From Natronomonas halophila (lineage in GTDB: Archaea; Halobacteriota; Halobacteria; Halobacteriales; Haloarculaceae): DNA of 64,000 nucleotides. The position numbers and the translations under genes are program-made. Where the stretch lies: positions 1,674,001 to 1,738,000 of the forward strand of contig NZ_CP058334.1 in NCBI RefSeq assembly GCF_013391085.1, written 5' to 3'. A model generated the notes under the pieces. That model ran no database searches, was not told where the DNA came from, and saw only the letters and a program-made list of their open reading frames with translations. Shown piece by piece: positions 1 through 64,000 of this stretch (the first letter of the stretch is position 1; each line of letters starts with the position of its first letter).

Positions 1-876
1 GAAGGCCGCGTACATCTCCTCGAACGGCTCCTGCGGCCCCGTCAGCGCCGCGATGGCCGCGTGCTGGGAGACGCTCGACGCACAGGCCGTCGTCGATTCG
101 CGGATTTTCGTTACCTCACCGATAATCGATTTCTCGCCGGCCAGCCAGCCGAGCCGCCAGCCCGTCATCGCGTAGGTTTTCGAGCAGGAGCCGACGGTCA
201 GCACGTGGTCGGGATGGCCGGTCAGCGCCGCGATACCGCGCGGCTCCCGGTCGTAGGTCAGCCCCGCGTACACCTCATCGGCGATGACGTGCGCGCCGCA
301 GTCGGCCGCGGCCGCCACGACGGCCCGAATCGGCTCGGGGTCGAAGACCCGGCCGGTCGGGTTCGACGGTGTGGTCAAAATCACGGCACCCGTCTCCGGA
401 CCCATCCGCTGGATGAGGCGGTCGGCATCGAGGTCGTAGCCCTCTTCGACGGGCATCGGCACCTCGACCGGTTCGCCGTCCGCCAGAAACGCCTGCGTCT
501 CGTAGTTCGGCCACGACGGCCCGGGATACAGCAACTTCTCGCCCGGTCCGACGGTCGCCAGCACCGCCAGATGCAGGGCCTCCATCCCGCCGACCGTGAC
601 GACGATTTCATCGATGGCGTGTTCGACGCCGTAATCGCTGGCCATCGCGTCGCTGATTGCCCGCCGACATTCGGGCAGCCCCGCGTTCGAGGTGTAGTGG
701 GTCGCGCCCTCGCGGGCCGCTTCCGCGGCCGCCTCGACGACGTGCTCGGGGGTGTTGAAATCCGGTTCGCCGACTTCGAGGCGGACCAGTTCGCGGTCGA
801 CCGACTCCGCGAGGTCGAACATCACCCGTATCTGGGACCGCTCGGCCCGCCGCACCCGGTCCGTTGGTTGGTGCAT
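1..876 (-). CDS. PLP-dependent class I aminotransferase (3' end cut off by window)
   Basis: The first 292 residues of a fold-type I aminotransferase of the aspartate aminotransferase type, which moves an amino group between an amino acid and a 2-oxo acid using pyridoxal phosphate. Visible motifs: VGEPDFNTP near residue 40, the substrate/PLP region TTPSNPTGRVFDPEP, the Asp of IADEVYAGL, and the PLP-binding Lys at about residue 233 in SCSKTYAMTGWRLG. The family is usually 370-400 residues, so roughly 90 C-terminal residues lie beyond base 1. The ATG at 876 was chosen because the homologous N-terminus begins just after it. It is divergent from the dehydrogenase at 977 with a 100-base shared promoter region. 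The exact substrate cannot be told from sequence alone. Confidence 0.9.
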   Translation of the reverse strand, partial: MHQPTDRVRRAERSQIRVMFDLAESVDRELVRLEVGEPDFNTPEHVVEAAAEAAREGATHYTSNAGLPECRRAISDAMASDYGVEHAIDEIVVTVGGMEALHLAVLATVGPGEKLLYPGPSWPNYETQAFLADGEPVEVPMPVEEGYDLDADRLIQRMGPETGAVILTTPSNPTGRVFDPEPIRAVVAAAADCGAHVIADEVYAGLTYDREPRGIAALTGHPDHVLTVGSCSKTYAMTGWRLGWLAGEKSIIGEVTKIRESTTACASSVSQHAAIAALTGPQEPFEEMYAAF

Positions 877-945
877 GCGCGGGGCTACGACCGGCGGGAG
901 TAAAGCAATCGGGTCATCGGCCGCGCCGAGGTTCCGCGATACGAG

Positions 946-953
946 TTTTTAAC
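946..953 (+). promoter_or_regulatory. TATA-like box for the HisD-family gene
   Basis: An AT-rich run (TTTTTAAC) lies 24-31 bases before the ATG at 977, the spacing expected for a leaderless haloarchaeal transcript. No Shine-Dalgarno sequence is seen before that ATG, which fits. Confidence 0.5.
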
Positions 954-976
954 TCAGATACTGGGGATTGTGAACT

Positions 977-2326
977 ATGAGCACAGAATATCTGAAATCG
1001 GCGGCCGACGCGTCCCTCGAAATCCCACAGGACGTCACGGATTCCGTCCGCGATATCGTCGACACGGTCCGAGAACGCGGCGACGAGGGGGTTCGCGAAC
1101 TCACACGGAAATTCGACGGCGTCGAGCGCGAGGCTCTCCGGGTGAGCGACGAGGAAATCGACGCGGCGGCGGAGTCGCTTACCGACGCCGAGCGGCGAGC
1201 CATTGACAACACCGTCGAGAACGTCCGTGAGTTCCACGAAGAACAGTTCTCGCACCTCGACGGCTTCGAGCGGGAGTTCGGGGAGGGAATCACCCTCGGG
1301 ACGCGACTGGTGCCGGTCGAACGGGCTGGCGTGTACGTCCCCGGCGGCCGCAAACCGCTGGTCGCGGCGCCGGCGATGACCATCGTCCCGGCGACCGTCG
1401 TCGGCGTGGACACCGTCGTCGCCTGTGCACCGCCTCAGTCGGACGGGTCGGTACAGGCCGCCCAACTGTACGCCATGGACCGGGCCGGCGCGGACGAAAT
1501 CTACGTCGCGGGCGGCGCCCAGGCCGTCGCGTCGATGGCCTACGGGACCAAAACCATCCCCAGCGTCGACGAGATAACCGGGCCGGGCAACGTCTACGTC
1601 ATCGAGGCCAAACGGCAGGTGTTCGGCCACGTCGGCATCGACTTCCTCGCCGGGCCCACGGAGGTGCTGATAATTGCCGACGAGACGGCCGACCCCGCGT
1701 TGGTCGCGACCGACCTGCTCGCGCAGGCCGAACACGACCCGCGCTCGCGGGCCATCCTCGTCGCGACGGACCGGGACATCGCCGAGGCGACCGTCGACGA
1801 GGTCCACGAGCAACTCCCGGACCTCCACACTGAGGAGGTCGCAGGGGAGTGCTGGGAGGAAAACGGCGAGGTCATCCTCGCCGACGACCTCGATGCCGCG
1901 GCCGCCGTCGCCAACGACTACGCCCCCGAACACCTGCAGGTGATGACCGACGAGCCCCGGGGGCTCCTCGAGGACCTCCACAACTACGGGTCGCTGTTCC
2001 TCGGCCACCACGCCCCGGTCGTCTTCGGCGACAAGGCCGTCGGGACGAACCACACGCTCCCGACGCTGGAGGTCGCGAAATACAGCGGCGGCATCAACGT
2101 GACCACCTACCTGAAGATGCTGACCCATCAGGAACTGACCACCGAAGGCGCCGACGACATCGCGCCGTGGGCCGCGAAAATCTGCGAAATCGAAGGGACC
2201 CACGCCCACCAGATTTCCGCCGAGAAACGCATCCGGTCGGAGGAGTCACGAGGCCTTGCCCGGAGTCTCGACCTCGAACCAGGTGGCGGCGTCGACCTAG
2301 AGGGGGAGAGAGAGGAAGAACGATGA
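977..2326 (+). CDS. HisD-family NAD-dependent alcohol dehydrogenase, sulfopropanediol dehydrogenase (HpsN)-like
   Basis: 449 residues with full HisD-family architecture: a zinc site around Gln249/His252 (AQAEHDP) and the catalytic Glu-His pair at about 318-319 (PEHLQV). HisD oxidises histidinol to histidine, but several signatures read like HpsN, which oxidises 2,3-dihydroxypropane-1-sulfonate to sulfolactate: VYVPGGRKPLVAAP, GPGNVYVIEAKRQVFG, IDFLAGPTEVLI, GTNHTLPTLEVAKYSGG and the tail YLKMLTHQELTT. True HisD usually has AGPSE and AKREVYG at the corresponding places. The gene overlaps the following SDR gene (ATGA, 2323-2326), so the two are probably translationally coupled, and no other his gene is nearby. 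The comparison is from memory of family sequences; hisD remains the alternative. Confidence 0.8.
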   Translation: MSTEYLKSAADASLEIPQDVTDSVRDIVDTVRERGDEGVRELTRKFDGVEREALRVSDEEIDAAAESLTDAERRAIDNTVENVREFHEEQFSHLDGFEREFGEGITLGTRLVPVERAGVYVPGGRKPLVAAPAMTIVPATVVGVDTVVACAPPQSDGSVQAAQLYAMDRAGADEIYVAGGAQAVASMAYGTKTIPSVDEITGPGNVYVIEAKRQVFGHVGIDFLAGPTEVLIIADETADPALVATDLLAQAEHDPRSRAILVATDRDIAEATVDEVHEQLPDLHTEEVAGECWEENGEVILADDLDAAAAVANDYAPEHLQVMTDEPRGLLEDLHNYGSLFLGHHAPVVFGDKAVGTNHTLPTLEVAKYSGGINVTTYLKMLTHQELTTEGADDIAPWAAKICEIEGTHAHQISAEKRIRSEESRGLARSLDLEPGGGVDLEGEREEER

Positions 2327-3099
2327 CGCTCGAAGACACCACCGCCTTCGTCACCGGCGCGAGTCAGGGTCTCGGCCGGGCCATCGCGCTGCAACTCGCC
2401 GACGAGGGCGCCAACGTCGCGCTGGCGGCCCGCAGCGACGGCATCTACGAGACGGCCGCCGAATTCGACGACGAATCCCGAGCCTTACCCGTCGAAACCG
2501 ACGTGACCGACGAGGAGTCGGTCGCGTCGGCCATCGAGGAGACCGTCGAGGAGTTCGGCGGCCTCGACTGTCTCGTCAACAACGCGGGCATCGCCGGGCC
2601 GACGGCCCCCGTCGAGGACGTCTCGGTCGACGAGTGGGAGCACACGATGGACGTCAACGTGACTGGCATCCTCCGGTGTGTCAAGCACGCGTCGCCGCAC
2701 CTCCGAGAAAGCGACCACGGCAGCGTCGTCAACATCTCCTCTATCACCGGCAAACGGCCGTTGGAGGGCCGGACACCCTATGCGGCCTCGAAGATGGCCG
2801 TCATCGGTGTCACGCGGACGCTCGCGTTCGAACTCGGCGAGGACGACGTGACCGTCAACGCCATCTGTCCGGGCGGGGTCCGCGGGGACCGCATCGACCG
2901 CGTCATCGAAAAGCAGGCCGAACAGCGGGGACTCTCCTTCGAGGAGGCCAAACGGGAGGCCTTGACCGGCGACACCGCCCTCGGGCGCCTGACCGAACCC
3001 GAGGATGTTTCCGAGATGGTCGCCTATCTCGCGAGCGACAAGGCGCGTAACGTGACCGCCCAAGACATCAACATCGACGCCGGCACCATCTGGTACTGA
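2323..3099 (+). CDS. Short-chain dehydrogenase/reductase coupled to the HisD-like gene
   Basis: 258-residue classical SDR, an NAD(P)-dependent alcohol oxidoreductase. It shows the cofactor motif TGASQGLG near residue 10, LVNNAGIAGP near 85, the catalytic Ser in NISSIT, and the YxxxK pair Tyr153/Lys157 (YAASK). The ATG at 2323 shares bases with the upstream stop codon; a longer reading frame upstream is only the shadow of that gene. Oxidation of a diol or its reverse by the two neighbouring enzymes would make sense, and known dihydroxypropane-sulfonate pathways do pair an HpsN-type enzyme with SDRs, but the substrate is an inference. Downstream, the convergent PQQ-propeller gene ends 12 bases away. 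Confidence 0.85.
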   Translation: MTLEDTTAFVTGASQGLGRAIALQLADEGANVALAARSDGIYETAAEFDDESRALPVETDVTDEESVASAIEETVEEFGGLDCLVNNAGIAGPTAPVEDVSVDEWEHTMDVNVTGILRCVKHASPHLRESDHGSVVNISSITGKRPLEGRTPYAASKMAVIGVTRTLAFELGEDDVTVNAICPGGVRGDRIDRVIEKQAEQRGLSFEEAKREALTGDTALGRLTEPEDVSEMVAYLASDKARNVTAQDINIDAGTIWY

Positions 3100-3111
3100 C
3101 CGTCTGTTAGG

Positions 3112-4458
3112 TCACGATTCCGGTCCGAGACAGTAGGCGTGACCGGGGGTTTCGACGACCGTTTCGGCGTCGCTCCAGTAGCCGCTGAGGTCGGCCCGTT
3201 CGGCGTAATAAACCCGCCCGTCGTGGGGGACCGCTTCGCTCGTCACGTGGCCGTTGTTCGGGACCCGCCAGCGGATGGCGCCAGTCTCCTTGTCGAGCGC
3301 GTACAGGTGCGTATCGTAGGACCCGACCAGCACGCTCTCGGCGGTTACCGACAGCGACCCGATGACGTGGCCGCCGACGTTTCGCGACCACAGTTCCTCG
3401 CCCGTCTCGGTGTCCAGCGCGTAGATATGGTGGTCGTCGCTGCCCATGAAGACGACGCCCGCGTCGGGGTCGATGCCCGGGTTCGACATGATGACCTCTC
3501 CGGTCTCGAAGGACCACTCCTCGCTGCCGTCTTCGAGGTCGAGACAGTAGAAGTGGCCGTCCCACGACCCGACGAAGGCCTTGCCCTCGTAGGTCGGAAT
3601 GGTGCCCTTGATTTCGGCACCCGTCTGGAACTCCCAGGCGAACTCCATGGAGGGGAACTCCCAGCAGTAACAGACGCCGTCGTTCGACCCGGTGATGATG
3701 CGCTCGGTCGCGGGGTCGATGGCAAAGGAGGGGTGTGGCATCCCCCACAGGCGGTCGTCGTGCCACAGCGGCGCGCCCGTCTCGGCGTCCAGCGCCCACG
3801 CCGTCCCCGATGGCTCCTGCCACGGGTAGTTGTACTCGGCGACGACGTAGATGACGCCGTCCCAGTAGACCGGGCTGGAGCCGATGGCGAGGGCGCCGCG
3901 GAGGCGCCAGTTGGAGGTCTTCCAGACCCGCTCGCCCGTCGCCACGTCGAAGGCGTACATCGCGCCGTCGTAGCCGCCGACGTAGGCCGTCCCATCGACG
4001 ATGAGCGGCGTCCCGTGGATGCCGAGGTTCGTCGCGCCGGTCTGAGCGGTCCACACCTGCTCGCCGTCGGGCCGCACCGCATGGACCTTCCCCGTGTCGG
4101 CCGGGATAATCAGCGTCTCGCCGTCCGGCGTCGGCCGCGGACTCGCCTTCGCCGCCGTGTGGCCGATTTCGTTTATCGGCATCGACCACTCTTTTTCGAC
4201 CGACTCGGGGACGACGGCATCCGGATAGTAGCCGAGCCGTCGCGTCCCCTCTCGGAACATCGTCACGCCGTCATCGTCCGGATACGTCTCGTCGTAAGGC
4301 AGCGGTTCCGGGTCGAACGCCTCTTGGCTCCGGTCGTAGCCCCGACCGGGAAGGGTACAGCCGGCGAGGCTAGCGGTCGCCGCGAGGCCGACGCTCTGCA
4401 ACAATCGGCGTCGACTGGTTGTGCGACCCGTTCGCCCGCTGTCGTTCGACCCGGACAT
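3112..4458 (-). CDS. PQQ-type beta-propeller lipoprotein with Tat signal
   Basis: 448 residues. The N-terminus carries a twin-arginine signal (SRRRLLQSVGLA) followed by a lipobox (SLAGC, Cys near residue 34), so the protein is exported folded and lipid-anchored outside the membrane. The body is a run of PQQ-enzyme/BamB-type blades: repeated segments such as YAFDVATGERVW, YALDTETGEELW and YALDKETGAIRW at roughly 40-residue spacing, giving a seven- or eight-bladed propeller. There is no catalytic domain, so a binding or scaffold role is more likely than a quinoprotein dehydrogenase. It is alone as a transcription unit, convergent with the SDR at 2323. A TATA-like ATATAT run lies about 28 bases upstream of the ATG. 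Confidence 0.85.
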   Translation of the reverse strand: MSGSNDSGRTGRTTSRRRLLQSVGLAATASLAGCTLPGRGYDRSQEAFDPEPLPYDETYPDDDGVTMFREGTRRLGYYPDAVVPESVEKEWSMPINEIGHTAAKASPRPTPDGETLIIPADTGKVHAVRPDGEQVWTAQTGATNLGIHGTPLIVDGTAYVGGYDGAMYAFDVATGERVWKTSNWRLRGALAIGSSPVYWDGVIYVVAEYNYPWQEPSGTAWALDAETGAPLWHDDRLWGMPHPSFAIDPATERIITGSNDGVCYCWEFPSMEFAWEFQTGAEIKGTIPTYEGKAFVGSWDGHFYCLDLEDGSEEWSFETGEVIMSNPGIDPDAGVVFMGSDDHHIYALDTETGEELWSRNVGGHVIGSLSVTAESVLVGSYDTHLYALDKETGAIRWRVPNNGHVTSEAVPHDGRVYYAERADLSGYWSDAETVVETPGHAYCLGPES

Positions 4459-4545
4459 TGACCGTCCGTACAGACGCGGCGGATATATGTATCGTGGTCG
4501 GCGGTTCGCGAAGCGTGTAGCTACGCGGTGAACGTTCGGAAGAAG

Positions 4546-4618
4546 TAGTCCCGGCTGGATTCGAACCAGCGTTGTGGGCCCCAGAAGCCCACGTGATTGG
4601 CCACTACACTACGGGACT
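4546..4618 (-). tRNA. tRNA-Gln (anticodon CUG)
   Basis: A 73-base cloverleaf reads on the minus strand: acceptor stem AGTCCCG/CGGGACT, anticodon stem TGGGC/GCCCA with loop TTCTGGG (anticodon CTG, for the codon CAG), and a T-arm GCTGG/CCAGC around TTCGAAT. No CCA is encoded and no intron is apparent. A TATA-like ATAAATA about 30 bases before the 5' end overlaps the stop codon of the HNH gene upstream. Confidence 0.95.
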
Positions 4619-4645
4619 GCGTGCACACGAAGGAATGCCACGGGA

Positions 4646-5467
4646 CTATTTATGATTGTCGTGTTCGCCCGACGCTGCCTCCGGCGTCGGCGGCACGAAA
4701 TGCGCCCGCCGATGGCAGTTCGCACACAGTAGCTCGCACTTGTCAATCTCCGCTTCGATGACCGGCCGTGGGCGGTCATCCGCAACCAACCGTGCGATAG
4801 TGTCGGCCTTCTCACCGACGTGATGGAAATCGAGGCAAGCCGGGTCGGTCTCGCCGCAGGTCGCACACCCGCCCCGGTTTCGTTTCCGTTCGAACACCCA
4901 GTTTCGCAGTTCCTCGGTCGGTGGCGTGTGATGCTCCAGCCGATGGCAGTTCGCACAGAGCACATCGCAGCCCTCGATTTCGTCCCGAAGCGCCGCTTTG
5001 CCGTATCCGTGCGTTACCATCGTCCCCACGTCCATCTCCTTTTCCGAGGGCTGTCTGTGGTGGAAGTCGAGACACGCGGGGTCGCTTTCGCCACACCGAA
5101 CACAGCCGCGTTCCGCCTTGTATTCGTTGAGCCACTGGCGGAGTTTCGCCCGCCGCCTGCGAGTCCGCTCGGCGTTCCGCTCGCGGTTTCGATAGTGCCA
5201 CCGCTGGTCGACCGAGAGTTCCGACCATTCCATCTCATCTGGGAGTTCGACATCAGCGGGTTTCTCGCTAACTCGCGCCCCCGTCGAGGGCTCGATGTCC
5301 AGCCCGGTAGCCTCTTTCGCGGCGTTCCAGCCGCCGAGTTGCCGAATGATGGTCGCCGAGGCAGGCGTCAGCCCCAACGCCTCGTATTCGGCTTTCGTCG
5401 GCGACTTGTCCAACCGGTCGGCCGCTTCCCGAAGGGCGTCGATGCATTCGGGTTTCGGCGTCGCCAT
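4646..5467 (-). CDS. Protein with homing-endonuclease-type repeat and two tandem HNH-like zinc domains
   Basis: 273 residues. Residues about 8-55 look like the helical HNH-associated (homing endonuclease associated) DNA-binding repeat: spaced Ala/Leu residues, [12 protein letters not shown] and [12 protein letters not shown]. An Arg-rich helix ([17 protein letters not shown]) follows. Then come two copies of a treble-clef HNH-like module, each with Cxx[11 protein letters not shown] and LCANCHR, so all zinc Cys and the His-His pair are duplicated. It is likely a DNA-binding or nicking protein, possibly a domesticated homing endonuclease. It sits directly upstream of, and co-oriented with, tRNA-Gln, whose promoter overlaps its stop codon. 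A TATA box lies at 5490-5499. Catalytic activity is not proven; each module has HH but the downstream Asn/His needs alignment. Confidence 0.7.
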
Positions 5468-5489
5468 ATCCTCGCTGGCCGCCCTCTAG

Positions 5490-5499
5490 TATAAAAACC
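5490..5499 (-). promoter_or_regulatory. TATA box for the double-HNH gene
   Basis: GGTTTTTATA on the minus strand is centred 27 bases upstream of the ATG at 5467, the leaderless spacing. No Shine-Dalgarno motif precedes that ATG. Confidence 0.6.
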
Positions 5500-5577
5500 G
5501 TGCCGCGCAGCGGAAGTGTCAGCGGCCGCCTCACCGGAACCGACACCGACATACCGACGCCGCCGAGACTGACGCCC

Positions 5578-6159
5578 ATGTACGTCGGACGTTTCATCGT
5601 CGTCGCACCGGACCGCGCGGCCTACCGCGTCTCCTCGCGGTCGTTCCCGAACCGGCAGGTCATCCAGCGCGAGGGGGCCCTCACCGTCGCGCCGACGCCG
5701 GACGCGCCGGAGACGGACAACCCCTATATCTCGTATAACTGCCTGCGAACGACCGACGGCGGCGACTTCGCCGTCATCGGCAACGGCACGCAGGTCGACC
5801 CCATCACCGAAAAGCTCGAACTCGGCTATCCGGCGCGTGACGCCCTGGTCGAACCGCTGCTCGCGCTGGATTACGAGAAGGACGACTACGACACGCCCCG
5901 CATCGCGGGCGTCGTCGGCGACGAGGAGAGTTACATCGGCATCGTCCGCCGAGATGCCATGCTCGTCCACGCTGTCGAGGAACCGACGCTGGTCGCGACC
6001 TACGAGAAGGACCGCCCGGAAGCGACCGACCTCGACGCGACCGACCCGGAAGCGATGGCCCGAGAACTCTACGACCGGGACCTCGAACACCCGGTCTGTG
6101 CGGCGGCGGTGGCCAACACCGACGACGGCTTCGAGACCGGCTTTTATAACGGCGAGTAG
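5578..6159 (+). CDS. purO: Archaeal IMP cyclohydrolase
   Basis: 193 residues. PurO closes the ring of FAICAR to give IMP, the last step of purine biosynthesis in archaea lacking bacterial-type PurH cyclohydrolase. The N-terminus [11 protein letters not shown] and segments such as [19 protein letters not shown] and [13 protein letters not shown] match the family, and the length is normal (about 200 residues). The ATG at 5578 was preferred over an in-frame ATG at 5500 because PurO proteins begin at MYVGRF and the extra 26 residues look non-coding. Divergent from the HNH gene, convergent with the histidine kinase. No other pur gene is in the window. Confidence 0.93.
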
Positions 6160-6190
6160 CGGGCCGAGGTCGGCTGTCGGCCGTCGAGGG

Positions 6191-7264
6191 CTATTCCTGT
6201 TGGAGGCGGATGCGGACGCTGTTGCCGCCCAAATCGCTGTCCTCGAAGGCGAGTTCGCCGCCGGAGCGGTCGACGATCCATTTGACGAGCCAGAGGCCGA
6301 GGCCGCTGCCGTGGTGTTTCGGCGTGATATCCGCGTCGCCGGTGACGACGTTGCGCTCCATCGGCGGGATGCGCGGCGCGTCGTCGTCGACGATGATATC
6401 CGCCCATCCGCCGTTCTCGATGCTCTCGATGCGGACCCGGACGGTCGGTTCGTCGTCGGGGTTGTGCTCGATGGCGTTCTCGACGACGTTCTCGATGGCG
6501 AGTTGGAGGCGCGGAATCGCCGAAACGGTCATCGAATCCGGGATATCGAGGTCGACCGTCGCGTTCGGATGCGCGTTGCGGAGTTGTTCGACCGTGGCCC
6601 GGACCAGCGGCACGCAATCCAGCGGCGCGGCGTCGGAATCCGGCGACTGCAGTACATCGTCTATCTGTGCCGCATCGCCCGCCAGACCGAGCAATCGCTC
6701 GGCGCGCCGGTTGATGACCGTCGCCGTCCGGACGGCGTCCTCGTTGTCGCCGTCGAGTACCTCCAGCAACTGCGCCGAGTTGCCTTCGATGATGTTGGCC
6801 TCCGTCCGCAGGGTGTGCCGCAGGACGCGCGTGACGACCTGCAGTTGGCGTTCCTTCCGGTTGATTTCGGTCAGGTCGGTGTAGACGGCGAAGCCGTCGA
6901 TTCCGGATGACTCCGAGGTGTAGGGAATCCCGCGATAGAGGAACTCACGGAGGCCGTCGGCGGTCCGGCGCTGGACCCGCCGATAGTTGATTTCGCCCGA
7001 GGCGGTCCGCGAGTCGAGCGTGTCGGCCTCGTCGGTGAGCCACTCGGGGACGATGTGGTCGTTGAGCGGCGTATCCACCACCTCGGCGCGCTCGTAGCCG
7101 AACAACTCGACGAACGACTCGTTGACGCTCCTGATAACCGGTTCGTCGTCGACGAGTTCGAAGGCGACGACGGCGTCCTGTATGTGGCCGAGGAGATGGC
7201 GCAACCCTTCGGGTTCGTCGACCGGGAACAACTCCGTCTCAGTATCGTGTTCGTTAATATGCAT
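6191..7264 (-). CDS. PAS-domain sensor histidine kinase
   Basis: 357 residues, no membrane segment, so a soluble cytoplasmic sensor. A PAS domain covers about residues 20-140 (SVNESFVELFGYERAEVVD ending in YTDLTEINRKERQL). The phosphoacceptor helix is haloarchaeal in style, VTRVLRHTLRTEANIIEG (His near residue 150). The ATPase domain has an N-box IENVVENAIEHN and a G-box GSGLGLWLVKWIVD at about residue 325. No response regulator lies next to it, so its partner is unknown. The preceding 168 bases (7265-7432) are AT-rich and hold the divergent promoters of this gene and the phosphoesterase. Confidence 0.9.
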   Translation of the reverse strand: MHINEHDTETELFPVDEPEGLRHLLGHIQDAVVAFELVDDEPVIRSVNESFVELFGYERAEVVDTPLNDHIVPEWLTDEADTLDSRTASGEINYRRVQRRTADGLREFLYRGIPYTSESSGIDGFAVYTDLTEINRKERQLQVVTRVLRHTLRTEANIIEGNSAQLLEVLDGDNEDAVRTATVINRRAERLLGLAGDAAQIDDVLQSPDSDAAPLDCVPLVRATVEQLRNAHPNATVDLDIPDSMTVSAIPRLQLAIENVVENAIEHNPDDEPTVRVRIESIENGGWADIIVDDDAPRIPPMERNVVTGDADITPKHHGSGLGLWLVKWIVDRSGGELAFEDSDLGGNSVRIRLQQE

Positions 7265-7435
7265 TATTGTCTTCCTAAGTCTGTTTTCTGTGTCTGTTTG
7301 GTCGGTTAATCCTGCATACTGAAAAAGAACACTGTGTATATTCCTCTAGAAATTTAATCTATATTCAGACGAACAGCCATCCGGTCGGATGCCGGCGGCG
7401 GATATTTATCCCGACGCGGGCCGAACCGTCGGGTG

Positions 7436-8095
7436 ATGCAAGTCGGGGTTATCTCTGATATTCACGCGAACCGGGTCGCGCTCGATGCGGTCCTCGACGA
7501 TATGCCCGAGGTGGACGCGCTGGTCTGTGCGGGGGACGTGGTGGGGTACAACCCGTGGCCGGGCGACTGCGTCGACGCGATGCGCGAGCGCGACGTGCCG
7601 ACGATAATGGGGAACCACGACCGCTCGGTCGTGACGGGGACGGGCTATCCCGGCAACCGGATGGCCGACGCGGGGGTCCATCACGCCATCGACGAACTCG
7701 ACGATGACCAGATGGCGTGGCTTCGCTCGCTGCCCGAGGAGCGAACCTGTTTCGACGGTCGGATGAAAATCGTCCACGGCCATCCCGACGACCCGAACCG
7801 CTACACCCATCCGGGGCTGTTCTCCGAGGACCTGCTCGACGACGAGGACGTGCTCGTGATGGGCCACACGCACGTTCAGCACTACGAAGTCTACGACGAC
7901 GGCGTCGTCATGAATCCGGGCAGCGTCGGCCAGCCGCGGGACAGCGACCCCAAAGCCGCCTATGCCATCGTCGACCTCGACGAGTTGGCCGTCGAGGAGT
8001 ACCGGGTGGCGTACGACATCGAGGCGGTCATCGAAGCCATCGAGGATGCCGGATTACCCGAGGACACGGGCAAGCGGTTGCGGAAAGGGCGGTAG
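7436..8095 (+). CDS. Calcineurin-like metallophosphoesterase (YfcE/MJ0936 type)
   Basis: 219 residues with all five metal-binding blocks of the family: ISDIHAN (residues 6-12), GDVVGYNPWPGD, GNHD, HGHPDD and GHTHVQ. Proteins of this type hydrolyse phosphodiesters with Mn2+ or similar metals; the physiological substrate is unknown. A GTG directly before the ATG could also start it; the ATG at 7436 gives the family N-terminus MQVGVISDIH. A TATA-like ATATTTATC lies about 20-27 bases upstream. The gene runs straight into hairpin element copy 1, which begins at the base after its stop codon. Confidence 0.88.
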   Translation: MQVGVISDIHANRVALDAVLDDMPEVDALVCAGDVVGYNPWPGDCVDAMRERDVPTIMGNHDRSVVTGTGYPGNRMADAGVHHAIDELDDDQMAWLRSLPEERTCFDGRMKIVHGHPDDPNRYTHPGLFSEDLLDDEDVLVMGHTHVQHYEVYDDGVVMNPGSVGQPRDSDPKAAYAIVDLDELAVEEYRVAYDIEAVIEAIEDAGLPEDTGKRLRKGR

Positions 8096-8303
8096 AGAAA
8101 GAGCATACGCCGAGCGTAGTCGTTCGAGAGAGCAAAGCTCTCTCGTGATGACGAAAGACGCCGAGAGCGTCTTTCGAACCACGAGGCGTTTCACCGCGCG
8201 AGCGAAGCGAGCGCGGGACCAAGGCCCGACCGCAGGGAGGGCCGCCGTGTCTTTTTCATCGAAGTTTTTGCCGGCGCGCGAAGCGCGCCGTGCAAAAAGT
8301 TCG
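8096..8303 (-). repeat. Dispersed hairpin element, copy 1
   Basis: One of four copies in the window. On the minus strand it starts CGAACTTTTTGCACGG, forms a long hairpin (8260-8303, stem GGCGCGC closed by TTC), continues CAAAAACTTCGATGAAAAAG at about 8250-8269, then GGTCGGGCCTTGGTCCCGCG, a second hairpin with CCGCGC/GCGCGG arms, two further perfect hairpins (CGAAAGACGC/GCGTCTTTCG and CGAGAGAGC/GCTCTCTCG), and ends near a GTATGCTCTTTC tail beside the phosphoesterase stop codon. T-runs occur in both directions, so it may also end transcripts. No ORF is credible inside. Confidence 0.8.
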
Positions 8304-8343
8304 GTTCGAAGCCCTTTTGCCCGATAGCACCGCAAAACCGAGT

Positions 8344-8541
8344 ATGGACCGGGATGCGGCCGTCGAAGCCGTCGTCGCGTTCGCGGGCGTCGCGTTGCTC
8401 GCGGGCGTCATCATGTGGATCGGGACCGCCTACACGAGCGATGGGCTCACCGCGAACGGCGGCATCGCCCTCGTCGCGGCTATCGGTTTCTTCATCGTCT
8501 TCATGTCCGTCGTCGGCCTCGGACTCTCGCGACGCTACTAG
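8344..8541 (+). CDS. Small two-helix membrane protein
   Basis: 65 residues: a charged N-terminus (MDRDAAVEA), a hydrophobic helix at about residues 8-28, a short polar loop, and a second helix at about 40-60 ending SRRY, so both ends are probably cytoplasmic. I do not recognise a named family; similar short membrane proteins are common in haloarchaea. Its stop codon and that of priL on the other strand share the four bases CTAG at 8538-8541. ATG 8344 was chosen since the upstream in-frame region belongs to the hairpin element spacer. Confidence 0.65.
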   Translation: MDRDAAVEAVVAFAGVALLAGVIMWIGTAYTSDGLTANGGIALVAAIGFFIVFMSVVGLGLSRRY

Positions 8542-9599
8542 GCGCGCCAGTCGGTGACCCGATTGTCGGGCGCCTGCTGGAGCCGTTTTTCGTAATAGGA
8601 AAGCGGATGCTGAATCGTCTCGCAGGTGTCGTCCTTGTCGACGCAGTCGCCGTACTCGTCCATCACGGCACACGACGGCGGCGCCAGAGCACTGCCGTCC
8701 TCGTCGTCGAGGCGTTCGACTTGGGCCTGAACCCGTTCGGCGGGCGTTCCTGAGACGTCACACAATTCGACGATTTCCTCGCCGTCGAGGCCGGTACTGA
8801 CGAGGAACGACACGAGCGCGAACCGGGAGTGGTCCGGCAGCGCCTCGCCCTCGCGGATGCGGGTCAGCAGGTCGCGCATGCAGGGCGGAAAGAGGCCCGG
8901 AACGACCGCGTCGAAGGCCATCGGCGGGTCGAGGTCCGAGATGTCCTGTCGAATCGCCGTGAGTTCGTCGTCGAGCGGGTCGGCGATGGGCTCCGGTACC
9001 GCGAGGGGTAGGCCCTCCGCAACGCGGTGGTGAATCGCCTCCCGAAGCAGGGTGTACAGTTCCGCGCGGGCGACGGGCACGCGGCCGTCATCGAGCGGAC
9101 GACCGACGAGTCGCCAGCGCTCGTCGTCGAGGTCGCCGGCGAGTTCGAGGTAGGCAGTCACCTCGACGCTGAATCGGCCGTTTCCGGTCGGTTCGACGCG
9201 TCCCGAGAGGCCGAAATCCGCGAGCAGGCGCTCCAACGTGAGCCGGCTTTCGGCGGTGCTTTTGAGTTCGATATCGGCCTCGAAATCCTCGACGAACCGC
9301 TCGCGGGCGGTGGCGGCCTCGGCGGCGGCGTACTTCTCCGTGGCGCCCGGCACGTCCAAAAGCGAAACGAGCACGCGAGCGACCGGGTAGGAGAGCAGTT
9401 CCGCGCGGTCGCTCCAGAGTTGCGACTCCTCGGCTTCGGTGGTCCCCTCTAAAAGCGCGCGCTGGACGCGCTCTTGGCCGCGTTCGACGGCCGGCCCGCC
9501 ACGCTGGACGAGCGCGGCGAGGTCGACGTCCGCGGCTTCGACCGCATCGCGAGAGGCGTCGAGGAAGGGATAGCGAGCGTGGAGCCGCTCCATACCCAC
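8538..9599 (-). CDS. priL: DNA primase large subunit PriL
   Basis: 353 residues. PriL is the regulatory subunit of the archaeal/eukaryotic-type primase: it holds a C-terminal 4Fe-4S domain and helps PriS start and size RNA primers. Four cysteines suitable for the cluster are visible in the C-terminal third: FPPCMRDLL, APPSCAVMDEYGDC and DDTCETIQHP (Cys near 242, 311, 320, 327), followed by the family motif HPLSYYEKR. The helical N-terminal domain begins at LHARYPFLDASRDA. An internal ATG two codons on (MERL) is an alternative start. PriS is not in the window. It reads towards the small membrane protein gene with overlapping stop codons. Confidence 0.92.
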   Translation of the reverse strand: MGMERLHARYPFLDASRDAVEAADVDLAALVQRGGPAVERGQERVQRALLEGTTEAEESQLWSDRAELLSYPVARVLVSLLDVPGATEKYAAAEAATARERFVEDFEADIELKSTAESRLTLERLLADFGLSGRVEPTGNGRFSVEVTAYLELAGDLDDERWRLVGRPLDDGRVPVARAELYTLLREAIHHRVAEGLPLAVPEPIADPLDDELTAIRQDISDLDPPMAFDAVVPGLFPPCMRDLLTRIREGEALPDHSRFALVSFLVSTGLDGEEIVELCDVSGTPAERVQAQVERLDDEDGSALAPPSCAVMDEYGDCVDKDDTCETIQHPLSYYEKRLQQAPDNRVTDWRA

Positions 9600-9689
9600 C
9601 GGTATCCGGGCGGTGCCGATAAACGCACCGACCCTGAGTTTCTGACTTTTCTGATGATTTATAAATCGTGCTTAGCGACTTCCTGACCA

Positions 9690-10250
9690 CAAACGACCGG
9701 AAAGCCCTCGGCCCGCTGGCGGTCCCTGAGCGGCATATCCTCCCTTCGGTCGGATAGGGGCCGCTCAGGGACTATATAAACGCCACTGGGCCTCGCCCTT
9801 TCATTCCACCAGGCAGTACCGCAACCGCACCACACGCCTCCCCAACCGACTCCCTCGCTTCGCTCGGTCGTCCCTCGCGCGCTGGCTGGCCTGACCGCCG
9901 CTCACGAGATGTTTGCGGCGGTCGGCCAGCGCGCGCCATTTATAAGAATCACCTGGCCGGGAGCGAGGGGTTGCCCCCGGCGACCCCTCGCGACCCGGGG
10001 AAGGGCAGGCACGGTGCGGTTCCCTGGCGTCCTCGTGAGCGACCGAAGGGAGCGAACGAGGGCTCAGGAGAGCTTGCTCTCCTGGTGGAATCGAAGGGCG
10101 AGGGCGGGTACGGGAAGCACGACCCCTAAAGCACCGAAGCGAACGAAGTGAGCGAGGCGCGCAGAGTGGGTCGCGCGACCGTAGCCGCCCGAGGGCTTCG
10201 GAGGTCGCGGTTCCGTTTGAGTAGCGGTTTTCAAAACAGGAGAGTCGACA
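9690..10250. repeat. Gene-free, heavily palindromic intergenic block with paired inverted repeats
   Basis: No credible ORF between priL (start 9599) and the gene at 10287. It holds a perfect 11-bp stem at 9724-9770 with a nested ATCC/GGAT; a TATA-like TATATAAA at 9773-9780; a 23-base motif CCTCGCCCTT..ATTCCACCAGG at 9791-9813 whose inverted partner is at 10081-10103 (21 of 23 bases match); a long hairpin at 9876-9935 with arms of about 20 bp and a 5-base bulge; a TTTATAA at 9939-9945; a 13-bp hairpin at 9963-9991; and a perfect 7-bp hairpin GGAGAGC-TT-GCTCTCC at 10067-10082 abutting the right repeat. It may encode structured RNA or be two copies of a mobile repeat in opposite orientation. Confidence 0.65.
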
Positions 10251-10286
10251 CGCCTATACTCGCGCCCATCCAGCAACCCAACATCC

Positions 10287-10874
10287 GTGCGTCTCAGGTA
10301 TCGCTGTCCGGGCTGTCGGACGACCAGCAACCTCCACGACCCTGGGTGTGAGTTCGAGGGCACCGACCGGACCCACATCGAGAAGGCCTACACCGACATC
10401 CTGAGCCCGCTGTCCGCCCGCAACTACGACGACGAGGACGCCCTCCGAGAGGACGTCCCGGACCGCTGGAGCGGCCTCCACGGGGCGGTCCTCTCCCGTC
10501 TCGAAAGCGACCAGCGGGTCGTCGACGAGGACGGCGAACTCCAGTTGCTGCCGCCAGAGGAATACAAGGAGCGCGTCTCCAAGCCCACGTTCGAGCCGCT
10601 GAAGACGATTTATGAGAAGGGCAGCGTGCCGGGCGCGCACGACAACTCCGTTTTCGCCATAATCGCCTTCTACGAGATGGTCGGCCTCTCGTGGGAAGAG
10701 GCCCGCGAGAACACCGTCGACTGGCTCCACGAGTCGGGGACGTGGGACCGCGGCGGCTTCGAGGAGGCCTCACCCGAGGAACTGGTCGACTCGAAGAAGC
10801 ACGTCTACGAGCAGGGCTACGGCTGGAAGGAGAAGGCCCAGGCCGCGAAGGCGGTCATCGACCGCCATCTGTAG
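10287..10874 (+). CDS. Conserved-looking hypothetical protein with N-terminal zinc-binding cysteines
   Basis: 195 residues starting at a GTG (no in-frame ATG fits before the first Cys). The N-terminus YRCPGCRTTSNLHDPGCEF has a CxxC plus a third Cys and a His that could bind zinc. The rest is mixed alpha/beta and acidic, with a helix-rich middle (FEPLKTIYEKGSVPGAHDN, AIIAFYEMVGLSWEEAREN) and a Lys-rich end (YGWKEKAQAAKAVIDRHL) suggesting nucleic-acid or protein contact. I do not recognise the function. It follows the palindromic block and is divergent from priL. Confidence 0.7.
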   Translation: MRLRYRCPGCRTTSNLHDPGCEFEGTDRTHIEKAYTDILSPLSARNYDDEDALREDVPDRWSGLHGAVLSRLESDQRVVDEDGELQLLPPEEYKERVSKPTFEPLKTIYEKGSVPGAHDNSVFAIIAFYEMVGLSWEEARENTVDWLHESGTWDRGGFEEASPEELVDSKKHVYEQGYGWKEKAQAAKAVIDRHL

Positions 10875-10901
10875 ACGAGTCCGGCAGTCTGCGGCTGTCG
10901 C

Positions 10902-11243
10902 TTAGTTCTGGTCTTCTTTCAGTCGCTGCATCCGCGTCTCGTATTCCTCGTCGGTCAACTCGCCGCGAGCGTAGGCCTGCCGGAGTTCCTCGATGGCTCG
11001 GTCGGCTTCGTCCCCGTCGGCGAGAGCCCGGTAGCCGGCGTAGGCCAGCACCGCGATGACGACGAGCGGCAGGAGACTCGACACCAGCCACCAGCCGCCG
11101 GTGCCCATCATCCCGCCGTCCCACATCCCGGTGTGCATCCCGCCGATGGTCGGCATCATGACTAGCATCATCAGGACCGGCAGCAGCAGCAGGGCTGCGC
11201 CGATGATGAGGACGAGCCGCAGCAGTCGGTCATCGTTACTCAT
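10902..11243 (-). CDS. Membrane protein with C-terminal SHOCT domain
   Basis: 113 residues from the ATG at 11243. Two hydrophobic helices (about residues 8-32 and 52-72) flank a Gly/Met-rich stretch (MPTIGGMHTGMWDGGMMGTG). The cytoplasmic tail DRAIEELRQAYARGELTDEEY is a typical SHOCT motif, a short oligomerisation/binding domain. Function unknown; SHOCT proteins are often small membrane-associated accessory factors. A further in-frame ATG nine codons upstream (11270) is possible but adds a poorly conserved-looking peptide. Confidence 0.75.
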   Translation of the reverse strand: MSNDDRLLRLVLIIGAALLLLPVLMMLVMMPTIGGMHTGMWDGGMMGTGGWWLVSSLLPLVVIAVLAYAGYRALADGDEADRAIEELRQAYARGELTDEEYETRMQRLKEDQN

Positions 11244-11382
11244 ACCTAACACTACGGGGGCCGTATTCATGCCCGTTTTCCCTCTGAATCCATCGTAAAT
11301 ACTGCCCTACGCTTGCAATTCGAAGGCGAATCCGGGCTATCTACCCCGAGAACGAATCTTCAGATGGTCGCCCGGTCTGTCG

Positions 11383-11775
11383 TTACCGATTCGGCTTCCA
11401 GCGGTATCGCGTCGTGTGCGTGCCGTCGAAGCGCGGTCCCGGCCCGTGCTCGTCGAACTCCGTCTCCTCGACGGCCGTCCGCGTCTCCTCGTCGTGTTCC
11501 GGTACCAGGAGTTCGACGTCCATCCCCTCGCGGTCCGCAAAGCGGGTCGGCTCCTCCAGCAGGCGCCGGTGGATGGCGGGGGTTTCGCCTTCCAGTTGGG
11601 TGACGTGGACGGTCCGCCCCTGAGCGTCGAAACTGACGAAGCCCTGCACCGCCCCGTCTTCCTCCGCGACCCGAACCGTCCGGTCGTGGACGAGGTTCCG
11701 CATCACGTCGGTCGGTGCGCCGGTCAGGGTCGCCAGTCGCTCGGCGTCGGCCTCGACGGCGTCCCGTATCTCCAT
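11383..11775 (-). CDS. GNAT-like N-acetyltransferase domain protein
   Basis: 130 residues starting at the ATG at 11775 (MEIRDAVEADAERLATLTG), a start typical of GNAT proteins (beta1-alpha1). The beta strands VRVAEEDGAVQGFVSFDAQG and RTVHVTQLEG correspond to beta2-beta4, but the acetyl-CoA pyrophosphate loop (Q/RxxGxG/A) is weak: only LEGETPAIHRRLLEEP is found there. It may therefore be a degenerate or non-catalytic member. Monocistronic, divergent from the aspartate kinase. An upstream in-frame ATG at 11790 is an alternative. Confidence 0.6.
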   Translation of the reverse strand: MEIRDAVEADAERLATLTGAPTDVMRNLVHDRTVRVAEEDGAVQGFVSFDAQGRTVHVTQLEGETPAIHRRLLEEPTRFADREGMDVELLVPEHDEETRTAVEETEFDEHGPGPRFDGTHTTRYRWKPNR

Positions 11776-11941
11776 GCTATGCGGTACCATTTTCTCACGG
11801 ATTAATGTTCCCGTCAGGCAGAGGCGTCTCGCTGGCCACGACCCCCGGCCCGCCTCGGCGCAAAAATCGCCGGAGACGGCGGTGTGGCAAGCTTCCCATA
11901 GATGGACAGGGTTATCTCCCGGGACCAGTTACCCGACGGGT

Positions 11942-11983
11942 ATGAGCCACCACACCGTACCGCAGGTGATTGCATGCGCGTAG
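11942..11983 (+). other. 13-codon ORF overlapping the aspartate kinase start
   Basis: ATG at 11942 opens the peptide MSHHTVPQVIACA, ending in TAG at 11981-11983, inside the first codons of the aspartate kinase gene in another frame. It could be a leader peptide or chance. There is no supporting Shine-Dalgarno motif. Confidence 0.2.
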
Positions 11984-13158
11984 TCGCCAAGTTCGGCGGC
12001 ACCAGCCTCGGCAACGGCGACCGGGTCAACCGTGCTGCCGACTCCATCGCCGCCGCCGTCAACGAGGGCCACGAAGTCGCCGTCGTCGCCTCGGCGATGG
12101 GGTCGACCACCGACTTCCTGCTCGACGCCATCACCTTCGAGGCCGACGAATCCGACGAGGCCGAAATCGTCTCGATGGGCGAACGCACCTCCGTCCGGAT
12201 GCTGAAAGCCGCCCTCGGCGCCCGCGGCATCGACGCCAAGTTCCTCGAACCCGGCACCGACGAATGGCCGGTCATCACCGACGAACACGGCGAGGTCGAC
12301 GTCGAGGAGACCCAGCGCCGCGCGAAGAAGCTCGCGGCCGACATGGCCGCCGAAGGCTACGTCCCCGTCATCACCGGCTTCCTCGCACAGGACCACGCCG
12401 GCAACGTCACCACGCTCGGCCGCGGCGGCTCCGACACCACCGCCGTCATGATGGGCAACTACATGAACGCCGACGAGGTCGTCATCGTCACCGACGTCGA
12501 AGGCGTCATGACCGGCGACCCCCGTGTCGTCGAGGGCGCACGCAACGTCGGCGAAATCACCGTCGACGAACTCCGTAACCTCTCCTTCCGCGGTGCCGAA
12601 GTCGTCGCCCCCTCCGCCCTCTCGTATAAGACCGGCAAGATGAGCGTTCGCGTCGTCCACTACCAGCACGGCGACCTCCTCTCGGGTGGCACCTCCATCG
12701 AGGGCCAGTTCGAGAACCTCATCGACCTCCGGGAGGAACCGCTGGCCTGCCTCACCGTCGCCGGCCGCGCCATCCGCAACACCCCGGGCATCCTCTCGGA
12801 CCTCTCGGACGCCATGGCGGATTCGGACCTCAACATCGACGCCGTCTCCAGCGGCATGGATTCGGTCACCTTCTACGTCGACGCCGAAGTCGCCGAACGC
12901 GCCGAGAACGTCCTCCATCAGGCCGTCATCGACGTCGAGGAACTCTCCAGCGTCACCGTCGACGACAACGTCGCCGTCATCCGAATCACCGGCGGCGAAC
13001 TCCCCACCCAGTCGGGTATCCTCGAAGACATCATCGTCGCTCTCAGCGAGGAACACATCACGATTCAGGACCTCATCACCAGCGCCACCTCCGTCTCCGT
13101 CTTCATCGACTGGGACGACCGCGAAGCCGCGCTCAAACAAATCCAAAACGCCGTCTAA
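11974..13158 (+). CDS. Aspartate kinase with C-terminal ACT domains
   Basis: 394 residues. Phosphorylates L-aspartate with ATP, the first committed step towards threonine, methionine, isoleucine and lysine. Motifs: MRVVAKFGGTSLGN at the N-terminus (nucleotide-binding KFGGTS), the aspartate-site region LGRGGSDTTAVMMGN near residue 150, and VTDVEGVMTGDPRVV. Two ACT repeats follow (from about 265: LACLTVAGRAIRNTPGILSD, and from about 335: VAVIRITGGELPTQSGILED), so feedback inhibition by end-product amino acids is expected. ATG 11974 fits the family; an ATG at 11902 adds 24 unlikely residues. Hairpin element copy 2 begins 5 bases after the stop. Threonine synthase lies 19 kb away; homoserine dehydrogenase is not in the window. 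Confidence 0.93.
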   Translation: MRVVAKFGGTSLGNGDRVNRAADSIAAAVNEGHEVAVVASAMGSTTDFLLDAITFEADESDEAEIVSMGERTSVRMLKAALGARGIDAKFLEPGTDEWPVITDEHGEVDVEETQRRAKKLAADMAAEGYVPVITGFLAQDHAGNVTTLGRGGSDTTAVMMGNYMNADEVVIVTDVEGVMTGDPRVVEGARNVGEITVDELRNLSFRGAEVVAPSALSYKTGKMSVRVVHYQHGDLLSGGTSIEGQFENLIDLREEPLACLTVAGRAIRNTPGILSDLSDAMADSDLNIDAVSSGMDSVTFYVDAEVAERAENVLHQAVIDVEELSSVTVDDNVAVIRITGGELPTQSGILEDIIVALSEEHITIQDLITSATSVSVFIDWDDREAALKQIQNAV

Positions 13159-13162
13159 ACCA

Positions 13163-13330
13163 CGAACTTTTTCCACGGGTCGGCTTCGCCGACCCGGCAA
13201 AAACTTCGATGAAAAAGACACTGCGGGCCTCCCTGCAGTCGGCCCTTGGTCCCGCGCCTCCCTGCGGTCGGCGCGGCGAACCGCGCGAGCGAAGCGAGCG
13301 CGGATGCTGGCGACTATATTTAAATTAATC
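13163..13330 (+). repeat. Dispersed hairpin element, copy 2
   Basis: Starts CGAACTTTTT five bases after the aspartate kinase stop. First hairpin 13163-13208 has stem GGGTCGGC/GCCGACCC with TTC loop, followed by CAAAAACTTCGATGAAAAAG and the conserved GCGGGCCTCCC and GTCGGCCCTTGGTCCCGCGC blocks, a second hairpin CCGCGCC/GGCGCGG, a third CCGCGC/GCGCGG, then GCGGATGCT and an AT-rich end (TATATTTAAATTAAT). The first-stem sequence differs from copies 1 and 3 while base pairing is kept. Confidence 0.85.
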
Positions 13331-13343
13331 TCGCGTCGCGCGA

Positions 13344-13574
13344 CTACTCCCCGCCGCGAATGTTCTTCAGCCGCTTGACCCGACCCACCGTCTTGTCCGT
13401 CAGCCGCGTGTAGATGTACTCGCTGACGATGACGAGGCCGATGGACGCGAGGAGGAAGAACACGGCCTGCGGATAGAGGCCGTCGAGCAGGTTGAACACG
13501 CCGACCATCGCGATGGGACCGGCGACGACCAGCGTCCCGATGAGTTGCAGCGAGCGGATGATTCCCAGCGTCAC
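13344..13574 (-). CDS. Small membrane protein, second of a tandem paralogous pair
   Basis: 76 residues with two hydrophobic helices (about 10-30 and 36-55) and a basic tail RLTDKTVGRVKRLKNIRGG. The start GIIRSLQLIGTLVVAGPIAMVG is alignable to GIIDTISLAGTLVLALPIGMLG of the gene just upstream, so the pair arose by duplication. The ATG overlaps the preceding stop codon (13571-13574), implying co-translation and perhaps a heteromeric membrane complex. I recall a haloarchaeal family of this type annotated only as a DUF (possibly DUF7533); unverified. Function unknown. Confidence 0.7.
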   Translation of the reverse strand: MTLGIIRSLQLIGTLVVAGPIAMVGVFNLLDGLYPQAVFFLLASIGLVIVSEYIYTRLTDKTVGRVKRLKNIRGGE

Positions 13575-13840
13575 TTCTGGTACCCCTCGGGGGCGTCATC
13601 GTCGTCGGACGGCACCTCGTCCTCGTCGATGACGACGGTGTCGACGGCCGTCCCCAGAACGCGCTCCTTGATATCGAAGACGCTGATGTAGTGCTGGCCG
13701 ATGACCAGCGCCGCGGCGACAGCGATGAACCCGACACCCATGGCCGTCCGCCCCCCGACGAGGAACTCGACGCCGAGCATCCCGATGGGCAACGCGAGAA
13801 CGAGCGTCCCGGCGAGCGAGATGGTGTCGATGATACCCAT
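13571..13840 (-). CDS. Small membrane protein, first of a tandem paralogous pair
   Basis: 89 residues beginning MGIIDTISLAGT, with two hydrophobic helices (about 6-27 and 33-52) and an acidic cytoplasmic tail EDEVPSDDDDAPEGYQK. Paralogue of the downstream gene, but with an acidic rather than basic tail, so the two may contact each other through opposite charges. A longer reading frame upstream (to 14404) is the shadow of riboflavin synthase and was rejected. Divergent from that gene. Confidence 0.7.
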   Translation of the reverse strand: MGIIDTISLAGTLVLALPIGMLGVEFLVGGRTAMGVGFIAVAAALVIGQHYISVFDIKERVLGTAVDTVVIDEDEVPSDDDDAPEGYQK

Positions 13841-13928
13841 TTGTCGTCTGTAGGCCGTTGCCGCCCAAAAGCCCGCCGTTCCAGACGCGTGACGACAGCC
13901 TTTCGGCGGGGGCGGTCCTACGCCGGGT

Positions 13929-14522
13929 ATGTTCACCGGCATCGTCGAGGAGACCGGCGAAATCGTCGCCGTCGATGACGGCCCCGAAGGCCGCCGACTC
14001 CGCGTCGCCGCGTCGTTCTGTGACGAACTCGAACACGGCCAGTCCATCGCGGTCAGTGGCGCGTGCCTGACGGTTGAGGACTGGGATTCGGAGAGCTTCG
14101 AACTGTTCTGCTCCGAGGAGACGCTGGAACGGACGTATCTCGATGAAATCGAGGTCGGCGACGTCGTCAACCTCGAACGCGCGCTGCCCGCCGACGGCCG
14201 CTTCGACGGCCACTTCGTGCAGGGCCACGTCGACGGCGTCGGCGAAGTGACCGAAATCGAGAAACTGGGGGACGACTGGTCGTTCGCCTTCTCGCTGCCC
14301 GAGGACCTCCAGCGGTACGTCGTCGAGAAGGGCTCGATTGCGGTCGACGGCATCTCGCTGACCGTCGCCGATTTGGGCGATGACGACTTCGCCGTCGCCA
14401 TCATTCCAGCGACCTACGAGTTGACGACGCTTGCCGACAAGGAATTGGGCGACCCCGTCCACCTCGAAGTCGACGTGGTCGCGAAATACGTCGAGAGCCT
14501 CACCGAGGGCTACGTCCAGTAG
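13929..14522 (+). CDS. ribE: Riboflavin synthase (alpha-type)
   Basis: 197 residues made of two lumazine-binding beta-barrel repeats (about 1-95 and 96-190). Riboflavin synthase dismutates two 6,7-dimethyl-8-ribityllumazine molecules to riboflavin. It keeps the key features: MFTGIVEETG at the N-terminus, SGACLTVED (Cys46), GHFVQGH (His95 and His100), and the second-repeat KGSIAVDGISLTVADLG. This is the canonical copy; a divergent paralogue sits at 40620-41195. The next gene, hjc, starts 55 bases downstream but has its own TATA-like box. Confidence 0.93.
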   Translation: MFTGIVEETGEIVAVDDGPEGRRLRVAASFCDELEHGQSIAVSGACLTVEDWDSESFELFCSEETLERTYLDEIEVGDVVNLERALPADGRFDGHFVQGHVDGVGEVTEIEKLGDDWSFAFSLPEDLQRYVVEKGSIAVDGISLTVADLGDDDFAVAIIPATYELTTLADKELGDPVHLEVDVVAKYVESLTEGYVQ

Positions 14523-14546
14523 CCTACCCGCGCGCCGTCGGCCCAT

Positions 14547-14553
14547 TTAAGGC
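14547..14553 (+). promoter_or_regulatory. TATA-like box for hjc
   Basis: TTTAAGG lies 24-30 bases before the hjc ATG at 14577, the leaderless spacing; no Shine-Dalgarno motif is present. Confidence 0.5.
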
Positions 14554-14576
14554 CGCCCCTCCCCGAGTGTCCGCCA

Positions 14577-15092
14577 ATGTCGAACTCGAACGCGAAGGGG
14601 GACCGCCGCGAGCGCGAACTCGTCAACAAACTCGACGAGGCCGGTTTCGCGGTCATGCGCGCGCCCGCTTCCGGCAGCGCCACCGAGCGCGAACTCCCGG
14701 ACGTGCTGGCCGGCGACGGCGAGACCTTCTACGCTATCGAGGCGAAATCCTCCAGCGGCGACCCCATCTATCTGACCGGCGAGGAAATCGAGGCGCTGGT
14801 CTACTTCTCGCAGAATTTCGGCGCCAAACCCCGCGTCGCGGCCCGCTTCGACCGCGAGGACTGGTATTTCTTCCATCCCGGCGACCTCTATACGACCGAC
14901 GGCGGCAACTACCGCGTCAAGAAGGAAACCGCCCTCGCGGAGGGCACCGATTTCGCGGAGTTCGTCGGCGACTCCGAGAAGGTCACGCTTGACGAAGTTG
15001 CCGTCGAATCCGACGCCGGCCCCGACCGGGACGTCCTCGAAGCGCTCCAGCGCGGCGACCTCTCGGTCGACGAGGCCGCCGAGATGTTATAA
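14577..15092 (+). CDS. hjc: Holliday junction resolvase Hjc
   Basis: 171 residues. Archaeal Hjc cuts four-way junctions symmetrically during recombination. The catalytic set of this PD-(D/E)xK-type nuclease is visible: Glu in GDRRERELV, Asp in RELPDVLAG and the E-A-K triad in [14 protein letters not shown]. The first 125 residues match the usual size of Hjc; the last 40 (acidic, ending [18 protein letters not shown]) form a short C-terminal extension resembling a helix-turn-helix or UBA-like helix pair. The gene stands between riboflavin synthase and the large membrane protein gene. Confidence 0.92.
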
Positions 15093-15164
15093 GGCGGCCG
15101 CTCGCGGCGCTCTCGTCGTCGGTTCCGAAAAGCACTTGCCGAAAACAGGTGTGTTCTGGAAGAC

Positions 15165-17531
15165 ATGGAGTGGCTTACCGTCCTCGTGTACCTCCTCGCG
15201 CCCGCGGTGCTCACGGTGCTCGGCGCACCCATCGCCGCCCTCTTCTTTCGGGCCCTCCCCCGAAAGGGCGCCGCGTTCGCCCTCCCTACGGCGCTCGTCC
15301 CGTTTACCATCACCGTCTTCTGGGTCGGTCAACTCACCTTCGGCCTCCACACGCTCGTCATCGGTCTGGGCGTCCTCGTCGGCGGCGCGATAGCCGCGAT
15401 GCGTCTCGGTGCCGCCCCCGAGTGGCGGTCGGTCGCCGCGATGTACGGCGTCTTCTGTGCCGGCTTTCTCGTACTGGTCGCCTTCCGTGCGGCCGACCCG
15501 GGCATCACGGCGGCCGGCGGCGAGCAGTTCCTCCATTTCGGCATCGTCAACGCGCTCGAACGCGCGAACACGCTGCCGCCGGAGGACATGTGGTTCGCCG
15601 GCAAGCGCCTCAAATACTACTACGGAACCCAACTGCAGGTCGCCAGCCTCTCGATGCTCACCGGCACGCCGCTCCGCTACGGCTTCAACCTCGGCATCGC
15701 TGCCTTCTACGGCCTGTTGTTCGTCGTCGCCTACGGCGTCGCCGGCGCCATCGCCCATCGACAGGACCGCTCGTATCGACTCGGCGGCGTCTTCGGCGCC
15801 TTCTTCGTCGCCTTGGCCGGCCCGACGACGACGGCAATCCGCCTCGCGACGCCGTACCTGCCGGACGCGCTGGCCGACCCCATCAAACCGGCCGCGTTCG
15901 GCTTCGTCGCGACCCGATTCAACGGCGGCGACCTCGCACAGACGGTGACCGACCTGTCGAATCCCCTCGACTGGGGCTGGTGGTACACCCGCTATGTCGT
16001 CCCCGGGACGATTCAGGAAGTGCCGCTCTACTCCTTCGTCAAGGCCGACCTCCACGGCCACACCTTCGCCAACGGCTACGTCCTCTTCGCCGGTGCGCTC
16101 GCGCTCGCCTACTACGCGACGCCCGAGGGCGAACGCACCCGTCGCCGCGCGCTCGTTTTCGGCGGCCTCGGTGCCGTCGCCGGCCTGTTCGGCTTCATGA
16201 ACACGTGGTCGCTCCCGACGGCGGCCGGCCTCACCGTGCTCGCGGTCGGCGCGGCCGATGCACATCCGGCCACACTGCTTCCGGAGCCGCTCTCCGAGCG
16301 CCTCCAGTTCTCGCCTGCCTCGCCGGAGGACCGCCTCGCGTGGCTCGCCCGCGAACTCTGGCGGCTGGTTCTGGCCACGCTCGCCGGCGTCGTCGTCCTC
16401 GCAATCGGCGTCGTCGTCGCCTCCCCGTTCCTCGTGTTCGGGCAGGTGCCGACGAACAACGGCATCGGATTCTTCCCCCCACGAAGCCCGCTCGGGCCGT
16501 TCCTCGTCATCTATGCCGGACTGGTGGCCGCCTTCGCACTCTACGTCGCCGCGCGCGGGTGGCCGGCCATCGAGGGCGTCTCGACGCCCCGACTCGCTGC
16601 CGGTGGGCTGGCACTCGTCGCCGCGATGGCCGCGATTATCGTCGCGCTCGATTTCGCCGTGCTGGCGGTTCTCGGCCCCCTCATCCTCGGCGGCTGGCTG
16701 CTGGTCCGCTCCGGCCGGGGGGACTTCGCGCTCGTGTTGCTCGTCGCCGGTGCGGGCCTGCTGCTCTCGTTCGAACTCGTCCACGCCAAACTCCCGCTCA
16801 TCGATAACCCCCGCTGGAACACGTCGCTGAAGGTGGCCGTTCAGGGCTGGACCCTCGGTGCGGCCGGGGCCGGCGCGGGGATGGCCGTCCTCCTCGCCCG
16901 CAGTTACGAGCGCTTGAGCGAGTCCGGGGCCTTCGGTTCGAGCGGAGATGCGGCCGTTTCCCCGTCCAACGGTGTCGATACGGCACGGCTCCGGTCACTG
17001 GCGCCCGCCGTCTTCATCGTCGTGGTGCTTCTCGCCAGCGCGGTGTTTCCGACGATGATGTTCGCGACCGAAATCGGCTCGGAAATCGACGAGAACCGCT
17101 ACAACCCCTCCATAGACGGCTATCAGGCCGCAGACCGGTTCCACCACGAGGAGTACGAGGCCCTGCGGTGGCTCAAGGACCGCCCGGGTCGGCCGACCAT
17201 CGTCGAGGCGCCCGGCGGTTCCTACGACTGGACCAGTCCAGCCGCCACTTTCTCGGGGCTGCCGGGTGTCATCGGGTGGGACCACGAGGAGGAATACCGC
17301 AGTCCCGAGGCTTACGAGCGCCGCGTCGACCACGTTGACGAGGTTTATACCGGCGAGTGGGCCACGGCGGCTGAACACCTCGAACGCTACGACGTCACCT
17401 ACGTCTACGTCGGCCCGAACGAACGCGAGCGCTACGGCTCGGAGTTGCGTTCGTTCGACCGCGAGGCGTTCAGCGTCGCCTTCGAGGGCGGCGAGGTGAC
17501 GATATACGAAGTCGACCACTCGGAACTGTAG
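15165..17531 (+). CDS. Large polytopic membrane protein of the DUF2298 (YYY-motif) type
   Basis: 788 residues, about 14-16 hydrophobic helices. The segment FAGKRLKYYYGTQLQVASLS (about 145-164) is the YYY motif of a family found in haloarchaea and Chloroflexi. A large extracellular domain near the C-terminus (about 640-788: NRYNPSIDGYQAADRFHHEE, GAPGGSYDWTSPA-like region, VYVGPNERERYG) resembles GT-C glycosyltransferase luminal parts, so a role in transferring lipid-linked sugars is plausible but unproven. The ATG at 15165 directly precedes a hydrophobic helix (MEWLTVLVYLLAP). Monocistronic; convergent with the SWIM protein gene. Confidence 0.8.
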   Translation: MEWLTVLVYLLAPAVLTVLGAPIAALFFRALPRKGAAFALPTALVPFTITVFWVGQLTFGLHTLVIGLGVLVGGAIAAMRLGAAPEWRSVAAMYGVFCAGFLVLVAFRAADPGITAAGGEQFLHFGIVNALERANTLPPEDMWFAGKRLKYYYGTQLQVASLSMLTGTPLRYGFNLGIAAFYGLLFVVAYGVAGAIAHRQDRSYRLGGVFGAFFVALAGPTTTAIRLATPYLPDALADPIKPAAFGFVATRFNGGDLAQTVTDLSNPLDWGWWYTRYVVPGTIQEVPLYSFVKADLHGHTFANGYVLFAGALALAYYATPEGERTRRRALVFGGLGAVAGLFGFMNTWSLPTAAGLTVLAVGAADAHPATLLPEPLSERLQFSPASPEDRLAWLARELWRLVLATLAGVVVLAIGVVVASPFLVFGQVPTNNGIGFFPPRSPLGPFLVIYAGLVAAFALYVAARGWPAIEGVSTPRLAAGGLALVAAMAAIIVALDFAVLAVLGPLILGGWLLVRSGRGDFALVLLVAGAGLLLSFELVHAKLPLIDNPRWNTSLKVAVQGWTLGAAGAGAGMAVLLARSYERLSESGAFGSSGDAAVSPSNGVDTARLRSLAPAVFIVVVLLASAVFPTMMFATEIGSEIDENRYNPSIDGYQAADRFHHEEYEALRWLKDRPGRPTIVEAPGGSYDWTSPAATFSGLPGVIGWDHEEEYRSPEAYERRVDHVDEVYTGEWATAAEHLERYDVTYVYVGPNERERYGSELRSFDREAFSVAFEGGEVTIYEVDHSEL

Positions 17532-17564
17532 CGGGCCGCAAAACAGCTGATTTCGGCGTTCTGT

Positions 17565-18212
17565 CTACTCGATGAGCATCTGGTCGCGGACCGCCAGCCG
17601 TGAGTAGGGGAAGGCATAGCGCGGGCGTTCGTCGAGGTTCGCGTCGGCGTCGTCGGAAAAGGGGTAAACCACCTCGACGACGGGGTCGTCGCTCGGGTAG
17701 CCCTCGTTTTTCGGGTAGTCGGCGACCGTCGAGTCGGCGGCCTCGATATAGCGCTCGTGGGCCAGTTCCTCGGTTAGTCGGTAGACGACGACGGTGTCGC
17801 CGGTTTCCTTGTCGGTCGCGAGGTCGCCGCGTTCGAGCCAGCAGTCCCCACAGAGTTCGGGGCCGTTCTCGGGAACGAACGACTCGCGGCCACAACCGGC
17901 ACAATCCGCGCGCTTCTTGCCGGGCGGCGGGACCCGCCCCTCCGTCACCTCGATGGCGACGCGCCGGAGGTGTTTGCAGCGCTCGCCGCGGATTTCGTGG
18001 TCCGGGCAAGTGCAGTCGCTCCGCGAGAGATTCACCATGTAGGTCGCGCCGGACTGGCTTTCGACCGCGTATCGGCCGGCCCCGAGGGAGCGGACGGCCA
18101 TCGATTCGGTCCACGCGCGGGCCGAGCGGTCGTCGAGACGGCTGGTATCGGGCGCCAGCGGCCGCCGAGCGTCGGAGTCCGATGACGCGGATGTGTGTAC
18201 TGGATGCGTCAT
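17565..18212 (-). CDS. SWIM zinc finger protein
   Basis: 215 residues. Residues about 60-85 form a SWIM zinc finger, CxCx(n)CxH: SDCTCPDHEIRGERCKHLRR. A second zinc site follows: RADCAGCGRESF and PELCGDCWLERG (two CxxC knuckles). The C-terminal half is acidic and unfamiliar. SWIM domains bind DNA or proteins, and haloarchaeal SWIM proteins have been linked to recombination-mediator partners in general, but nothing here fixes the role. Promoter region 18213-18346 is shared with nothing else on the minus strand. Convergent with the DUF2298-type gene. Confidence 0.85.
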   Translation of the reverse strand: MTHPVHTSASSDSDARRPLAPDTSRLDDRSARAWTESMAVRSLGAGRYAVESQSGATYMVNLSRSDCTCPDHEIRGERCKHLRRVAIEVTEGRVPPPGKKRADCAGCGRESFVPENGPELCGDCWLERGDLATDKETGDTVVVYRLTEELAHERYIEAADSTVADYPKNEGYPSDDPVVEVVYPFSDDADANLDERPRYAFPYSRLAVRDQMLIE

Positions 18213-18346
18213 ATTCCAGTTGAAACGTAGGTGTTCGACGCTTATGAGTCGTTCGACGGTTCACGTCGTGAACGGCGCAAAAACGGGCTATAAAATAACC
18301 ATTTCAGGTCAGAATTAGCCACCGCCGAGTGCAGTTTAAAAAGGCT

Positions 18347-19003
18347 CTAGAGGTACTCGTCGAGCGCCTCGGCGACGACGTTCTCGGGGTCGGTGTCCTC
18401 TAACGCGGCGTGTCGTCGAAGCTCTCGGTAGGTCTCGGGCGGCAGGGACAGCGATACCTGTCCGAGGTCGATGCCCTCGGCTTCCAGCGCTTCCTCGACG
18501 CTCATACCCTCGTTGACGCGGGAGGCGATAGACCGGACTTCGCGGACGGTGAGGTCGTGGTCTAAGGTCGCCCACGCGAGCAAAAAGCGGGACTCACCCG
18601 AGACGCGGGCGACGTGTTTGGCCGCTGTCGGCGCGATTTCACCCAACGCGACGTGGCGGCGGATGGACCGCGGCAGGTCGTGGACCCGCGCCCACTTCCG
18701 GATGAAGGAGACGGTGGCCTCGCCGTCGGCGCGTTCGGCGGCGGCCTTGTACGACCCGGTGCCGCGAACGAGGGCGGCACAGGCGGCGGCGCCGCGCAGC
18801 ATATAGACGTTGTCCTCGCTGCCGACGGTGTTCGAGGCGAAGCGCCGAACGGTGTCGGCGGCCTCCGCGAGACTCTCGGGGTCGTCGGGGTCGAACTGGA
18901 CCGCGCGCTCGCCGGCGACGCGGGGGTCACCGCGAATGACGGGTTCGCCGACCGGCGATTCGCGGTCCGTCGGCGGCTCCTCGTCGCCCGGGCCTTGACT
19001 CAT
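18347..19003 (-). CDS. Hypothetical helical protein with ribbon-helix-helix-like C-terminus
   Basis: 218 residues. A disordered acidic N-terminus (MSQGPGDEEPPTDRESP) is followed by a helical core with Arg-rich stretches (FIRKWARVHDLPRSIRRHV) and a segment RVSGESRFLLAWATLDHDLT reminiscent of ParB/Noc-like helix-turn-helix surroundings. The last 45 residues, VSLSLPPETYRELRRHAALE, look like a ribbon-helix-helix DNA-binding unit. A haloarchaeal-specific regulator or chromosome-associated protein is a reasonable guess. It could be co-transcribed with the two tiny genes upstream (98 bases apart). Confidence 0.7.
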   Translation of the reverse strand: MSQGPGDEEPPTDRESPVGEPVIRGDPRVAGERAVQFDPDDPESLAEAADTVRRFASNTVGSEDNVYMLRGAAACAALVRGTGSYKAAAERADGEATVSFIRKWARVHDLPRSIRRHVALGEIAPTAAKHVARVSGESRFLLAWATLDHDLTVREVRSIASRVNEGMSVEEALEAEGIDLGQVSLSLPPETYRELRRHAALEDTDPENVVAEALDEYL

Positions 19004-19100
19004 TGAACGTCGATACGGTAACCGAGGTGAAAAACGTCTCGGCGCTGTGTGGTTTCGCGGTCAGGACGCGAGTAGAAGAGGTCGGGGGCGAGACGCCACG

Positions 19101-19229
19101 CTACTCGTCGGCGTCGCGCTCGTCCGACATATGCTCCCAGATTTCGGTACATCCGCATCCGTCCTCGACGTCGTCGAGGTGGCTCGTGTCGATCTCTTCG
19201 TCTTCCGGCTCGTTCTGTGTCTGGCTCAT
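19101..19229 (-). CDS. 42-residue acidic protein with CGC motif
   Basis: MSQTQNEPEDEEIDTSHLDD begins a 42-residue, highly acidic polypeptide with a central DGCGCTEIWEHMS. The two Cys plus His could bind a metal or form a redox pair. A good Shine-Dalgarno (GAGGAG) lies 4-9 bases before the ATG, and the ATG overlaps the stop of a 27-codon ORF upstream (19226-19229). I recall similar short haloarchaeal proteins without known function. It is too short for most gene finders. Confidence 0.65.
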   Translation of the reverse strand: MSQTQNEPEDEEIDTSHLDDVEDGCGCTEIWEHMSDERDADE

Positions 19230-19309
19230 CGTAACTCCTCCTCGTACAGCTCGGGGGCGACGTCCGCAGACGTGTGCTGGCGGATGCCCGCCCGCTGACG
19301 GTCTGTCAT
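19226..19309 (-). CDS. 27-residue microprotein or leader peptide
   Basis: ATG at 19309 opens MTDRQRAGIRQHTSADVAPE, ending ELYEEELR with TGA overlapping the ATG of the 42-residue gene. A TATA-like CTTATAC (19334-19340) is centred 28 bases upstream of this ATG, exactly the leaderless distance, so the transcript would begin at this start codon. That promoter position and the ATGA coupling are the evidence that it is translated; it may act as a leader that carries ribosomes to the next gene. Confidence 0.5.
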   Translation of the reverse strand: MTDRQRAGIRQHTSADVAPELYEEELR

Positions 19310-19333
19310 CACTCCCCCGTAGATGTCTTATCC

Positions 19334-19340
19334 GTATAAG
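19334..19340 (-). promoter_or_regulatory. TATA box for the two small genes
   Basis: CTTATAC on the minus strand, centred 28 bases before the ATG at 19309. Confidence 0.5.
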
Positions 19341-19535
19341 GCCGCCTTCCTCCGTAATCCCTACCCGTGCTCCCGCTTCCAGGAGCTTCTTTCCCCTTTC
19401 TCCGACGGCCCGACTCGACGGAATACGGCGACGTGGGGCGGTTCGGTCGGAAACGACCGTCACCGAATCTCCGGACGAGCGGCAACGGCTGTCCACGCCG
19501 ACGGCCTTACCCCGGCGGAGCGTCTGGTAGCGGGT

Positions 19536-19880
19536 ATGCCCACCTCGGTACACCAGCTGGACGACGGCGCGTGGCTCAGCGTCAACGATAGCCGGCAGGT
19601 GAACGTCAGCGACCTCTGGTGGCTCGCACGCCACGATTTCTGCGACTGCGAGATGGCCGACTTTTTAGCGGAAGGGTTTGTCACCATCAGCGTCGACCAC
19701 CCGAACATCGAGGGCCGCATCGCCGGCCAATGTATCAACTGCGGCGAAAGCGGCGTCACCGACTGGCTGACGCTCGGCCGCGTCGTCGACCCCGACGAGG
19801 GCGAGTTCTATTCCGTCGACCCATCGAGCGTCCACATCCCCGAGCGCCGGACTCGGCTGGCCGAACCCGAAGACGCCTGA
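19536..19880 (+). CDS. Hypothetical small protein with possible zinc site
   Basis: 114 residues from the ATG at 19536 (MPTSVHQLDDGAWLSVNDSR). It has HDFCDCEMADF at about residue 30 and CINCGESGVTDWL at about 67, i.e. a CxC and a CxxC that could bind one zinc. The fold appears beta-rich. The longer in-frame ORF from 19323 was rejected because the added part lacks acidic haloarchaeal composition and the ATG at 19536 begins a typical N-terminus. The function is unknown. It lies 92 bases upstream of the siroheme reductase, same strand. Confidence 0.65.
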   Translation: MPTSVHQLDDGAWLSVNDSRQVNVSDLWWLARHDFCDCEMADFLAEGFVTISVDHPNIEGRIAGQCINCGESGVTDWLTLGRVVDPDEGEFYSVDPSSVHIPERRTRLAEPEDA

Positions 19881-19944
19881 GAAAAAGCGGCCGTTTTTTC
19901 CGGAAGAGGTGAGACGCGGGGAGGCTTGACCGAATGGAGGATGG

Positions 19945-19950
19945 TATATG
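19945..19950 (+). promoter_or_regulatory. TATA-like box for the siroheme reductase gene
   Basis: TATATG 23-28 bases before the ATG at 19973. Confidence 0.45.
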
Positions 19951-19972
19951 TGCAGGACTATTGCCTGTGGAT

Positions 19973-21721
19973 ATGCCGAGCAAGGTCGAAGGCTGGAAAG
20001 ACGAGGTCTACGGTGCGGAAATCCGGGACCACCTCATGGAGTTCGCCGAAGAGGGATGGAGTTCCATCCCCGAGGACGAACACGACGCCTGGTTCGAGCG
20101 GTTCAAATGGTGGGGTCTGTACCACCAGCGGAAGGGCCAGGAATCCTACTTCATGATGCGTATCGGGACGCCGAACGGTCGCCTGACGCCCGAACAGCTT
20201 CGGGTCGTCGGCGAAATCGCCAACGAGTACGCCACCGGGCCGGTCGAAAACCCGGAGTTCGGCGGCGCCTACTGTGACTGGACGACCCGGCAGTCCATCC
20301 AACTGCACTGGATTCAACTGCAGGACATTCCGGACATCTTCGAGAAACTCGAAGAACACGATCTCTCTACTATTCAGGCCTGCGGTGACTCCTGGCGGAA
20401 CATCGTCGGCTCGCCGATGGCCGGCAAGGACGCGAAGGAACACATCAACGCGTGGCCGGTCATCAAGGAGCTCAATGACACTTTCAAGGGCAACGACGAC
20501 CACTCCAACCTCCCCCGGAAGTGGAAGGTCGCCGTCACCGGCGACACCCGCGGCTCCGGACAGGCCGAAATCAACGACCTCGGCTTCGAGCCCGCCACCA
20601 AGGAACTCGACGGCGAGGAAGTCAAGGGCTTCAACGTGAAGGTCGGCGGCGGCCTCTCCCGCAAGGAACCCCGCATGGCCCGCAGCATCGACGTCTTCGT
20701 CACCGAGGACACCATCGCCGACGTCGCCGGCGGCATCTCCGCGCTCTTCCGCGACCACGGCGACCGCGAGGACCGCTTCAACGCCCGCATCAAGTTCCTC
20801 GTCGACGAGTGGGGTACCGACAAGCTCCGCCGCGTCCTCCAGGAGGACTACGTCGACTTCGAACTCCCCACCGCGGGCGAGGACCTCCGGGAGCAGTACA
20901 CCTACAACTCCGGTCGCAACGACGAAATCGGCGACTACGTCGGCGTCCACGAACAGGTCGACGGCGACTACTTCGTCGGCCTCTCCGTCCTCGTCGGCCG
21001 AATGGGTGCCGACGACGTCATCGAACTCGCCGACCTCGCCGAGGAGTACGGCTCCGATATCGTCGGCATCACCCAGCGACAGAACCTCATCGTCTCCGAC
21101 ATCGCCGAGGAGGACCTCGACGACTTCCTCGACGAGCCGCTGCTGGAGACCTACTCGCCGGACCCCCACCCGTTCATGCGGGGCTCCATCGCCTGTACCG
21201 GCACCGAGTACTGTTCGCTCTCCATCGTCGAGACGAAAAACCGGATGGTCCGCTACGCCCGCTGGCTCAAGAACAACGTCGAACTGCCCGAGGGCGTCAA
21301 CGACTTCCACATCCACCTGTCCGGCTGTACCGCATCCTGCGCTCAGCCCCAGATCGCCGACATCTCCCTGCGTGGCATGAAGACCCGCAAGGACGGCGAA
21401 CCCGTCGAGGCCTTCGACATCGGCCTCGGTGGCGGCCTCGGGGAGAACCCCCGCTTCGCCGACTGGATCGAGATGCGCGTCGCCGCCGACGAGGTGCCCG
21501 GCTACATCGAGAACCTGCTCGAAATCTACGACGAAGAGAGCAACGAGGGCGAATCCTTCCGCGACTACATCGAGCGCCACGAGGAGGAGTACCTCAACGG
21601 CCTCGCCGAACCCGAGGAAACCTCCTACGAGGACCCCTACCTCGGCAACACGAAGATGACGTGGTACCCCTACGCCGAGGACACCGAGATGGACGCGTCG
21701 CCGGCGCCGGCTGACGACTAA
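19973..21721 (+). CDS. Ferredoxin-type nitrite/sulfite reductase (siroheme, 4Fe-4S)
   Basis: 582 residues, two ferredoxin-like half domains and two siroheme-reductase domains, the layout of assimilatory ferredoxin-nitrite and sulfite reductases, which carry out six-electron reduction of nitrite to ammonia or sulfite to sulfide. The four cluster/siroheme cysteines are present: ACTGTEYCSLSIVETKN (about residue 408) and HLSGCTASCAQPQIAD (about 450). The ATG at 19973 (MPSKVEGWKDEVYG) is preferred; an upstream in-frame ATG at 19934 adds an unrelated peptide and would overlap the TATA box. No nitrate reductase or nitrate transporter is adjacent, so nitrite versus sulfite cannot be settled. Hairpin element copy 3 starts at the base after the stop. 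Confidence 0.88.
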   Translation: MPSKVEGWKDEVYGAEIRDHLMEFAEEGWSSIPEDEHDAWFERFKWWGLYHQRKGQESYFMMRIGTPNGRLTPEQLRVVGEIANEYATGPVENPEFGGAYCDWTTRQSIQLHWIQLQDIPDIFEKLEEHDLSTIQACGDSWRNIVGSPMAGKDAKEHINAWPVIKELNDTFKGNDDHSNLPRKWKVAVTGDTRGSGQAEINDLGFEPATKELDGEEVKGFNVKVGGGLSRKEPRMARSIDVFVTEDTIADVAGGISALFRDHGDREDRFNARIKFLVDEWGTDKLRRVLQEDYVDFELPTAGEDLREQYTYNSGRNDEIGDYVGVHEQVDGDYFVGLSVLVGRMGADDVIELADLAEEYGSDIVGITQRQNLIVSDIAEEDLDDFLDEPLLETYSPDPHPFMRGSIACTGTEYCSLSIVETKNRMVRYARWLKNNVELPEGVNDFHIHLSGCTASCAQPQIADISLRGMKTRKDGEPVEAFDIGLGGGLGENPRFADWIEMRVAADEVPGYIENLLEIYDEESNEGESFRDYIERHEEEYLNGLAEPEETSYEDPYLGNTKMTWYPYAEDTEMDASPAPADD

Positions 21722-21960
21722 CGAACTTTTTGCACGGCGCGGCGAAGCCGCGCCGGCAAAAACTTCGATGAAAAAGACACTGCGGGCCTCCCTCGCCTCA
21801 CGGCTCACTTCGTTCGCCGTTCGGCATACCGAGACTCCTCCTTCGGTCGGAGTCTCGCAACCGGTCGGCCCTTGGTCCCGCGCCTCACTTCGTTCGGCGC
21901 GGTGGAACCGCTCGCGCCCTGCGGGCGCTCGCGGATGCTTTCTTTATACTCTGTTTAAAT
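21722..21960 (+). repeat. Dispersed hairpin element, copy 3 (longest)
   Basis: Begins CGAACTTTTTGCACGG immediately after the reductase stop codon. First hairpin 21722-21767 has stem GGCGCGGC/GCCGCGCC with GAA loop, then CAAAAACTTCGATGAAAAAG and GACACTGCGGGCCTCCC as in copy 2. An extra insertion carries hairpin CGAGACTCC/GGAGTCTCG; then come GGTCGGCCCTTGGTCCCGCG, hairpin CCGCGCC/GGCGCGG, hairpin GCGCCC/GGGCGC, GCGGATGCTTTCTTTAT and an AT-rich end. The remaining 21961-22078 contains no ORF; it holds the upstream region of the aminopeptidase gene. Confidence 0.85.
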
Positions 21961-22078
21961 ATCTATCAGCAGTAGTTATTCGGCCATTTCTGTGAGTTCC
22001 ACCCGAAACACCACCCCTGTCAGGGGACCCCTCCTTCGTCTGGAATAACGACGCCCTGCGTTTCGTCTCGAATGCCGG

Positions 22079-22089
22079 CTTATAAATCC
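22079..22089 (+). promoter_or_regulatory. TATA box for the M29 aminopeptidase gene
   Basis: CTTATAAATCC, with TATAAA centred 28 bases before the ATG at 22112; a strong haloarchaeal promoter match. Confidence 0.65.
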
Positions 22090-22111
22090 TCGCGCGGCGA
22101 ACGGGCGGGCA

Positions 22112-23224
22112 ATGGACGAGCGCGTACGCGAACACGCGGAGGTACTGGTCGAGTGGAGCGCGCGAACCGAGGAAGGCGACGACGTGGTATTGTCTGTCGC
22201 CGAGGACGCCCACGAACTCGGCGTTGCGGTCGCCGAGAAACTCGGCGAGGTCGGCGCGAACGTCGTCACGACCTACGGCTCTGCCGAGGTCTCGCGGGCC
22301 TACCTGCAGGGCCACGACGGGGACTTCGAGGAGAACCCCGCCCACGAACTCGCGCTCTACGAGAACGCCGACTCGGTGCTGCGAATCGGCGGCGGACGGA
22401 ACACCACCGCGATGGCCGACGTCGACAGCGACGTCCGGCAGGCCTACTCGAAGGCCCGCGAAGAGGTCCGTGAGGCCCGAATGGACACCGACTGGGTGTC
22501 GACGGTCCACCCGACCCGCGCGCTCGCACAGCAGGCCAGCATGGCCTACGAGGAGTATCAGGACTTCGTCTACGACGCCGTCCTGCGCGACTGGGAGTCG
22601 CTGGCCGAGAAGATGGCCCATATGAAGGAGATTCTCGACGAGGGCGAAGAGGTCCGTATCGTCAAGGAACGGGAGGACCAGCCGAAGACGGACCTCACGA
22701 TGTCCATCGAGGGTCGCACCGCGGTCAACTCCGCGGCGTCGGTCGCCTACGACTCCCATAACCTCCCGTCGGGTGAGGTCTTCACGGCGCCCTACGCCAC
22801 CGAGGGCGAGGTGTTCTTCGACGTGCCGATGACCATCAACGCCCGTCGCGTGCGGAACGCACACCTCACCTTCGAGGACGGCGAAGTCGTCGACTTCTCG
22901 GCGGAGACGGGCGAGGATGAACTTGAGACCATCCTGAACACCGACGAGGGCGCCCGACGGTTGGGAGAGTTGGGCATCGGGATGAACCGCGGCATCGACC
23001 GCTTTACGGACAACATCCTCTTCGACGAGAAGATGGGCGATACCGTCCACATGGCTGTCGGCCGCGCCTACGACGCCAACATGCCGGAAGGCGAGGAGGG
23101 CAACCAGTCGGCCGTCCACGTCGACATGATTACGGACATGTCCGAAGCCTCGCGCATGGAAGTCGACGGTGAGGTCGTCCAGCGGAACGGGACCTTCCGA
23201 TTCGAGGACGGTTTCGGGGGATAG
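22112..23224 (+). CDS. Aminopeptidase, peptidase family M29
   Basis: 370 residues, normal for M29 (thermophilic aminopeptidases AmpS/PepS, dinuclear metal enzymes that remove N-terminal residues). Recognised segments: NLPSGEVFTAPYATEGE (metal-binding Glu), ELGIGMNRGI, DEKMGDTVHMAVG (metal His/Asp) and NQSAVHVDMITDM. Soluble and cytoplasmic. It starts at ATG 22112 behind a strong TATA box. Its last 12 codons and stop (23186-23224) are duplicated at 23321-23359, on the far side of hairpin element copy 4, which suggests rearrangement at the gene's 3' end. Confidence 0.92.
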   Translation: MDERVREHAEVLVEWSARTEEGDDVVLSVAEDAHELGVAVAEKLGEVGANVVTTYGSAEVSRAYLQGHDGDFEENPAHELALYENADSVLRIGGGRNTTAMADVDSDVRQAYSKAREEVREARMDTDWVSTVHPTRALAQQASMAYEEYQDFVYDAVLRDWESLAEKMAHMKEILDEGEEVRIVKEREDQPKTDLTMSIEGRTAVNSAASVAYDSHNLPSGEVFTAPYATEGEVFFDVPMTINARRVRNAHLTFEDGEVVDFSAETGEDELETILNTDEGARRLGELGIGMNRGIDRFTDNILFDEKMGDTVHMAVGRAYDANMPEGEEGNQSAVHVDMITDMSEASRMEVDGEVVQRNGTFRFEDGFGG

Positions 23225-23359
23225 TACCGCACCGAGCGCAGCGAGGTGCGGCTTTTTCATCGAAGTTTTTCAAGGAGGGTGAGCGAGTGAAGCGAGCGAA
23301 CCCGACGCAGAAAAAGTTCGAATGGCACCTTCCGATTCGAGGACGGATTCGAGGGATAG
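23186..23359 (+). repeat. 39-base direct repeat of the aminopeptidase gene 3' end flanking the element
   Basis: Bases 23186-23224 (last codons plus TAG) and 23321-23359 match at 35 of 39 positions by eye; the second copy also reads GTFRFEDGFEG-stop-like. Between them are 96 bases of hairpin element copy 4. The rest of the gap, 23360-23532, contains AT-rich sequence and no recognisable gene. Confidence 0.8.
23225..23320 (-). repeat. Dispersed hairpin element, copy 4 (degenerate)
   Basis: On the minus strand it starts CGAACTTTTT (23311-23320) and carries AAAAACTTCGATGAAAAAG at about 23252-23270, like copies 1-3, but the first stem is degraded (GGGTTCGCTCGC opposite GCTCACCC) and the distal modules are replaced by a hairpin CCGCACC/GGTGCGG. 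It lies exactly between the two 39-base copies of the aminopeptidase 3' end. Confidence 0.7.
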
Positions 23360-23532
23360 TCTACTACGACTGGATATGTTCTGGTAATAGATGGTATCGA
23401 AACCCATCTGACACCATAATAAATAAACCGGGTGGCCTGTTAGTCGGTAGCAGCGCGAGGTCGGAGACAACTTTGAACGCCGCCCAAGTTATTATGGGCT
23501 TGCTGACAGCTTGACACTCGCGGAATGCAACC

Positions 23533-23898
23533 ATGCTACACCTACTATCCGGCGGGCGGTTCTGCCCGCTGCCGAGTGCCGTCGAGGCACAGAAGAAAAT
23601 CAGCGCCGCGACGTTCGAGTTGGTGTCGACCGGGTCGACGATGCACCACGAGACCATCGCCGCCGCCCGCGCGATGACCCAGCTCAATCTCAGTTCGGCC
23701 GAGGAGACCACCGGTATCCGGTCGCCGCGGGCCCACGACACGATAGACGACGGCTTCGACACCATCGAAGACGCCAGCAAGCGCGCCGAGGACCGCTTCT
23801 ACCGGGCGCTGCTGTCGGCCGGCCAACTGTCGGCCACCTACGCCGAGTTCGTCGACGCATCGGTCGAACGGGCCTGCCCGACCGCCAGCGATGAGTAA
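23533..23898 (+). CDS. Hypothetical helical protein
   Basis: 121 residues from ATG 23533. The part from about residue 23 (KISAATFELVSTGSTMHHET, then ARAMTQLNLSSAEETTGIRS) is helical and composition-typical for haloarchaea; EDRFYRALLSAGQLSATYAE suggests a helical bundle. The first 20 residues (MLHLLSGGRFCPLPSAVEA) look less typical, so a start further in is possible. No domain recognised. Convergent with the metalloprotease gene (12 bases apart). Confidence 0.6.
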   Translation: MLHLLSGGRFCPLPSAVEAQKKISAATFELVSTGSTMHHETIAAARAMTQLNLSSAEETTGIRSPRAHDTIDDGFDTIEDASKRAEDRFYRALLSAGQLSATYAEFVDASVERACPTASDE

Positions 23899-23910
23899 CG
23901 AGTCGCCCGC

Positions 23911-24921
23911 TCAGTCCCACCAGTTGCTTCGCCGTTCCTCGTAACTCGCCGAGGGCCTGAGCGGCTCGGGGAACTCGCCCGGTTCGGTGTGGCCGAACCC
24001 GGTCCCGAGCCAGCGGCCGACGTGCCACGCGACGGCGTCGGTATCGACGTCCACGAGGACGATTTCCAGACTCGTATACCGTTCGAGCGTGCCGTCCCCG
24101 TCGACGTCCTGTCCCGTGGTCCGCCCGCAGGAGCCGCCGCCGGTCCGGCAAGGGTCCGACTCGGCGAAGCGTATCGTGATATCCGCGCTGTCCGGAGTCT
24201 CCGCCCGGTAGAAGGTCACGTTCTCCGGGACCGTCCCACCGGCGCCGTCCATGTAGTAGTGCAGCGCGGCGCCGACCTGTCGTTCGGTGGCGTCCCACGC
24301 CGAATCGGGGACGCTCCCCTGGTCGATGTAGACGACGAGCCCCGGCTCTTCCCACGGGAGCGGTCGTTCGGTCGCGTTCGGCTTCGGCACCGTCGCCAGC
24401 CGGGTCCGCGCCTGCATCACTTCCTGTGGGGCGGCGTCGTGGGTCAGCCCCAGCGTGTGCCCGAGTTCGTGTTCGAGCACCTGTTCGGTCGATGCCGCCG
24501 AGAGACCGGTCCGGACCCGAACGTCGACGGGGCGGTCTATCTGTCGGGTGTCGGTCAGAACCGGCGCACAGCCGGCGGTGTGCTCATCGTCGCGGGATTT
24601 CCCACAGTCGGTCACCACGGGTTCGAACCGGACGTGGATGTCCGCGGTTTCGTTCGGCTCCGCCAGCCGAAAGCCCACGTCGTAGCCGGCGTACTGCCGG
24701 CTGTGTTCGGTCCAGAAGACCAGCGCCCCGTGGACCGCCGACTCGTAGTCGCGGTCGGCGTCCGCCGGTGCCTCGTAACTGACCGATAACACGTCGTCAC
24801 GCCAGGGGTTGTCCGGGTCACCGTCGTAGCCGTCGCCGGTACCCATCCCGCCGGGGTTCAGGGGCCCGACACACCCCGAAAGCAGGAGAACCGTTGCGAC
24901 CGCAACCACCCGCCAGTGCAT
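23911..24921 (-). CDS. Exported metzincin-like zinc metalloprotease lipoprotein
   Basis: 336 residues from the ATG at 24921: MHWRVVAVATVLLLSGC is a Sec signal with lipobox (Cys17), so it is membrane-anchored outside the cell. The zinc motif HExxHxxGxxH is complete in LEHELGHTLGLTHDAAPQEV (near residue 163), and MQAR a few residues on may supply the Met-turn, as in matrixins (M10). A second region (about 200-320: GLVVYIDQGSVPDSAWDATE, YYMDGAGGTVPENVTFY, VDTDAVAWHVGRWLG TGFGH) looks like a degenerate repeat of the same domain with a partial zinc site. The longer ORF upstream runs through RNase P RNA and was rejected. Substrate unknown. Confidence 0.82.
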   Translation of the reverse strand: MHWRVVAVATVLLLSGCVGPLNPGGMGTGDGYDGDPDNPWRDDVLSVSYEAPADADRDYESAVHGALVFWTEHSRQYAGYDVGFRLAEPNETADIHVRFEPVVTDCGKSRDDEHTAGCAPVLTDTRQIDRPVDVRVRTGLSAASTEQVLEHELGHTLGLTHDAAPQEVMQARTRLATVPKPNATERPLPWEEPGLVVYIDQGSVPDSAWDATERQVGAALHYYMDGAGGTVPENVTFYRAETPDSADITIRFAESDPCRTGGGSCGRTTGQDVDGDGTLERYTSLEIVLVDVDTDAVAWHVGRWLGTGFGHTEPGEFPEPLRPSASYEERRSNWWD

Positions 24922-25001
24922 TATCCGCGGTATCGCCTGTGGGTAAAAAGAGGGTTTCGCCGGTTCGGGGCGCCGAGCCGCGGCGCTGGTGGCGTAAAAT
25001 C

Positions 25002-25396
25002 GGCTGAGGATAGTAAGCCCCCTTCTGTTTCTACCCGGCATTCGGCTGAGCACCCGTCTGTGTGTCCGGGCTACCTTAGTCGACGGGCTTGCACCGGCGA
25101 GGATTCGCCGTTCCATCCGTTCCCACTCGTCAGCGTGGCCTCGAGAGGCCACGTCATCCCTCGACGGGTTAGCTCCCTTCCCTTACGGGTCGGTTCGCGC
25201 GCTTGCGGCGGAACCGCAAGCGCCATAGGCCGCCGATGGCGGCCCACGCGTCTCATCGGTCGGAGTGGGCGGTCTCGTTTCTGTTCCAGAGCCAGCGGTC
25301 TCCCGCTCCGGGCTTGCGCCCGGTCACCTGCCCGGACGGTGGGGGGACTTTCCTCATGCCCGCATGTGCGGGCACGGGGACCGGGCATCCTCTTCC
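25002..25396 (-). ncRNA. rnpB: RNase P RNA (archaeal type A)
   Basis: The minus strand carries the conserved RNase P RNA blocks in order: GCGGGCATGAGGAAAGTCC at about 25350, GAACAGAAACGAGACCG near 25280, and at the 3' end GTAGAAACAGAAGGGGGCTT then ACTATCCTC. Terminal pairing GAGGAT (25387-25392) with ATCCTC (25006-25011) forms helix P1. Length about 395 bases fits halophile RNase P RNAs. It processes the 5' ends of pre-tRNAs with Pop5/Rpp proteins. A CTTAAG about 30 bases upstream may be the TATA element. Exact ends are estimates. Confidence 0.92.
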
Positions 25397-25459
25397 ACTG
25401 ATAAGTAGATGGGTCGGCCGCTTAAGGGGTTCGGTGGGGAGGACCACCCGACCGGACGG

Positions 25460-26824
25460 TCACCTTCGAAGCCGCCGGTAGAGCCCCGCCAGTCCGAGGC
25501 CGCACAGCCCTGCGGCCGCGCCGAGACCGGCGCCGTCCCCGCTCGTCTCGGTCCCCGTCGGCGTCGTATCCAGCGGCCCACCGGGGTCCGGGAAGGCGTA
25601 GATTCGGGCGCCCTCCGCGGGCGTCTCGAGGCTGTTGTCCTGCCAACTGCTCCCGATGACGGCGTCGCCGGCCCGCTGAGCCGTCCAGAAACTCGTCGTC
25701 TCCGAATCCCGCCAGTGGGCCAGTTCTTCGGGGTCGGTCGGGTCCGTGACGTCGTGGACCTTCAGGCCGCCGCGGTACCACGATGTGTAGAGGCGGTCGC
25801 CGACGAACTCGAAGTTGTGCGACGTCGTCCAGACGCCGCCGCGGAACTGTGCGTCGCTCGTCGGCGGCGCTTCGATGCGCGACAGTCGCTCCTCGTCGGC
25901 GGCGTTCCACAACTCCACGCCGCCGAGGTCGCTCGTCGGGGCGTCGGCTTCCTCGCCCCATGCCTCCTCGTTGAGCGCGACGAGGTCGCTGTCGACGCCC
26001 CGCTGTGGCATCGCGAAGTGGTCGTTGCCGGGCAGATAGAGCCGGCGTTCCAATGCCTCCGAATCGCTGAGTCCCGCCCGCGATTCGGGGTCCTGTCCCC
26101 GGAGGCCGACGATGGGCGTCGGGTCGCTCGGATCCGACACGTCGATGAGCCACGTACCGGCGTCCCAGTAGGAGACGTAGACCACCTCGTTTTCGACCCA
26201 CACATCGTGGATTTCGTACATCTTCCAGTAGACGTCGGCCCAGCGGTCGTCCGTGTCGAGAATCGACCACCGGCCCACCTCCTCGCCCGATTCGATGTCG
26301 ACACAGACCAGCGGGTTTCCCTCGCCGTTGTTGCCACAGAGGTACAGCGTCTCGCCGTCGGTGGTGAGGTTGTGATGGTAGAAGTCGGTCTCGTATGTCA
26401 GGACGTGCTGGGGGTCAGCGGGGTCGGAGACATCGAAGACGACGGCGGCGTAGGTGGTCCCCGAGTGGGTGTTCGGCGGCCCGCCAACGGCGTAGTAATC
26501 GCCGCCGACCTTGCCGTCGTAGATACCCGACAGCGGGCCCTGGCGATGGTCGGCGAGCAGGTCGGTGCGTTCGGCGAGCACGGTGAGGTCGGTCGGGTCC
26601 GAGACGTCGACGGTGGCGAAACCGTCGGTGGTGGCGACGTAGGCGACGCCGTCGTCGACGACCAGTTCCTTGGCCCCCGGCAGCGAGAGGTTATCGAGCG
26701 GGTCGAAGCCGCCGCCGGCCTCGCTATCGCCGCCGCCGTGACCCTCGTGGGCGGCGGCGCCCCCGGCGAGCGCGAGACTCGAGGCGCTGGCGAGGCAGGT
26801 CTTCAGCAGCGACCGACGGTGCAT
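25460..26824 (-). CDS. Exported LVIVD-repeat beta-propeller protein with C-terminal anchor
   Basis: 454 residues from the ATG at 26824. A Tat signal (MHRRSLLKTCLASASSLALA) is followed by EGHGGGDSEAGGG and a propeller built from LVIVD-type repeats such as VDVSDPTDLTVL, FDVSDPADPQHVL, IDVSDPSDPTPIV and HDVTDPTDPEELA. The C-terminus has a Thr/Gly linker and a hydrophobic helix ending YRRLRR, a tail that would hold the protein at the membrane. It has no enzyme motif; the family is mostly of unknown function, probably binding. Upstream of and co-oriented with rnpB; divergent from an SDR gene. A longer frame reaching 27676 is a shadow. Confidence 0.8.
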   Translation of the reverse strand: MHRRSLLKTCLASASSLALAGGAAAHEGHGGGDSEAGGGFDPLDNLSLPGAKELVVDDGVAYVATTDGFATVDVSDPTDLTVLAERTDLLADHRQGPLSGIYDGKVGGDYYAVGGPPNTHSGTTYAAVVFDVSDPADPQHVLTYETDFYHHNLTTDGETLYLCGNNGEGNPLVCVDIESGEEVGRWSILDTDDRWADVYWKMYEIHDVWVENEVVYVSYWDAGTWLIDVSDPSDPTPIVGLRGQDPESRAGLSDSEALERRLYLPGNDHFAMPQRGVDSDLVALNEEAWGEEADAPTSDLGGVELWNAADEERLSRIEAPPTSDAQFRGGVWTTSHNFEFVGDRLYTSWYRGGLKVHDVTDPTDPEELAHWRDSETTSFWTAQRAGDAVIGSSWQDNSLETPAEGARIYAFPDPGGPLDTTPTGTETSGDGAGLGAAAGLCGLGLAGLYRRLRR

Positions 26825-26917
26825 TCGCCCGAGATTGGGCGTGGGTGCGCCTATGCTTTCCGGCCCGGCGTCGTCGGGCGGGACAGCTATTTGCCCGCAC
26901 CGCCCCGAGACGGGCGT

Positions 26918-27655
26918 ATGATTCGACCGGACTGTTCGGGACGGGTCGCCCTGGTCACCGGCAGCGCGAAAGGCGTCGGCCGTGCGTTCGCGCTCGCGTT
27001 GGCCGACGCGGGCGCGGACGTGGCCGTCCACTACCACAGCAGCGACGCCGAGGCCGAAGCCACCGCCGAGGAGGCCCGCGACCGCGGCGTCAACGCCGTC
27101 ACCGTGCAGGCGGACGTGACCGCCCCCGACTCCGTCGATGCGTGTTTCGAGACCATCGAAACGGAACTCGGCAGCGTCGATATTCTCGTCAACAACGTCG
27201 GCGAGTTCGCGCCCGACCACTGGGCGGACATCGACCTCGACACCTGGCAGATGGTCATGGATACGAACCTGACGGGGACGATGCTCTGTTCGAAGCGCGC
27301 GCTGGGACCGATGCGCGATGCCGGATGGGGCCGCATCGTCAACGTCGGCTACGCATCGGCCGAACGGGCCTCCGTCTCGCCGACCAACTTCCCCTATTTC
27401 GTCGCCAAGACGGGCGTGCTCATGTTCACGCGGATGCTCGCCGCCGAGACACAGGACGACGGCATCACCGTCAATGCAGTATCGCCGTACGTCGTCGAGA
27501 CCAGCGACGCCTTCCCCGAGGAGGCCCCCCGCGGCCGGTGGGCCAAACCCGAAGACCTCGTGGCGGCGCTGCTGTTCTTCGTCGACGAATCGACCGAATA
27601 CATCAGCGGCGAGAACGTCGAAATCGACGGAGGATGGCTTCCCGAATCGGTATGA
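26918..27655 (+). CDS. Short-chain dehydrogenase/reductase (FabG-like)
   Basis: 245 residues from ATG 26918 (MIRPDCSGRVALVTGSAKGV). NAD(P)-binding TGSAKGVGRA, NNVGEFAP in place of NNAG, and the active-site pair in FPYFVAKTG (Tyr and Lys four apart) are present, as is the C-terminal SGENVEIDGGW typical of 3-ketoacyl-ACP-reductase-like SDRs. The Ser of the catalytic triad is replaced by the segment NVGYASAE, which still offers Ser two residues later; alignment is needed. Substrate unknown. Not closely related to the SDR at 2323. Divergent from the LVIVD gene; no partner gene in operon. Confidence 0.85.
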   Translation: MIRPDCSGRVALVTGSAKGVGRAFALALADAGADVAVHYHSSDAEAEATAEEARDRGVNAVTVQADVTAPDSVDACFETIETELGSVDILVNNVGEFAPDHWADIDLDTWQMVMDTNLTGTMLCSKRALGPMRDAGWGRIVNVGYASAERASVSPTNFPYFVAKTGVLMFTRMLAAETQDDGITVNAVSPYVVETSDAFPEEAPRGRWAKPEDLVAALLFFVDESTEYISGENVEIDGGWLPESV

Positions 27656-27675
27656 ATTGTGAATCGGCGAACACA

Positions 27676-27683
27676 TTCATAAG
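27676..27683 (+). promoter_or_regulatory. TATA-like box for the pilin-like gene
   Basis: TTCATAAG 27-34 bases before the ATG at 27710, in a locally AT-rich stretch. Confidence 0.45.
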
Positions 27684-27709
27684 CCCCGATATTCAACCAT
27701 CTATCGTAC

Positions 27710-28768
27710 ATGCTCGGTGACCGCCCCGCGAGCGAGCGGGGTCAACTACTCGTCATTACGGCGCTCGTTCTCGCCGTAGTGCTGGTCGGACTGGCTCTAG
27801 TTCTCAACTCCGCGATTTACACGGAGAACCTCTCGACGCGCCAGAGTACCGACAGCGTCGGCGTCACCACGGCCATCGGGACGGGCGAAGCCGAAATCGA
27901 GCGTGCCATCCACCACGTCAACCGGCATAATAACTCCTCGAACCCCAAGGTCAACCGAGCGTTCGACGACGCCATTCGCGACCTCAACAACGACACCAAC
28001 GACGAGTACGCCAAGCGCGGGACGAGCTATCGGTTCCAGGTGACCGACCGGACCAACGGCACCCACCTCAAACACACCAACAGTTCGAAGAGTTTCGTCT
28101 CCGGTGGGTCGAACTCCGGGCAGGGTGACTGGCTGCTTGCCGGAAGCGTTCCTCATCTTCGTGATTATCGGATGACTGTTCAGCCGCGATACCTGTATAC
28201 CGGCAGTGACCTCACTATCGATATCCTGATGAACAATGCTTTCCGGGTGAACATGACTGGCGAGGACCAAAGCGGTAGCGAGGTGACGTGGGAAGTCTAC
28301 GTCTACGAGAACGATACGGGCGACGTGGTAGTCGTCGGCGCCAACGAAACGGAACTCCTGAGCGAGGACACTATCGAAGACCTGACCACGTTTGAGGATG
28401 GCTGTCGGGCGGTGACGAGTAGCGACGACGAAGACGTCACCCTCGATTTCACGAACGGAACGGTTTCGGGACAATCCTGTTCGGGGCTGGCGTTTCAGGA
28501 CCACTTCGAAGGCCCAATTTCGATTCGATACGAGAACGCCGACGATAACGAAACCCTCGCCGAATCACGTAGCGGCGGCACCTATGAACTCGCCATCGGC
28601 ACCACTGACTACGAGGACCAGCACTTCCACAACGCCACCGAGGACCAGTCCCCCTACGCCACCCATATCATCTACAGCGCCCGCGTCGAGAGCCACTACG
28701 CCCGCGCCGATATCACCCACAGCAGGACCATGCGCCTCTATCCGGGTATAGAGACGTACGTCGGATAG
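27710..28768 (+). CDS. Membrane-anchored extracellular protein of the haloarchaeal pilin-like DUF7261 type
   Basis: 352 residues. A short charged N-terminus ERGQ is followed by one hydrophobic helix (LLVITALVLAVVLVGLALVL) and then an entirely extracellular region rich in Asn, Thr and Asp with many N-x-S/T sites (NNSSN, NGTH, NMTG, NETE, NATE). This N-terminus recalls the haloarchaeal pilin-like proteins usually encoded together with type IV pilus ATPase/membrane genes (annotated DUF7261 and relatives, from memory). Here no pilus genes are adjacent. Codon use is less GC-rich than its neighbours in the middle of the gene. Role in adhesion or pilus assembly is inference. Confidence 0.7.
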   Translation: MLGDRPASERGQLLVITALVLAVVLVGLALVLNSAIYTENLSTRQSTDSVGVTTAIGTGEAEIERAIHHVNRHNNSSNPKVNRAFDDAIRDLNNDTNDEYAKRGTSYRFQVTDRTNGTHLKHTNSSKSFVSGGSNSGQGDWLLAGSVPHLRDYRMTVQPRYLYTGSDLTIDILMNNAFRVNMTGEDQSGSEVTWEVYVYENDTGDVVVVGANETELLSEDTIEDLTTFEDGCRAVTSSDDEDVTLDFTNGTVSGQSCSGLAFQDHFEGPISIRYENADDNETLAESRSGGTYELAIGTTDYEDQHFHNATEDQSPYATHIIYSARVESHYARADITHSRTMRLYPGIETYVG

Positions 28769-28812
28769 CCGCAACCGACAGGGTTTCACTCGGCCAGTTC
28801 CTCGACCCGATA

Positions 28813-31746
28813 ATGACTGACGACATCGTCGTCCGCGGTGCCTCCGAGCACAACCTGAAGGACATCGACGTGTCCATTCCCCGCGAGGAGTTCACCGTCG
28901 TCACCGGCCTTTCGGGGTCGGGGAAATCCTCGCTCGCGTTCGAAACCGTCTACGCCGAGGGCCAGCGCCGCTACATCGAATCGCTGTCCGCCTACGCGCG
29001 TAACTTCCTCGGGCAGATGGACAAACCGCAGGTGGAAAACGTCGAGGGGCTGTCGCCGGCCATCTCCATCGACCAGAAGAACGCCGCGAACAACCCACGC
29101 TCGACGGTCGGGACCGTCACCGAACTCCACGACTACCTCCGCCTGCTGTACGCCCGCGTCGGGACGCCGCACTGTCCCGAATGCGGCCGCGAAGTCGGCG
29201 AGCAGAGCGCCCAGCAGATGGTTCGCCGCCTGCTGGAACTGCCGGAGGGGACCCGCGCGAAAATCGGGGCGCCCGTCGTCCGCGACCAGAAAGGCGCCTT
29301 CGAGGACCGCTTCGACGAACTCGTTTCGGAGGGGTACACCCGCGTCGAAGTCGACGGCGAGGAGTACGACCTCTCTATCGAGACGCCGGACCTCGACGAC
29401 AATTACGACCACACCATCGACGTCATCGTCGACCGCGTGAAACTCGAAGAGGACGCCCGCTCGCGTATCACCGACTCCGTCGAAACCGCGCTTGAGGAAG
29501 CCGACGGCGTCCTGAAGGTCATCCTCCCTGACCCACCGGAAGACGCCGATATCGGCACCCAGTCCCGCAGCACTGGCGACCTCGCAGGCGACGATGACGA
29601 CCGCCTCGTCGCCGAGTTCTCCGAGGAACTGGCCTGTACCCACTGTGGTATCGACCTGCCGGAAATCGAGACCCGCTCCTTCTCCTTTAACTCGCCGCAC
29701 GGCGCCTGTCCGGAGTGTGAGGGCATCGGTGAGACGAAGGAGGTTGACGAGGACCTCGTCGTCACCGACCCCTCCAAGCCCATCAAGAACGTCTTCGAGC
29801 CGTGGAGCTACAACCGCTCGTACTACCGGACGCGCCTCGATAGCGTCGCCGAGCACTTCGGCGTCAGCGTCGACACACCCTTCGAGGACCTCGACGAGGA
29901 CGTCCAACGGCAGTTCCTCTACGGGACCGACGAGGAGGTCGTCTTCAAACGGCAGACGAAGAACGGCACCCGACGCAAGGAAAAGCGCTTCGAGGGCGTC
30001 ATCCCGAACCTCGACCGCCGCTACATCGAGACGGACTCGGAATCCACCCGCGAGCACATCGAGGACTACATGGCGACGACGACGTGTCCGGCCTGCGAGG
30101 GGACGCGACTCAAGCCCGAATCCCGCGCTGTCCTCGTCGCTGGCACCTCGATTACGGCCGTCAACCAACTCTCCATCGGCGACGCCTTGGAGCACTTCGA
30201 GAACCTCGATGCGGACCTCGATTCGCGCGAGCGGAAAATCGCCGAGGAGATTCTCAAGGAAATCCGCGCCCGCCTCGGCTTCATGGAGGAGGTCGGCCTC
30301 GAATACCTGACCCTGGACCGAGAGGCCTCGACGCTTTCCGGCGGCGAAAGCCAGCGAATCCGACTCGCCACGCAGGTCGGGTCGGGCCTCGTCGGCGTCC
30401 TCTACGTGCTTGACGAACCTTCCATCGGCCTCCACCAGCGGGACAACGACAAACTGCTGGACACCCTCGAAGGCCTCCGCGATTTGGGCAACACGCTCGT
30501 CGTCGTCGAACACGACGAGGAGACGATGTGGCGCGCGGACAACGTCATCGACATGGGTCCCGGACCCGGCAAGCGCGGCGGCGAAGTCGTCGCCAACGGC
30601 GACGTCGAGGACGTGATGGCCGCCGAGGAGTCCGTGACGGGGGATTACCTCTCCGGCGAACGGCGGATTCCGGTGCCCGACGAGCGCCGCGACGCCGACG
30701 GCTATCTCACGGTGCGGGGCGCCCGCCAGCACAACCTCAAGGACCTCGACGTCGATTTCCCGCTGGGCTCTTTCACCGCGATTACCGGGGTTTCGGGGTC
30801 CGGCAAGTCGACGCTGCTGCACGAGATTCTTTATAAGGGTCTCGTCAAGCGGATGAACGACACCGACGTCTTCCCCGGTGAGCACGACGACATCGAGGGC
30901 ATCGAGAACATCGAGACGGTCCGGCTCATCGACCAGTCGCCCATCGGCCGGACGCCACGCTCCAATCCGGCCACCTACACCAACGTCTTCGACCACATCC
31001 GCGAACTCTTCGCGGAGACCAAACTCTCGAAACAGCGCGGCTACAAGAAGGGCCGCTTCTCCTTCAACGTCAAGGGCGGTCGCTGTGAGTCCTGTGGCGG
31101 TCAGGGGACCGTCAAAATCGACATGAACTTCCTCAGCGACGTCTACGTCCCCTGCGAGGAATGTGAGGGTGCCCGCTACAACGACGAAACCCTCGAAGTC
31201 ACCTACAAGGACGCGACCATCTCGGACGTCCTCGATATGGAAGTCGACGAGGCCTACGACTTCTTCGAGGGCCACTCCGGCATCCGGCGCCGCCTCCAGT
31301 TACTCAAGGACGTCGGCTTGGGGTACATGCGCCTCGGCCAGCCTTCGACGACGCTCTCCGGCGGGGAGGCCCAGCGAATCAAACTCGCCGAGGAGTTGGG
31401 CAAGAAGGACTCCGGCGAGACGCTCTACCTGCTGGACGAACCCACCACCGGCCTCCACAGCGAGGACGAGCGCAAACTCATCGACGTCCTCCATCGCCTG
31501 ACCGACGACGGCAACACCGTGGTCGTCGTCGAACACGAACTCGACCTCGTGAAGAACGCCGACCACATCGTCGACCTCGGCCCCGAGGGCGGCGAGAAGG
31601 GCGGCCAGTTGGTCGCCGAAGGCACCCCCGAAGACGTCGCCCAAACTGAGGAATCCCACACCGGCCGCTACCTCCGTGACCTGCTGCCGGCCGTCGACCT
31701 CGATGGGCCGCGGAGCGGGCGAGGGAAAGCGGCCGGGGACGACTGA
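28813..31746 (+). CDS. uvrA: Excinuclease ABC subunit A (UvrA)
   Basis: 977 residues, full length. UvrA is the damage-recognition ATPase of nucleotide excision repair, loading UvrB. Two ABC-type ATPases are present: Walker A GLSGSGKSSL (near residue 35) and GVSGSGKSTLL (near 665); signature LSGGESQRIRLA (near 515) and LSGGEAQRIKLA (near 852); Walker B VLYVLDEPSIGLH and LYLLDEPTTGLH. Zinc fingers: HCPEC/CTHCGIDL-CPEC in the first half and CESCGGQG-CEECEG in the second. UvrB and UvrC are not in the window. The start ATG gives MTDDIVVRGASEHNLKDIDV, as in the family. Confidence 0.97.
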   Translation: MTDDIVVRGASEHNLKDIDVSIPREEFTVVTGLSGSGKSSLAFETVYAEGQRRYIESLSAYARNFLGQMDKPQVENVEGLSPAISIDQKNAANNPRSTVGTVTELHDYLRLLYARVGTPHCPECGREVGEQSAQQMVRRLLELPEGTRAKIGAPVVRDQKGAFEDRFDELVSEGYTRVEVDGEEYDLSIETPDLDDNYDHTIDVIVDRVKLEEDARSRITDSVETALEEADGVLKVILPDPPEDADIGTQSRSTGDLAGDDDDRLVAEFSEELACTHCGIDLPEIETRSFSFNSPHGACPECEGIGETKEVDEDLVVTDPSKPIKNVFEPWSYNRSYYRTRLDSVAEHFGVSVDTPFEDLDEDVQRQFLYGTDEEVVFKRQTKNGTRRKEKRFEGVIPNLDRRYIETDSESTREHIEDYMATTTCPACEGTRLKPESRAVLVAGTSITAVNQLSIGDALEHFENLDADLDSRERKIAEEILKEIRARLGFMEEVGLEYLTLDREASTLSGGESQRIRLATQVGSGLVGVLYVLDEPSIGLHQRDNDKLLDTLEGLRDLGNTLVVVEHDEETMWRADNVIDMGPGPGKRGGEVVANGDVEDVMAAEESVTGDYLSGERRIPVPDERRDADGYLTVRGARQHNLKDLDVDFPLGSFTAITGVSGSGKSTLLHEILYKGLVKRMNDTDVFPGEHDDIEGIENIETVRLIDQSPIGRTPRSNPATYTNVFDHIRELFAETKLSKQRGYKKGRFSFNVKGGRCESCGGQGTVKIDMNFLSDVYVPCEECEGARYNDETLEVTYKDATISDVLDMEVDEAYDFFEGHSGIRRRLQLLKDVGLGYMRLGQPSTTLSGGEAQRIKLAEELGKKDSGETLYLLDEPTTGLHSEDERKLIDVLHRLTDDGNTVVVVEHELDLVKNADHIVDLGPEGGEKGGQLVAEGTPEDVAQTEESHTGRYLRDLLPAVDLDGPRSGRGKAAGDD

Positions 31747-31841
31747 GGTCTACTTTTCGCACGGCCGACTTCGCCGCACGCTGGGGCGGATACCCGTGGT
31801 CGGCCTCGCGAGCGCGATACTACTTAAAATAGCGTGTGGTC

Positions 31842-32009
31842 TCAGGCCGCCGCTTCGAGTTCTACAGCGTCGTCGGACTGTATCCACGCCCGGTGGTTTT
31901 CCCGGTCGTAGATGACGAGTTCGCCGGATTCGAGTTCGATATCGACACACCGGTCTGCGGGAACCGGGGGACTGGCCTCGCTGGCGTCGTCTTCGAGCGG
32001 CGGTGTCAT
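31842..32009 (-). CDS. Small acidic protein (DUF7331-like)
   Basis: 55 residues: MTPPLEDDASEASPPVPADR, then CVDIELESGELVIYDRENHR and AWIQSDDAVELEAAA. The motif VIYDRENHRAWIQSD matches my memory of a small haloarchaeal family annotated DUF7331; not verified. A compact beta-hairpin protein is likely. It is missing from most automatic ORF lists because of length. The palindrome GGCGATATCGCC lies about 20-31 bases before the start and could be an operator. Convergent with uvrA; the gap between (31747-31841) has a possible degenerate trace of the hairpin element. Confidence 0.7.
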   Translation of the reverse strand: MTPPLEDDASEASPPVPADRCVDIELESGELVIYDRENHRAWIQSDDAVELEAAA

Positions 32010-32133
32010 TGGTGGGTCACGGGCGATATCGCCCTACAGGAGACGATTGATGGGCGATATTGATAAATGTTACCACGGTACATGATTGGTGACTTTGCAA
32101 GCGGTGAAGTACCGTGAGGCCGTTCAGCCGTGT

Positions 32134-32373
32134 ATGAGTGGCTCGAACGTCGTCGAATCCGGCGAATACACGGCGGATGAACTTCTGGAGCGGTTGCGCG
32201 AGGGCGAACGCCTCGTCGTCCGGACCGAGGTCCTCGGCAACCCCGAGGAGTTGACGCTCCGCTACGACGGCGAGACGTACTACTGTGATACGCCGACGAC
32301 GCTCCACAAACACGAGACGGCCGAGGAGATGCGCGAGTGCATGCGGCACTACGGCTACGTCACGGCGGCGTGA
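32134..32373 (+). CDS. Small haloarchaeal hypothetical protein
   Basis: 79 residues from ATG 32134 (MSGSNVVESGEYTADELLER). The body VVRTEVLGNPEELTLRYDGE and YYCDTPTTLHKHETAEEMRE CMRHYGY is predicted beta strands then a helix, and looks like a conserved small domain. One Cys in YYCDTP and one in RECMRH. The in-frame ATG 16 codons upstream is less likely (basic residues, no TATA). Function unknown. It lies 68 bases before threonine synthase on the same strand and may be co-transcribed. Confidence 0.65.
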   Translation: MSGSNVVESGEYTADELLERLREGERLVVRTEVLGNPEELTLRYDGETYYCDTPTTLHKHETAEEMRECMRHYGYVTAA

Positions 32374-32441
32374 CCGCGCGGGTGCCAGCAGTATCGACGT
32401 GAAACGGCCCCTTTTTGCGACTCCGTACCGCAGGGCCAGTA

Positions 32442-33704
32442 ATGGCTGACCTCGCGCTTCCCGACGACCCCGCGGCGCCGGACGTGGCAACCGACGGCGT
32501 CTGGCTCCACTGCATCGAATGCGGCGAGCAGTTCGCCCCCTTCGAGGACATCATCTACACCTGTAGCGACTGCGGCGGCCTGCTGGAGGCCCGCTACGAC
32601 CGCTATCCCACCTTCGATGACTTCGACGGGTCGGGCGTCTGGCGGTACAACGCTGCCCTGCCCTTCGAGGAGGGCGTCACCCTCCCCGAGGGCGATACGC
32701 CGCTCCATCGCGTGCCCCGCCTCGAAGAGGAGATCGGCGTCGAGAACCTCCGCATCAAACACGAGGGGATGAACCCCACCGGCTCGTTCAAGGACCGCGG
32801 CATGACCGTCGGCGTTCGCGTCGCCGAGGAACTCGGCGTCGGCCGTCTGGCCTGTGCCTCGACGGGCAACACCTCCGCGGCGCTTGCGGCCTACGGCGCG
32901 CGTGCGGACCTCCAAACGCTCGTTCTCCTGCCCGCGGGTAAGGTCGCGGCCGGAAAAATCGCCCAGGCCAGCCTCCACGGCGCGCGTATCCTCGAAGTCG
33001 ACGGCAACTTCGATTCCTGCCTCGACATCGTCCAGGACCTCGCGGACCGCGGGGAGGCCTACCTGCTCAACTCGCTGAACCCCTTCCGTCTGGAGGGACA
33101 GAAGACAATCGGCCTCGAAATCCTCGAGGAGTTCCACGCCGACTACGGCCGGTTCCCGGACCGCATCGTCCTCCCCGTCGGCAACGCCGGCAACACGGCC
33201 GCCCTCTACAAGTGCTTCCGCGAGATGGTCGCTGCGGGCGAACTCGACGAAAGCGAGGTGCCCAAACTCACCGGCGTACAGGCCGAAGGCGCCGCGCCGA
33301 TGGTCGAAGCCATCGCGGAGGGCGCCGAGGACACCCGCCGCTGGGAGGACGTCGAAACCATCGCGACCGCCATCCGCATCGGCAACCCCGTCAACGCGCC
33401 GAAGGCCCTTCCGGGCATCCGCGAGACGAACGGCACCGCCGTCGCCGTCTCCGACGAGGAAATCACCGACGCCCAGCGCACGCTGGCCGGCGAGGGCGTC
33501 GGCGTCGAACCCGCCTCCGCCGCCTCCGTTGCGGGCCTCCGGAAACTCCGCGAGCAGGGCGTCATCGAGGACGACGAGAACGTGGTCTGCCTGACGACGG
33601 GCCACCTGCTGAAGGACCCCGACGCCGCCGCCGCAGCCGGCGCCGACCCCGAACCGGTCGCGAACGGCACCGAGGCCGTGCTGGAGCACCTCGCCGGCGA
33701 ATAG
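32442..33704 (+). CDS. thrC: Threonine synthase
   Basis: 420 residues. PLP enzyme converting O-phosphohomoserine to threonine. An N-terminal zinc-ribbon-like part (HCIECGEQF, YTCSDCGGLLEARYDRYPTF) precedes the fold-type II core; the PLP Lys is in NPTGSFKDRGMTVGV (near residue 115), and the phosphate-binding loop is VLPVGNAGNTAAL. TLPEGDTPLHRVPRL and ACASTGNTSAALAAYG are family signatures. The ATG at 32442 gives MADLALPDD. Its stop codon abuts the mnhG stop on the opposite strand (TAGCTA at 33702-33707). Confidence 0.95.
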   Translation: MADLALPDDPAAPDVATDGVWLHCIECGEQFAPFEDIIYTCSDCGGLLEARYDRYPTFDDFDGSGVWRYNAALPFEEGVTLPEGDTPLHRVPRLEEEIGVENLRIKHEGMNPTGSFKDRGMTVGVRVAEELGVGRLACASTGNTSAALAAYGARADLQTLVLLPAGKVAAGKIAQASLHGARILEVDGNFDSCLDIVQDLADRGEAYLLNSLNPFRLEGQKTIGLEILEEFHADYGRFPDRIVLPVGNAGNTAALYKCFREMVAAGELDESEVPKLTGVQAEGAAPMVEAIAEGAEDTRRWEDVETIATAIRIGNPVNAPKALPGIRETNGTAVAVSDEEITDAQRTLAGEGVGVEPASAASVAGLRKLREQGVIEDDENVVCLTTGHLLKDPDAAAAAGADPEPVANGTEAVLEHLAGE

Positions 33705-34079
33705 CTACTCCTCGGGTTCTTCCTCGACCGTCTCCCGCTCGTTTTCGCCATCTTTGCTCGGCCACGTGACGCCGCCGAGGAAGGGTACGCCCGCCTTCTG
33801 GGCGGCCCGCGAAATCATGTGGGCGCCGGTCGGCACCGTCAGGAACAGAAAGAGGATGCCGACAAGCGACGTGAGGCCGGCACCCCCCGGCCCGAAGTGG
33901 ACGAACCCGGCGACGAAGACGGCGGCCGTTCCCAGCGTCGTCGGCTTGCTCGTCGCGTGCATCCGGTTGTAGACGTTCGGGAAGCGAATCAGGCCGATAG
34001 TCCCCACCGTGAGGAAGAAGACGCCGACCACGGCCAGCGCTGCGACGGTCAGATGCCGCGCCGTTTCGAGTGCGACCAT
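33705..34079 (-). CDS. mnhG: Mrp/Mnh cation antiporter subunit G
   Basis: 124 residues with three hydrophobic helices (about 12-32, 45-62, 68-88) and an acidic C-terminal tail ending ETVEEEPEE. The core VGTIGLIRFPNVYNRMHATS and KPTTLGTAAVF are diagnostic for MnhG. MnhG is a small membrane subunit of the seven-subunit Mrp Na+(K+)/H+ antiporter. Last gene of the operon. A GGAGG Shine-Dalgarno lies about 7 bases before the ATG at 34079 and supports that start; the gap to mnhF is 45 bases. Confidence 0.95.
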   Translation of the reverse strand: MVALETARHLTVAALAVVGVFFLTVGTIGLIRFPNVYNRMHATSKPTTLGTAAVFVAGFVHFGPGGAGLTSLVGILFLFLTVPTGAHMISRAAQKAGVPFLGGVTWPSKDGENERETVEEEPEE

Positions 34080-34124
34080 ACTATCGGGCCTCCGTTCGTC
34101 GGGTGTGGGTTCGTGCCTGCATGA

Positions 34125-34418
34125 TTACTCCCGTCGGGTGATGATGTCGCCTTCGGTGACGTACTTCGCGACCGTGACCGTCGAGAGGAAGCCGATGATG
34201 GCCAACACGAGGCTGACGGTCACGAAGAGGCCGCGGTCGGTCTTCAGCGCGAAGAGGACGGCGATGGCGACCACGTTCGTCGCGATGGCGTCCAGCGCGA
34301 CGACGCGGTCCGGTACCGTCGGCCCGCGGATGACCCGGTAGCCGCAGACCAGACACAGCGCCGCGGTCACGACGATAGCGCCGTCGATGACGGCGCCTGC
34401 GAGCGTCTCACCGGTCAT
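34125..34418 (-). CDS. mnhF: Mrp/Mnh cation antiporter subunit F
   Basis: 97 residues, three helices. GYRVIRGPTVPDRVVALDAI is the MnhF signature (RGPTxxDRVVALD). Start overlaps the 3' end of mnhE by 11 bases, so translation is likely coupled. It belongs to the membrane arm of the antiporter. Confidence 0.95.
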   Translation of the reverse strand: MTGETLAGAVIDGAIVVTAALCLVCGYRVIRGPTVPDRVVALDAIATNVVAIAVLFALKTDRGLFVTVSLVLAIIGFLSTVTVAKYVTEGDIITRRE

Positions 34419-35064
34419 CGGTGCGCTCCACCTCCGTTTCCTCGCCCCGGTTGGCGAGGTGTTCCATCGGGTCGGCGGCGTTTTTCGGCTCCGGCGGGTA
34501 ATCCGGCGGATGGACCCGAATCTCGGGGGCCTCGTCGCCGGGGTCGAGACGCTCGTCGAAGATGCGGAGCGCGTAGTCCTCCCAGTCGCGTATCGGGTCG
34601 ACGATGGCGTCGACGTCCCGGCCGTCGATAGCGTGGACGTAGAGGGCGTTCTCGTCGGGGTCGTGGTCCATCGTCACCGTCCCCGGCGTGATGGTGATAC
34701 TGTTAGCGATGGTGGTGATGCCGAGGTCGGTCTCGACCCGCAGCGGGACGAGGATGACTTGCGGTTCGATGGCCGTCCACGGCACGAGCGTCCGGTAGGC
34801 GACGTCGACGTTCGCGACGATGATCTCCTTGCTGAAGGCGGCGATATAAAAGGCGATGTACGGGACGATAGTGAACGTCCGGGCGAGGTCGACCCGCTCC
34901 TCGTAGAGTCGCCGGAAGACGTAGGCGACGGGCATCCCGACCGCGAGGCCGACGACGAAGGTACCCAGAAGTCCCTTCAGGGTCGGCGCTGCGCCCTGAA
35001 CGAATACCCACAGGACGCCGAACAGCGTCCCGGCGACCAGCCACCGCCGCGTCGTGATGCTCAT
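34408..35064 (-). CDS. mnhE: Mrp/Mnh cation antiporter subunit E with long acidic tail
   Basis: 218 residues. Helices near residues 8-27 and 30-50 and a third around 68-90 (FTIVPYIAFYIAAFSKEIIV), then the cytoplasmic MnhE domain with ILVPLRVETDLGITTIANSI and TITPGTVTMDHDPDENALYV. Usual MnhE proteins are about 160 residues; this one carries about 60 extra acidic, Pro-rich residues (from about 158, RLDPGDEAPEIRVHPPDYPP on), a halophile-type extension. Its ATG overlaps the mnhD stop (ATGA at 35061-35064). Confidence 0.94.
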   Translation of the reverse strand: MSITTRRWLVAGTLFGVLWVFVQGAAPTLKGLLGTFVVGLAVGMPVAYVFRRLYEERVDLARTFTIVPYIAFYIAAFSKEIIVANVDVAYRTLVPWTAIEPQVILVPLRVETDLGITTIANSITITPGTVTMDHDPDENALYVHAIDGRDVDAIVDPIRDWEDYALRIFDERLDPGDEAPEIRVHPPDYPPEPKNAADPMEHLANRGEETEVERTDDR

Positions 35065-36650
35065 GCGTTGTCACCTCCGGGGTCGACCGCGTCGACGTAG
35101 GCGTCGGTATCGAGGGCCGCCTCCGCGGCAGCGTCGGCGAACGTGTATACGGGCTCGAAGCCGACGCCGACGAGGACGACCAGTCCCGCCAGCGTCGCCA
35201 CGAGCGCGACCAGTCGGGTATCGACGGGGTCGGTATCGACCGCTTCGGTCGGCGCCCCCCAGAAACACTCGGTCCAGACGCGCGTCGAGTAGACGAGCGT
35301 CAGGAACGCCCCCGCCAGTAGGACGGCCAGCAGGCCGACCGACGCGACCGTCGTGTCGGCCGCTATTCGGACGATGGCCGCCTCGAAGACGAGGAACTTG
35401 CCGAAGAAGCCGACCAGCGGCGGGATGCCGACGAGCGAGAGGCTGCCGACGAAGAAGGCCGCCGCGAACGTCGAGGAGCGTTCGGCCAGTCCGCCGAGGT
35501 CAGCGATTTTCGTCGTCCCCGCCGTATCTCGGATGACCGCCGCCGAGAAGAAGAGCAGGCTCTTCGTGAGGGCGTGATGAAGCGCGTAGACGAGCGCGGC
35601 CACGAGCGCGAGGCGTCGGGCGGAGTCGCTGGTCGCCGCGGCGGCGACGGCGACCGGCGCGGCGATGAAGCCGACCTGGCCGATGCTGGAGTAGGCCAGC
35701 AGACTGTCGAGGTGGCTCCGACTCACCGCGCCGATGCCGCCGACCAGAACGCTGGCGGCGGCCATGACCAGCAGCACCGGCGCGAGGAAGGCAAGCGGCG
35801 AGTCGCCGCCGAAGAAGGGCGCGGACAGCGAGGCGTCCGCGAAGACGGTGAAATACAGGCGGATGATGGCGTAGATACCGACCTTCTTGGTCACGCCGGC
35901 GAGCATGGCCGCGATGGGCAGCGGCGCCGCGCGATAGGCCGACGGCACCCAGAACTGGAAGGGAACGAGCCCGGCCTTCAGCGCGAAGGTGGCGAGGATG
36001 AGCGCCGAGAAGCCGACGACCGGCGCCGTCTCGACGGCCGAGGGTTCGGCCAGTACGACGGCCATATCGGCCATGTTGAGCGTGCCGACCGTCGCGTAGA
36101 GGCCGCCGACCGACAGCAGCATGAAGACGCCGCCGAGGACGTTCAACACGACGTAGCGGGCCGCCGCCGCGGTGTGCTGGGCGTTGCCGTAGAAGGCGAC
36201 GAAGACGTAACTCGCCATCAGCATCACCTCGAACCACACGAAGAGGTTGAAGAGGTCACCCGTCAGGAAGGCACCCGTGACGCCCAAAAGCAGGAAGCCG
36301 AAGACGGGGTGGTAGTAGACCTGCTGGTTGCGACGGTCGATGAAGTAGACGGAGACGGCGGCCGCAAAGAAGGCGACGATGGCCGTCATCGACAGCATGA
36401 ACGCCGACAGGGCGTCGACGACGAGCGTGATACCGAAGGGTGCGGGCCAACCGCCGACCTGATAGGCGACCGCGCCGGTCGCATCGGGCGCGAAGACCGT
36501 CCGGTAGACCAGTGCGCCGATGAGGACGGCATAGACTGCGGTGCCGGCGACGGTCGCGCCCTGCTGGAGGCGCCAGCGGCCCCGCGTCAGGAGCGCGACG
36601 GCGGCGATGCCGAACGCAACGAGCATCGGCGCGATGACGAGCGTCTCCAT
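35061..36650 (-). CDS. mnhD: Mrp/Mnh cation antiporter subunit D (NuoM/N-like)
   Basis: 529 residues, about 14 transmembrane helices, homologous to complex I proton-pumping subunits. Key features: Glu in NLFVWFEVMLMASYVFVA (TM5 Glu), Lys in ALKAGLVPFQFWVPSAYRAA, and SLLAYSSIGQVGFIAAPVAV. It carries the ion path together with MnhA. Its ATG at 36650 directly abuts the mnhC stop. Part of the A-G operon. Confidence 0.95.
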   Translation of the reverse strand: METLVIAPMLVAFGIAAVALLTRGRWRLQQGATVAGTAVYAVLIGALVYRTVFAPDATGAVAYQVGGWPAPFGITLVVDALSAFMLSMTAIVAFFAAAVSVYFIDRRNQQVYYHPVFGFLLLGVTGAFLTGDLFNLFVWFEVMLMASYVFVAFYGNAQHTAAAARYVVLNVLGGVFMLLSVGGLYATVGTLNMADMAVVLAEPSAVETAPVVGFSALILATFALKAGLVPFQFWVPSAYRAAPLPIAAMLAGVTKKVGIYAIIRLYFTVFADASLSAPFFGGDSPLAFLAPVLLVMAAASVLVGGIGAVSRSHLDSLLAYSSIGQVGFIAAPVAVAAAATSDSARRLALVAALVYALHHALTKSLLFFSAAVIRDTAGTTKIADLGGLAERSSTFAAAFFVGSLSLVGIPPLVGFFGKFLVFEAAIVRIAADTTVASVGLLAVLLAGAFLTLVYSTRVWTECFWGAPTEAVDTDPVDTRLVALVATLAGLVVLVGVGFEPVYTFADAAAEAALDTDAYVDAVDPGGDNA

Positions 36651-36992
36651 CTATTCCCACTCCCTGAGGTCCATACTCTCGTTTTCCTGATAGGCGCGAT
36701 ACGACAACACGAGCGCGAAGGCGGTCATGCCGAAACTGATGACGATGGCGGTCAACACGAGCGCCTGCACCAGCGGGTCGGCGGTCGCCGGAAACGGCGC
36801 ATAGCGGGTCCCGAGGACGGGCACGGTGTCGCTCGTGCCCTCCCGGATCCCGCCCATCGTGATGAGGTAGACGTTCGCCGCCTGCGAGATGACGGCCACG
36901 CCCCAGACGACGTGGATGATGTCGTCTCGGAGCAGCAGGAAGGTCCCGAGTGCGAAGAGGGCGCCGACTGCCGCCGCGATGCCGACCGTCAT
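36651..36992 (-). CDS. mnhC: Mrp/Mnh cation antiporter subunit C (NuoK-like)
   Basis: 113 residues from the ATG at 36992 (MTVGIAAAVGALFALGTFLL). Three helices, the NuoK/MnhC layout; VVWGVAVISQAANVYLITMG and ADPLVQALVLTAIVISFGMT are the conserved helices. The ATG overlaps the mnhB stop (ATGA). A longer frame to 37508 is the shadow of mnhB. Confidence 0.95.
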   Translation of the reverse strand: MTVGIAAAVGALFALGTFLLLRDDIIHVVWGVAVISQAANVYLITMGGIREGTSDTVPVLGTRYAPFPATADPLVQALVLTAIVISFGMTAFALVLSYRAYQENESMDLREWE

Positions 36993-37453
36993 TCGGCGCC
37001 CACCACCGAAAGCACCGCCAGCAGGCCCCCGACGACGACACAGAAGATGCCGATATCGAAGACCAGCGCCGACGCCAGTTCCACCTCGCCGTACAGCGGC
37101 ACGCCGTGGACGTAGGTGTAGGTCTGGGTGAGGAACGGTTCGCCGAACAGCATCGGGACGACGCCGCTGACGAACGCGAGGAGGACGCCGAGAACGAACA
37201 GGCGGCGGTAGGCCTCGACGGTCCGGTGCTGGAGGATGCCGGTCCCGGGGTCGACCTCGCGGCCGAGGACGCCGACCTCCAGATAATCGAGGCCGTAGGC
37301 GACGTACACCAGCGCGAAGGCCGCCACCGTCAGGACGCCACCGATGAAACCGCCGCCGGGGTCGTTGTGGCCCTGCAGGAACAGCGAGAGGGCGACCACG
37401 AGCACGATGGGGACGACGACCCGCGCCGTCGTCCGCATAATCGTCGTCGTCAT
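36989..37453 (-). CDS. mnhB: Mrp/Mnh cation antiporter subunit B
   Basis: 154 residues, four helices. SLFLQGHNDPGGGFIGGVLT is the hallmark (GHxxPGGGFxGG) of MnhB. Start overlaps the mnhA stop by the ATGA arrangement (37450-37453); stop overlaps mnhC. Confidence 0.95.
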   Translation of the reverse strand: MTTTIMRTTARVVVPIVLVVALSLFLQGHNDPGGGFIGGVLTVAAFALVYVAYGLDYLEVGVLGREVDPGTGILQHRTVEAYRRLFVLGVLLAFVSGVVPMLFGEPFLTQTYTYVHGVPLYGEVELASALVFDIGIFCVVVGGLLAVLSVVGAE

Positions 37454-39792
37454 TGCGTCTCACCCCGGTCGCGCATCTCCAGTAGCACCAGCACCGACAG
37501 CGCGGCAAGCAGGATGACCGCCGCCTCGCCCAGCGTGTCGAACGCTCGGAAGTCGGTCAGGATGACGTTGACGATGTTCGTCCCGCCGCCGCCGGGCACC
37601 GCGTTGTCGACGTAGTAGCGACTCGTCTCGGTCAGCGACGGGTCCGGACTGGCCACCAGCACCGAGACGAACGCCGTCGCGCCGACCAGTATCGAGAGGG
37701 CGATATCCCGGGTGACGACGCTCGGCCGTAACTCGGTGTAGAAGGCCGGCAACTCCTCGATTATGAGCAGGAAGACCAACAGGAGGAGCGTCTCGACGAC
37801 CAGTTGCGTCAACGCGAGGTCCGGGCCGCTGGCCAGCACGTAGAAGACGGCGACCATGAACCCGAGGATGCCGAGGGTCAGCACGCCCGCGACGTGGGAG
37901 TCGGCGGTGGTCACCGCCAGCGCGGCGACGACGGCAACCGCGAGGACGAGCAGTAGCGCCGCCGGCGCTCGCTGTCCCGCAAGGCCGGGTTGGACGGCCG
38001 TGACCCAGTAGCCCAGCAGCGTCAGGCCGCTGGCGGTGGCGAGCGCCCACGTCACGTAGGTCCGTAGCAGGCCGTTGTGGACGACGGCATCGAGTCGCGT
38101 GCTCGCGGCGTCGAGGACTTCCAGCATGTCGGCGTAGAGCGCGGCGGGTTCCAAGAGCGTCGCCCCGGATTCGACCCGGGCGATTCCCGACCGGACCCGC
38201 CCGGAGAAGGGGTAGGCGGCCCCACCGACGACCAGTGCGACGACGCTCATCAGCACCGGCCCCGACAGCGAGGTCGGAATCCCGGCGTGGACCTCGACGG
38301 GCTTGAGCGTCGTTGCGCTCGCGGCGTCGTTGACGATGAAGTCGATGGCGACGCCGGGAGCGACGCTGACGACGCCGACGAGAACGGCGAGTACCGCCGG
38401 CGGTGCCACGAGCAGGGCCGACGGGCGATGGGCGACCGACGCCGTCTCGGGCTGGTCGCCGAAGAAGATGCTCAAGAACCGCAGCGAGTAGAGGACGGTG
38501 AAGATGCTGGCGAGGAGGGCGACGGCGGGATAGAGCCACGCGAGGCCGCCGGCCGCGTGGGCGGTCTCCCACGCCGCTTCGAAGAGCAACTCCTTGGAGT
38601 AGAAGCCGTTGAACGGCGGGACGCCGGCCATGCTCAACCCCGTAATGACGGCGATGGTGGCCGTAATCGGCAGGTCGCCCCGGAGGCCGCCCAACTCGTC
38701 TATCCGCCGGCTTCCGGCCTCGTGGGCGACGATGCCGGCCACGAGGAAGAGCGCGGCTTTGAACAGCGCGTGATTGAACAGGTGGAAAGCGCCCGCCTCC
38801 GCGCCATAGTAGGTGGTGAAGCCGAACCCGGCGACCATCAACCCGAGGTGGCTGGCCGTCGAGTAGGCAAGCAGTTCCTTGATGTCCGTGGCGACGACGG
38901 CGAGGACGGCGCCGACGGTCATCGTCAGGAGGCCGACGGCAGCCAGCAGGGTCGTCCATTCGTCGCCAACGAAGAGGGGACGCATCCGGCCGAGGACGTA
39001 GACGCCGACCTTGACCATCGTCGCCGAGTGGAGGAACGCGGAGACGGGCGTCGGCGCGACCATCGCGTTCGGCAGCCAGAAGTGGAGCGGCACCTGCGCG
39101 GATTTGGCGGCCGCGGCGACCGCGATGAGGACGAGTGCCGGCACGAAGAGGCCGGCCTCGGTCAGTTCCGCGCGCATCGCCTCGCGCTCGGCGAGCATCA
39201 CCGCGAGGTCGAAGGTGCGGCCGCCCAGCGCCGGCCCGCTGGCGACCGCAAGCAGGAGGATGCCGGCCAGCAGACAGAGGCCGCCGCCGACGGTCACGAG
39301 CATCGCCATCCGGGCCGAATACAGCGACGGTTCGTCGTCGGTGTAGTAGCCGATGAGGACGAACGAACAGACGCTGGTCAACTCCCAGAAGAGGAAGAGC
39401 GAAACGAGGTCCGAGGCGAAGGCGACGCCGAGAATCGAGCCCATGAACGCCGACAGCGCCATATAAAAGCGGCCGAGGTTCGGCTTGCCGTGCATGTAGC
39501 GGCCGGCGTAGGTGAAGATGAGGACGCCGATGCCGCTGGCCAAAAGCGCGAAGAGGAGCGCCCACCCGTCGACGTAGAAGCCAAGCGAGATGTCTCGCGA
39601 GGGAATCCACGACACCGCGACCGAGCCCTGTCGGCCGTGCTGGGAAGCGACGAGGCCGAACGCGACGGCGGCGACGGCGGCCCCGACGTAGCCGGCGCGG
39701 TCGCCGACGACCCGATAAAAGAGCGGCATCGCCGCTGCCGCGACGAAGGGAAGGAGGACCGCGGCGAGAACGACCGATAGCTGCGGGTCCAT
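37450..39792 (-). CDS. mnhA: Mrp/Mnh cation antiporter subunit A (NuoL-like with C-terminal MbhD/MbhE-like part)
   Basis: 780 residues, about 20 helices. Residues 1-500 are NuoL-like: WELTSVCSFVLIGYY (TM5 Glu), KSAQVPLHFWLPNAMVAPTP (TM7 Lys), VATDIKELLAYSTASHLGLM and PPFNGFYSKELLFEAAWE. Residues about 600-780 are the DUF4040/MbhD- and MbhE-like segment (ALTQLVVETLLLLVFLLIIE, NIVNVILTDFRAFDTLGEAA). The operon is therefore a standard group-1, seven-gene Mrp system exporting Na+ or K+ against protons, useful for pH and salt balance. First gene; a TTTAAGG about 30 bases upstream and GAGG 8-11 bases before the ATG suggest its own promoter. Confidence 0.95.
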   Translation of the reverse strand: MDPQLSVVLAAVLLPFVAAAAMPLFYRVVGDRAGYVGAAVAAVAFGLVASQHGRQGSVAVSWIPSRDISLGFYVDGWALLFALLASGIGVLIFTYAGRYMHGKPNLGRFYMALSAFMGSILGVAFASDLVSLFLFWELTSVCSFVLIGYYTDDEPSLYSARMAMLVTVGGGLCLLAGILLLAVASGPALGGRTFDLAVMLAEREAMRAELTEAGLFVPALVLIAVAAAAKSAQVPLHFWLPNAMVAPTPVSAFLHSATMVKVGVYVLGRMRPLFVGDEWTTLLAAVGLLTMTVGAVLAVVATDIKELLAYSTASHLGLMVAGFGFTTYYGAEAGAFHLFNHALFKAALFLVAGIVAHEAGSRRIDELGGLRGDLPITATIAVITGLSMAGVPPFNGFYSKELLFEAAWETAHAAGGLAWLYPAVALLASIFTVLYSLRFLSIFFGDQPETASVAHRPSALLVAPPAVLAVLVGVVSVAPGVAIDFIVNDAASATTLKPVEVHAGIPTSLSGPVLMSVVALVVGGAAYPFSGRVRSGIARVESGATLLEPAALYADMLEVLDAASTRLDAVVHNGLLRTYVTWALATASGLTLLGYWVTAVQPGLAGQRAPAALLLVLAVAVVAALAVTTADSHVAGVLTLGILGFMVAVFYVLASGPDLALTQLVVETLLLLVFLLIIEELPAFYTELRPSVVTRDIALSILVGATAFVSVLVASPDPSLTETSRYYVDNAVPGGGGTNIVNVILTDFRAFDTLGEAAVILLAALSVLVLLEMRDRGETQ

Positions 39793-39817
39793 CAGTTGTC
39801 CCTCACATCTCGTGGCA

Positions 39818-39826
39818 CCCTTAAAT
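39818..39826 (-). promoter_or_regulatory. TATA-like box for the mnh operon
   Basis: AATTTAAGG on the minus strand, centred about 30 bases before the mnhA ATG at 39792 and after the stop of GTP cyclohydrolase III. Confidence 0.5.
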
Positions 39827-39870
39827 TAGTACCCGGTCGGCCCGTCGCGTTCCGGGAGTTCGTCGCCGCC

Positions 39871-40620
39871 TTACTGCCGGGTTCGGGCCGGCGATTCGAG
39901 CGTTATCCGTTCGCCCGTCTCCCGACCGGCTTCCAGCGCGTGCTTCGCTTGAATACCCGCGCCTGTCGGCATTTCGGCGGTTCCGACGCCGACCCGCAGG
40001 TCGACGCCCGTGCGTTCGGCCTCGCCGAGCGCCGCCTCGTAGGCCGCTTTTTCCAGCGGCGGACAGACTGCGATGGCGTTGTCGCCGCCGACGAAGAATG
40101 TGAGCGCGCCGCGGTCGTACAGCGGGTCGGCGATGGCGCTGATGCCGCGGGTAATCGACTGATAGGCCGTGTACGCGTCGGAGGTGTCCGTGTAGTGGGT
40201 CGTCGCGTCGACGACGTCGAAGTGGGCAACGTCGAGAGGTTCGACGCTTCCCGTCTCGCCGACGAGTACGCGCTGCCGGTCGGGGTCCTGTGCGCTGCCC
40301 GCCTGCTGGAGGTGACCGGTCGCGGCCGCCAGCGCCGCCCGTGGCGTCTCTCCCGGGCCGATGCCCGCGCTAACCGAGACGGGATAGCGGTCGTCGAGTT
40401 CGTCCAGTATCCCCTCGTGTGCCTGCCGGTCCATGCCGGGCGTCACCGCGACGACGTTGTCCCCGCGGGCGTAGAACGCGTAGCCGCCGTGGTCGCCGAC
40501 GGCTTCCGCGATGTCGGCGTAGAGCCGCGACTGGAGGGTCTGGAGGCGCATCTCCGGCCGCGGGTCGGGCGTCGTCGTCCACGGGCCGTAGTTGTCGAGT
40601 TGGAACAGCGTCGCCTGCAT
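39871..40620 (-). CDS. GTP cyclohydrolase III (archaeal)
   Basis: 249 residues, the size of archaeal GTP cyclohydrolase III. This Mg2+ enzyme, structurally related to nucleotide cyclases, converts GTP to the formylaminopyrimidine phosphate that begins riboflavin and F420 synthesis in many archaea. Two similar halves are visible: NYGPWTTTPDPRPEMRLQTL, YARGDNVVAVTPGM and AGIGPGETPRAALAAATGHL in the first; DVVDATTHYTDTSDAYTAYQ, FFVGGDNAIAVCP and VGVGTAEMPTGAGIQAKHAL in the second. The ATG overlaps the stop of the riboflavin-synthase-like gene upstream (shared base 40620), so the pair is translationally coupled, tying both to flavin metabolism. Confidence 0.93.
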   Translation of the reverse strand: MQATLFQLDNYGPWTTTPDPRPEMRLQTLQSRLYADIAEAVGDHGGYAFYARGDNVVAVTPGMDRQAHEGILDELDDRYPVSVSAGIGPGETPRAALAAATGHLQQAGSAQDPDRQRVLVGETGSVEPLDVAHFDVVDATTHYTDTSDAYTAYQSITRGISAIADPLYDRGALTFFVGGDNAIAVCPPLEKAAYEAALGEAERTGVDLRVGVGTAEMPTGAGIQAKHALEAGRETGERITLESPARTRQ

Positions 40621-41195
40621 CAGGCCTCCACTGCCTCCCCGCGGGCGTACTTCGCGAGCACGTCGTACTCGACATTGACCGCATCACCGACCGAAACCGC
40701 GGGCAGTGCCGTCTCGTCTCGTGTCGTCGGGACCGTCGCGACGGTGAACGTATCGCTCCCCACGTCGGCGACGGTGAGGCTCGCTCCATCGAGTGCGATG
40801 GCACCCTTCTCAACCACGTACGGCGAGGCCGGCCGCTCGAAGACGTACTCGTGGGTGTCGCCGCCGTCCCGGACCTCGCGGAGGGTCGTGGTCGTATCGA
40901 CGGTGCCCTTCACGACGTGGCCGTCGAACCGGCCGTCGGCAGCGAGGGGGCGTTCGAGGTTGACGGTGTCGCCGGCGTCCAGTCGCCCTATCGTGGTCCG
41001 TCGCCGTGTCTCCGCCGAACAGTCGGCGACGAGCAGGCCGTCCTCGCGGGCGGCGACGGTGAGGCAGACACCGTCGACGGCGAGGCTATCGCCGTGTTCG
41101 CGCTCGAACGGCGCGTCGATGGACAGGCGAAGGCCGCCGTCGTGATGGTCGACATCCCGTACCGTGCCGGTCGCTTCGATGATTCCGGTGTACAC
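40620..41195 (-). CDS. Divergent riboflavin synthase-like (lumazine-binding) protein
   Basis: 191 residues from a GTG at 41195 (protein begins MYTGIIEATG); no ATG fits. Two lumazine-binding repeats as in riboflavin synthase, with DGVCLTV (Cys44), KGAIALDGASLTVADVG in repeat two. Compared with the canonical copy at 13929: residue 2 is Tyr not Phe, and the GHxxxGH motif is GHVVKGT, i.e. the second His is Thr98. Loss of this position is also seen in non-catalytic lumazine proteins, so it may bind a flavin or lumazine rather than dismutate it. It could still be active. Coupled to GTP cyclohydrolase III. An AT-rich leader (41196-41260) holds the promoter. Confidence 0.85.
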   Translation of the reverse strand: MYTGIIEATGTVRDVDHHDGGLRLSIDAPFEREHGDSLAVDGVCLTVAAREDGLLVADCSAETRRRTTIGRLDAGDTVNLERPLAADGRFDGHVVKGTVDTTTTLREVRDGGDTHEYVFERPASPYVVEKGAIALDGASLTVADVGSDTFTVATVPTTRDETALPAVSVGDAVNVEYDVLAKYARGEAVEA

Positions 41196-41335
41196 GGTAG
41201 AGCGGGGCACTCGGTTCCTCAAGAATGTTCCTAAATTAGATATGCATAACGTATTTGTTATAGATGTGGTTCCGGGGACCGTTCGGCCGGTAAACCCGCT
41301 GCTGTCGGGCAGGCGTGCGCAAAACCAGTCGGTGG

Positions 41336-43711
41336 TTAGGCGGGTCGCGGTTCGCGTTTCTCTTCGGGCGTCTCGTGTTCGAGTTCGGCCAGTCGGAGTT
41401 CGTGGACCGACTCGCCTTCGGGAACGTCGAGGTCGTAGGTGCCGAAGGCGCTGGCGAGGGTGACCGTCGCCGCGTCGTCGCTGTCGGCCCGAACCGTGAT
41501 TTCGGCCTCGGGGTCCAGACCCGCTTCCTCGACCCACACGGTGGTCGATTCGACGCCATCCAGAGAGATTTCGAGGGTGTTCTCGGGCGGCCGCCGCGAC
41601 TCGATGGGCGGGGTTTCCCACTGGAGGCCGCGGGTGAAGTGGGGCCGGGGGTTCGTTCCGACGTTCCGGAACGTGCCGACTTCGGGCGGCGCGTAGCCGT
41701 CGGCCAGCGACGTGGCATCGACGACGCCGGAGCGTTCGCCATCGCGGGTGACGATATCCGAGACCCAGTAGGCGCCGTCGTGGACGAGGCCGACCTCGGG
41801 GTGGTCCAACTCCGGCATCTGGCGGTAGGTGACCCGCCGGGGGTTGCGGATGACTTTCCCGCTTTCGATGAACTCGGGGATGCCGTCCCAGCGGTCGTGG
41901 TGACCCAGGGAGAGGTGGGTATCGGCGGGGAAGACGTTGAACTGGTAGCGATACCCGTGGTTCTTGAGGCGGCGGGCGTAGTTGTCCGGCGACAGCACGG
42001 GTACCAGCGGGTCACCGACGCTGTTCCACAACATCATCGGGACGTGCCGGAGGTTGTCGGCGATATCCAGCGCGCTCTCGGGGTCCTCGGTGAAGACGTT
42101 GAGGAACTCGCCGCCGCCCTCGCCGCCGAAGAGGCCGTTGGTCAGGCGGGCGGGCGATTTCAGCCAGCCGTCGGTGATGGCCTCGATTGGGTCCTCCGAG
42201 GGCGGGCCGACGACCGAGAAGCCGCGGCCGAAGAGGTCCGGACACTGGGCGGCGAGCATACAGGTACCGAACCCGCCCATCGAGTAGCCGCCGATGGTGA
42301 CCCGCGAGCGGTCGATGTCGAAGCGGGTCTCGAGGTCGCGCCACGCCTCGAAGATATCGAGTTCGGCCTCCCGCTTGTACCAGCGGCCGGGGCCGCGGGC
42401 CTGCGGCATCATGATGATGGCGCCGGTCTTCTCGGCCAGCGACTGCAGCAGGTTCGGCGTGTAGACGGCGTACTGCGTATACGAGCAACTCAGCGAGTGG
42501 AGAAGCAGAATGAGCGGCGCCGGTTCTTCGAGGTCCTCGGGGATGTAGACGTTGTAGGGCTGGATTCGGCCTTCGAGGATGTCGTGGTCGACGTCGACGC
42601 CCTCGCCGAGGTAGTACCGGGAGGGGTACATAAAGGAACTGACGCCGGAGTCGGGCGTGTTGCGCTCTTCGACGCCATCGCGGAGCTTTCCAAAGTCGAT
42701 GTCGGCGCCGAACCCGGAGATGTCGCGTTCGGCCAGCGCCATCGCCTGTTCGTGTTCCCGCCAGTTGCCCTCGCCGAGAACCCGCGGCGAGCGTTCGAGG
42801 AACAGGTCCAGCAGGTTGTGACCGAGGCCGGTGATGTCGACGAGGTCGAACAGCCCCCGGCCGATATCGACGGGCCCGAGGTTCCGGCGGTACGGTTCGT
42901 CGAAGCGGAAGCCCACGTTGAAGACCGGCGGCAGGTCGTCGTTCTCGCGGACCCCGCCGGGCGTCTCTTCGTCGGGACTGACGGCGATTTGTTTGAACTC
43001 CTCCTCGTCGTCGTCCCACAAACCGACGACGACGTAATGGCGCCACGTCTCGTCGCCGGGGTCCAGCGGAACCTCGATTTCGATTTGTCGGCGGCGCACG
43101 TCGATGTCGACGCGGTCGGCGTCAAGGGGTTGGCCGTCGAGTTCGGCGCCGGTGCCCCAGGTGACGAGGCGGTGATCGACGGGGGCGCCCAATTCGCCCA
43201 ATCCGTATCCCCAGTCCGTTCGGCGGTCCGACGAGCGGGTGAGACTCGGGTCCGACTCGGTGTCGATGCCGACGGCAACGGCGGCGGCGTCGGGTTCGAG
43301 CATCGTGTTGAGGGTGATACGATAGGCGATGCCCTCGTCGGTCGGCCGGGCGCGGAACTCCAGAAGGTCCGCCGCGTTGTAGCCGTAGGTTTCGGGGTCG
43401 TTCGGGTAGTGGTAATCGCCGGTCGATTGGGAGAGCACGCCGCCGAGAGAGGCCGAATCCGCGGGTGAGCCGCCGATCCACGAGCGGGTGTCGGCGCCGT
43501 GGTCGTCGTAGACGTAGTCCTGATAGAGGTATTCGCCGTCGGCGTAGGCGTCGCAGCCGGCGACCATCAGGGGGTCCGCCTTCCAGCCCGGGCCGTTCTC
43601 CAGTTGTGGCGGGGTCGGATTCGCCCCGTATAGCGCGTCCGGCCCCGGGCGGGGCGGGGAGGTGGGATGCTCGGCCGCGTCCCCCTCCTGGTTGCTCTGC
43701 TGGTGAGACAT
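41336..43711 (-). CDS. Multidomain alpha/beta hydrolase with glucodextranase-C-like N-terminal domain (paralogue 1)
   Basis: 791 residues, no signal peptide seen. Residues about 40-260 resemble the DOMON-like glucodextranase C-terminal binding module (YVYDDHGADTR, YPNDPETYGYNAADLLEFRA, ITLNTMLEPDAAAVAVGIDT). Residues about 390-600 are an alpha/beta hydrolase: PLILLLHSLSCSYTQYAVYT, nucleophile in GGYSMGGFGTCM, VGPPSEDP, acid in NSVGDPLVPVLS, and His in PADTHLSLGHH. The final 200 residues end in beta-rich segments (SLDGVESTTVWVEEAGLD). A peptidase or esterase is expected; substrate unknown. A second, larger paralogue lies directly upstream. A TATA box (TTTATATAC at 43768-43776) is about 60 bases before the ATG. 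Confidence 0.8.
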   Translation of the reverse strand: MSHQQSNQEGDAAEHPTSPPRPGPDALYGANPTPPQLENGPGWKADPLMVAGCDAYADGEYLYQDYVYDDHGADTRSWIGGSPADSASLGGVLSQSTGDYHYPNDPETYGYNAADLLEFRARPTDEGIAYRITLNTMLEPDAAAVAVGIDTESDPSLTRSSDRRTDWGYGLGELGAPVDHRLVTWGTGAELDGQPLDADRVDIDVRRRQIEIEVPLDPGDETWRHYVVVGLWDDDEEEFKQIAVSPDEETPGGVRENDDLPPVFNVGFRFDEPYRRNLGPVDIGRGLFDLVDITGLGHNLLDLFLERSPRVLGEGNWREHEQAMALAERDISGFGADIDFGKLRDGVEERNTPDSGVSSFMYPSRYYLGEGVDVDHDILEGRIQPYNVYIPEDLEEPAPLILLLHSLSCSYTQYAVYTPNLLQSLAEKTGAIIMMPQARGPGRWYKREAELDIFEAWRDLETRFDIDRSRVTIGGYSMGGFGTCMLAAQCPDLFGRGFSVVGPPSEDPIEAITDGWLKSPARLTNGLFGGEGGGEFLNVFTEDPESALDIADNLRHVPMMLWNSVGDPLVPVLSPDNYARRLKNHGYRYQFNVFPADTHLSLGHHDRWDGIPEFIESGKVIRNPRRVTYRQMPELDHPEVGLVHDGAYWVSDIVTRDGERSGVVDATSLADGYAPPEVGTFRNVGTNPRPHFTRGLQWETPPIESRRPPENTLEISLDGVESTTVWVEEAGLDPEAEITVRADSDDAATVTLASAFGTYDLDVPEGESVHELRLAELEHETPEEKREPRPA

Positions 43712-43767
43712 GGCTACACACAGGACACGGACGCGGAAATGTGTTAACCCTATGAATACGTGAGGGT

Positions 43768-43776
43768 TTATATACT
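43768..43776 (-). promoter_or_regulatory. TATA box for hydrolase paralogue 1
   Basis: GTATATAAA centred about 61 bases before the ATG at 43711, predicting a leader of roughly 33 bases without a Shine-Dalgarno motif. Confidence 0.55.
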
Positions 43777-43822
43777 CACCTGCCTCTCCGTCGAGGGATA
43801 ATTATAAACTCCGAACAACTGG

Positions 43823-46333
43823 TCAATCCGTGGTTCCCTCGGCGAGCGGGCCGACGGTCAGCGTCGACTCGCCGCGGTCGACGGTGACGTCGTGGGCGCC
43901 GAAGGAACCCCGAAGCGTCAGCGTCGCCGCGGTGTCGGCGTCGGCCTCGATGGTGAGTTCCCTCTCGGGGTCGAGGCCAGCGGCTTCTACCCACAGCGTG
44001 ACCGATTCGACGCCCTCCAGGGAGAGTTCGAGCGTGTTTTCGGGGCCGCGTTCGCTTCCTTCCTCGGGGTCGTCCCACTCGACGCCGCGGGCGGTGTAGG
44101 GAAGCGGCTTCGTGCCCGTTCTGTTGAACGTCTCGGCGTCGGGGTCGGCGTAGCCGTCGGCCAGCGAGGTGGCGTCGACGAGGCCGCTGCCGTGGCCGGC
44201 TTTCGCCTCGATATCGGTCACCCAGTGGGCGCCGTTGTGGCGGATATCGAGGTCCGGGTAGTCGAACTCGGGGACGTACCGGAAGGTGACCCGTTTCGGG
44301 AACGTCGGCTGGTCGGTCCCGGCGAGGTATTCGGGGCCGCGCTCCCAGTAATCCTGAATCGCGATGAGGAAGTGGTCGGCCGTCGGGAACACGTCGATTT
44401 CGTGCCGGTAGCCGTGCGAACGGAGCTGGTTGGCGTAGTTGGCTGGCCCAAGCAGGGGCACCAGCGCGTCGGTGCCGCCGTGCCACAGCATCATGGGAAC
44501 GTGTCGGAGGTTCTCCGTCAGGCGGAGGGCGTTCTCCGGTTCCTCGGTGAAAATCGAGAAGAGGCGGCCGCCGCCCTCCCCGCCGAAGAGGTCGTGCATC
44601 AGGATGGATGGCGTCGCCAGCAGGTTGCCCGTCGGCCCCTCCAGTGGGTCCTCGGCGGGCGGGCCGACGACCGCGAAACAGCGCCCGAAGCAGTCGGGGT
44701 GTTTGGTTGCCATGATGATGGCGCCGAACCCGCCCATCGAGTAGCCCGTCACCGACACCTGCGAGCGGTCGATTTCGACCCGGCGTTCGAGGTCGCGCCA
44801 CGCCTCGAAGACGTCGAGTTCGGCCCGGCGCTTGTACCAGATGCCCGGTCCGCGGGTCTGGGGCATGAAGACGACGCCGCCGGTCTCCTCGGCCAGCGCC
44901 TCGACGTAGCCCGGCATCCACACCTGATACTGGGTATAACAGTTGCCCAGCGAGTGCAGCGCCGTCACCATCGGCACCGGTTCCTCGTCCTCGACGTCCT
45001 CCGGGATGTACGCGCCGTAGGGCTGGATGCGGCCCTTCAGGACGTTCGCGTGCGGGTCGACGCCCGACCCGAAGTCGTGCCGTGAGGGGTAAAGATAGGA
45101 GACGTAGCCCGATTCGGGGAGGTCCCGTTCGGTCACTTCCTCCTGCAACTTCGCGAAGTCGATATCGGCGCCGAACGGCGAGATGTCGCGTTCGGCCAGC
45201 GCCTGTGACTGGTGGTGGTCCCGCCAGTTTCCGACGCCGAGGACGCGGGGGATGCCCTCGACGTCGCTGAGCGGCCACAGTTCCTCGAGGTCCGAGATGA
45301 GGTCCGAGATAGCCGTCGTTCCGAACGGGGTGAGGGGGTTGCCGAGCGGGTTCAGCAGGTCCAGCGGGTCCTCGAAGTCCTCGGCGACGTTGACCGCGGC
45401 GCCGAGCCGCTGGAGCGTCTCGAAGGGGTTGTCCAGTTCCGCCAGCAGTTCCCGTGGCGTGTTCGCCAGCACCGTCGCCAGTCGGGGCAGAATCGTTTCG
45501 AGGTCGACGTTCCGGTCCATCGGCTCCTGTTCGTCGAAGCGGAAGCCCACGTTGAATATCGGCGGCGTATCGAGGCCGCGTTTCCGGCCGCCCGGCACGG
45601 ATTCGTCGGCGTCGACCGCGACTTCCTGAAACTGTTCGCTCTCGCCGTCCCAGAGGCCGACTGCGACGTAGTGGCGCCACGTCTCGCCGTCGGGCTCCAG
45701 CGGGACCTCGACTTCTATCTGGTTACGCCGCACGTCGACGTCGATTCGGTCTGAATCGAGCGGTTCGCCGTCGAGTTCGGCGCCGGTGCCCCAGGTGACG
45801 AGGCGGTGGTCGACGGGGGCGCCCAACTCGCCGAGGCCGTAGCCCCAGTCCGTTCGGCGGTCCTCACCGTCGTCCGACGCTTCGGGGTCGGCCTCGGTGT
45901 CGATGCCGATTGCGACGGCGGCGGCATCGGGTTCCAGCATCGTGTTGAGGGTGATACGATAGGCGATGCCCTCGTCGGTGGGGCGGGCGCGGAACTCAAG
46001 GAGGTCCGCCGCGTTGTAGCCGTAGGAATCGGGGTCCGACGGATACCGATAATCGCCCGTCGCCCGACAGTAGAACCCACCCATCGTGTTGCCGCCGGGC
46101 GGTTGGTCGAACACCGACCGGGTGTCGGCGCCGTGGTCGTCGTAGACGTAGTCCTGATAGAGATACTCCCCATCGACGTAGGCGTCACAACCGGAGATTA
46201 GAAGCGGGTCGGCGTTCCAGCCGAACCCGTTTTCCAGTTGTGGCGGCGTCGGGTTCGGGCCGTACAGCGCGTCGGGGCCGGGCCGCGGCAACGACGGCTC
46301 CTGTCCCCCGCGTCCGGTCGACTCGTCGCTCAT
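43823..46333 (-). CDS. Multidomain alpha/beta hydrolase with glucodextranase-C-like N-terminal domain (paralogue 2)
   Basis: 836 residues, clear tandem paralogue of the 791-residue protein: near-identical stretches include DLLEFRARPTDEGIAYRITL and GLGELGAPVDHRLVTWGTGA. It has the same DOMON-like N-terminus, hydrolase core (GYSMGGFGAIIM nucleophile, HGGTDALVPLL acid, FPTADHFLIAIQDYWERG His) and C-terminal beta domain (SLEGVESVTLWVEAAGLDPE). It carries an insertion of about 45 residues around 270-330 (ETILPRLATVLANTPRELLA, LDLLNPLGNPLTPFGTTAIS). There is no signal peptide, which is odd for a carbohydrate-binding layout. Own TATA box at 46388-46397. Confidence 0.8.
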   Translation of the reverse strand: MSDESTGRGGQEPSLPRPGPDALYGPNPTPPQLENGFGWNADPLLISGCDAYVDGEYLYQDYVYDDHGADTRSVFDQPPGGNTMGGFYCRATGDYRYPSDPDSYGYNAADLLEFRARPTDEGIAYRITLNTMLEPDAAAVAIGIDTEADPEASDDGEDRRTDWGYGLGELGAPVDHRLVTWGTGAELDGEPLDSDRIDVDVRRNQIEVEVPLEPDGETWRHYVAVGLWDGESEQFQEVAVDADESVPGGRKRGLDTPPIFNVGFRFDEQEPMDRNVDLETILPRLATVLANTPRELLAELDNPFETLQRLGAAVNVAEDFEDPLDLLNPLGNPLTPFGTTAISDLISDLEELWPLSDVEGIPRVLGVGNWRDHHQSQALAERDISPFGADIDFAKLQEEVTERDLPESGYVSYLYPSRHDFGSGVDPHANVLKGRIQPYGAYIPEDVEDEEPVPMVTALHSLGNCYTQYQVWMPGYVEALAEETGGVVFMPQTRGPGIWYKRRAELDVFEAWRDLERRVEIDRSQVSVTGYSMGGFGAIIMATKHPDCFGRCFAVVGPPAEDPLEGPTGNLLATPSILMHDLFGGEGGGRLFSIFTEEPENALRLTENLRHVPMMLWHGGTDALVPLLGPANYANQLRSHGYRHEIDVFPTADHFLIAIQDYWERGPEYLAGTDQPTFPKRVTFRYVPEFDYPDLDIRHNGAHWVTDIEAKAGHGSGLVDATSLADGYADPDAETFNRTGTKPLPYTARGVEWDDPEEGSERGPENTLELSLEGVESVTLWVEAAGLDPERELTIEADADTAATLTLRGSFGAHDVTVDRGESTLTVGPLAEGTTD

Positions 46334-46387
46334 TGCTCGGCGGTTTGGAGTCGACGGCGAAAGGTATTCCCCCGGTTATGGGATGGG

Positions 46388-46397
46388 ATTTATAATC
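46388..46397 (-). promoter_or_regulatory. TATA box for hydrolase paralogue 2
   Basis: GATTATAAAT centred about 59 bases before the ATG at 46333, the same unusual spacing as for paralogue 1. Confidence 0.55.
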
Positions 46398-46517
46398 TCT
46401 CGACGGTCGTTATCGTCTCACATGGGCGGCCGGTACGGGCTCTGTCACGGTAATGTCTGACGTATCGATGACCGATGTCCGACTGACTTTTTTAAGTACA
46501 GGTCGCGAACCCCGAGT

Positions 46518-46796
46518 ATGGCCAGCGCATCGTCCGAACCCGTCGAGCCTGGTGTCGAGGGGAGCCGAATCGCCGACCTTCGCGCCGAACTGGAACGTAG
46601 CGAACGCCGTCGCCGCGACGCCGAGAAGTGGGCGGAGTTCCTCGAAACCGAACTCGAAGCCCGGAACGAAGAACTCGCCGCCAAGGAACGCCACCTGAAC
46701 GACGTTATCGAGCAGTACGAACGCCAACTCGAAGCGGCCAACGAATCCGAGGAGACTCCGGGTCTCCTCGACCGCCTCTTCGGCTGGCTCCGATAA
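46518..46796 (+). CDS. Small coiled-coil protein
   Basis: 92 residues. Residues 15-75 form an almost unbroken charged helix with heptad spacing (RIADLRAELERSERRRRDAE, FLETELEARNEELAAKERHL, DVIEQYERQLEAANESEE), ending in an amphipathic, Trp-containing helix LLDRLFGWLR that could touch the membrane. Likely a dimeric scaffold or adaptor; no family recognised. ATG 46518 chosen over short upstream alternatives since the acidic haloarchaeal N-terminus MASASSEPVEPGVEG follows. Convergent with serA; TTTTTTAA lies about 25-30 bases upstream. Confidence 0.7.
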   Translation: MASASSEPVEPGVEGSRIADLRAELERSERRRRDAEKWAEFLETELEARNEELAAKERHLNDVIEQYERQLEAANESEETPGLLDRLFGWLR

Positions 46797-46888
46797 CGGC
46801 CCACCCCCTCGACCCAGCGACGGCTCTTTTGCCGACTCCGTGAACTATCAGTTTATAATAAACGTCGAAAACAGCGGCTTCGAGCCCG

Positions 46889-48472
46889 TTAGTCGCCGTT
46901 GAGGCTGATGTACTTCGTCTCGATGATGCGCTCGTCGGCTTCGAGCTTTTCGCGGGCTTCGTCGGGAACCTCCTGGTCGACGTTGTAGACGGTCAGCGCC
47001 TCGCCGCCGTGGGTCTCGCGGGCGTTGAACATCCCGGCGATGTTGACGCCGAACTCGCCCATGACCGAGCCGATGTGACCGATGACGCCGGGTTCGTCGG
47101 TGTTGCGCGCGACCATCATCTTGCCGCCGGGGATGGCGTCGACGCGGTAGCCGTCGACGCGGACGATACGGGCGTCGTCCTCCGCGAAGAGCGTTCCGTC
47201 GACGGAAATCTTCTTCTCGCCGTCGCCGACGGTGACGGTGACGAGGCTCTGGAAGTCCTCGGCCTGCCGGCGCTTGGTCTCGCTGACCTCGATGCCGCGG
47301 TCCTCGGCGATTTGCGGTGCGTTGACGGCGTTGACCTGCCATTCCAGCGGCTGGAAGACGCCCTTGAGCGCGGAGGCGGTGAGGAGGTCGACGTCCTCCC
47401 CGGCGATGTCGCCCTCGTAGGTCACCTGCACCGTCTCGAGACGGCTATCGAGCAACTGGATGGCGATTTTGCCCGCCGTCTCGGCGAGGCCGATGTACGG
47501 TTCGATGCGCGGGAACGCCGACTCGTCGACCGAGGGCGCGTTCAGCGCGTTGATGACCGGTTCGCCCTCGAAGGCGGCGACGACCTGTTCGGCCGTCGAG
47601 GTGGCGACGTTCTCCTGGGCGGCCTCCGTCGAGGCGCCGAGATGCGGCGTAACGATGACGTCCTCGACGTCGAGCAGGGGGCTGTCGTCGGGCAGCGGTT
47701 CTTCGGCGAAGACGTCGAGGGCAGCGCCGGCAAGCACGCCGTCCTCGACGGCTTCCGCGAGGGCGGTCTCGTCGACGATGCCACCGCGGGCGCAGTTGAC
47801 GAGGTAGCCGCCCTCCATCTCGGCGAGTTCCGCCTCGCCGATCATGTTCTCCGTCTCGGGCGTCAGCGGCGTGTGGATAGTCAGCACGTCGGCGGCTTCG
47901 AGGACATCGTCGAGTTCGGCGAGGTCCGCGCCGAGTTGGTCGGCGCGCTCCTCGCTGATGTAGGGGTCGTAGGCGACGAGGTCCATGCCCAGCGAGTCGA
48001 GTTTCTTGGCGACTTCCTGGCCGACGCGACCGAGGCCGACGATACCGAGAGTCTTACCGTTGAGTTCCGTCCCGAGGAACTCGCCTTTCGCCCATTCGCC
48101 GTCCGTCAGGCGGATGTGGGCCTGCGGAATCGAGCGGGCGGTGGCGAACGTCATCGCGACGGTGTGCTCGGCGGCGGCCCGAACGTTACCCTCGGGAGCA
48201 TTGGCGACGATGACACCCTCGTCGGTCGCGGCGTCGATGTCGATGTTGTCGACGCCGATGCCGGCGCGGCCGACGATGACGAGGTCCTCGGCGGCTTCCA
48301 GCACCTCTCGGGTGACTTCCGTGCCCGAGCGGACGATGAGCGCGTTCGCGTCCGCGACGGCATCGAGGAGGTCCTGCCCCTCCGCCTCGTAGTTCGTGAC
48401 GACTTCGTGGCCCGCCTCGCGCAACACGTCGAGGCCGGCGTCCGCAATCGGGTCCGTGACGAGTACCTTCAT
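46889..48472 (-). CDS. serA: D-3-phosphoglycerate dehydrogenase
   Basis: 527 residues. NAD-dependent first step of serine synthesis from 3-phosphoglycerate. Rossmann loop GIVGLGRVGQEVAKKL near residue 150; catalytic Arg in NCARGGIVDE (near 235), Glu in the 260s, and His in VTPHLGASTEAAQ (near 287). Residues about 320-450 are the ASB domain, and the C-terminus is an ACT domain (RNTDEPGVIGHIGSVMGEFG, VNIAGMFNARE), so serine feedback is likely. Start ATG gives MKVLVTDPIADAGLDVLREA. Monocistronic; 239 bases (48473-48711) of AT-richer DNA separate it from the divergent permease gene. Confidence 0.95.
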   Translation of the reverse strand: MKVLVTDPIADAGLDVLREAGHEVVTNYEAEGQDLLDAVADANALIVRSGTEVTREVLEAAEDLVIVGRAGIGVDNIDIDAATDEGVIVANAPEGNVRAAAEHTVAMTFATARSIPQAHIRLTDGEWAKGEFLGTELNGKTLGIVGLGRVGQEVAKKLDSLGMDLVAYDPYISEERADQLGADLAELDDVLEAADVLTIHTPLTPETENMIGEAELAEMEGGYLVNCARGGIVDETALAEAVEDGVLAGAALDVFAEEPLPDDSPLLDVEDVIVTPHLGASTEAAQENVATSTAEQVVAAFEGEPVINALNAPSVDESAFPRIEPYIGLAETAGKIAIQLLDSRLETVQVTYEGDIAGEDVDLLTASALKGVFQPLEWQVNAVNAPQIAEDRGIEVSETKRRQAEDFQSLVTVTVGDGEKKISVDGTLFAEDDARIVRVDGYRVDAIPGGKMMVARNTDEPGVIGHIGSVMGEFGVNIAGMFNARETHGGEALTVYNVDQEVPDEAREKLEADERIIETKYISLNGD

Positions 48473-48653
48473 GCGCGTATCGTCCCGTCCGCGAGGGATA
48501 ACGCTTTCTTCATCGCCGCGTTTTGCAGGCGTCGGAAGCGGCGATTGTATACATGTACTTGTTCATTATTCCATAAGATGGTTCTCCGATAGACACATTA
48601 ATGTGGTGTCTCTTACGGTGACGTTTTAAACGCCGTCGAAATCCGGCGATGGG

Positions 48654-48659
48654 TATATA
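48654..48659 (+). promoter_or_regulatory. TATA-like box upstream of the MMPL permease
   Basis: TATATA in a GGGTATATAGG context, about 55 bases before the permease ATG and about 18 before a 13-codon upstream ORF. Confidence 0.45.
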
Positions 48660-48673
48660 GGCTGGCGGCCGCC

Positions 48674-48715
48674 ATGGTCTGTGAACCCGTGTCGCCGTCC
48701 GGTGGTCCCCCATGA
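48674..48715 (+). other. 13-codon upstream ORF overlapping the permease start
   Basis: ATG 48674 opens MVCEPVSPSGGPP; its TGA overlaps the permease ATG at 48712 (ATGA). It would lie near the predicted transcript start. Could be a leader peptide coupling translation, or chance. Confidence 0.25.
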
Positions 48716-51327
48716 AACTGGACGCCCTCGCCGAGGCCGTCGTCGTCGAGCACCGCCGCAAAATAATCGCCGTCACGCTTGCGGTCGTGTTCGTCCTCAG
48801 CCTCGGGCTTCCGGGACTGGTCATCGATACGACCCTCGAGGAGTTCCGCGGCGGGACGCCCGAACACGAGGCCAACGGCTACATCGAGAACAACCTCAGC
48901 GGGCAGGCGCCCAACTCGACTGGCTCGTTCGTCGTCATCCGCGACGACGAGAACGTCCTCACGAAGGACCGGTACGTCCAGCAGTTGCGCGCCCAACAGC
49001 GAATCCGGAACGACTCCGTCGTCGGGCCAACGCTCGTCGACGAGCAGCCGCCGCTGGGCGTCGCCAACGTCGTCGCAATCGTCGCCATCAAGCGCGAACG
49101 CGGCGTTCCGCCCGAGGAAATCACCGTCAATCCGCGGCCCCCTCTCGATGCGCAAATCGAGGCCGTCGAGGACCTCACGGATTTCGAACGCCAACTCTAC
49201 ACCGCCTACGCCGTCGGCCTCGTGATGGACGACGTCGACCACACCTGGCCGGCGGGCGGTTCCTTCGCGACGGTCCCGACCAGCTACGAGGGCAACGGCA
49301 AGACCGCCGAGTCGACGGCCATCGTCGTCTCGCATAAGGAGTCGACCTCGCCCGAGGAACTCGCGGCGGCCCAGACCCGAATGGCCGACATCGTCGACGA
49401 GGAAGTCGAAGGCGAGGCGCTCGTCCTCGGTGACGGCATCATCGACGACGAACTCCGGCGCTCGTCGTTCGACAGCCTCGGCATCGTCGGCCCGCTGGCG
49501 TTCCTCTTCGTCGTCGTCGTGTTGCTCTTCGCCTACAGGGACCTCTACGACGTCCTGCTCGGCCTCTTCGGGGTCGGGTGTGTCCTCGTGTGGACGCTCG
49601 GCTTCATGGGGTGGGCGGGAATCACGTTCAACCAGTTGTTCGTCGCCGTTCCCGTGCTGTTGATGGGACTGTCCATCGACTACGCCATCCACGCCGTGAT
49701 GCGGTATCGGGAGGCCCGACCGCCGGACGAGGGCGGCTTCCAGTTCGGCGACGCGGAGGGGCGGCGCTCGGTTCGGAACGCGATGGCGACCGCCCTCGGC
49801 GGCGTCGCGGCCGCCTTCGCGCTCGTGACGATAACGACCGCCACCGGTTTTCTCTCGAACCTCGTCAGCGAAGTCCCGCCCATCCGGCAGTTCGGCCTCG
49901 TCAGCGCCGTCGGTATCTGCGGGGCACTGGTCGTCTTCACGCTCCTGCTCCCGGCCCTCAAGGTCGAACTCGACGGGTGGCTCGAAGGCCGCGGCATCGA
50001 CCGCCGCCTCCCCGCGTTCGGCACCGAGGGCGGCCGCCTGTCGGCGGTTCTCGCCGGCCCCATCGCCGCCGCGCGCATCTCACCCAAAGGCGTGCTGGCC
50101 GCCGCACTCGTCGTCACGCTCGTGGCCGGCGCCGGTGCTGCGACGGTCGATACCACCTTCGAACAGGAGGACCTGCTCGTCGAGGAAGTCCCCGACTGGC
50201 AGCAGAACCTCGGCCCGCTTTCGGCCGGCACCTACACCGCACAGGACAACATCGCCTTCGTCAACAACGAGACCTACGTCTACGACGGCACGACGACCCA
50301 GGTTCTCGTCCGCGGCGACATCACGCAGGATGACACGCTCGAACGCGTCCAGCAAGCCTCCGACCGGGCCAACGAGACCGACGTCGTGCTCGTCATGCCC
50401 GACAACGAACCGGGAACCCAGAGCCCCGTGCGCGTGATGGAGGACCTCGCCGAGGACGACGAGGCGTTCGCCGAAACCTTCGAGGCGGCCGACACCGACG
50501 GCGACGGCGTCCCCGACCGGAACATCGAGGGCGTCTACGACGCCTTCTACGAGGCCGCGCCGGAGGGGGCCGCAAACTGGGTCCAGCGCGAGGACGGCGA
50601 GTACGTCGCCCTTCGTCTGGTGGTCCCCGTCGACGGGACCGCCGGTGAGGCCGAAATCGCCGACCAGATTCGCCCCGTCGCCGAACCCGTCGACGGCGAC
50701 GGCCTCGATGCCATCGCGACGGGCCAACCCGTGATGAATCAGGCCGTCGCCGAGGGCCTGCTGTCGACGGTCATCAACAGTCTCGCCATCACGCTGGCCG
50801 TCGTTCTCGGCGTCCTCGCGGCCGTCTACCGCCGACTGGAGGGGTACGCCAGTCTCGGGGCGGTCACCATCACGCCCGTCCTCCTGGCGGTGGTCTGGAT
50901 TACCGGCTCGATGGCCGCCCTCGGCATCCCGTTCAACGTCATGACCGCGCTCATCACGAGTTTCACCATCGGCCTCGGCGTCGACTACTCCATCCACGTC
51001 GTCGAACGCTACGTCTCGGAGTTGAACGCCGAGGTCGGCAAACAGGAAGCCCTCGAACGCGCCGTCTTCGGCACCGGCGGCGCCCTGCTGGGCTCGACGG
51101 CCTCGACCGCGGGCGGCATCGCCATCCTCGGCCTCGCGTTGCTCGTCCCGCTCCAGCAGTTCGGGGTCATCACCGCCCTCACCATCGTCTACGCCTTCAT
51201 CGGCAGCGTCGTCGTCCTGCCGAGTCTTCTCCTGCTGTGGACCGACTGGGCCGGCGCCGACCCCACGGACGTCCCCGAGCACGTCCGGCGTCGTCGGCAG
51301 CGCCAGCAGGCCGAGAGCGACGACTGA
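48712..51327 (+). CDS. MMPL/RND-family permease (HpnN-like)
   Basis: 871 residues in two similar halves, each with one leading helix, a large extracellular loop and a bundle of five or six helices. First half: helix at about 20-40 (ITLAVVFVLSLGLPGLVIDT-like), loop to about 250, helices 257-405 with GLSIDYAIHAVMRYREARPP (the GxDYxxH motif). Second half: helix about 465, loop to 680, helices 685-850 with FTIGLGVDYSIHVVERYVSE. MMPL proteins move lipids or hydrophobic compounds with the proton gradient; substrate unknown. C-terminal tail is basic then acidic (VRRRRQRQQAESDD). The CBS-domain gene follows 42 bases later on the same strand. Confidence 0.85.
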   Translation: MKLDALAEAVVVEHRRKIIAVTLAVVFVLSLGLPGLVIDTTLEEFRGGTPEHEANGYIENNLSGQAPNSTGSFVVIRDDENVLTKDRYVQQLRAQQRIRNDSVVGPTLVDEQPPLGVANVVAIVAIKRERGVPPEEITVNPRPPLDAQIEAVEDLTDFERQLYTAYAVGLVMDDVDHTWPAGGSFATVPTSYEGNGKTAESTAIVVSHKESTSPEELAAAQTRMADIVDEEVEGEALVLGDGIIDDELRRSSFDSLGIVGPLAFLFVVVVLLFAYRDLYDVLLGLFGVGCVLVWTLGFMGWAGITFNQLFVAVPVLLMGLSIDYAIHAVMRYREARPPDEGGFQFGDAEGRRSVRNAMATALGGVAAAFALVTITTATGFLSNLVSEVPPIRQFGLVSAVGICGALVVFTLLLPALKVELDGWLEGRGIDRRLPAFGTEGGRLSAVLAGPIAAARISPKGVLAAALVVTLVAGAGAATVDTTFEQEDLLVEEVPDWQQNLGPLSAGTYTAQDNIAFVNNETYVYDGTTTQVLVRGDITQDDTLERVQQASDRANETDVVLVMPDNEPGTQSPVRVMEDLAEDDEAFAETFEAADTDGDGVPDRNIEGVYDAFYEAAPEGAANWVQREDGEYVALRLVVPVDGTAGEAEIADQIRPVAEPVDGDGLDAIATGQPVMNQAVAEGLLSTVINSLAITLAVVLGVLAAVYRRLEGYASLGAVTITPVLLAVVWITGSMAALGIPFNVMTALITSFTIGLGVDYSIHVVERYVSELNAEVGKQEALERAVFGTGGALLGSTASTAGGIAILGLALLVPLQQFGVITALTIVYAFIGSVVVLPSLLLLWTDWAGADPTDVPEHVRRRRQRQQAESDD

Positions 51328-51369
51328 AGAGGGGCAGACGATTTGAGGCAGGCCTTCGACGGGTTCGCC

Positions 51370-52626
51370 ATGGCTTTCGACCCCGGACTCACCGTCGCCG
51401 GCAGTCTCGCGATCCTGTTTCTCATCGGCGCAAGCGCCTTCTTCTCCAGCAGCGAACTCGCCATCTTCTCCTTGGCCCGCCACCGCGTCGACGCGCTGTC
51501 GACGACGGGCGCGGCCGGCCGGACGCTCGCCCGCCTTCGCGAGGACCCCCACAAACTGCTCGTCACCGTCCTGGTCGGCAACAACGTCGCCAACATCGCC
51601 GCCGCCAGCATCTCCACCGCGCTGCTCATTCAGGTGCTCCCGCCCGGCGAGGCCGTCCCCCTCGCGACGGTGTTCACCAGCGGGTTCGTCCTCGTCATCG
51701 GCGAAATCGCGCCGAAATCCTACGCCGTCTCCAACGCCGAACCGTGGGCACTCCGGGTTTCCCGACCGCTCGCGCTGGTCCAGAAACTCATGTCGCCGGT
51801 CGTCTACCTCTTCGAAATCGCCACCAACGCCGTCACCCGCCTCATCGGCGGCAGTACGGACTTCGAGACCTACCTCACCCGCGAAGACATCGAGACCATC
51901 GTCGTCTCCGGCACCGAAACGGGCGCCATCGCCAGCGAGGAAGGCGCCATGATTCGCGGCGTCCTCGATTTGAGTGAACGCCCCATCCGCGCGGTCATGG
52001 TCCCGCGGGTGGACATGATTGCCGTTCCCCGCTCGTCGGACCTCGATACCGTCGTCGAAACCGCTGCGGACAACCACATCACGCGCGTCCCGATATTCGG
52101 CGAGAACCGCGACGATATCGTCGGCGTCGCGGACCTTCGTGACGCCATCAACGCCCGCAAGGAAGGCGGCGACCTTTCGTCTATCCTCACCGACCCCGAG
52201 TTCGTTCCCCAGTCAAAACCTATCGACGAACTGCTCGCGGAGATGCAAGCCGAGAACCTGCGGATGGTCTTCGTCGTCGACGAGTTCGGCTCCGTGGTCG
52301 GGCTGGCGACCCTGGAGGACGTCGTCGAGGAGGTCGTCGGCGAGATTCTCGACCACGGCGAGACGGAACCGATTCGGGTTCTCGATGAAACGACGGCCGT
52401 CGCCCACGGGTGGGCCACCGTCGCCTACGTCAACGAAACGCTGGGGCTCTCGCTGCCGACCGACGCCGACTTCGAGACGCTCGCGGGACTCATCCACGCC
52501 CACACCGGCCAACTCCCCGAGGAGGGCGACCGTATCGAGGTCGGCGGCGTTACGCTGACGGTCCTCGATGCGACGAGCACGCGTATCCGGCGGGTGCGCG
52601 TGGAGTGGCAGAAAAGCGAAGAATAG
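51370..52626 (+). CDS. CNNM/CorC-type membrane protein with CBS pair
   Basis: 418 residues from ATG 51370 (MAFDPGLTVAGSLAILFLIG). DUF21 membrane domain with four helices (residues about 5-150, FFSSSELAIFSLARHRVDAL, EIAPKSYAV), a CBS pair (about 195-325, RAVMVPRVDMIAVPRSSDLD, FVVDEFGSVVGLATLEDVVE EVVGEI) and a CorC_HlyC domain at the end. The family is tied to Mg2+/divalent cation export and was formerly called hemolysin-like. It may be co-transcribed with the permease. Stop codon lies 4 bases from that of the convergent mutS. A TTG at 51343 opens a longer frame and was rejected. Confidence 0.88.
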   Translation: MAFDPGLTVAGSLAILFLIGASAFFSSSELAIFSLARHRVDALSTTGAAGRTLARLREDPHKLLVTVLVGNNVANIAAASISTALLIQVLPPGEAVPLATVFTSGFVLVIGEIAPKSYAVSNAEPWALRVSRPLALVQKLMSPVVYLFEIATNAVTRLIGGSTDFETYLTREDIETIVVSGTETGAIASEEGAMIRGVLDLSERPIRAVMVPRVDMIAVPRSSDLDTVVETAADNHITRVPIFGENRDDIVGVADLRDAINARKEGGDLSSILTDPEFVPQSKPIDELLAEMQAENLRMVFVVDEFGSVVGLATLEDVVEEVVGEILDHGETEPIRVLDETTAVAHGWATVAYVNETLGLSLPTDADFETLAGLIHAHTGQLPEEGDRIEVGGVTLTVLDATSTRIRRVRVEWQKSEE

Positions 52627-52629
52627 CCG

Positions 52630-55224
52630 CTATTCGACCTGTGATTTGAGCCGCGACAACAGGTTCAGCGCCTCCAGCGGCGTCGTTTCGGCGAGGTCGA
52701 CCGCGCGGAGTTCCGCGAGAATATCCGCTGGGAGTTCGCCCCCATCTGTTGAGGCAGGAACTTCGGTCGTCGTGCCGTCGTCGTCCGCAATCGCCGCTCG
52801 CTCGTCGGTTTCGTCGGCCAGCACCGCCTCGGCGCGCTGAACGACCTCGGCGGGGACGCCGGCGGTGTTGGCCACCTCGACGCCGTAGGAGGCCTCGGCC
52901 GGTCCCTCCCGGAGGTCGTGTTCGAAGTCGACGCCGTCGGCGCGTCGTTCCGCGGAGAAATGGTAGTTGCGCGCCCGCGGCAACTCGGCGGCCACGTCGG
53001 TCAGTTCGTGATGGTGGGTCGCAAAGAGGGTGTAGGCGCCCACCTCGTCGTGGAGGTACTCGGTGGCGGCCTGGGCGATGGCGTAGCCGTCGGTGGTGGA
53101 GGTGCCGCGGCCCACCTCGTCGAGGACGACCAGCGAGCTCTCGTCGGCCGCCTCCAGAATCGTCGCGAGTTCGGTCATCTCGACCATGAACGTCGAGCGG
53201 CCGCCGGCAATGTCGTCGGAGGCCCCGACGCGCGTAAAGATTCGGTCGATGACGGGTAGTTCGGCGCTCCGGGCAGGGACGAAACTCCCCATCTGTGCCA
53301 TCACGGAGAGCAACGCGACCTGTCGCATGTAGGTCGACTTGCCGGACATGTTGGGGCCGGTGATGACCGCCATCGGGCGCTCGCGCGGGAGGTCCGTCGG
53401 GTTCGGGACGAACGCCTCCTCGGTGCGCTCGACGACGGGGTGGCGTCCGCCCTCTACATCGATTCCGTCGGCGCCAACCTCGGGCCGGCAGTAATCGTAG
53501 CGGGCGGCGACCGTCGCCAGCGAGCAGAGCGCATCGAGGCGAGCGACGGCGTTGGCGGTCCCCTGAATCCGCTCGGTTGCTTCGCCGACCTCCTCGCGAA
53601 CCTCCTTGAAGAGGTCGTACTCGCGTTCGTCGGCGCGGCCCTCGGCGCGGATAATCTCGTCCTCCCGCTCTTTCAGTTCGGGCGTGTAGAACCGCTCGGA
53701 GTTCTTCAGCGTCTGTCGGCGCTGGTAGTCGTCGGGCACGGCATCGAGGTTGGGGTTGGTCACCTCGATGTAGTAGCCGTGGACGGAGTTGTGTCCGACT
53801 TTCAGGGAGTCGACGCCGGTCCGCTCGCGTTCCTGTGCTTCGAGGTCGTCGATCCACGCCTTCCCCTCGCGTTCGGTCTGTCGGAGGTCGTCCAGCGTCT
53901 CGTCGTAGCCGTCGCGGATGACGCCGCCCTCGGTGATTTCGACGGGCGGCGACTCGACGATGGCGCGGTCGATGAGGTCACGCACGTCGGGGCAGTCGTC
54001 CAGTTCCTCGTGAATCTCTGCGAGCAGGTCGCTTTTGTCGGCCGAATCGGCGATGCACTCCCGGAGGTCCGGGACGACCGAGAGCGTCGATTCCAGGGCC
54101 CGGAGGTCGCGGGCATCGGCCCGTCCTCGGGAGACGCGCGCCACGAGGCGTTCGAGGTCGTAAACGTCGGCGAGCAGTTCGCTTGCCTGCTCGCGGTCGC
54201 CGACGCTTTCGACCAGTGCTTCGACGGCATCGAGACGGTCCTCGATGTGGGACTCGTCTAACAGCGGCCGTCGGAGCCAATCACGGAGTTCGCGCCCGCC
54301 GAGCGCACTCGCCGTCTCGTCGAGCGTTTCGACGAGGGCGGCGCCCTCCAGTCCGTGGACGTGCCGCGGTTCGAACACCTCCAGCGAGCGAAGCGCGACG
54401 GCGTCCAGCAGCATGTACTCGCGGGGGTCGTAGCGCGTGAGGTGATTGAGGTAGTCCAGTTGCTCGGTTTCGCCGTCGGTCGTCCCGCCGCGGGCGTACT
54501 CGGCGTACGACAGCAGCGCGCCGCAGGCCCGGAGTTCGGCCTCGCTGGCGAGCGTGGTATCACCAAAATACTCCTGCACCTTCTTGCGGGCGTTCTCGAT
54601 GTCGAAGGCCGACCGCTCGTAGGGCGTGACCATGCAGTTCGACGCGAAGGGGTCGGTCGGCGCGTCGGGGCCGACGACGGCCTCAGCGGGGTCGAACCGC
54701 TGGAGTTCGTCCTCGACAGCTTCGAGGCGGCCGAGTTCGGTGGCGTAGAAATCACCCGTCGAGACGTCCAGCAGGGCGAGTCCGTAGCCGTCGGTGAGAC
54801 AGGCCACGAAGTTGTTGTCCTCCTCTTTGAGCAGTTCCGTCTCCGTCAGCGTGCCGGGCGTGACCACCCGCGTGACCGCGCGGTCGACCAGTCCCGACGT
54901 CTCCTCGGGTTTCTGGACCTGGTCGGCGACCGCGACCCGGTAGCCGGCCTCCAGCAGCGTCTCGATGTACGATTCGGCGTTGTCGATGGGGATGCCGGCC
55001 ATCGGGTAGGTGCCGGTTGAGTCCTCCCGCTGGGTGAGCGTGATTTCGAGGATGCGCGCCGTCGCCTCGGCGGCCTCGCAGAAGGTTTCGTAGAAGTCGC
55101 CGACCTGGAACAACACCAGTGCATCGTCGTAGCGCTCACACAGTTCCAGATACTGCGAGAGCATCGGCGTCAACTCCTCGGCCTTCTCGGCCATCGCGGG
55201 CGGCGGCCCCAACGCCTCGTCCAT
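52630..55224 (-). CDS. mutS: DNA mismatch repair protein MutS (MutS1 type)
   Basis: 864 residues, full length. Mismatch-recognition Phe-x-Glu lies in [11 protein letters not shown] (about 38-48). Then connector, lever and clamp domains, and an ABC-type ATPase with Walker [10 protein letters not shown] (near 638), [20 protein letters not shown] (Walker B region) and [20 protein letters not shown]. The C-terminal domain keeps a helix with [20 protein letters not shown]. It scans DNA as a dimer and recruits MutL (not in the window). Start ATG 55224 gives [20 protein letters not shown]; an internal ATG at residue 11 is also possible. Confidence 0.96.
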
Positions 55225-55299
55225 ATCCGAGGGTGCGTCTCGTCGCTCAAATACTCACCGGGCGACGGTCGATTCCGCTTTTGGCGTCGGTCGGCCGGA

Positions 55300-55307
55300 T
55301 TATATGG
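55300..55307 (+). promoter_or_regulatory. TATA box for the gene at 55329
   Basis: TTATATGG centred 26 bases before the ATG at 55329. Confidence 0.55.
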
Positions 55308-55328
55308 GCCGGCCCCCAAGAGGCCCGC

Positions 55329-55628
55329 ATGGCTGACGACGACAGGGGAACCACCCCGCTCTTCGACCCGCGGTTGTTCACGCCGACCGAGTTCCTCGGC
55401 GAGGACATGGAGCACAACGTCGACGTGACGGGCGATACCAGCGTCGAGGTCAACCACACGCTCGACCTCGATTTGCCGATGCGGCGCATCGAGGCCGGCG
55501 TCATCTGCTTTGCCGTTCTCGTGGTCGCCCTCGGCGTACTGACGGGCTTCGGGCCGACGGTACAGGTCAGCGCGGCGCTGGGTGCCGTCGTGGTCGGCAA
55601 CGTCCTCGCACGGGCGGTCGGGCGGTAG
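55329..55628 (+). CDS. Small membrane protein
   Basis: 99 residues from ATG 55329 (MADDDRGTTPLFDPRLFTPT). A soluble N-terminal half with EDMEHNVDVTGDTSVEVNHT is followed by two hydrophobic helices (about 55-72 and 78-96) ending ARAVGR. No family recognised. Positioned directly before the split Mg2+ transporter genes (51 bases upstream), same strand, so a role with them is possible but unsupported. The longer ORF from 55119 overlaps mutS antisense and was rejected. Confidence 0.6.
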   Translation: MADDDRGTTPLFDPRLFTPTEFLGEDMEHNVDVTGDTSVEVNHTLDLDLPMRRIEAGVICFAVLVVALGVLTGFGPTVQVSAALGAVVVGNVLARAVGR

Positions 55629-55679
55629 CGAGTCGGCCCCTCCGCGGATTTTATACCCTAACCACGAGACGCCTCGCGT

Positions 55680-56255
55680 ATGGAAATCGGTGAGGAGGTC
55701 CGGCGCATCTACCGGGAATCCATCGGTATCCTCTGTGTCAGCCTCCTCGGCGGCCTCTTTGCGGGCACGGTCCTCGGCAGCGAAGCCATGCGCGCCGGGT
55801 TCCGCGAGTTCCCCGGACTGCTGCTTTTGCTTCCGGCCTTCCTCGCGACCCGCGGCAACGTCTACGGCGCCTTCGGCGCGCGCATCTCCTCGGGCCTCCA
55901 CCAGGGGCTTATCGAACCCGACCTCGGCTGGGACCGCCGACTGGTCAACGCCGTCGTCGCTTCCTTTATAAATGGGCTCGGTATCTCGGTGTTCATCGGC
56001 GCCCTCTCGTGGGCCATCCTCCAGGCGCTCGGCCGCGAATCCGCCCGCCTCGTCGAACTCGTCAGCATCACCTTCCTCGCCGGCCTGCTTACCTCCGTCG
56101 TCCTCGTGTTCGGTCTACTGATTTTGGTTTTCGGCAGCTACGAACGCGGGATGGACCCCGACAACCTCATCGGGCCTATCGTCACCATGCTCGGCGACGT
56201 CTTCGGCGTCGTCTTCCTCTATCTCGCCATCGTCGCCATCGGGGTGGTACTGTGA
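55680..56255 (+). CDS. MgtE/SLC41-like magnesium transporter, half-protein 1
   Basis: 191 residues, five hydrophobic helices, matching only the membrane domain of MgtE. The signature LPAFLATRGNVYGAFGARIS (P..xxxGN.xxxxxxR) lies near residue 60, and the acidic channel residues appear in IVTMLGDVFGVVFLYLAI (Asp). The N-terminal cytosolic and CBS domains of bacterial MgtE are missing. Its TGA overlaps the GTG start of half-protein 2, so both halves are made together and probably pair as one transporter, similar to the two fused halves of SLC41. Confidence 0.88.
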   Translation: MEIGEEVRRIYRESIGILCVSLLGGLFAGTVLGSEAMRAGFREFPGLLLLLPAFLATRGNVYGAFGARISSGLHQGLIEPDLGWDRRLVNAVVASFINGLGISVFIGALSWAILQALGRESARLVELVSITFLAGLLTSVVLVFGLLILVFGSYERGMDPDNLIGPIVTMLGDVFGVVFLYLAIVAIGVVL

Positions 56256-56818
56256 CCGACGACATCGGCTCGTGGCGCACCCGGCGCATCGTACTCACGA
56301 TGTTCCCGCTGTTGCTCGGCCTCTCGGTGCTGGAGATGGGCTCGGGCTACGTACTGGAAGCCCTCGAAGCGACGTACGTCGACAACCCGACGCTGCTCGT
56401 GTTGGTGCCGGTGATGATTGGAATGGGCGGGAATCTCGGTGCCATCCTCTCCTCGCGGCTCTCGACGCGGCTCCACCTCGGCGTGCTGGAGTTCGACCTC
56501 CGCGATACCGTCCTCTGGACGAACATCATCGCGATTCTGAGCCTCGCGGCCACCGTCTTCACCCTGCTGGCCCTCGCAGCGTGGGTCATCGGCCGGTTCA
56601 TCACCGGCACGCCGATGGCGCTTGCGGATTTGCTCATCATCTCGCTCGGCAGCGGCATGTCGCTGGCGGTGCTGGCCATCCTGCTTTCCATCGGCGCGAC
56701 GTACGTCTCCTACCGGCTGGGGCTGGACCCCGACGACACGACGATTCCGGTCGTCACGAACGTCGCCGACATCTGCGGGGTGCTGATTCTGTCGGGGTTC
56801 GCAATTTTAGTGTTGTAA
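56252..56818 (+). CDS. MgtE/SLC41-like magnesium transporter, half-protein 2
   Basis: 188 residues from GTG 56252 (the four bases GTGA are shared with the upstream stop). Five helices with the matching MgtE signature LVPVMIGMGGNLGAILSSRL and TTIPVVTNVADICGVLILSG (Asp at the pore end). Both half-proteins keep the acidic residue of the last helices, which in MgtE line the Mg2+ site. It lacks regulatory domains; the PhoU/TrkA-C protein encoded 1 kb away may replace them. Confidence 0.88.
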   Translation: MTDDIGSWRTRRIVLTMFPLLLGLSVLEMGSGYVLEALEATYVDNPTLLVLVPVMIGMGGNLGAILSSRLSTRLHLGVLEFDLRDTVLWTNIIAILSLAATVFTLLALAAWVIGRFITGTPMALADLLIISLGSGMSLAVLAILLSIGATYVSYRLGLDPDDTTIPVVTNVADICGVLILSGFAILVL

Positions 56819-56908
56819 GAGCCGCGCCGCTATCGGATATAAAAGCCGTGTGAAGGAAATGGGACCAATGGCCGCCGCGGTGACGCGGTGGCGCGACGGG
56901 ACTGCCGC

Positions 56909-57568
56909 TTAGGCCGCGGCGTCTTCGTCGGTGCTGGTCGCGCTCTCGGCGGCGTCGGAGACGTTCTCGGTCACGTCCTCGACTTGCTCGGAGAGGGTTT
57001 CGGTCTGCTCTTCGATCTGCTCCTGAACCTCGTCGAGCTGCTCTTCGAGCTGGTCGCGGAACTCCTCGCCGCGCTCCTCGAGTTCGTCGCGGACGTCCTC
57101 GATTTGGGTCTGGAGATCTTCGAGGGCGTCGACGGTCTGGTCTTCGAGGTCCTCGTTGGCCTCGAGGATGGATTCGACCTGCTCGTCGAGCTGGTCGAGG
57201 AAGTCATCGAGGAACTCGTCGACGGAGTCGCTGCCGTCTTCGAGGCCGTCCTCGATGCGGTCGAGGGCGTCCGTGCGGTTCTCCTCGATGGTGTCGAGCT
57301 GTTCGTCGATGCTCTCGCGGAGGTCCGCGACGACGTCCTGGTCGCCGGGGACGGTCGCCTCGATGGCGTCGAAGTAGGTGTCGAAGCCGGTGCGGACGAG
57401 GTCACCGCTGCGCTCGGAGACGTCGCGGGCAGGCTCGAAGCCGCCGATGACCGTCTCGTTGAGGCGCTTCTGGAACTCGACGCCGCTTTCGATGGCGTCG
57501 CGGGTGCCCTCGATGGTCGTTCGCTGGAACTGGAAGACCGCACTGACGGGGGAGTCGTTCTCGCTCAT
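56909..57568 (-). CDS. Acidic coiled-coil protein, phasin-like
   Basis: 219 residues. The N-terminal 70 residues (SAVFQFQRTTIEGTRDAIES, GVEFQKRLNETVIGGFEPAR) resemble phasins, the proteins that coat polyhydroxyalkanoate granules. The remainder is a long acidic coiled coil (QLDEQVESILEANEDLEDQT, QIEDVRDELEERGEEFRDQL) ending in a low-complexity AAESATSTDEDAAA. No PHA synthase is in the window, so granule function is a guess; a general scaffold is the alternative. TATA box at 57594-57600. It sits between the Mg2+ transporter and its probable regulator but reads the opposite way from the transporter. Confidence 0.65.
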   Translation of the reverse strand: MSENDSPVSAVFQFQRTTIEGTRDAIESGVEFQKRLNETVIGGFEPARDVSERSGDLVRTGFDTYFDAIEATVPGDQDVVADLRESIDEQLDTIEENRTDALDRIEDGLEDGSDSVDEFLDDFLDQLDEQVESILEANEDLEDQTVDALEDLQTQIEDVRDELEERGEEFRDQLEEQLDEVQEQIEEQTETLSEQVEDVTENVSDAAESATSTDEDAAA

Positions 57569-57593
57569 TGTATTTGGATAGAGGGTTCCCGAG

Positions 57594-57600
57594 TATATAA
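57594..57600 (-). promoter_or_regulatory. TATA box for the phasin-like gene
   Basis: TTATATA on the minus strand, centred 28-29 bases before the ATG at 57568. The remaining gap up to 57806 shows no gene. Confidence 0.6.
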
Positions 57601-57806
57601 ATCTGTCTCTGAATGGTATTCAAAACCATCAAATGTCTTTGAATGTCTGAAAGATGCGGAGGGGGCCTGCCAGTACCTCGGGAGTAGCACGGCAGCCGTT
57701 ACGGACGGGCGGGTGATTCAGACGACCGACCTACACGCGCGAATGAAACAAAAGAAAGCACGAGAGCGGCGGCTACGAACGTGAAAAACGCGAGAAATCG
57801 AGGGGT

Positions 57807-59015
57807 TCAGGATTTCGCCAGCGATTCGAACTCCTCGGCGGATGTGCGGGTGCCCTTGGTGATGAGGACGTCGCCGGCCTGCAGGGTCAAATCCGCGTCG
57901 GAGGCGATAATCCAGCCTTCCTCGGGCCGCCGGACCGCGATGACGCTCATGCTGAGTTCCGTCTCGGGGACGCCCGCCTCGATTTCGGTGCCGTCGAGGA
58001 CGCTGCCTGCCTCGATTTCGGTGCGGGTGATGATTTCGTCGGACTCCTGAACGGCGAGTTCGACGACCGGGTGGATATCGAGCCCCCGGAGGACGCCCTC
58101 GCTGATTTCGAGGGCGGCGTCGCTTATCATCTCGGTACTGACGCCGAGATAGATGAGGCCGCGCAGGGAGACGGGGTCCTCGGCGTCGGCGGCGGCGGCG
58201 AGCAGCCACGCCTCGAACCGCGAGCGCAGCGCGTCGACCTCGACTTCGAGGTTGCGGACCTCCTCGGCGAGTTCGGCGTTCTCGAAGAGGATGCTGCCGT
58301 ACGCGAGGTCGACGGCCAACTCCGAGAGGTTCTTCATCAGGATGATGGAGTCGACCGCGCGTTCGAGGTCGTCGACCTCCGATTCCGGCGGTTCCGGCGA
58401 CTCGTAGGCCTCGCCGCTCGCGGTCTCGTAGACGTCGGCCAGCGCCTCCTCGGGCCCGCGCATCAACATCACGTCGTCGGCCTCGATCGTCGTCCCGGGG
58501 CCGGGGTTCAGAATCCACTCGTCGCCGCGGCGGATGCCGATGACGCGAACGCCCGTCTCGCTTTCGAGGTTGATATCCAAAAGCGTCCGGCCGGCGAACG
58601 CCGAGTCGTCGGCGACTTCGCCGCGGACCAGCGCCTCGACGGCTTCGGGGAGGGCCGCCCGCATCGCCTCCGGCAGGCCGATGTCTTCGAGGACGATTTT
58701 GGCGATGTCGGCGGCGGCGTCGCTGATGTGGTCCGCCCCCGCCGCGATGCCGAGCACGGGCGCCAGCGTCTCCACCTCGCTCGGGTTGCGCGCGGCCATC
58801 ATGAGGCTCATCCGCGCGCGCATCTGGAGAACGTCCATCTTCTCTTCGAGCGTCAGCACCTCCTGTGCGAGGTCGTCGCTCTGGTGGAGCACCGCCGAGT
58901 AGGCGAGGTCGATGAGTAACTCGGAGGTGTCCTTCATCTCGATCAGGAGTTCCTTGACGCTAATCGGCTCGTAATCCACCGACTGCGGGACGGAACTCCC
59001 ATCGAACCCGACCAT
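57807..59015 (-). CDS. Duplicated PhoU/TrkA-C domain regulatory protein
   Basis: 402 residues from ATG 59015 (MVGFDGSSVPQSVDYEPISV). Two similar halves, each a PhoU-like helical bundle followed by a TrkA-C (RCK-C) domain: first half SELLIDLAYSAVLHQSDDLA and ISDAAADIAKIVLEDIG then VIGIRRGDEWILNPGPGTTI EADD; second half SELAVDLAYGSILFENAELA and ISDAALEISEGVLRGLDIHP then SVIAVRRPEEGWIIASDADL. Such proteins regulate ion channels and transporters. The nearby split MgtE lacks its own regulatory domain and is the likely partner. A purine-rich GGGGGAGG precedes the ATG. A longer upstream frame to 59279 overlaps the PHP gene and was rejected. Confidence 0.85.
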   Translation of the reverse strand: MVGFDGSSVPQSVDYEPISVKELLIEMKDTSELLIDLAYSAVLHQSDDLAQEVLTLEEKMDVLQMRARMSLMMAARNPSEVETLAPVLGIAAGADHISDAAADIAKIVLEDIGLPEAMRAALPEAVEALVRGEVADDSAFAGRTLLDINLESETGVRVIGIRRGDEWILNPGPGTTIEADDVMLMRGPEEALADVYETASGEAYESPEPPESEVDDLERAVDSIILMKNLSELAVDLAYGSILFENAELAEEVRNLEVEVDALRSRFEAWLLAAAADAEDPVSLRGLIYLGVSTEMISDAALEISEGVLRGLDIHPVVELAVQESDEIITRTEIEAGSVLDGTEIEAGVPETELSMSVIAVRRPEEGWIIASDADLTLQAGDVLITKGTRTSAEEFESLAKS

Positions 59016-59124
59016 ACCTCCCCCTTCCGAAGGAGGCGATAAAAAGCCTTGTTCGCCCGTCGCCGCTGATTGTACCTCCGGGACCGCCGCGCGTCTTTTC
59101 CCTGCGCGGCCCGAACGCCAATCG

Positions 59125-59880
59125 ATGAGTAGGCCGACCACCCTCGAAGTGGACCTGCACGTCCACAGCGAGGCGTCGTACGACGGGCACGAACCGGTCG
59201 AGCTAATCCTCGAACACGCCGCCGACATCGACCTCGATGCCGTGGTCATCACCGACCACGACACCATCGGTGCCTCCATCGAGGCCGCCGAGATGGCGGC
59301 CGACTACGGCCTCGTCGGCGTGCCCGGTGTCGAGGTATCGACCGCCGACGGCCACCTGCTGGCCATCGGTATCGAGGAGATGCCCGCGCCTGGCCGCCCC
59401 ATGGTCGAGACCGTCGAGGAAGTTCAGGCGGCCGGCGGCGTCGCCGTCGTTCCGCACCCCTTTCAGCGGACCCGCCACGGCGTCCGCAAGCGACGACTCA
59501 AGCACGTCGACCCCGACGCCATCGAGACGTTCAACGCCTGGCTCTTTACGGGCTACCGCAACCGCCGCGCTCGGCGCTACGCCACGAAATACGGCTACCC
59601 CGCCGTCGGCGGCAGCGACGCCCACTCGCTTCTGACCGTCGGCCGTGCCTACACCGAAATCACCATCGACAAACCCGTGCCAGACATCGACAGCGACGAC
59701 ATCGTCGCGGCCATCCGCGAGGGCGACACCGGCGTTCGGGGCCACCGTGCGTCCATCAAACGCGCCACTGGCCACTACGCCAAAGCCGCCGCCCGAAAGA
59801 GCGCGTGGGGCGTCCGGACCGCCCTCAAAAAGAGTGCGTGGGGCGCCAAACGGACCGGGTCGGCCGTCTTCTCCTGGTAG
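59125..59880 (+). CDS. PHP-domain metal-dependent phosphoesterase
   Basis: 251 residues. PHP metal ligands are visible: VDLHVHSEASYDG (HxH), VITDHDTI, PGVEVSTADGHLLAIGI (Glu, H), VVPHPFQRTRHG and GGSDAHS. These proteins hydrolyse phosphoesters using three metals; related members are 3',5'-nucleotide phosphatases or RNases. The last 35 residues are basic with a repeated KKSAWG/KSAWGV motif (ARKSAWGVRTALKKSAWGAK), an unusual tail that may bind nucleic acid or membrane. Divergent from the PhoU/TrkA-C gene. Confidence 0.87.
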   Translation: MSRPTTLEVDLHVHSEASYDGHEPVELILEHAADIDLDAVVITDHDTIGASIEAAEMAADYGLVGVPGVEVSTADGHLLAIGIEEMPAPGRPMVETVEEVQAAGGVAVVPHPFQRTRHGVRKRRLKHVDPDAIETFNAWLFTGYRNRRARRYATKYGYPAVGGSDAHSLLTVGRAYTEITIDKPVPDIDSDDIVAAIREGDTGVRGHRASIKRATGHYAKAAARKSAWGVRTALKKSAWGAKRTGSAVFSW

Positions 59881-59917
59881 TCAGTCCGACAGTCGCCGAA
59901 GTCGGTTCTCGCCTCGC

Positions 59918-60910
59918 TCAGACGCGCGTGTCGACGAGGTCGAAGGCCGTGCCGTTGTTCTGTTCGTTGGCGCGCTCGTAGACGACGTGGGCTGTCGCGA
60001 CGTCCTGGATGGCGAGCCCGGTCGAATCGAAGACGGTGACGCCGTCCTCGGGGGTGCGACCGGCCTCGTCGCCGGTGACGATTGCGCCCAACTCGCCGTA
60101 GAGGTCCTCGTCGGAGAGGAGGCCACGGCTCCATGGGACGTTGATTTCGCCGGAGTGGGTACACTGCTCGTAGTCGTCGATGACGAGTTTGGCGTTCGTG
60201 ACGATTTCCTCGTCGAGTTCGTTTTTGCCGGGGGCGTCGGCGCCCATCGCGTTGATGTGGGTGTGGTCGCCGACGTCAGCGGCGTCGACGATGGGCGATT
60301 CGACGGGCGTGACCGTCGAGAGGATGTCACACTGGGCGGCCTCGGCGATGGAGCCACCGCGGACGTCGAACTCGTCGCCGAAGCGGTCGATGAATCGCTG
60401 GACGGCGTCCTCCCGTTTGTCGGCGACGACGACCGTCTCGATGTCCCGAACCACGCTGATGGCCTCCAGTTGCGTGTAGGACTGGACCCCCGCGCCGACG
60501 ATGCCCAGCGAACTGGCGTTCGGAATCGAGAGGTGGTCGGTGGCGACTGCTGCCGCTGCGCCGGTCCGTTTGCGGGTCAGCGTCGTCCCGTCCATAATCG
60601 ACAGCGGGAAGGCGTTTCTCGGGTCCGAGTAGATCATCGTCCCCATCACCGTCGGCAGGTCGAACTCGTCGGGGTTGTCCGTGTGGACGTTGACCCACTT
60701 GATGCCCGCCGCGTCCCAGTCGCCGGCGTCCATGTAGGCCGGCATCGAGCGGAAGTCGCCGTTGTACTTCGGCAGGTCGATGTACGACTTCGCCGGCATC
60801 TGGACGTTGCCGTGCTGGTAGGCCGCAAAGGCCTCCTCGACGGCCACGATTACCTCCTCCATCCGGGCGTTGTCGCCCACGTCCTCCCGGTTCAACAACA
60901 GGGTCTCCAT
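59918..60910 (-). CDS. Ornithine cyclodeaminase/alanine dehydrogenase family enzyme
   Basis: 330 residues from ATG 60910 (METLLLNREDVGDNARMEEV). The fold of the OCD/mu-crystallin family: substrate-binding region MPAKSYIDLPKYNGDFRSMP, Lys in GIKWVNVHTDNP, NAD loop GIVGAGVQSYTQLEAI, and catalytic Asp region GADAPGKNELDEE. Archaeal members are commonly NAD-dependent alanine dehydrogenases (pyruvate plus ammonia to alanine); ornithine cyclodeaminase is the alternative. The in-frame ATG at 60982 adds 24 residues overlapping the promoter region and was rejected. Confidence 0.88.
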   Translation of the reverse strand: METLLLNREDVGDNARMEEVIVAVEEAFAAYQHGNVQMPAKSYIDLPKYNGDFRSMPAYMDAGDWDAAGIKWVNVHTDNPDEFDLPTVMGTMIYSDPRNAFPLSIMDGTTLTRKRTGAAAAVATDHLSIPNASSLGIVGAGVQSYTQLEAISVVRDIETVVVADKREDAVQRFIDRFGDEFDVRGGSIAEAAQCDILSTVTPVESPIVDAADVGDHTHINAMGADAPGKNELDEEIVTNAKLVIDDYEQCTHSGEINVPWSRGLLSDEDLYGELGAIVTGDEAGRTPEDGVTVFDSTGLAIQDVATAHVVYERANEQNNGTAFDLVDTRV

Positions 60911-61036
60911 ATGGCAAATTTTGCACGGGCGCCTACTTATGTCCATGCACTTTGCCAGGTTCCGCCCTTCGAGATATGTCAAACCGTTCCTTGAGCCTAC
61001 ACAAAGCCCTCTACCTAAACGTCCGTCCGCTCTTCT

Positions 61037-61786
61037 ATGACGACGCTGAACCGACGAACCGTACTGGCGGCGGTCGGTGCGGCCGCTCTCGGGGGGTGTA
61101 CCCGGTCGGAACTGCCGATGGTCGGCGACTCCACCGAGGACCTGCCCGAGGACTGCCCGGTCTCACAGGACTACGGCGTCGAGTGGCCCGCTGACCTCGA
61201 TGCCGACGCCGCGGAGACGTTCGTCGAGAACTACGAGGCCGTCCACTACCGGGAGGGTGTCGTCGGGTACGAACCCGAGACGCAGCTGGATTCCTACGAT
61301 CTGGGCGTCAACTCGGAGGGCGTCCAGCGTTCGGGCGACGGCTACGAGGTCGAGGTCTCGGGCAACGGCGGCATCTACCGGCCGGATTTGATGTTCGGCG
61401 CCCACCGCGAGGACGACCCCGCCGACGCCGAGCGCGTGCCCGCAAGCGAGGTGGAGGACGAACGACTCCGCGAGTTGCTGGAGACGGCCGCCGCCGAGGG
61501 CGAGGCCGACGCGAACGTTCGACACGGCCCCGAAGTCGACCAGTACATCGACCTCTTCGATTCCCTGTTCGACAGCTACGACCCTCACCAGAAGCATGGG
61601 GATTCGAGGACGCTCTACTTCACTGTCGACGGCACGCCCGTCGAAGTCGACGTGACTGCCTCGACGCTACACGGCGACTACTGGTGGTCGGCGACCTACT
61701 ACGTCGACGAACACGTCGTCTACCGGGCCGAGGAGGACCAGTCGCCCACGGACGGCAGGCTGCTGGAGTGTCGGGACTCGACCTGA
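61037..61786 (+). CDS. Tat-exported lipoprotein of unknown function
   Basis: 249 residues. Twin-arginine-type signal with lipobox: MTTLNRRTVLAAVGAAALGG then Cys21. The mature part is acidic, mixed alpha/beta (VEWPADLDADAAETFVENYE, TLYFTVDGTPVEVDVTASTL, GDYWWSATYYVDEHVVYRAE). It resembles many haloarchaeal lipoproteins with no known domain. Ends 48 bases before the NMD3 gene, which has its own TATA box. Confidence 0.72.
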   Translation: MTTLNRRTVLAAVGAAALGGCTRSELPMVGDSTEDLPEDCPVSQDYGVEWPADLDADAAETFVENYEAVHYREGVVGYEPETQLDSYDLGVNSEGVQRSGDGYEVEVSGNGGIYRPDLMFGAHREDDPADAERVPASEVEDERLRELLETAAAEGEADANVRHGPEVDQYIDLFDSLFDSYDPHQKHGDSRTLYFTVDGTPVEVDVTASTLHGDYWWSATYYVDEHVVYRAEEDQSPTDGRLLECRDST

Positions 61787-61801
61787 AGCACAGGGCGCGC
61801 C

Positions 61802-61811
61802 GTTTAAAAGG
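61802..61811 (+). promoter_or_regulatory. TATA-like box for the NMD3 gene
   Basis: GTTTAAAAGG, centred 28 bases before the ATG at 61834. Confidence 0.55.
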
Positions 61812-61833
61812 CTCCATCGGCTATCCTTCGGCA

Positions 61834-62949
61834 ATGAGTTCCGGTTCGCGCTCCGAAGAGTTCTGTCCGCGCTGCGGCGACGCCATCGAACGGCCCCCGG
61901 AGGTCGACCTCCCGACGGGGCCGCGCGACCCGGATTCGGTGCTGTGCGACGAGTGTTACTTCGAGGATTTCGACCTCGTCGACGCCCCCGAGCGCATCGA
62001 GGTTCGGGTCTGTAGCCAGTGCGGTGCGCTCCACCGCGGCAACCGCTGGATAGACGTCGGCGCCCGCGACTACACCGACATCGCCATCGAGGAGACGGCC
62101 GAGCGGTTGGCGGTCCACGTCGACGCCCACGATATCGACTGGGGCGTCGAACCCGAACAGGTCGACCAGAACACCATCCGGATGCACACGGTGTTCACCG
62201 GCATCATCCGCGATACGCCGCTACAGGAGGAGGTCACCGTCCCCGTCTACATCGCCCGGGAGACCTGCGACCGCTGTGGCCGCATCGCGGGCGACTACTA
62301 CGCCTCCATCGTGCAGGTCCGGGGTACCGAGCGCACGCCGACACCCGAAGAACAGGACCGCGCCATCGAAATCGCCGAGGAGTTCGTCGCTGACCGCGAG
62401 GAGGACGGCGACCGCGAGGCGTTCATCACCGAGACCACGGAGATGAAAGACGGCGTGAACATGAAGGTCTCGACCAACAAACTCGGCCAGACCATCGCCG
62501 AACGCATCGTCCGCGAGTTGGGCGGGGCCGTCTCCGAGGCGCCTACGCTGGTCACCGAGGACAGCGACGGCAACGAGGTCTACCGGGTCACCTTCACCGC
62601 GCGCCTGCCGCCCTTCGTCCCCGGCGACGTTATCGACCTCGACGACGGCGAGGGCCCCGTCCTCGTCACCAGCGCCCACGGGAACCTGAAGGGCACCCGT
62701 CTGGAAACGGGCGACCGCTACGAGGCCGACTTCGAGGACGGTATCGCGCCCGAGGCCCGAAAACTCGGCACTCGCGAGGACGCCGAGGACACGACCGTCG
62801 TGACCGTGGAAGACGCCCACGCCGTGCAGGTGCTCGACCCCGAGACCTACGAATCCAAGACGATTCCGCGCCCCGACTACATGGACCCGGATGCCGACGA
62901 GGTACCGGTGCTCAAACACCGCGACGGCCTGCATATCCTCCCCGAATAG
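61834..62949 (+). CDS. NMD3-family ribosome-associated protein
   Basis: 371 residues from ATG 61834. Archaeal homologue of Nmd3, the eukaryotic 60S export adaptor; in archaea it is thought to act in large-subunit maturation. N-terminal treble-clef zinc domains have paired CxxC: EFCPRCGD, LCDECYF, RVCSQCGALH and TCDRCGRIAGDYY. The C-terminal OB/SH3-like part includes FTARLPPFVPGDVIDLDDGE and LVTSAHGNLKGTRLETG. It ends one base before the GTG of the Taw2-like gene, so the two form an operon linked to translation. Confidence 0.9.
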   Translation: MSSGSRSEEFCPRCGDAIERPPEVDLPTGPRDPDSVLCDECYFEDFDLVDAPERIEVRVCSQCGALHRGNRWIDVGARDYTDIAIEETAERLAVHVDAHDIDWGVEPEQVDQNTIRMHTVFTGIIRDTPLQEEVTVPVYIARETCDRCGRIAGDYYASIVQVRGTERTPTPEEQDRAIEIAEEFVADREEDGDREAFITETTEMKDGVNMKVSTNKLGQTIAERIVRELGGAVSEAPTLVTEDSDGNEVYRVTFTARLPPFVPGDVIDLDDGEGPVLVTSAHGNLKGTRLETGDRYEADFEDGIAPEARKLGTREDAEDTTVVTVEDAHAVQVLDPETYESKTIPRPDYMDPDADEVPVLKHRDGLHILPE

Positions 62950-62950
62950 C

Positions 62951-63970
62951 GTGTCGCCCCTCGCCGCGCTCGTTTCGAAACCCCGCACGCAGGATGCCAT
63001 CGACGCCCTGCGCGCGGAGGGCGTCTACGATTCGACGAGAAGCGTTGCTGAATACGACAACGAACGAGTGGCGATTCCCGTCCACGAGGCGCCTGCGGAA
63101 ACGGCCGTCGATGACACGCGCAAGGTCGACCTGCCGACCAGAGCGCGCGGCCTCGACGACGTTCTGGCCGCTCGCGGCGCCAGCGAGGAAACCATCACGG
63201 CTGCTCCGTCCTCGTGGGCCGTCGTCGGCGATATCGTGCTGGCGGATTTCGGCGATGTCTCCGCCGAATCGACGCTTGACGCCGACGAGCGCGAAATCGT
63301 CGGCGAGGCGCTACTCGAACTCCACGGCAACGCCGACACCGTCCTCGCTCGCGGTGGTATTTCGGGCACCCGCAGGGAACCCTCGCCGGAGGTCGTCGCG
63401 GGGACGGGCGAAACCGAAACGGTCCACGTCGAACACGGCACCAACTACGCGGTCGATTTCTCGAAGGTGATGTTCTCGCCGGGAAACAAGGCCGAACGCG
63501 CCCGGATGGGAGACATCGTCGGACCGGGCGAGCGCGTCTTCGATATGTTCGCCGGCATCGGCTATTTCACGCTCCCGATGGCGCGGGCCGGCGCCGAGGT
63601 GACCGCCGCCGAAATCAACCCCGAGTCCTTTCGGCTGCTCGTCGAGAACGCACGGCTGAACGATGTTTCCGACCGTGTCGAAGCGGTCCTCGGCGACTGC
63701 CGCGACGTGGAGACGACGGCCGACCGGGTCGTGATGGGGTATTACGACGGACATGAGTACCTTGACTCGGCGCTGGATACGCTCGTTTCGGGCGGCACGC
63801 TCCATCTACACGAGGCGACGCCGGAACCGCTGTTTCCCGACCGGCCGGTCGACCGACTGACTGCGGCCGCCGACCAGGCGGGGCGGTCCGTCGAGATAGC
63901 GGACACACGCGTTGTGAAAAGCCACAGCGAAGGCGTCGTCCACGCCGTCGTCGACGCCGTCGTCGAGTAG
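62951..63970 (+). CDS. taw2: tRNA wybutosine-synthesis aminocarboxypropyltransferase (Taw2/Trm5 family)
   Basis: 339 residues from GTG 62951 (one base after the NMD3 stop). Class I SAM-binding domain: VEHGTNYAVDFSKVMFSPGN, MFAGIGYFTLPMARAGAEVT and AAEINPESFRLLVENARLND. In this family Taw2/TYW2 transfers the aminocarboxypropyl group of SAM to wyosine precursors at G37 of tRNA-Phe, while Trm5 methylates G37. FSPGNKAERARM and VVMGYYDGHEYLDSAL (in place of the Trm5 NLP motif) favour Taw2. The N-terminus SKPRTQDAIDALRAEGVYDS matches Trm5/Taw2 D1. Moderate certainty over Trm5. Confidence 0.85.
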   Translation: MSPLAALVSKPRTQDAIDALRAEGVYDSTRSVAEYDNERVAIPVHEAPAETAVDDTRKVDLPTRARGLDDVLAARGASEETITAAPSSWAVVGDIVLADFGDVSAESTLDADEREIVGEALLELHGNADTVLARGGISGTRREPSPEVVAGTGETETVHVEHGTNYAVDFSKVMFSPGNKAERARMGDIVGPGERVFDMFAGIGYFTLPMARAGAEVTAAEINPESFRLLVENARLNDVSDRVEAVLGDCRDVETTADRVVMGYYDGHEYLDSALDTLVSGGTLHLHEATPEPLFPDRPVDRLTAAADQAGRSVEIADTRVVKSHSEGVVHAVVDAVVE

Positions 63971-64000
63971 GCTATCGTGCGAACACTGCCTTCGGTGTCG

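Follow-up and report, generated by a model that had tools for sequence, protein, structure and literature searches.

A dispersed family of multi-hairpin elements anchored at stop codons in haloarchaea

Hairpin elements and their gene neighbours in the window

The window, the whole 64,000-nucleotide stretch of the Natronomonas genome analysed here, holds four copies of a multi-hairpin element, all found at about the positions given in a preliminary description made from the sequence alone. Copies 1 and 4 lie on the minus strand, which corrects that description, and copies 2 and 3 on the plus strand. Read in its own direction, the element is a unit of 100-400 bp with four ordered modules: H1, the linker ATGAAAAAGACAC, H2, the block TTGGTCC, H3, and H4 with an ATGCT end. 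H1 comprises a 4-nt foot (4 bp when paired), a C.C mismatch, TTTTTGC/GCAAAAA, a GC-rich stem and a 3-nt loop, followed by the foot again; GGGCCTCCCTACGGTCGGCCC is an example of H2, H3 pairs CCGCGC with GCGCGG, and H4 pairs CCGC with GCGG before ATGCT. The stems and the TTC and GAA loops are as first described, and the TTGGTCC block, the CCGCGC/GCGCGG hairpin and the ATGCT end are borne out in copies 1-3.

Copy 1, drawn at first as 8096-8303, is a complete element that runs from about 8102 (AGCATACGCC) to 8303 on the minus strand, as established by direct reading and exact placement, with a covariance-model match at G000:C1:1682216-1682303. Its modules are H4 with a nested double-hairpin cassette (about 8102-8189), H3 (8194-8216), H2 (8223-8246), the linker, and H1 (8260-8303, minus strand), the last with a CGAA foot, the C.C mismatch, TTTTTGC/GCAAAAA, a GGCGCGC stem and a TTC loop. 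The hairpins of the cassette (8117-8189, minus strand) had been taken as private to this copy, a claim that does not hold: the cassette recurs in further copies and in further genomes and species (L092, L096, L101, L282, L293). Copy 2 (13163-13308, plus strand) is complete and lies 4 nt past the aspartate kinase stop (13158), with H1 at 13163-13208, H2 at 13223-13245, H3 at 13252-13276 and H4 with its ATGCT end at 13281-13308. Similarly, the complete copy 3 (21722-21939, plus strand) follows immediately 3' of the stop of the reductase gene (19934-21721); it consists of H1 (21722-21767), H2 with nested hairpins (about 21782-21878), H3 (21878-21902) and H4 with the ATGCT end (21908-21939). Copy 4 (23227-23320, minus strand), immediately behind the aminopeptidase stop (23224), does belong to the family, but as a divergent short form made of H1 and one 25-nt hairpin: the hairpin (23227-23251) is followed by CTTTTTCAT and by H1, from about 23261 to 23320. 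It is flanked by a 36-bp imperfect direct repeat of the upstream gene's 3' end, the first arm being the aminopeptidase 3' end including the stop (23189-23224, plus strand) and the second lying beyond the element (23324-23359, plus strand). A small ORF starting from ATGAAAAAG (MKKTRR...) was rejected, its reading frame being lost between copies that differ in H3 length. Over the window, Rfam recovered RNase P and one tRNA only, and no curated family at the elements; the archaeal RNase P RNA gene identified in this way (25002-25396, minus strand) served as a yardstick for G-U pairing.

Copy number, distribution and anchoring at stop codons

The hairpin elements form a large and real haloarchaeal family. 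In the host genome, a single contig of 3.21 Mb, the 19-mer core CTTTTTCATCGAAGTTTTT has 44 matches at up to 3 mismatches, against none for the reversed control, and a covariance model built on H1-linker-H2 gives 53, of which about 43 were read individually. There are thus some 43-53 copies here, rather than the four initially listed, and we put the family size at about 45-50. The model also returns 20-23 matches each in G001, G009 and G015 and 8-12 each in G010, G013, G016 and G018, and zero in G002, G003, G005, G011, G017 and G019. Three core-motif matches at 142-bp spacing were seen at G002:C1:2763330-2763634; the rest of that genome has almost none of the family. Across the class, the core motif is present in 155 of 391 haloarchaeal genomes and 47 of 86 genera, while the reversed-pattern control matched none of the 391.

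The strongest feature of the family, missed in the preliminary description, is its anchoring at stop codons. With gene context taken from a simple home-made codon-usage caller run on individual loci, so that single cases may be wrong, the H1 foot lies at -3 to +5 nt of a coding stop in 22 of 41 parsed copies, against 1.3% of random intergenic positions (P about 1e-30), and within 30 nt of one in 29 of 41, against 4.9%; on the H1 side, about 12 of the 41 have no stop inside 30 nt. Where the foot is GAAC or GAAA (11 copies), the start always falls -2 to +2 nt from the stop and in most cases takes in its last base or bases, and most CGAA copies behind a stop begin 0-4 nt after it. Six further copies start 14-19 nt past a stop; on their left, most of these carry an additional segment similar to CCCACGTTTTACAC. 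Some copies are oriented the opposite way behind a gene. The gaps that hold a copy are enriched in convergent ones (17 of 38, against 28 of 160 gaps without a copy; P 0.0009), and divergent gaps account for 3 of 38 against 48 of 160. Stop anchoring is seen again in G015 (10 of 17 copies) and G009 (6 of 11) and is absent from the 4 parsed copies of G018.

Site turnover, rearrangement and module exchange

Comparison of orthologous sites between species reveals a variable occupancy. At the site behind the gene with a host copy at 1629511, G015, G001 and G009 carry an element with a different foot, G010 carries another subtype and G018 is empty. The site behind the aspartate kinase gene (copy 2) holds another subtype in G018 and is empty in G015, G009, G001 and G010, in all four of which aspartate kinase directly faces the phosphoesterase that adjoins copy 1 in the window. 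Among the readable sites of the genus, the one behind the reductase gene (copy 3) has an element only in G018, of a divergent type and close behind the same stop. A same-layout relative, CTTTTTTCC...GCAAAAAACATTCAGAAAAAAGG...GCGGATGC, was observed at the orthologous site in Haloglomus halophilum (L129), directly behind the reductase stop. Some orthologous loci are thus empty, and others are filled or hold another subtype. Of the 17 parsed sites of G015, 6 are common to the host genome, far above chance, and 11 are unused by it. Together, these patterns indicate that sites are partly inherited or re-used and that subtypes turn over. The aminopeptidase 3' end is a recurrent, not a general, site: as a candidate class-wide hot spot it had the motif in none of 29 further orthologues examined. 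Three of these 29 (L333, L335, L336) have a different T-tract hairpin (TTTTTGGTGCAGATTTTTGCC...GGCAAAAAG) and a repeated gene 3' end behind the stop; because another hairpin at the same stop also comes with a repeated gene end, such duplication may not be special to this family.

Copies also coincide with larger changes. As regards REARRANGEMENT and duplication, comparison with five of five relatives (L305-L309) shows the block between copies 1 and 2 (8304-13162, or 8305-13167) inverted with respect to the adjoining phosphoesterase, and copies 1 and 2, in opposite orientations, mark its two ends. The block is thus a rearrangement with elements at both ends, and a simple inversion is not proven, given that collinearity is not apparent among the far neighbours. 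Several genera have the element between a gene and a repeat of that gene's 3' end, of 25-120 nt including the stop; gene end and element form tandem arrays in L258 and L264. Most stop-anchored copies have no flanking duplication, and flank alignments showed no clean short target duplications at them, the only repeats being those of gene ends, in the other class. To the right of several copies (L063, L074, L091, L093-L095, L097) stands a second, opposite-direction element (GTTAGCATCCGCCGAG...GGTTCC), which has the H4/ATGCT end common to the hairpin family and then a different body (TACGGCGCC...GTCGC); in G018 a related body (GGAAAATATGCGCGC) follows H1. The two families seem to swap modules. 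As for a driver, the presence of IS200/IS605 TnpA does not correlate with the element in a genus-wide search, and the host's single TnpA (2909290) has no element nearby.

Origin and possible role of the elements

Over 22 sequences, 98.6% of stem cells are paired, and stem changes are two-sided in 47 cells against 2 that are one-sided. The pairing values are unmatched by any of 500 shuffles, sliding the partner abolishes pairing, and RNAalifold on 23 full copies gives the same outcome; a stricter hairpin count (2 mismatches in 625 pairs) has rules that favour perfect stems and is not relied on. The stems thus do covary, as the preliminary description had claimed, every measure exceeding all 500 shuffles. 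The further step, from covariation to proof of selection on structure, fails for DNA palindromes, in which template switching also keeps the arms matched (PMC8794818). In copies folded singly, G-U accounts for 3.7% of pairs on one strand and 3.3% on the other, compared with 8.9% in random pieces of the window and 7.5% in its RNase P, and no G-U asymmetry between strands, as a sign of strand-specific RNA selection, was found. Template switching can make perfect stems and multi-base compensatory changes (PMC8794818). Because the arms are near-perfect, their changes two-sided and neither strand preferred, homogenisation at the DNA level, whether through template switching or through swapping of complete hairpin modules, appears to fit the arms better than selection on one transcript, though related copies are not independent events.

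Several explanations can be weighed against these data. The structured RNA first proposed, with stems held by selection on a transcript such as a small RNA or a protein-binding structure in a 3'-UTR, would account for the strong covariation, the conserved linker and the conserved internal mismatch, and the many copies directly behind genes would fall in their 3' ends; yet both strands have equally few G-U pairs, fewer than random pieces of the window do, two-sided changes come almost without one-sided intermediates, no Rfam family matches, and sequence and length differ freely among the stems, which also contain nested insertions. We therefore do not favour this reading and consider it improbable. 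Even more improbable, in our view, is a replication artefact: template switching would create and rewrite the palindromes at each gene end locally, and no sequence would be copied from site to site. That process can yield the perfect stems and compensatory changes (PMC8794818), and nested hairpins, tandem arrays of gene end and element, and rearrangement endpoints fit local instability, but it leaves unexplained why the same multi-module sequence of 100-150 bp stands behind dozens of unrelated genes with a fixed module order and a conserved linker.

A purely selfish non-autonomous mobile element of the MITE, PATE or REPIN kind would instead owe its position to an integration chemistry that targets gene 3' ends, the terminator-like sequence being incidental and the long gene-end repeats being target duplications. 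Dispersed, lineage-specific copy numbers from 0 to 53 within one genus speak for it, as do the empty sites, the nested cassettes, the 25-120 nt repeats of gene 3' ends that flank the element in many genera, and the 11 of 17 G015 copies at sites unused by the host genome. On the other hand, no transposase follows the element, neither the host's TnpA nor TnpA across the genus; most stop-anchored copies are not flanked by a duplication, the duplication length is too variable for known transposases, and the sites are not random, since 6 of 17 in G015 are common to the host genome. This reading is unlikely, if by no means far-fetched. The original suggestion of a non-autonomous mobile element thus holds partly: some of the copies are lineage-specific, orthologous sites are in some cases empty, different subtypes occupy the same site and copies lie at rearrangement ends, but no mobilising enzyme, clean short target duplication or same-species insertion polymorphism was found, and TnpA does not track the family. 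Integron attC sites, too, are conserved in structure and lie directly after stop codons. They were set aside, the copies here being dispersed single units behind core genes, without a cassette array.

Among known systems, REPs and BIMEs (including GTAG- and CGTC-tagged REPs and REPINs) are likewise dispersed, non-coding, palindromic and patchy between related genomes, and they combine hairpin modules as mosaics in intergenic positions near gene ends, as do H1-H4 and the nested cassettes here. Their unit is, however, short (20-40 nt) and carries a GTAG or CGTC tag, which is absent from the aligned haloarchaeal copies; these are 100-400 bp long, with four ordered modules, T5 tracts on both strands, a start exactly at stop codons and an end in ATGCT or similar. 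Unlike RAYT-mobilised REPs, the haloarchaeal element is neither linked to nor flanking a tyrosine transposase of the RAYT or TnpA type; CGTC REPs are likewise without a known transposase (PMC3733652). PATEs and SMRs of Haloquadratum walsbyi are transposase-free haloarchaeal repeats with palindromes and nested insertions in the parts of PMC3119063 considered here; there, PATEs have near-terminal palindromes common to IS605-type transposons, whereas our element has no observed IS605 link, as judged by the position of one TnpA locus, SMRs have terminal inverted repeats that our element as a whole lacks, and stop-codon anchoring is not among the features reported. In comparison with MITEs, the left end (H1 foot) and the right end (ATGCT) are not inverted repeats of each other, and no short duplication was seen, the repeats observed being long gene-end ones in one class. 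Haloarchaeal T-stretch terminators (PMC7237163) also place a T tract close behind a gene, and in some cases a hairpin ahead of the end, yet ordinary ones form no repeated sequence family, whereas the present element is copied as a module and has a T tract towards either side. Finally, template-switch palindromes in RNA genes (PMC8794818) have the same perfect arms and two-sided multi-base changes, but at single RNA loci, whereas here one multi-module sequence occupies dozens of sites. No description of the family was found in the open literature on haloarchaeal intergenic palindromes, MITEs, REPs and terminators. What was put forward as an undescribed system is apparently new in this sense, yet it falls within a known kind, the mosaic extragenic palindromic repeats, from which its stop-codon anchoring sets it apart.

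Overall, we favour a mosaic extragenic palindromic element, BIME/REP- or PATE-like, that acts as a bidirectional T-tract terminator and spreads by an unspecified route, a proposal about equally likely to be right or wrong. A T tract faces both directions, TTTTT after the stop on one strand and CTTTTTCATNNNNGTTTTT on the other. With the H1 foot at the stop or a few bases from it, a T5 tract would lie in the path of transcription from either side: from the forward side, TTTTT would be met within about 10 nt, straight after the stop, and from the reverse side the GC hairpins and then the opposite tract. Intergenic termination in Haloferax volcanii has a T stretch as its motif, which gave 95% termination in vivo, and a hairpin gave 59% (PMC7237163). 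The most likely function of the element is that of a terminator in both directions and a 3'-end module, and the preference for convergent gaps fits the two-way function predicted. What keeps its arms perfect would be template switching at the DNA level or a swap of entire hairpin modules among copies, and new copies would reach other stops by a non-autonomous or recombinational route. Against a terminator, about 12 of 41 copies lack a nearby stop on the H1 side, the multi-hairpin body exceeds the needs of a T-tract terminator, and stop anchoring could also reflect targeted insertion without function. A bolder version, which we hold tentatively as a doubtful possibility, is that a dedicated mechanism places this class-wide element exactly at gene 3' ends, making of it a set of mobile, interchangeable two-way terminators; on that view, placement would be at the stop codon itself or with a gene-end duplication that keeps the gene intact.

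If the terminator proposal is true, haloarchaea would carry a dispersed repeat that distributes transcription ends. This archaeal equivalent of BIMEs would differ from them in its tie to stop codons and would also give rise to inversions and to duplicated gene ends. The family is also a reminder that a DNA repeat whose stems covary strongly is not necessarily a selected RNA, since matching of the arms can be maintained at the DNA level, and it offers about 50 natural test sites within one genome.
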